Assembly (NCBI GenBank): GCA_017545365.1
Contig: JAFWOP010000068.1
Span: 1-9,636, forward strand
DNA from: Bacteroidales bacterium
Lineage (GTDB): Bacteria; Bacteroidota; Bacteroidia; Bacteroidales; P3
Direction of reading: 5' to 3'
DNA length: 9,636 bases
The position numbers and the translations under genes were made by a program. The number at the start of each line of letters is the position of its first letter. Position 1 is the stretch's first letter. Under the pieces are notes generated by a model. It was not told the origin of the DNA, ran no database searches, and saw only the letters and a list, made by a program, of their open reading frames with translations. Shown piece after piece: positions 1-9,636 of this stretch.

Positions 1-1
1 G

Positions 2-451
2 GACGACGGGTCGGAGCAGCGCATCCGCCCCGACAGCAACCCCTACGAGCTGACCGACCTGGCTGCGGGCGTGGTGTACTCGGTGTGGCTGCGCGCCCGG
101 TGCCATCACGAATGCGTGGTGCACGACACGGTGCTTTGGAGCCCGTGGAGCGGGCCGCTGCAGTTCCGGCTCACCCCCCAGGGGGTTGAAGAAGTTGTCG
201 GAGGCCTGAAGGCCACCCTGGTGCCCAACCCCGCCCGCGGCATCTTCACCGTGGAGCTGGCTGAAGAGGCCGGAACCCCGGGCATCGGCAGCACGGTGAC
301 CGTCACCGACATGGCCGGCCGTGTGCTGCTCACCGTCCCCCTCCTCTCTGCCCGTCAGCTGGTGGACACCTCCGCCCTGCCCGCCGGCACCTACTTCGTC
401 ACCCTCGCCACCCCCCAGGGCTCCAGCACACAGAAACTCATACTGGAGTAA
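2..451 (+). CDS. T9SS type A sorting-domain protein, 3' end only (fibronectin III-like module)
   Basis: The frame is open to the left edge of the window, so only the last 149 residues are visible and the start lies upstream. Residues ~15-58 resemble the end of a fibronectin type III-like beta-sandwich: a Tyr-x-Val-x-(Leu/Val)-Arg-(Ala/Gly)-Arg-Cys core followed by a Trp-Ser-x-Trp-Ser turn. The gene at 7208-9355 has the same arrangement. Residues ~69-149 are a type A T9SS C-terminal sorting domain: VPNPARG, then VTDMAGR, then LPAGTYFVTLATPQ, ending STQKLILE. Such domains direct export across the outer membrane and are normally cleaved as the protein is attached to the surface. The DNA is GC-rich (42 of the first 60 bases), unlike the genes that follow. 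The last 48 sense bases nearly match those of the 7208-9355 gene, so the two are probably paralogues. The function of the missing N-terminal part is unknown. Confidence 0.88.
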   Translation, partial: DDGSEQRIRPDSNPYELTDLAAGVVYSVWLRARCHHECVVHDTVLWSPWSGPLQFRLTPQGVEEVVGGLKATLVPNPARGIFTVELAEEAGTPGIGSTVTVTDMAGRVLLTVPLLSARQLVDTSALPAGTYFVTLATPQGSSTQKLILE

Positions 452-464
452 TTGAGATTTGAGG

Positions 465-489
465 AATGTGTAAATGTGTTAACGTGTTA
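465..489 (+). repeat. Degenerate 8-9 nt tandem repeat
   Basis: Three imperfect units run head to tail after the stop codon at 451: aatgtgta, aatgtgtta and acgtgtta. No function is apparent. It may be a remnant of replication slippage in AT-rich intergenic DNA. Confidence 0.4.
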
Positions 490-519
490 GTCATTGTTTA
501 TATATAGAGGGGAAAAATG

Positions 520-750
520 TGAAACTGACAAAAAAAGAAAGCCCCGCACGAGCAAGTGTGTGCCGTCGTGACGGGGCTGAAATTGAGGGCACGAAGGTGG
601 GAGAAGTAAACCAATTACCATCTCATTCTACTTCTCTCCGCCCACAAAACCCAAGGCATAGAAAGGTCTGATACCGCCACTATAAACGCAGCAAGACCGA
701 TTCTATTGTGTGGGACAAGAAAACAGTCTGCACCTATCACCCACGCAGCA
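520..750 (+). repeat. Intergenic structured repeat, copy 1
   Basis: This ~231-bp element recurs at 5442-5665, again between two transcription units and upstream of a secreted-protein gene. In order it contains a shared tgaaactga; an A-rich tract; a GC hairpin (540-578); a conserved spacer (aaattgagggcacgaagg); a second hairpin (596-642); a 64-nt block (650-713) that differs from copy 2 at one base; and a short 3' motif (agtctgcac, then cacgcagca). Hairpin 2 pairs ggtgg-gagaagta with tacttctc-t-ccgcc around a 20-nt loop. Its single U.G wobble becomes C-G in copy 2. The element ends 36 nt before the ATG at 787. Conservation of non-coding sequence with pairing-preserving changes suggests a structured RNA or a mobile intergenic element. 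Strand and function are unknown. Confidence 0.85.
540..578. terminator. GC-rich hairpin after the first gene (possible terminator, stronger on the minus strand)
   Basis: The stem gccccg-cacga (541-551) pairs with tcgtg-a-cggggc (566-577) with one bulged A at 571, plus A540-T578. No T-tract follows on the + strand. On the minus strand the stem is followed directly by TTTCTTTTTTT, the layout of an intrinsic terminator for leftward transcription. On the + strand it may act as a 3' RNA-stabilising hairpin or a weak terminator of the upstream gene, 89 nt after its stop codon. Confidence 0.5.
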
Positions 751-786
751 ACAGCAGACATTTTTGAAATTAAAAAATTAAGTATT

Positions 787-1971
787 ATGTTGTACAAGAA
801 ATCATCACTGCTAATTGTAGCGTTACTATTATCAACAACTATCCAAAGCCAAATAAAAATAGACAATATAGGTCGGGTCATTGCCGGACCGAACAACATG
901 GCATATTTTGACCCGGAAGGCGTTTTGTCGATGTCCATACAAGGTCGGGTAAACGAATACAACAATGCTGGTTCAAAACTGGCATTTGGTGATTTTGGTA
1001 AGTTTTCCAACAATGGATGGAACGTGTTCATCGGTGAGTATGGCAATATAGACTCTGATATATTATGGCTGCATGGGAAGCGGGGGATAAGAATGACAGT
1101 AGACAACGGAAATACAATAGTTGGAGAATTCGGGTGTGGTGAGGATACAAGAGTTGTTTTCCGTTCCAACCTGCACGTTAATCGGCTTTCGTTGCTTTCC
1201 AATGACGCTTCAAAATCCAACATCCAGTCTTTGGGGAATGCTTTGTTCCGGCTGTTACAGCTAAACAGCATATCCTACTTGTATGTAAATCCTACTAGTT
1301 TCACTATGACACCCGAAGCAAGGAATGCCATGTCTGAAATGGATGGTCGCACGCGAGAGGTGTGCAGTACAGACAAGGAACGTGCCGACAGTGTGCGGTT
1401 ATCCCGCCGTGACTCCATACGCGGGGCTGGCAGTACAAACTACGGCTTCATGACAAGCCAGATAGAGCAACTCTTCCCCGAATTGGTTATTACGGATGGC
1501 GATGGGAACAAGTATGTCGACTATGTGGAACTGATACCTGTCATCGTGGCAGCCTTAAATGAACAGCAGACTGCCTTGGACATTTTAAGGGCACAGTTGC
1601 AAGCGTGCTGTCAGCAGGCTCTGTCATCCCGCGAGGAAGAAGGCTCGGGCGAGGTAGAAGGGGCAGAAACTAAAAAGACCCATAAAAAAGATTCTGGTGG
1701 TGAAGTAGGTGTGGCACAACTGTTCCAAAACACACCCAATCCTTTTTCCGAGACAACGACGATTGAGTTTTATGTTCCTAAAGAGGCAAAGGATGCCACT
1801 ATTTACATCTTTACCCTGAACGGGATTCTGTCGCAGACTCACAAGACTGCCAGCCGAGGCAAAGGTTGTGTCACAATCAGTGGCTCCACACTCTCGCCCG
1901 GCATGTATGTGTACACCTTGGTGGTGGACGGACAGATTGTTGACAGCCGACGCATGATTCTAACAGAATAA
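787..1971 (+). CDS. Secreted protein with Peptidase S74/endosialidase chaperone-like domain and T9SS type A sorting domain
   Basis: I chose the ATG at 787 because a signal peptide starts there (MLYKK, a hydrophobic run, then cleavage before QIKID). The open frame upstream of it is part of the intergenic repeat. The protein has 394 residues. Residues ~60-125 look like a beta-rich stalk or passenger. Residues ~130-265 resemble the intramolecular chaperone domain of tail-fibre and endosialidase proteins (S74): SNDASKSNIQSLGNAL at ~138, LNSISYLY, then GFMTSQIEQLFPELV from ~220, and VDYVELIPVIVAALNEQQ leading into a short coiled coil with a Cys-Cys pair. The usual Ser-Asp at the self-cleavage site is Ser-Asn here, so autoproteolysis is doubtful. 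A Lys/Glu/Gly-rich linker follows, then a type A sorting domain (~309-394, TPNPFSETTTIEF). S74 domains normally assist trimer formation. It is the first gene of a three-gene run. Confidence 0.85.
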   Translation: MLYKKSSLLIVALLLSTTIQSQIKIDNIGRVIAGPNNMAYFDPEGVLSMSIQGRVNEYNNAGSKLAFGDFGKFSNNGWNVFIGEYGNIDSDILWLHGKRGIRMTVDNGNTIVGEFGCGEDTRVVFRSNLHVNRLSLLSNDASKSNIQSLGNALFRLLQLNSISYLYVNPTSFTMTPEARNAMSEMDGRTREVCSTDKERADSVRLSRRDSIRGAGSTNYGFMTSQIEQLFPELVITDGDGNKYVDYVELIPVIVAALNEQQTALDILRAQLQACCQQALSSREEEGSGEVEGAETKKTHKKDSGGEVGVAQLFQNTPNPFSETTTIEFYVPKEAKDATIYIFTLNGILSQTHKTASRGKGCVTISGSTLSPGMYVYTLVVDGQIVDSRRMILTE

Positions 1972-1972
1972 T

Positions 1973-1980
1973 AAAGGAGA
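1973..1980 (+). promoter_or_regulatory. Shine-Dalgarno-like site aaaggaga
   Basis: The aggag core at 1975-1979 ends 7 nt before the ATG at 1987. It is the only clear Shine-Dalgarno sequence among the genes here; the others have A-rich leaders, as is common in Bacteroidetes. It supports 1987 over the out-of-frame ATG at 1982. Confidence 0.55.
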
Positions 1981-1986
1981 AATGTT

Positions 1987-3009
1987 ATGAAAAAAATCGT
2001 ATTACTGATAATTACCGCTATTGCGGTAGTCACTGCATGGGCGCAGGACACGGCCAGATACCTGCCCGCATTCGAAGCAGGTCAACGTTGGAATGAGGCA
2101 CGAATTGGGAGCATTCTGAGTGAGACAGTTATATGCTATATGGATTCCTTAACAACGGTGGTGGATAGCAATGAGTACTGCACCTTTCAAATGGATAATA
2201 GGCTAGCAGGTTATACTCACCTATTTCCATCTTATGATTATGATGAACGAATCTATTTAAGACAGAGCAAAGACAACAGCAAAGTCTACTTTAAATCTCC
2301 ACGAGATAGTGAAGAATACTGTGTTTATGATTTGGATATGCACGTGGGGGACACCTTTTGTTCAATCATGCGTTCAGCCCCAGTACCTCTGATAGTGGAC
2401 AGTGTGTACTTACTGGATGGGCGAAAGCACGTCCGGTTCACCCCCAGACTGGCAGCAATAGATACGGCCAATCATTTTCTTCCCGAAGTGAAAAATCTGC
2501 CGTTGGAATTCATCGAGGGCATGGGGCCTTCATGGGGGTGGATGTGGCTCATGACAGATGGAGATCATCACGGGCCGAATTACCCCAGAGCTGTGATCCA
2601 TGCAGCGGCTTGGTCTGTTATGCTATGTGTTTACAGGGATGAGGTGCAGGTCAACAGTGATTTTACCGAGCCATTCGAACACCACTTGTACGACCTCCTC
2701 CCCAATACTAATATTCCTTTTGCAAACTGTGTCTTGGACCCGGGCGAAGAATTTGGAGGAATCAAGCATCCTAGTAGAGATGTGTATACCGTCTTCCCCA
2801 ATCCGGCATCGTCCATAGTGCGTATAGGGGGGCTGGTGGGGAGGCCGGCCACAGTGGAAGTATACGACATGGCAGGCCGCCTGCTGCAGAGGGAGCAGAC
2901 CTCGGCCTCAGACCCCACGGTTGACCTCTCCACCTTGCAAGGCCAAATGTTCCTGATTCGTATCATGACCGACGAGGCGTGTTCAACTCAAAAAATATTG
3001 AAACTATGA
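1987..3009 (+). CDS. Secreted T9SS type A sorting-domain protein of unknown function
   Basis: This encodes 340 residues, starting at an ATG 15 nt after the previous stop codon. Residues 1-19 form a signal peptide (MKKIVLL, a hydrophobic core, AWA) with predicted cleavage before Gln20. The ~245-residue central region has no motif I can tie to an enzyme. It contains a VYDLDMHVGDTF segment, a VDSVYLLDGRKHVRF segment and an EFIEGMGPSWGWMW segment; similar D-x-x-VGD and IEG(I/M)G patterns are common in uncharacterised T9SS cargo. Residues ~266-340 are a type A sorting domain (VFPNPASS, VEVYDMAGRLL, ending STQKILKL). Its last codons overlap the next gene by ATGA, which suggests translational coupling. 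Surface export is well supported; the molecular role is not known. Confidence 0.85.
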   Translation: MKKIVLLIITAIAVVTAWAQDTARYLPAFEAGQRWNEARIGSILSETVICYMDSLTTVVDSNEYCTFQMDNRLAGYTHLFPSYDYDERIYLRQSKDNSKVYFKSPRDSEEYCVYDLDMHVGDTFCSIMRSAPVPLIVDSVYLLDGRKHVRFTPRLAAIDTANHFLPEVKNLPLEFIEGMGPSWGWMWLMTDGDHHGPNYPRAVIHAAAWSVMLCVYRDEVQVNSDFTEPFEHHLYDLLPNTNIPFANCVLDPGEEFGGIKHPSRDVYTVFPNPASSIVRIGGLVGRPATVEVYDMAGRLLQREQTSASDPTVDLSTLQGQMFLIRIMTDEACSTQKILKL

Positions 3010-3341
3010 AAAAGCACCTGTTCGCATTGATGTGCTTCTGCACAATATGTTTTGTGGCCTTTCCCCAAAAGGATGCCCGTAACGGATATGATATTTCACC
3101 TAGTGGGATGTTAAGAATCTTAGTGGTTTTTGCTGATGTGGTGGACGACCCTAATCCATCACCCGTATCCGGCTGGAATGCCGGACAGCTGCCACGATAC
3201 AAGGACAGCATCATCGACCCTTCCATCTCCACCTCCATTGTCAGCCAGATAACCCACATATACCATCAGGCCTCTTTTGGTGCGTTCCAAGTGGTGGGGA
3301 CTATCTACCTTATCTTGTGCCAATTCATTATTCCGATTTAG
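3006..3341 (+). CDS. M6-like metalloprotease, N-terminal fragment before a frameshift
   Basis: The ATG at 3006 overlaps the previous gene's stop codon as ATGA, and a signal peptide follows (MKKHLFALM, hydrophobic to ~residue 20, then PQKD). Pro at -1 is unusual for signal peptidase. The mature start runs into LRILVVFADV, a lysine/aspartate-rich stretch and IYHQASFGAFQVVG, typical of the N-terminal part of secreted M6-like proteases (an F-A/V-D strand, then Y-x-x-x-S-F/Y-G). After G98 (3297-3299) the frame runs into 13 unrelated hydrophobic residues and stops at 3341. The sequence resumes in the -1 frame as DYLPYLVPIHYSDLGGG, so this and the 3317-5425 frame are one gene. Read through, the protein would be ~806 residues. 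See the separate entry for the frameshift. Confidence 0.75.
   Translation: MKKHLFALMCFCTICFVAFPQKDARNGYDISPSGMLRILVVFADVVDDPNPSPVSGWNAGQLPRYKDSIIDPSISTSIVSQITHIYHQASFGAFQVVGTIYLILCQFIIPI
3294..3302 (+). other. One-base frameshift in a G run (G4 where G5 restores the frame)
   Basis: The zero-frame codons are GTG GTG GGG ACT. Five G's instead of four would give GTG GTG GGG GAC TAT and join the two halves of the protease. It may be a real mutation, a homopolymer assembly error, a phase-variable tract or a -1 slip site: a glycyl-tRNA on GGG at 3297-3299 could re-pair fully with GGG at 3296-3298. Confidence 0.8.
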
Positions 3342-5425
3342 GTGGCGGTTTCTATAATGGCTATGGGGTAAAACAGGTGGTTAGTTATTTGAACAGTCTT
3401 TCTGGTGAAATATACTCAAACGGTGGTCTTCCATTGTCTGCTTTTGACATGAGGACTCCAAATAGAACATCTTATAATCCAAATGTACAGGGTTCTAATG
3501 GGAAAATTGATGTGTTTGCCATTGTGTGGCGGAACAACAGCAAATATTGGCCCGGTAGAGATGGTGGTAATACTGATAATAGAATGAGTTGGGCATTAAA
3601 AGACATGTCAGGTCTGGATTTGTATATAAACATCTGCACAGACAGCATTTCGGGCTGTATGCGTCACGAACTTGCCCATAGATTATTAGGTGATAATGAC
3701 TATCACACAGGAGGTGCGGGAGCAGGAGTCGGACATTTCCTCTCCAATATAGGTGGCTATGGCATACTGAGCAGTTTCAACAAAAACCTGTATTCATGCA
3801 GTGCCTGGGATCGGTGGAGGCTAGGGTGGAAAAGCATCGCCAACCAATACTACATCTCGGCCCGTAGGCCGGATGACATGACAGAGGTTGAAACCGATCT
3901 TGAATATGGAGAGGCTCTGACTGATGAAGTATTTGTACTCCGCGACTTCCTGACCTATGGTGATGCCATCCGTATAAAGCTGCCCTACGTCAAATCAATC
4001 CGTCCACTTGCTGAAAACCAGTACCTGTGGATTGAAAACCACCAGTTGCTGCCAAACTCTCCAGAATATGACCCTGATAAGCCCAAAGGAATCAGACTCA
4101 ATATTCAGATTGGTAATGATATCCTTGTAGGAAATGAACTTGACCATTCCCGCACCAATTACTATGTGCCCCTCTCATCGTTTGGGAACTACGATTTTGA
4201 CTACTATTTTGACCCTGCCAATGCAGGCCCTGGCAGGAAAAAGAATGGCTACTATACAGCCTCGACAGGCTGGCAGATGGCAAATCCGTTCTCTGGACAC
4301 CACCTGCTGATGCTTCCAGCCCTTGACACCTTGCCTGGAGATGATGTGATTGGTCCCAAAGAATATGTGGCTATTTACAATGTCCTATATGACGGGGTGC
4401 AAATATTAGACTATCATCCTGTATTTGGCAGTCAGTATGATGCATTCCCTACAGGTAGCTCGTTGCGACTGTCCTCTAATCCATCTACTGTCCCATTGTT
4501 GACATACAAGACAGGGGATAGGGCTAGTAATAGTGTCATTTATAATCAAGCAGATATTTCTGACAACCGCCATATTTTCCTTAACGGACTCAGAGTAGAC
4601 GTTCTAGAAGAGGATGTGGGCGGCAATGGTGCTGTAAAAGTTCGAATAAGATGGAACGACTTTGATGTGGACAAGCATGTCCGATGGTGCGACTCAATCA
4701 TTCTGACCGAAAAGGTCTCTCTGAACCCAGGCTACTCCATCACATTAGACCAAGGAAGATCGCCGGTGCAGCCGTGCAACCCCCGTCTATTTAATCAACA
4801 GAAAATCTTTGCCGACCCCACAGTCTTCACATGCAGGGACGGCTCGACATTTACACAAAAGGAAAACTCTGTTGTAAACGTCATCAACAATTCGACGTTA
4901 ACCATAGAGTCAGGTGCAACCTATATCGTTGAGGATAATGCCTCTCTGAACCTCCTTAGCAACTCAACCCTGATTGTGGAAGATGGAGCCACACTTAAGG
5001 TTGTAGGTCGTGGACATGTGGAGATTGATGCCTCAGCCTATCTCTGTCTCGGAGAATATGCAAACCTGATACTACTAGACGAACTGAGTGCGCTGAATTT
5101 TCATCATGGGGCTGTATTGGGTGTAGACACCACGGTACATCCTGAGGCGACATGCTCATCAAGCGATTTTGAGTCTATAGCCTTTACTGGGAATGGACAC
5201 CTCATCAATTATAACAACAGTTGCTATGTACAAAACAGAACATTTAGCACTCAGACCTACCTCACTGGGTCTACAGTGTGTGCTGGGCATCATGTCACCA
5301 ATGATATTCCGTATGGAGACGTGATTATTTCACCAAGGGCAGATGTGATTATTGATGCTGATGCCGACACTTTTTTGGAGTCTGGTGTGGAAGTCTCCCT
5401 GGGTGGGCAGTTGGAAGTTCGATAA
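3317..5425 (+). CDS. M6-like zinc metalloprotease, catalytic and C-terminal part (after the frameshift)
   Basis: This is the continuation of the gene that starts at 3006; the GTG at 3317 is only the first start-like codon in the frame and is probably not used. The zinc site is HELAHRLLGDNDYH at 3665-3706 (residues ~221-234 of the joined protein): HExxH with a downstream Gly and His. A Gly-rich segment and CSAWDRWRLGW follow; the Ser-Ala-Trp and Leu-Gly-Trp elements are typical of M6/immune-inhibitor-A relatives. A beta-rich middle ends with RWNDFDVDKHVRWCDSIIL. The last ~170 residues are repetitive beta-strand rungs (LTIESGATYIVED, LIVEDGATLKVV, and a terminal DVIISPRADVIIDAD...GGQLEVR). This resembles stacked beta C-termini of other Bacteroidetes exoproteins, but it is not a type A sorting domain, so its secretion route is uncertain. 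It likely degrades external protein if a full-length product is made. Confidence 0.78.
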   Translation: MPIHYSDLGGGFYNGYGVKQVVSYLNSLSGEIYSNGGLPLSAFDMRTPNRTSYNPNVQGSNGKIDVFAIVWRNNSKYWPGRDGGNTDNRMSWALKDMSGLDLYINICTDSISGCMRHELAHRLLGDNDYHTGGAGAGVGHFLSNIGGYGILSSFNKNLYSCSAWDRWRLGWKSIANQYYISARRPDDMTEVETDLEYGEALTDEVFVLRDFLTYGDAIRIKLPYVKSIRPLAENQYLWIENHQLLPNSPEYDPDKPKGIRLNIQIGNDILVGNELDHSRTNYYVPLSSFGNYDFDYYFDPANAGPGRKKNGYYTASTGWQMANPFSGHHLLMLPALDTLPGDDVIGPKEYVAIYNVLYDGVQILDYHPVFGSQYDAFPTGSSLRLSSNPSTVPLLTYKTGDRASNSVIYNQADISDNRHIFLNGLRVDVLEEDVGGNGAVKVRIRWNDFDVDKHVRWCDSIILTEKVSLNPGYSITLDQGRSPVQPCNPRLFNQQKIFADPTVFTCRDGSTFTQKENSVVNVINNSTLTIESGATYIVEDNASLNLLSNSTLIVEDGATLKVVGRGHVEIDASAYLCLGEYANLILLDELSALNFHHGAVLGVDTTVHPEATCSSSDFESIAFTGNGHLINYNNSCYVQNRTFSTQTYLTGSTVCAGHHVTNDIPYGDVIISPRADVIIDADADTFLESGVEVSLGGQLEVR

Positions 5426-5441
5426 TGAACAACAAAAACCA

Positions 5442-5665
5442 TGAAACTGATACAAGAAAGCCCCGCACAAGCTAGTATGTGCCGTTGTGCGGGGCGGAAA
5501 TTGAGGGCACGAAGGCGGGAGAAGTAAACCAATTACCATTTCATACTACTTCTCTCCGCCTGCTAGGCCCAAGGCATAGAAAGGTCTGATGCCGCCACTA
5601 TAAACGCAGCAAGACCGATTCTATTGTGTGGAAAAAGGGTAAAAAGTCTGCACCCCCACGCAGCA
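5442..5665 (+). repeat. Intergenic structured repeat, copy 2
   Basis: This is the second copy of the element at 520-750, with the same order of parts. The GC hairpin (5460-5495) has an unbroken 11-bp stem. Hairpin 2 (5514-5560) pairs ggcgg-gagaagta with tacttctc-t-ccgcc around a 20-nt loop. The 64-nt block (5568-5631) matches copy 1 at 63 positions. The segment between hairpin 2 and that block (tgctagg versus cacaaaa) has diverged, so conservation is confined to particular sub-parts. The copy begins 16 nt after the protease stop codon and ends 53 nt before the next ATG. Together with copy 1 it fills most of both non-coding gaps. Confidence 0.85.
5460..5495. terminator. GC-rich hairpin after the protease gene
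   Basis: The perfect 11-bp stem gccccgcacaa/ttgtgcggggc encloses a 14-nt loop. It starts 34 nt after the stop codon at 5425. It lacks a T-tract on the + strand; on the minus strand it is followed by TTTCTTGT, a weak tract. It is the counterpart of the hairpins at 540-578 and 9408-9439. A role in 3'-end formation or mRNA stability is inferred from position. Confidence 0.55.
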
Positions 5666-5718
5666 CGCATTGACAGATAAAAATGTCTAATCAATGATAA
5701 AAAACAAACAGAAACATC

Positions 5719-7194
5719 ATGAAAACAAACATAAATAAAAGATACCTTACTGCTGCGGTATGCCTCATGGTGTGTGTGACAGCATTCGCTCAGGCGCAGA
5801 GCGACAGTTCGGACAGGGTACTTCTCTCGTCGTGTCCAAGCGTATGGACCAGCTACAGCAACCCTAGAGAAGAATACAGCTTTGTGAGAAGCAACGCGAC
5901 GAATCATGTGGTATATATCCGGGAGAAAGAAAAAGTAGATGGCAGGGTGATTCACACCTTCATCGTCAAACGTACTGACCTTTCGGAGGTGGCTTTTTCC
6001 ACCTCTTTCCTCCCCCAACCCTATTTATCGGTGGAGATTTTGGACATGAGGCTTTATGAGGACACCTGCTATTTTTGTGGAAAGTATATTATACATTTGC
6101 GCGACTCAATAGTGAGAGAGCCTAGGACTAGAGGGTTTGTGGGGCGTTTTGTGACAACAGAGATGATAGGGGATTCGGGGTCGGTGAAATATTATATTGT
6201 TGATTCGGCGTATTTGCTGACACGTCTGGCAATCAGCCAGGGCAATGGTTCTCCGTTGTTGATTAGCGCTATCGGAGAGGCGTATCCTTCTGGGAAAGAT
6301 TGTATTGTGGAGATGAAAAATGGTGGGGCGTTAGGGTGGAAAAGGATCTATGATATAGTTTATACTGCCGACAATCTCATCTTTTCGGATATCATGAAGA
6401 TGGGCGACAGCCTCACGTTGCTGGCCCAGTACAGCTGCATCAATGACAACCCGCCAGGCTCTATCGACTATGACTATAACCATCAGGTGTTCCTGCTGGA
6501 CAGGTTTACCCTTATGGGATGCAAAGCCACCCATGGCTCAGTGCCGTGCTATATGGCTTTGTATAGCCTGCCAGTAGTGCAGGATTACTATTTCCATCAC
6601 GACAGGGCACCGATGCGTCTGTTCCATATCCAGGACAAAAAAAACAAGTTTGGTGTGGCGTTCGGGGTAGAGGAGGAAAACGGATTTCATAGCGGCATCA
6701 GGCTGTTTAAATTCCAACATGCCTGGGAATATTACAGCAGCCTATACTATCGGGCAGGCACGAACACGGAGATAAAAGAAATAGGGAATCATTACAAGAC
6801 GGATACCCTGTATGTCCTGTCAAAGGATAACGCAAACCCTAACGGCCTGATAACCGTACCCTCAATGGGTATAGGTGCGTATCCTGTCACCGTTTTGAAG
6901 CACTATGCATACACTTTCAATTCTCTGACGCAGAAATTTGCCGGGAGCCACATAGACATTTCGGGTCATGACAATTTCTCTACGTTTCATCTGTTTGACC
7001 AAAATATCTACAGCCTCTCGTCACCCTCATGTTTCCAAATATATACCCGCGAATATGAACCCCTTTCCAAGGGCCGGGCCGAAGGGCATCGCGTTGTCTG
7101 GGATTACTCGGAAGAAAGAAAGTTCGACTGGACGACGGCGGAAATAAACAAAATACAGATAGAAAAAACTACTGTTTGTGAAAAATGCGACTAA
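5719..7194 (+). CDS. Secreted protein of unknown function, no sorting domain
   Basis: The ATG at 5719 follows an A-rich leader without a Shine-Dalgarno sequence. The 491-residue product starts with a signal peptide (MKTNINKRYL, a hydrophobic core, AFA) with predicted cleavage before Gln26 or Gln28; there is no lipobox. The rest is rich in Tyr, Asp and beta-prone segments, with repeated short strand-turn patterns such as DTCYFCGKYI, DSLTLLAQYS, HQVFLLDRF and DTLYVLSKD. This could be a beta-propeller-like fold, but I cannot define blades with confidence. It ends in TTVCEKCD, with no type A sorting domain, so it is probably periplasmic or uses another route. It is followed after 13 nt by the InlB-repeat gene and is probably co-transcribed with it. 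I do not recognise the family. Confidence 0.75.
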   Translation: MKTNINKRYLTAAVCLMVCVTAFAQAQSDSSDRVLLSSCPSVWTSYSNPREEYSFVRSNATNHVVYIREKEKVDGRVIHTFIVKRTDLSEVAFSTSFLPQPYLSVEILDMRLYEDTCYFCGKYIIHLRDSIVREPRTRGFVGRFVTTEMIGDSGSVKYYIVDSAYLLTRLAISQGNGSPLLISAIGEAYPSGKDCIVEMKNGGALGWKRIYDIVYTADNLIFSDIMKMGDSLTLLAQYSCINDNPPGSIDYDYNHQVFLLDRFTLMGCKATHGSVPCYMALYSLPVVQDYYFHHDRAPMRLFHIQDKKNKFGVAFGVEEENGFHSGIRLFKFQHAWEYYSSLYYRAGTNTEIKEIGNHYKTDTLYVLSKDNANPNGLITVPSMGIGAYPVTVLKHYAYTFNSLTQKFAGSHIDISGHDNFSTFHLFDQNIYSLSSPSCFQIYTREYEPLSKGRAEGHRVVWDYSEERKFDWTTAEINKIQIEKTTVCEKCD

Positions 7195-7207
7195 AAATAC
7201 AAATACC

Positions 7208-9355
7208 ATGAAAAAGATTGTTTTAATTATCGTCATGTCTGTGATGCAGACCGTAGCAGGGATTGCCCAGATACCGTATCCCTCAACCGACACGCTGCCC
7301 TGCGACGAACGGCAGAGGAACTATTTCTACAGCGAGTGGTATGATACCGTAGACTTTTATCTGCGCCCTGACTGCTACAGCTACTCTTCTGCTGATTTTC
7401 CAAATGATTTCTGTCGTCTTGAGCAGGTTTCTGAGGATTTGCCAGGATATATCAGCTGTTTTCAGCAGTATGCCCCACGGCGACTCCGAATCAAGGGGCT
7501 TTGGGCGATGGTCAGGCAATATGGCCCTCCATCTAATGCCAGAGTTAAAGACAGCACAAGGCTGCCCGAATACCTCTACCTCGGTTTTCGTGAAAAAGAA
7601 TGGCCTTATCCAAGCCATTCCACGTATAACTTCTTGGAGTTTGTGGATTCGGTCCGATGGGACACGGCGCAGCCCAAGATGATGTGTGTGAGGCAGACGG
7701 CGGATGAGCGGAAGCGCAATTTTTACTGCCATGTGTATGAGGCGCTGTTCGACACGGTGTACACCATCTCGGGCGAGTTTTGGATAGGGGGGTCTAACTA
7801 CAGCAACAAAAGTGATGGTGATGTTGTTACTAATACATTTGATCATTGGCCAACCTTCTATGTGGCACATTCCCCCTTTCCGGCTCTATTTGGAGAGCAC
7901 GTACCGAATCTGCCGTACTATATGAATTGTGAATGTCGTATCCGTGATGGTCTGTGGGATACTGAGATAGGACATCCGAATTATTATTATGGACCCTTCG
8001 GGGTTATCCTTGACGAGCCGCAGTACCTTGTGAAACTAACCTCGTCCGACGCCGCGCGAGGGATAGCCAAGCATACGGCATACTATCCCGCGGGGTCGCG
8101 CCAGACCATTACCGCCGTTGCCAGCCCCTGCTACCGCTTCAGCCATTGGAGCGACGGGGACACCGCCAACCCGCGCACCATACATGTGACGCAGGACACG
8201 TCGTTCACCGCCTATTTCGACACGGTGTCGAATATATATGAGGTGGCGGCGCGAAGCAACGACCTCGAGATGGGGCGCGCGGTGCTGCGAGAGTGGCCTA
8301 TATGTGACTCCACACCAAGAAACACCGACCCTGACAACCCTACTTTTACCCAGGATTCATTATTCTTTCCAGAATATAGGGTTATCGGGACCGACACAGC
8401 CTATTGCGAAGGGGATTCGGCAATATTCTGGGCGAGGCCCAAGTTTGGGAGCTATTTCTGGTATTGGAACGACAGCGTGAGGGAGAACCCGCGCACCATA
8501 CTGGTGACGCAGGACACGGTGCTGACGGCCATCTTCAAGCGTGAGGTGCCGCCAGAGTATGTGCGTCCGTGCCCCCGAGTCGGCAAGCCCCTGGCGGTGT
8601 TGCTGGACACAGGCCGGGTGATGCTGACGTGGGGGTGGGGCAGGAACGTCCGGCACCAAGACTGGGAGCTGGCATGGGGCCTGGCGGGGACGCCGCCCGA
8701 CTCGTGCGAGATAATACCATGCAGCGGCTTTGATTGGGTGTTGGACGGCCTTGACTCAGGAGTGCGATATGTGGCATACGTGCGTGGGCGGTGCCTGACC
8801 AACTCGGAACAGTACTACTACAGCGACTGGTCGGACAGCGTGGAGATATACTTCCCCAATACCAACCGATACACGGTGACGGTGACGGTGGACTATCAGG
8901 AGCGCGGACGAGTGTATGGCGGAGGGGAGTATGACGAGGGCTCGGTGGCGATGCTGACTGCCAACGCGTGGAACCCTTATAGCTTCTCGCAGTGGAACGA
9001 CGGCGACACGGCGAACCCGCGGTATGTGGTGGTGACGCAGGACACTGCATTCACCGCCCTGTTCGTGGAGCCGGAGCCGCCAGAAGGGGTTGCGACGGCT
9101 GACGGTGCGGGCATCACCTTCAGGCTGCTCCCCAACCCGGCATCGGGCAGTGTGTTTTGTGTTTTTGACGGAGAGGCGATTGCGGGCGGAGTGTTAGCGA
9201 TGACCGACGCCACAGGCCGCGAGCTGATGCGGCGCGAGTTGGAGCCCCACACCACCGGCCTCCGCCTCGACCTCTCCGCCCTGCCCTCTGGATCCTACTT
9301 CGTCACCCTTGCCACCCCGCAGGGCTCCAGCACCCAGAAACTGATTCTGAAATAG
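7208..9355 (+). CDS. Large surface protein: InlB-B-like repeats, fibronectin III-like module, T9SS type A sorting domain
   Basis: I chose the ATG at 7208 because a signal peptide begins there (MKKIVLIIVM, ending GIA before Gln22). The GTG at 7178 would overlap the previous gene and add a charged extension. The protein has 715 residues. Residues ~22-270 are an unrecognised, Tyr- and Trp-rich region with several Cys. Three divergent InlB-B/bacterial-repeat units follow at ~275-337, ~344-443 and ~554-619, with a shared W-(S/N)-D-x-x-x-x-N-P-R core, then VTQDT and T-A-x-F. Between units 2 and 3 lies a fibronectin III-like module (~453-550). Residues ~636-715 are a type A sorting domain (LLPNPASGS, TDATGREL, ending STQKLILK). 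The layout is that of a surface adhesin-like protein; the ligand is unknown. GC content rises sharply at about 8037, where the repeat region starts. Confidence 0.85.
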   Translation: MKKIVLIIVMSVMQTVAGIAQIPYPSTDTLPCDERQRNYFYSEWYDTVDFYLRPDCYSYSSADFPNDFCRLEQVSEDLPGYISCFQQYAPRRLRIKGLWAMVRQYGPPSNARVKDSTRLPEYLYLGFREKEWPYPSHSTYNFLEFVDSVRWDTAQPKMMCVRQTADERKRNFYCHVYEALFDTVYTISGEFWIGGSNYSNKSDGDVVTNTFDHWPTFYVAHSPFPALFGEHVPNLPYYMNCECRIRDGLWDTEIGHPNYYYGPFGVILDEPQYLVKLTSSDAARGIAKHTAYYPAGSRQTITAVASPCYRFSHWSDGDTANPRTIHVTQDTSFTAYFDTVSNIYEVAARSNDLEMGRAVLREWPICDSTPRNTDPDNPTFTQDSLFFPEYRVIGTDTAYCEGDSAIFWARPKFGSYFWYWNDSVRENPRTILVTQDTVLTAIFKREVPPEYVRPCPRVGKPLAVLLDTGRVMLTWGWGRNVRHQDWELAWGLAGTPPDSCEIIPCSGFDWVLDGLDSGVRYVAYVRGRCLTNSEQYYYSDWSDSVEIYFPNTNRYTVTVTVDYQERGRVYGGGEYDEGSVAMLTANAWNPYSFSQWNDGDTANPRYVVVTQDTAFTALFVEPEPPEGVATADGAGITFRLLPNPASGSVFCVFDGEAIAGGVLAMTDATGRELMRRELEPHTTGLRLDLSALPSGSYFVTLATPQGSSTQKLILK
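8030..8218 (+). repeat. InlB-B-like repeat unit 1
   Basis: Encodes residues ~275-337: Y-P-A-G-S-x-x-T-I-T-A, then FSHWSDGDTANPRT, then VTQDTSFTAYF. It has the form of the divergent InlB B-repeat, a small beta module common in Gram-positive and Bacteroidetes surface proteins. It shares the SDG/NDG-DTANPR core with unit 3. Confidence 0.75.
8237..8536 (+). repeat. InlB-B-like repeat unit 2, with an insertion
   Basis: Encodes residues ~344-443. The C-terminal half matches the other units (YWNDSVRENPRT, VTQDTVLTAIF). The N-terminal half carries ~35 extra residues (8299-8400, lower GC) between the opening strand and the CEGDSAIFWA strand. A 33-nt stretch (8486-8518) matches unit 1 (8168-8200) at 31 positions. 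Confidence 0.65.
8564..8857 (+). other. Fibronectin type III-like module
   Basis: Encodes residues ~453-550: a V-M-L-T-W first strand, a W-E-L-A-W second strand, then LDSGVRYVAYVRGRC and YYSDWSDSVEIYF. This is the same Tyr-x-x-(Val/Leu)-Arg-x-Arg-Cys and Trp-Ser pattern seen at 44-175 in the first, partial gene. Confidence 0.65.
8867..9064 (+). repeat. InlB-B-like repeat unit 3
   Basis: Encodes residues ~554-619: Y-x-V-T-V-T-V opening strand, G-R-V-Y-G-G-G-E-Y-D-E-G-S-V loop, then FSQWNDGDTANPR and VTQDTAFTALF. It is the unit closest to the classical repeat and leads straight into the sorting domain linker. Confidence 0.75.
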
Positions 9356-9407
9356 TGAACAATCTGATGAATAAAAGATTATAGGTTATGAAAAACCTGC
9401 CACCCAT

Positions 9408-9439
9408 GCCCCGCACACCCATACTGGAGTGTGCGGGGC
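9408..9439. terminator. GC-rich hairpin after the InlB-repeat gene
   Basis: The perfect 11-bp stem gccccgcacac/gtgtgcggggc encloses a 10-nt loop (ccatactgga) that can itself form a 3-bp stem. It lies 52 nt after the stop codon at 9355. It is the third member of the hairpin set (540-578, 5460-5495) and, like copy 2, is followed by cggaa. The remainder of the long element is not recognisable downstream. No T-tract follows on either strand. Confidence 0.55.
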
Positions 9440-9636
9440 GGAAGGAGGCAAGGCTGACCCCAGAAAGAGGATGGCAGAAAAGAGTCCTTTCCTGCTAAGG
9501 GGATTTCTAGAAATCACCTCGGAGAGGTGTGGCCATTAATAACGTTGCAGAAGTCGAGAGCAGAGCAAGCTTGCTTGCCTTGCCGAGATGCAGCAACGTC
9601 TCAGAGAAACACCGTACATGGCGCAGTGCGGTGATA
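9440..9636. other. Non-coding stretch dense in inverted repeats (candidate structured RNA or element end)
   Basis: Five consecutive foldable units lie after the 9408-9439 hairpin. 9474-9495 has a 9-bp stem with one mismatch and a 4-nt loop. 9502-9515 is a perfect 14-bp palindrome (gatttctagaaatc). 9515-9529 is cacctc-gga-gaggtg. 9542-9599 is bounded by acgttgc/gcaacgt and contains the 12-bp palindrome agcaagcttgct at 9564-9575. 9610-9633 pairs caccgtac with gtgcggtg. No convincing gene occupies it, and it runs off the window. It could be a structured RNA, a 5' leader of the next gene or the end of a mobile element. Confidence 0.45.

Follow-up and report, generated by a model that had tools for sequence, protein, structure and literature searches.

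The window, that is, the whole 9,636-nt stretch of contig JAFWOP010000068.1 analysed here (forward strand), contains two copies of a predicted RNA element, both on the + strand and each followed by a gene for a putatively exported protein. Copy 1 (519–759) extends from the start codon of a leader ORF to the 3' arm of a pseudoknot, and the R1 covariance model matched it at 539–750 with 199 bits. Its leader ORF position (519–671, +) is atypical, with a GTG start and a 50-codon frame, and an ATG-TGA start–stop is found at 517–522. The predicted fold comprises hairpin P1 (541–577, 541–551 pairing with 566–577), helix P3 enclosing hairpin P2 (587–652; P3 587–590/649–652, which is weak here and whose 5' arm was placed by reading the letters, and P2 596–607/630–642), the interrupted helix P4 (658–706; 658–669/694–706) with a conserved AUAAACGCAGC stretch in its loop at 682–692, helix P5 (707–747; 707–713/741–747), and pseudoknot PK2 (726–759), in which the P5-loop GUCUGC (726–731) pairs with the downstream GCAGAC (754–759). 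The first gene after copy 1 (787–1971, +) encodes a 394-aa exported protein, whose type IX secretion system (T9SS) tail scored above the NCBIfam cut-off and just below the Pfam cut-off.

Copy 2 (5441–5678, +; model match 5458–5665, 210 bits) begins with an ATG-started leader ORF (5441–5527, +; MKLIQESPAQ...) of 28 codons, which exceeds the 4-codon form common in the family. It has the same helices, namely P1 (5460–5495; 5460–5470/5485–5495), P3 around P2 (5505–5570; P3 5505–5508/5567–5570, P2 5514–5525/5548–5560), P4 (5576–5624; 5576–5587/5612–5624) with the conserved stretch at 5600–5610 in the loop, and P5 (5625–5662; 5625–5631/5656–5662), together with a weak PK2 whose positions were assigned by reading (5646–5650 with about 5674–5678). 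The first gene behind it (5719–7194, +) encodes a 491-aa protein that has an export-type N-terminus and matches no Pfam family. Four of the seven window ORFs scanned carry a T9SS tail that scores above the NCBIfam cut-off. In addition, an M6-peptidase-like gene at 3006–5425 is split over two overlapping frames, while close relatives (805–806 aa) are unsplit; the split may be genuine or may stem from faulty sequencing.

Toward the end of the window, a GCCCCGCAC/GUGUGCGGGGC hairpin (9388–9439) lies 20 nt past an ATG, at the place expected for a third copy. The covariance model gave no match to this hairpin, and the sequence running on to the end of the window has a strong predicted fold (z -4.8); the hairpin is possibly a remnant consisting of P1 only. 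A separate dispersed repeat follows the last gene at 9496–9636, with a palindromic part at about 9541–9607. The stretch 9388–9636 matched 79 of 189 family genomes (E ≤ 1e-4), the matches listed always falling in the 9496–9636 part, with module boundaries near 9540 and 9600 and up to 55 first-look candidates per genome (best 4 scored). In look, this repeat is REP- or BIME-like.

The sequence-only reading of this DNA had described two conserved intergenic copies with common hairpins, and both the repeat search and the folding analysis bear this out. The copies aligned over 148 nt at 92% identity (572–719/5490–5637), with shorter shared tracts of 41 nt at 85% (535–575/5454–5494) and 24 nt at 75% (513–536/5435–5458), nearly in register at a spacing of 4918–4922, and both folded better than dinucleotide shuffles (z -2.9 for copy 1 and -5.0 for copy 2). 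The 64-nt block reported as identical at 63 positions was recovered as such (650–713/5568–5631). The site had been placed correctly, with limits slightly too narrow, as the unit begins at 519 and 5441 and the pseudoknot arm of copy 1 reaches 759. When the two copies were compared together with 600-nt flanks, blast returned one alignment, from the region of the leader start codon to the end of P5, in agreement with the view that the flanking genes are unrelated. The ORFs that overlap the copies either run antisense (up to 218 aa) or arise from alternative upstream starts, and the conservation is explained better by covarying helices than by these ORFs. A coding explanation by a single ORF was rejected because the frames are not the same in the two copies and the helices covary.

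The consensus fold was derived from a seed alignment of seven sequences, in which 12 of 49 pairs had changed on both sides with pairing kept, and the resulting covariance model (7 copies, 205 positions, 46 pairs) was used to collect further members. The 80 stretches taken hold 92 of the 123 matches, the other 31 being left out, plus one copy missed by the wide search; these 93 family copies and the two window copies make up a 95-row alignment. Both-sided changes were found in 43 of the 46 pairs, 90.5% of the cells were paired against 76.6% in shuffled and at most 47.7% in slid controls, and the covariation score was 0.381 versus 0.162. This alignment was fitted to the fold, which favours the fold, and two further checks answer this in part. 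Among 40 non-seed copies of less than 70% mutual identity, 90.4% of the cells were paired versus 73.1% after shuffling (shuffle maximum 74.7%), and a mutual-information scan of column pairs pairable in more than 75% of rows placed the P1–P5 helices of the model at its top ranks. Compensatory changes beyond both kinds of control thus point to a structured RNA, in line with the functional RNA that had been among the options of the sequence-only reading.

The conserved fold consists of P1, P3 around P2, the interrupted P4, and P5 with the 3' pseudoknot PK2. Unpaired loop sequences are conserved as well, AACG in the terminal loop of P4 being almost invariant. In PK2, the P5 loop pairs with bases after P5 and the partners alternate among copies (GUUGC/GCAAC, GUCUGC/GCAGAC, ACUGCC/GGCAGU, and UCUACC/GGUAGA); over 80 copies its mean helix score was 13.7 versus 11.9 (maximum 12.4 in 30 shuffles), and a score of at least 12 was reached in 64 of 80 copies compared with 36.8 after shuffling (maximum 45). 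A further pairing, PK1, could join the P1 loop (GCGCC) to the 5' strand of P3 (GGGUGC): 63 of 84 copies allow all five pairs to form, compared with none in the slid control. PK1 displayed no covariation, and it is kept as a possible alternative state to P3. Variation in modules was also observed. In one copy (L067, G099:C74, 1782–1942; L025 in the first alignments), most of P4 is apparently missing while P1, P2/P3, and P5 are retained, suggesting that P4 may be dispensable. A hairpin after PK2 and before the gene start, CUCUCGCGAyAGUAGAG-like, was seen by eye in L061, L064, L067, L069, L071, L073, L100, and L120, and a tentative upstream hairpin, P0, to which no weight is given, was noticed in some lipoprotein-proximal copies (38 copies covered, the L092 row among them being a slicing error).

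Comparison with known RNA families agreed with the earlier impression that this is not a described one. Searching the window against Rfam 15 at E ≤ 1 gave one match, which lies elsewhere (4089–4227) and below its cut-off, and 18 loci with copies gave no match at the gathering threshold. No earlier description was found in the main-text portions covered of PMC8040213, PMC2864571, PMC6429828, and PMC11109978, the motifs without Rfam number in PMC2864571 (e.g., Bacteroides-2 and GUCCY-hairpin) standing outside the comparison, and a term search of the portion of PMC8632094 covered gave no mention.

The distribution of the element appears to be narrow. Within one Bacteroidales family, the covariance model detected at least 123 matches (five of them seed copies), spread over 55 of the 190 genomes searched, with one to nine per genome (E ≤ 1e-3, best 12 candidates per genome scored; the weak-looking match L118:6045, 26.7 bits, is included), and two to nine copies each in 10 chosen genomes in which all candidates were scored (E ≤ 0.01). 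Copies beyond the reach of the seven-sequence model are undercounted in these figures. The element is hence neither a recent duplication within a single genome nor devoid of covariation, the two outcomes that would have spoken against the initial proposal. Beyond the family collection, an order sample of 393 genomes yielded only two matching genomes and a class sample of 395 only one (best six candidates per genome scored in both), all belonging to the same family, and a third sample of the order (41 genomes, as many as 58 candidates scored) gave a match in a family member alone. The element is therefore likely absent outside its Bacteroidales family. Direct DNA search of 149 family genomes found matches in seven, with three long copies at 72–79% identity, and exact 19- and 20-nt patterns had no match in viral and genome contigs. 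Plasmids and phages likewise gave no match, and a protein-based scan of viral contigs gave none. Searching with a window protein retrieved 16 loci in named genomes, from uncultured Bacteroidales, the closest three and one partial locus being from yak rectum, goat rumen, an RUG-numbered MAG, and sheep colon.

Upstream of the fold, a short ORF (uORF) was recognised. Of 91 distinct copies, 62 have an ATG at a distance of exactly 17 nt upstream of the model start, against a background of 0.018 per position; copies with nearly identical neighbouring sequence were removed as redundant from this count, as from the PK2 and pre-fold promoter counts. A frequent short form is a 4-codon ORF, M-(K/Y)-(F/L/I)-I-stop. 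Among 63 nonredundant copies with the ATG at 16–18 nt, codon 3 encodes F, L, or I in 49 cases. Codon 4 encodes Ile in 42 (ATC 27, ATA 10, ATT 5) and Lys in 10, and is ATG in 2; a stop stands at codon 5 in 27 (TGA 18, TAA 7, TAG 2). In most of the remaining copies the frame is longer, up to 110 codons. Swaps among Ile codons and among stop codons at fixed positions are the trace expected of translation, and the conserved start, in-frame stop, and coding-like substitution suggest that the uORF is translated in a large part of the family. It is not universal, and both window copies are atypical (GTG with 50 codons, and 28 codons).

The genes behind the element share export more than sequence. Same-strand ORFs of at least 50 aa start within 400 nt downstream in 90 of 95 copies, with a median gap of 56 nt, and the other five copies have at most 245 nt of contig left. 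By a crude rule, an export-type N-terminus was assigned to 81 of these 90 first ORFs versus 201 of 457 other ORFs at the same loci (spurious ones included); among the nine misses, inspected by eye, a signal follows an internal ATG in some, and two carry a leader of the double-glycine type. Comparison by blastp sorted the 90 proteins into 44 clusters. Of the 79 downstream proteins with a length of 100 aa or more, 77 were analysed with Pfam (L062 and L118:5434 were dropped), which revealed the T9SS tail in 11, BspA-type leucine-rich repeats in 4, and Peptidase_S74 in 4. At one locus (L117, G028:C24), both copies precede paralogous short peptides with the leader MKNLKLNELSKQQM.QITGG, which we take to be of the double-glycine type and thus to follow an export route unlike that of the Sec-type genes elsewhere. 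Among 81 copies with 400-nt flanks, 75 are followed within 160 nt by the start of a same-sense ORF of 70 aa or more (16 in the mirror control), and 70 have an export-type ORF close behind in that orientation (mirror control, 4 of 81). Such a consistent position and sense upstream of coding sequence suggests a cis-acting leader, so that, with the covariation, two options which the sequence-only reading had listed separately, a functional RNA and a regulatory leader of secreted-protein operons, are jointly favoured.

The same evidence bears on whether the element might instead be a trans-acting or processed noncoding RNA merely placed before exported-protein genes. Conserved unpaired loops and a complex fold would suit such an RNA, whereas the many copies per genome, mostly before different export-type genes at a consistent gap to the start codon, and the lack of a terminator-like 3' end make this explanation very improbable.

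On the upstream side, 47 of 95 copies lie no more than 400 nt beyond the end of a lipoprotein-like ORF (about 135 aa), and 10 further copies lie 1.3–3.7 kb behind such a gene. At seven loci, small ORFs with hydrophobic segments (by eye) precede the lipoprotein-like gene, and the first ORF of five scanned loci matched sigma-70 region 4, above the Pfam cut-off in L069, L138, L066, and L125 and below it in L063. Operons composed of a sigma-70-like gene, small ORFs with hydrophobic segments, and the lipoprotein gene are exemplified by L063:1546–3722 and L069:1952–4087. The operon lipoprotein often ends in ...YTCIA[IVT]K, with up to 12 matches per genome, and was detected in at least 112 of 190 family genomes (best 21 candidates scored) and in 2 of 247 genomes of an order sample, one of which is a family member (G147); the lipoprotein and its operon are thus nearly confined to the family. 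It occurs in 54 of 55 RNA-bearing genomes versus 58 of 135 others (Fisher p 1e-14, with genomes treated as unrelated). Among 40 lipoprotein loci chosen for having no match, switching the filters off brought out a same-strand downstream match (E < 0.01) in 11, most of these matches being weak, and other matchless loci showed by eye only a tiny ORF with P1 (e.g., L189), P2/P3 only (e.g., L175), or nothing (e.g., L172). The coupling between RNA and lipoprotein is therefore loose, and the RNA appears to be dispensable, as many such operons lack it or have only single modules (by eye).

Promoter-like sequences differed between the two contexts. Copies that do not directly follow the lipoprotein gene carry TTG-N17-24-TAnnTTTG within 300 nt upstream in 6 of 45 cases versus 0.65 expected (maximum 3 in 100 shuffles) and TAnnTTTG alone in 10 of 45 versus 4.0 (shuffle maximum 10), whereas copies directly behind the gene showed no enrichment (full motif 1 of 47 versus 0.5; TAnnTTTG 2 of 47 versus 3.6), so that upstream and downstream genes may share a transcript there. 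None of 57 copies has a TAnnTTTG in the 90 nt that precede the fold, and between RNA and gene this box stayed at chance level (3 of 82 gaps versus 1.7 expected). An E. coli-type scan placed a promoter-like site after each window copy (764–791 and 5670–5698; chance means 0.8 and 0.4); if these were real promoters, the RNA would not be the sole leader at the window genes.

The arrangement behind the lipoprotein gene raises the alternative that the RNA sits at an operon boundary and mainly protects or processes mRNA, giving upstream regulators and the exported gene different stability with no sensing involved. The 47 lipoprotein-proximal copies and the missing TAnnTTTG enrichment there are as this would predict, but 48 of 95 copies do not follow that gene directly, part of them with their own promoter-like sequence, and a plain stability element would not need the uORF, five helices, and conserved loops. 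This alternative is accordingly considered unlikely. As for termination, U-runs follow the 3' arms of P1, P2, P3, and P5 in none of 95 copies and that of P4 in five, and terminator-like matches in the window are antisense only and at chance frequency. A transcription attenuator with an intrinsic terminator was rejected, since neither the window scan nor the U-runs in 95 copies provided a sense-strand terminator.

Similarity within genomes keeps a third alternative under consideration, namely a non-autonomous mobile or recombining element, whose helices would be needed for movement (as RNA or folded single-stranded DNA), or whose homologous tracts would swap surface-protein genes behind a common leader. 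For 46 of 73 copies the nearest relative comes from the same genome, compared with 2.2 when labels are randomised (at most 8 across 200 shuffles), and in several genomes (the window, G147, and G104) similarity stops at the element edges between unrelated flanks, reaching 97.7% from -8 to +3 in G147. Contig ends lie within 300 nt of the element in excess (5 upstream and 7 downstream of 93, versus 1.4 expected each), and modules have been lost in places. On the other hand, similarity continues 120–240 nt upstream in most pairs of G150 and extends into the flanks in G177, G028, and G183, indicating that part of it is plain segmental duplication. The strict orientation to genes (70/81 against 4/81 in the mirror control) makes free transposition less likely, and it speaks against a MITE- or REP-like repeat without fixed orientation; mobility would also leave the uORF with its interchangeable stops and PK2 unexplained. 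No Pfam match to transposase, integrase, reverse transcriptase, or TnpB was found in seven window ORFs and 77 first downstream proteins, so that an integron attC, a retron, and a TnpB omega-RNA are likewise unsupported for lack of a partner enzyme in that set, and no inverted repeat of at least 20 nt joins the ends of either window copy. Overall, a mobile element as such is improbable, if slightly less so than the operon-boundary explanation, and it keeps a share because within-genome similarity often ends at the element edges. Of the small non-autonomous mobile element that had been suggested at first, copying and homogenisation within genomes are supported and unconstrained insertion is not; judged from sequence comparison, the element has, at least in part, probably been copied or converted as a unit.

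Taken together, the element is probably a lineage-specific, uORF-led, structured mRNA leader with a cis effect on the exported-protein gene downstream. On finishing the 4-codon ORF, a ribosome would halt 4 nt before P1 and would have to disturb P1, so that uORF translation may set the fold of the leader. Two leader states are conceivable, perhaps P3 versus the pairing of the P1 loop with the P3 strand, and the state reached could influence the efficiency of translation start in the A-rich stretch after PK2, or message stability. Control of translation or mRNA stability is likelier than transcription attenuation because no sense-strand intrinsic terminator was found. More tentatively, the leader might serve as a post-transcriptional secretome tag, a device started by a 4-codon ORF on mRNAs of exported and surface proteins of any family, which would couple translation of the cargo to a shared export or envelope signal, possibly that of the lipoprotein/sigma-factor system often found upstream, while recombination would homogenise the leaders and place new surface proteins under the same control.

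Structured leaders mostly guard a single pathway; if the cis-acting leader reading is true, one fold before dozens of unrelated genes that share export would constitute a post-transcriptional cell-surface regulon of uncultured Bacteroidales, probably in the ruminant gut, and would tie surface-protein diversity to a tiny ORF, a complex RNA, and a sigma-factor operon within one testable system. The host bacteria are thought not to rely on Shine-Dalgarno pairing, and the minimal uORF would offer a compact case of how a 4-codon ORF can control a leader without such reliance. REP/BIME sequences and MITEs are dispersed palindromic repeats with several similar intergenic copies per genome, a feature shared by the present element, which differs from them in its fixed orientation and start-codon distance, multi-helix fold, pseudoknot, and leader ORF. 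Like the riboswitches and candidate cis-regulatory motifs in the surveyed portions of PMC2864571, PMC8040213, and PMC6429828, it is a structured RNA upstream of genes with covariation, but its downstream genes share export and no evident common pathway. In the portion of PMC11109978 covered, the ilvB and fthC uORF motifs are described as a short ORF and conserved helices before the main ORF, the uORF stop of fthC often lying inside a hairpin, and each is associated with one gene and with intrinsic terminator stems. The element resembles them in the start codon of a short ORF and conserved helices before the main gene, and differs in preceding 44 protein clusters, in having no sense-strand terminator, and in an ORF that is often only four codons long; as far as that source goes, uORF-led leaders such as ilvB and fthC are the closest described logic.
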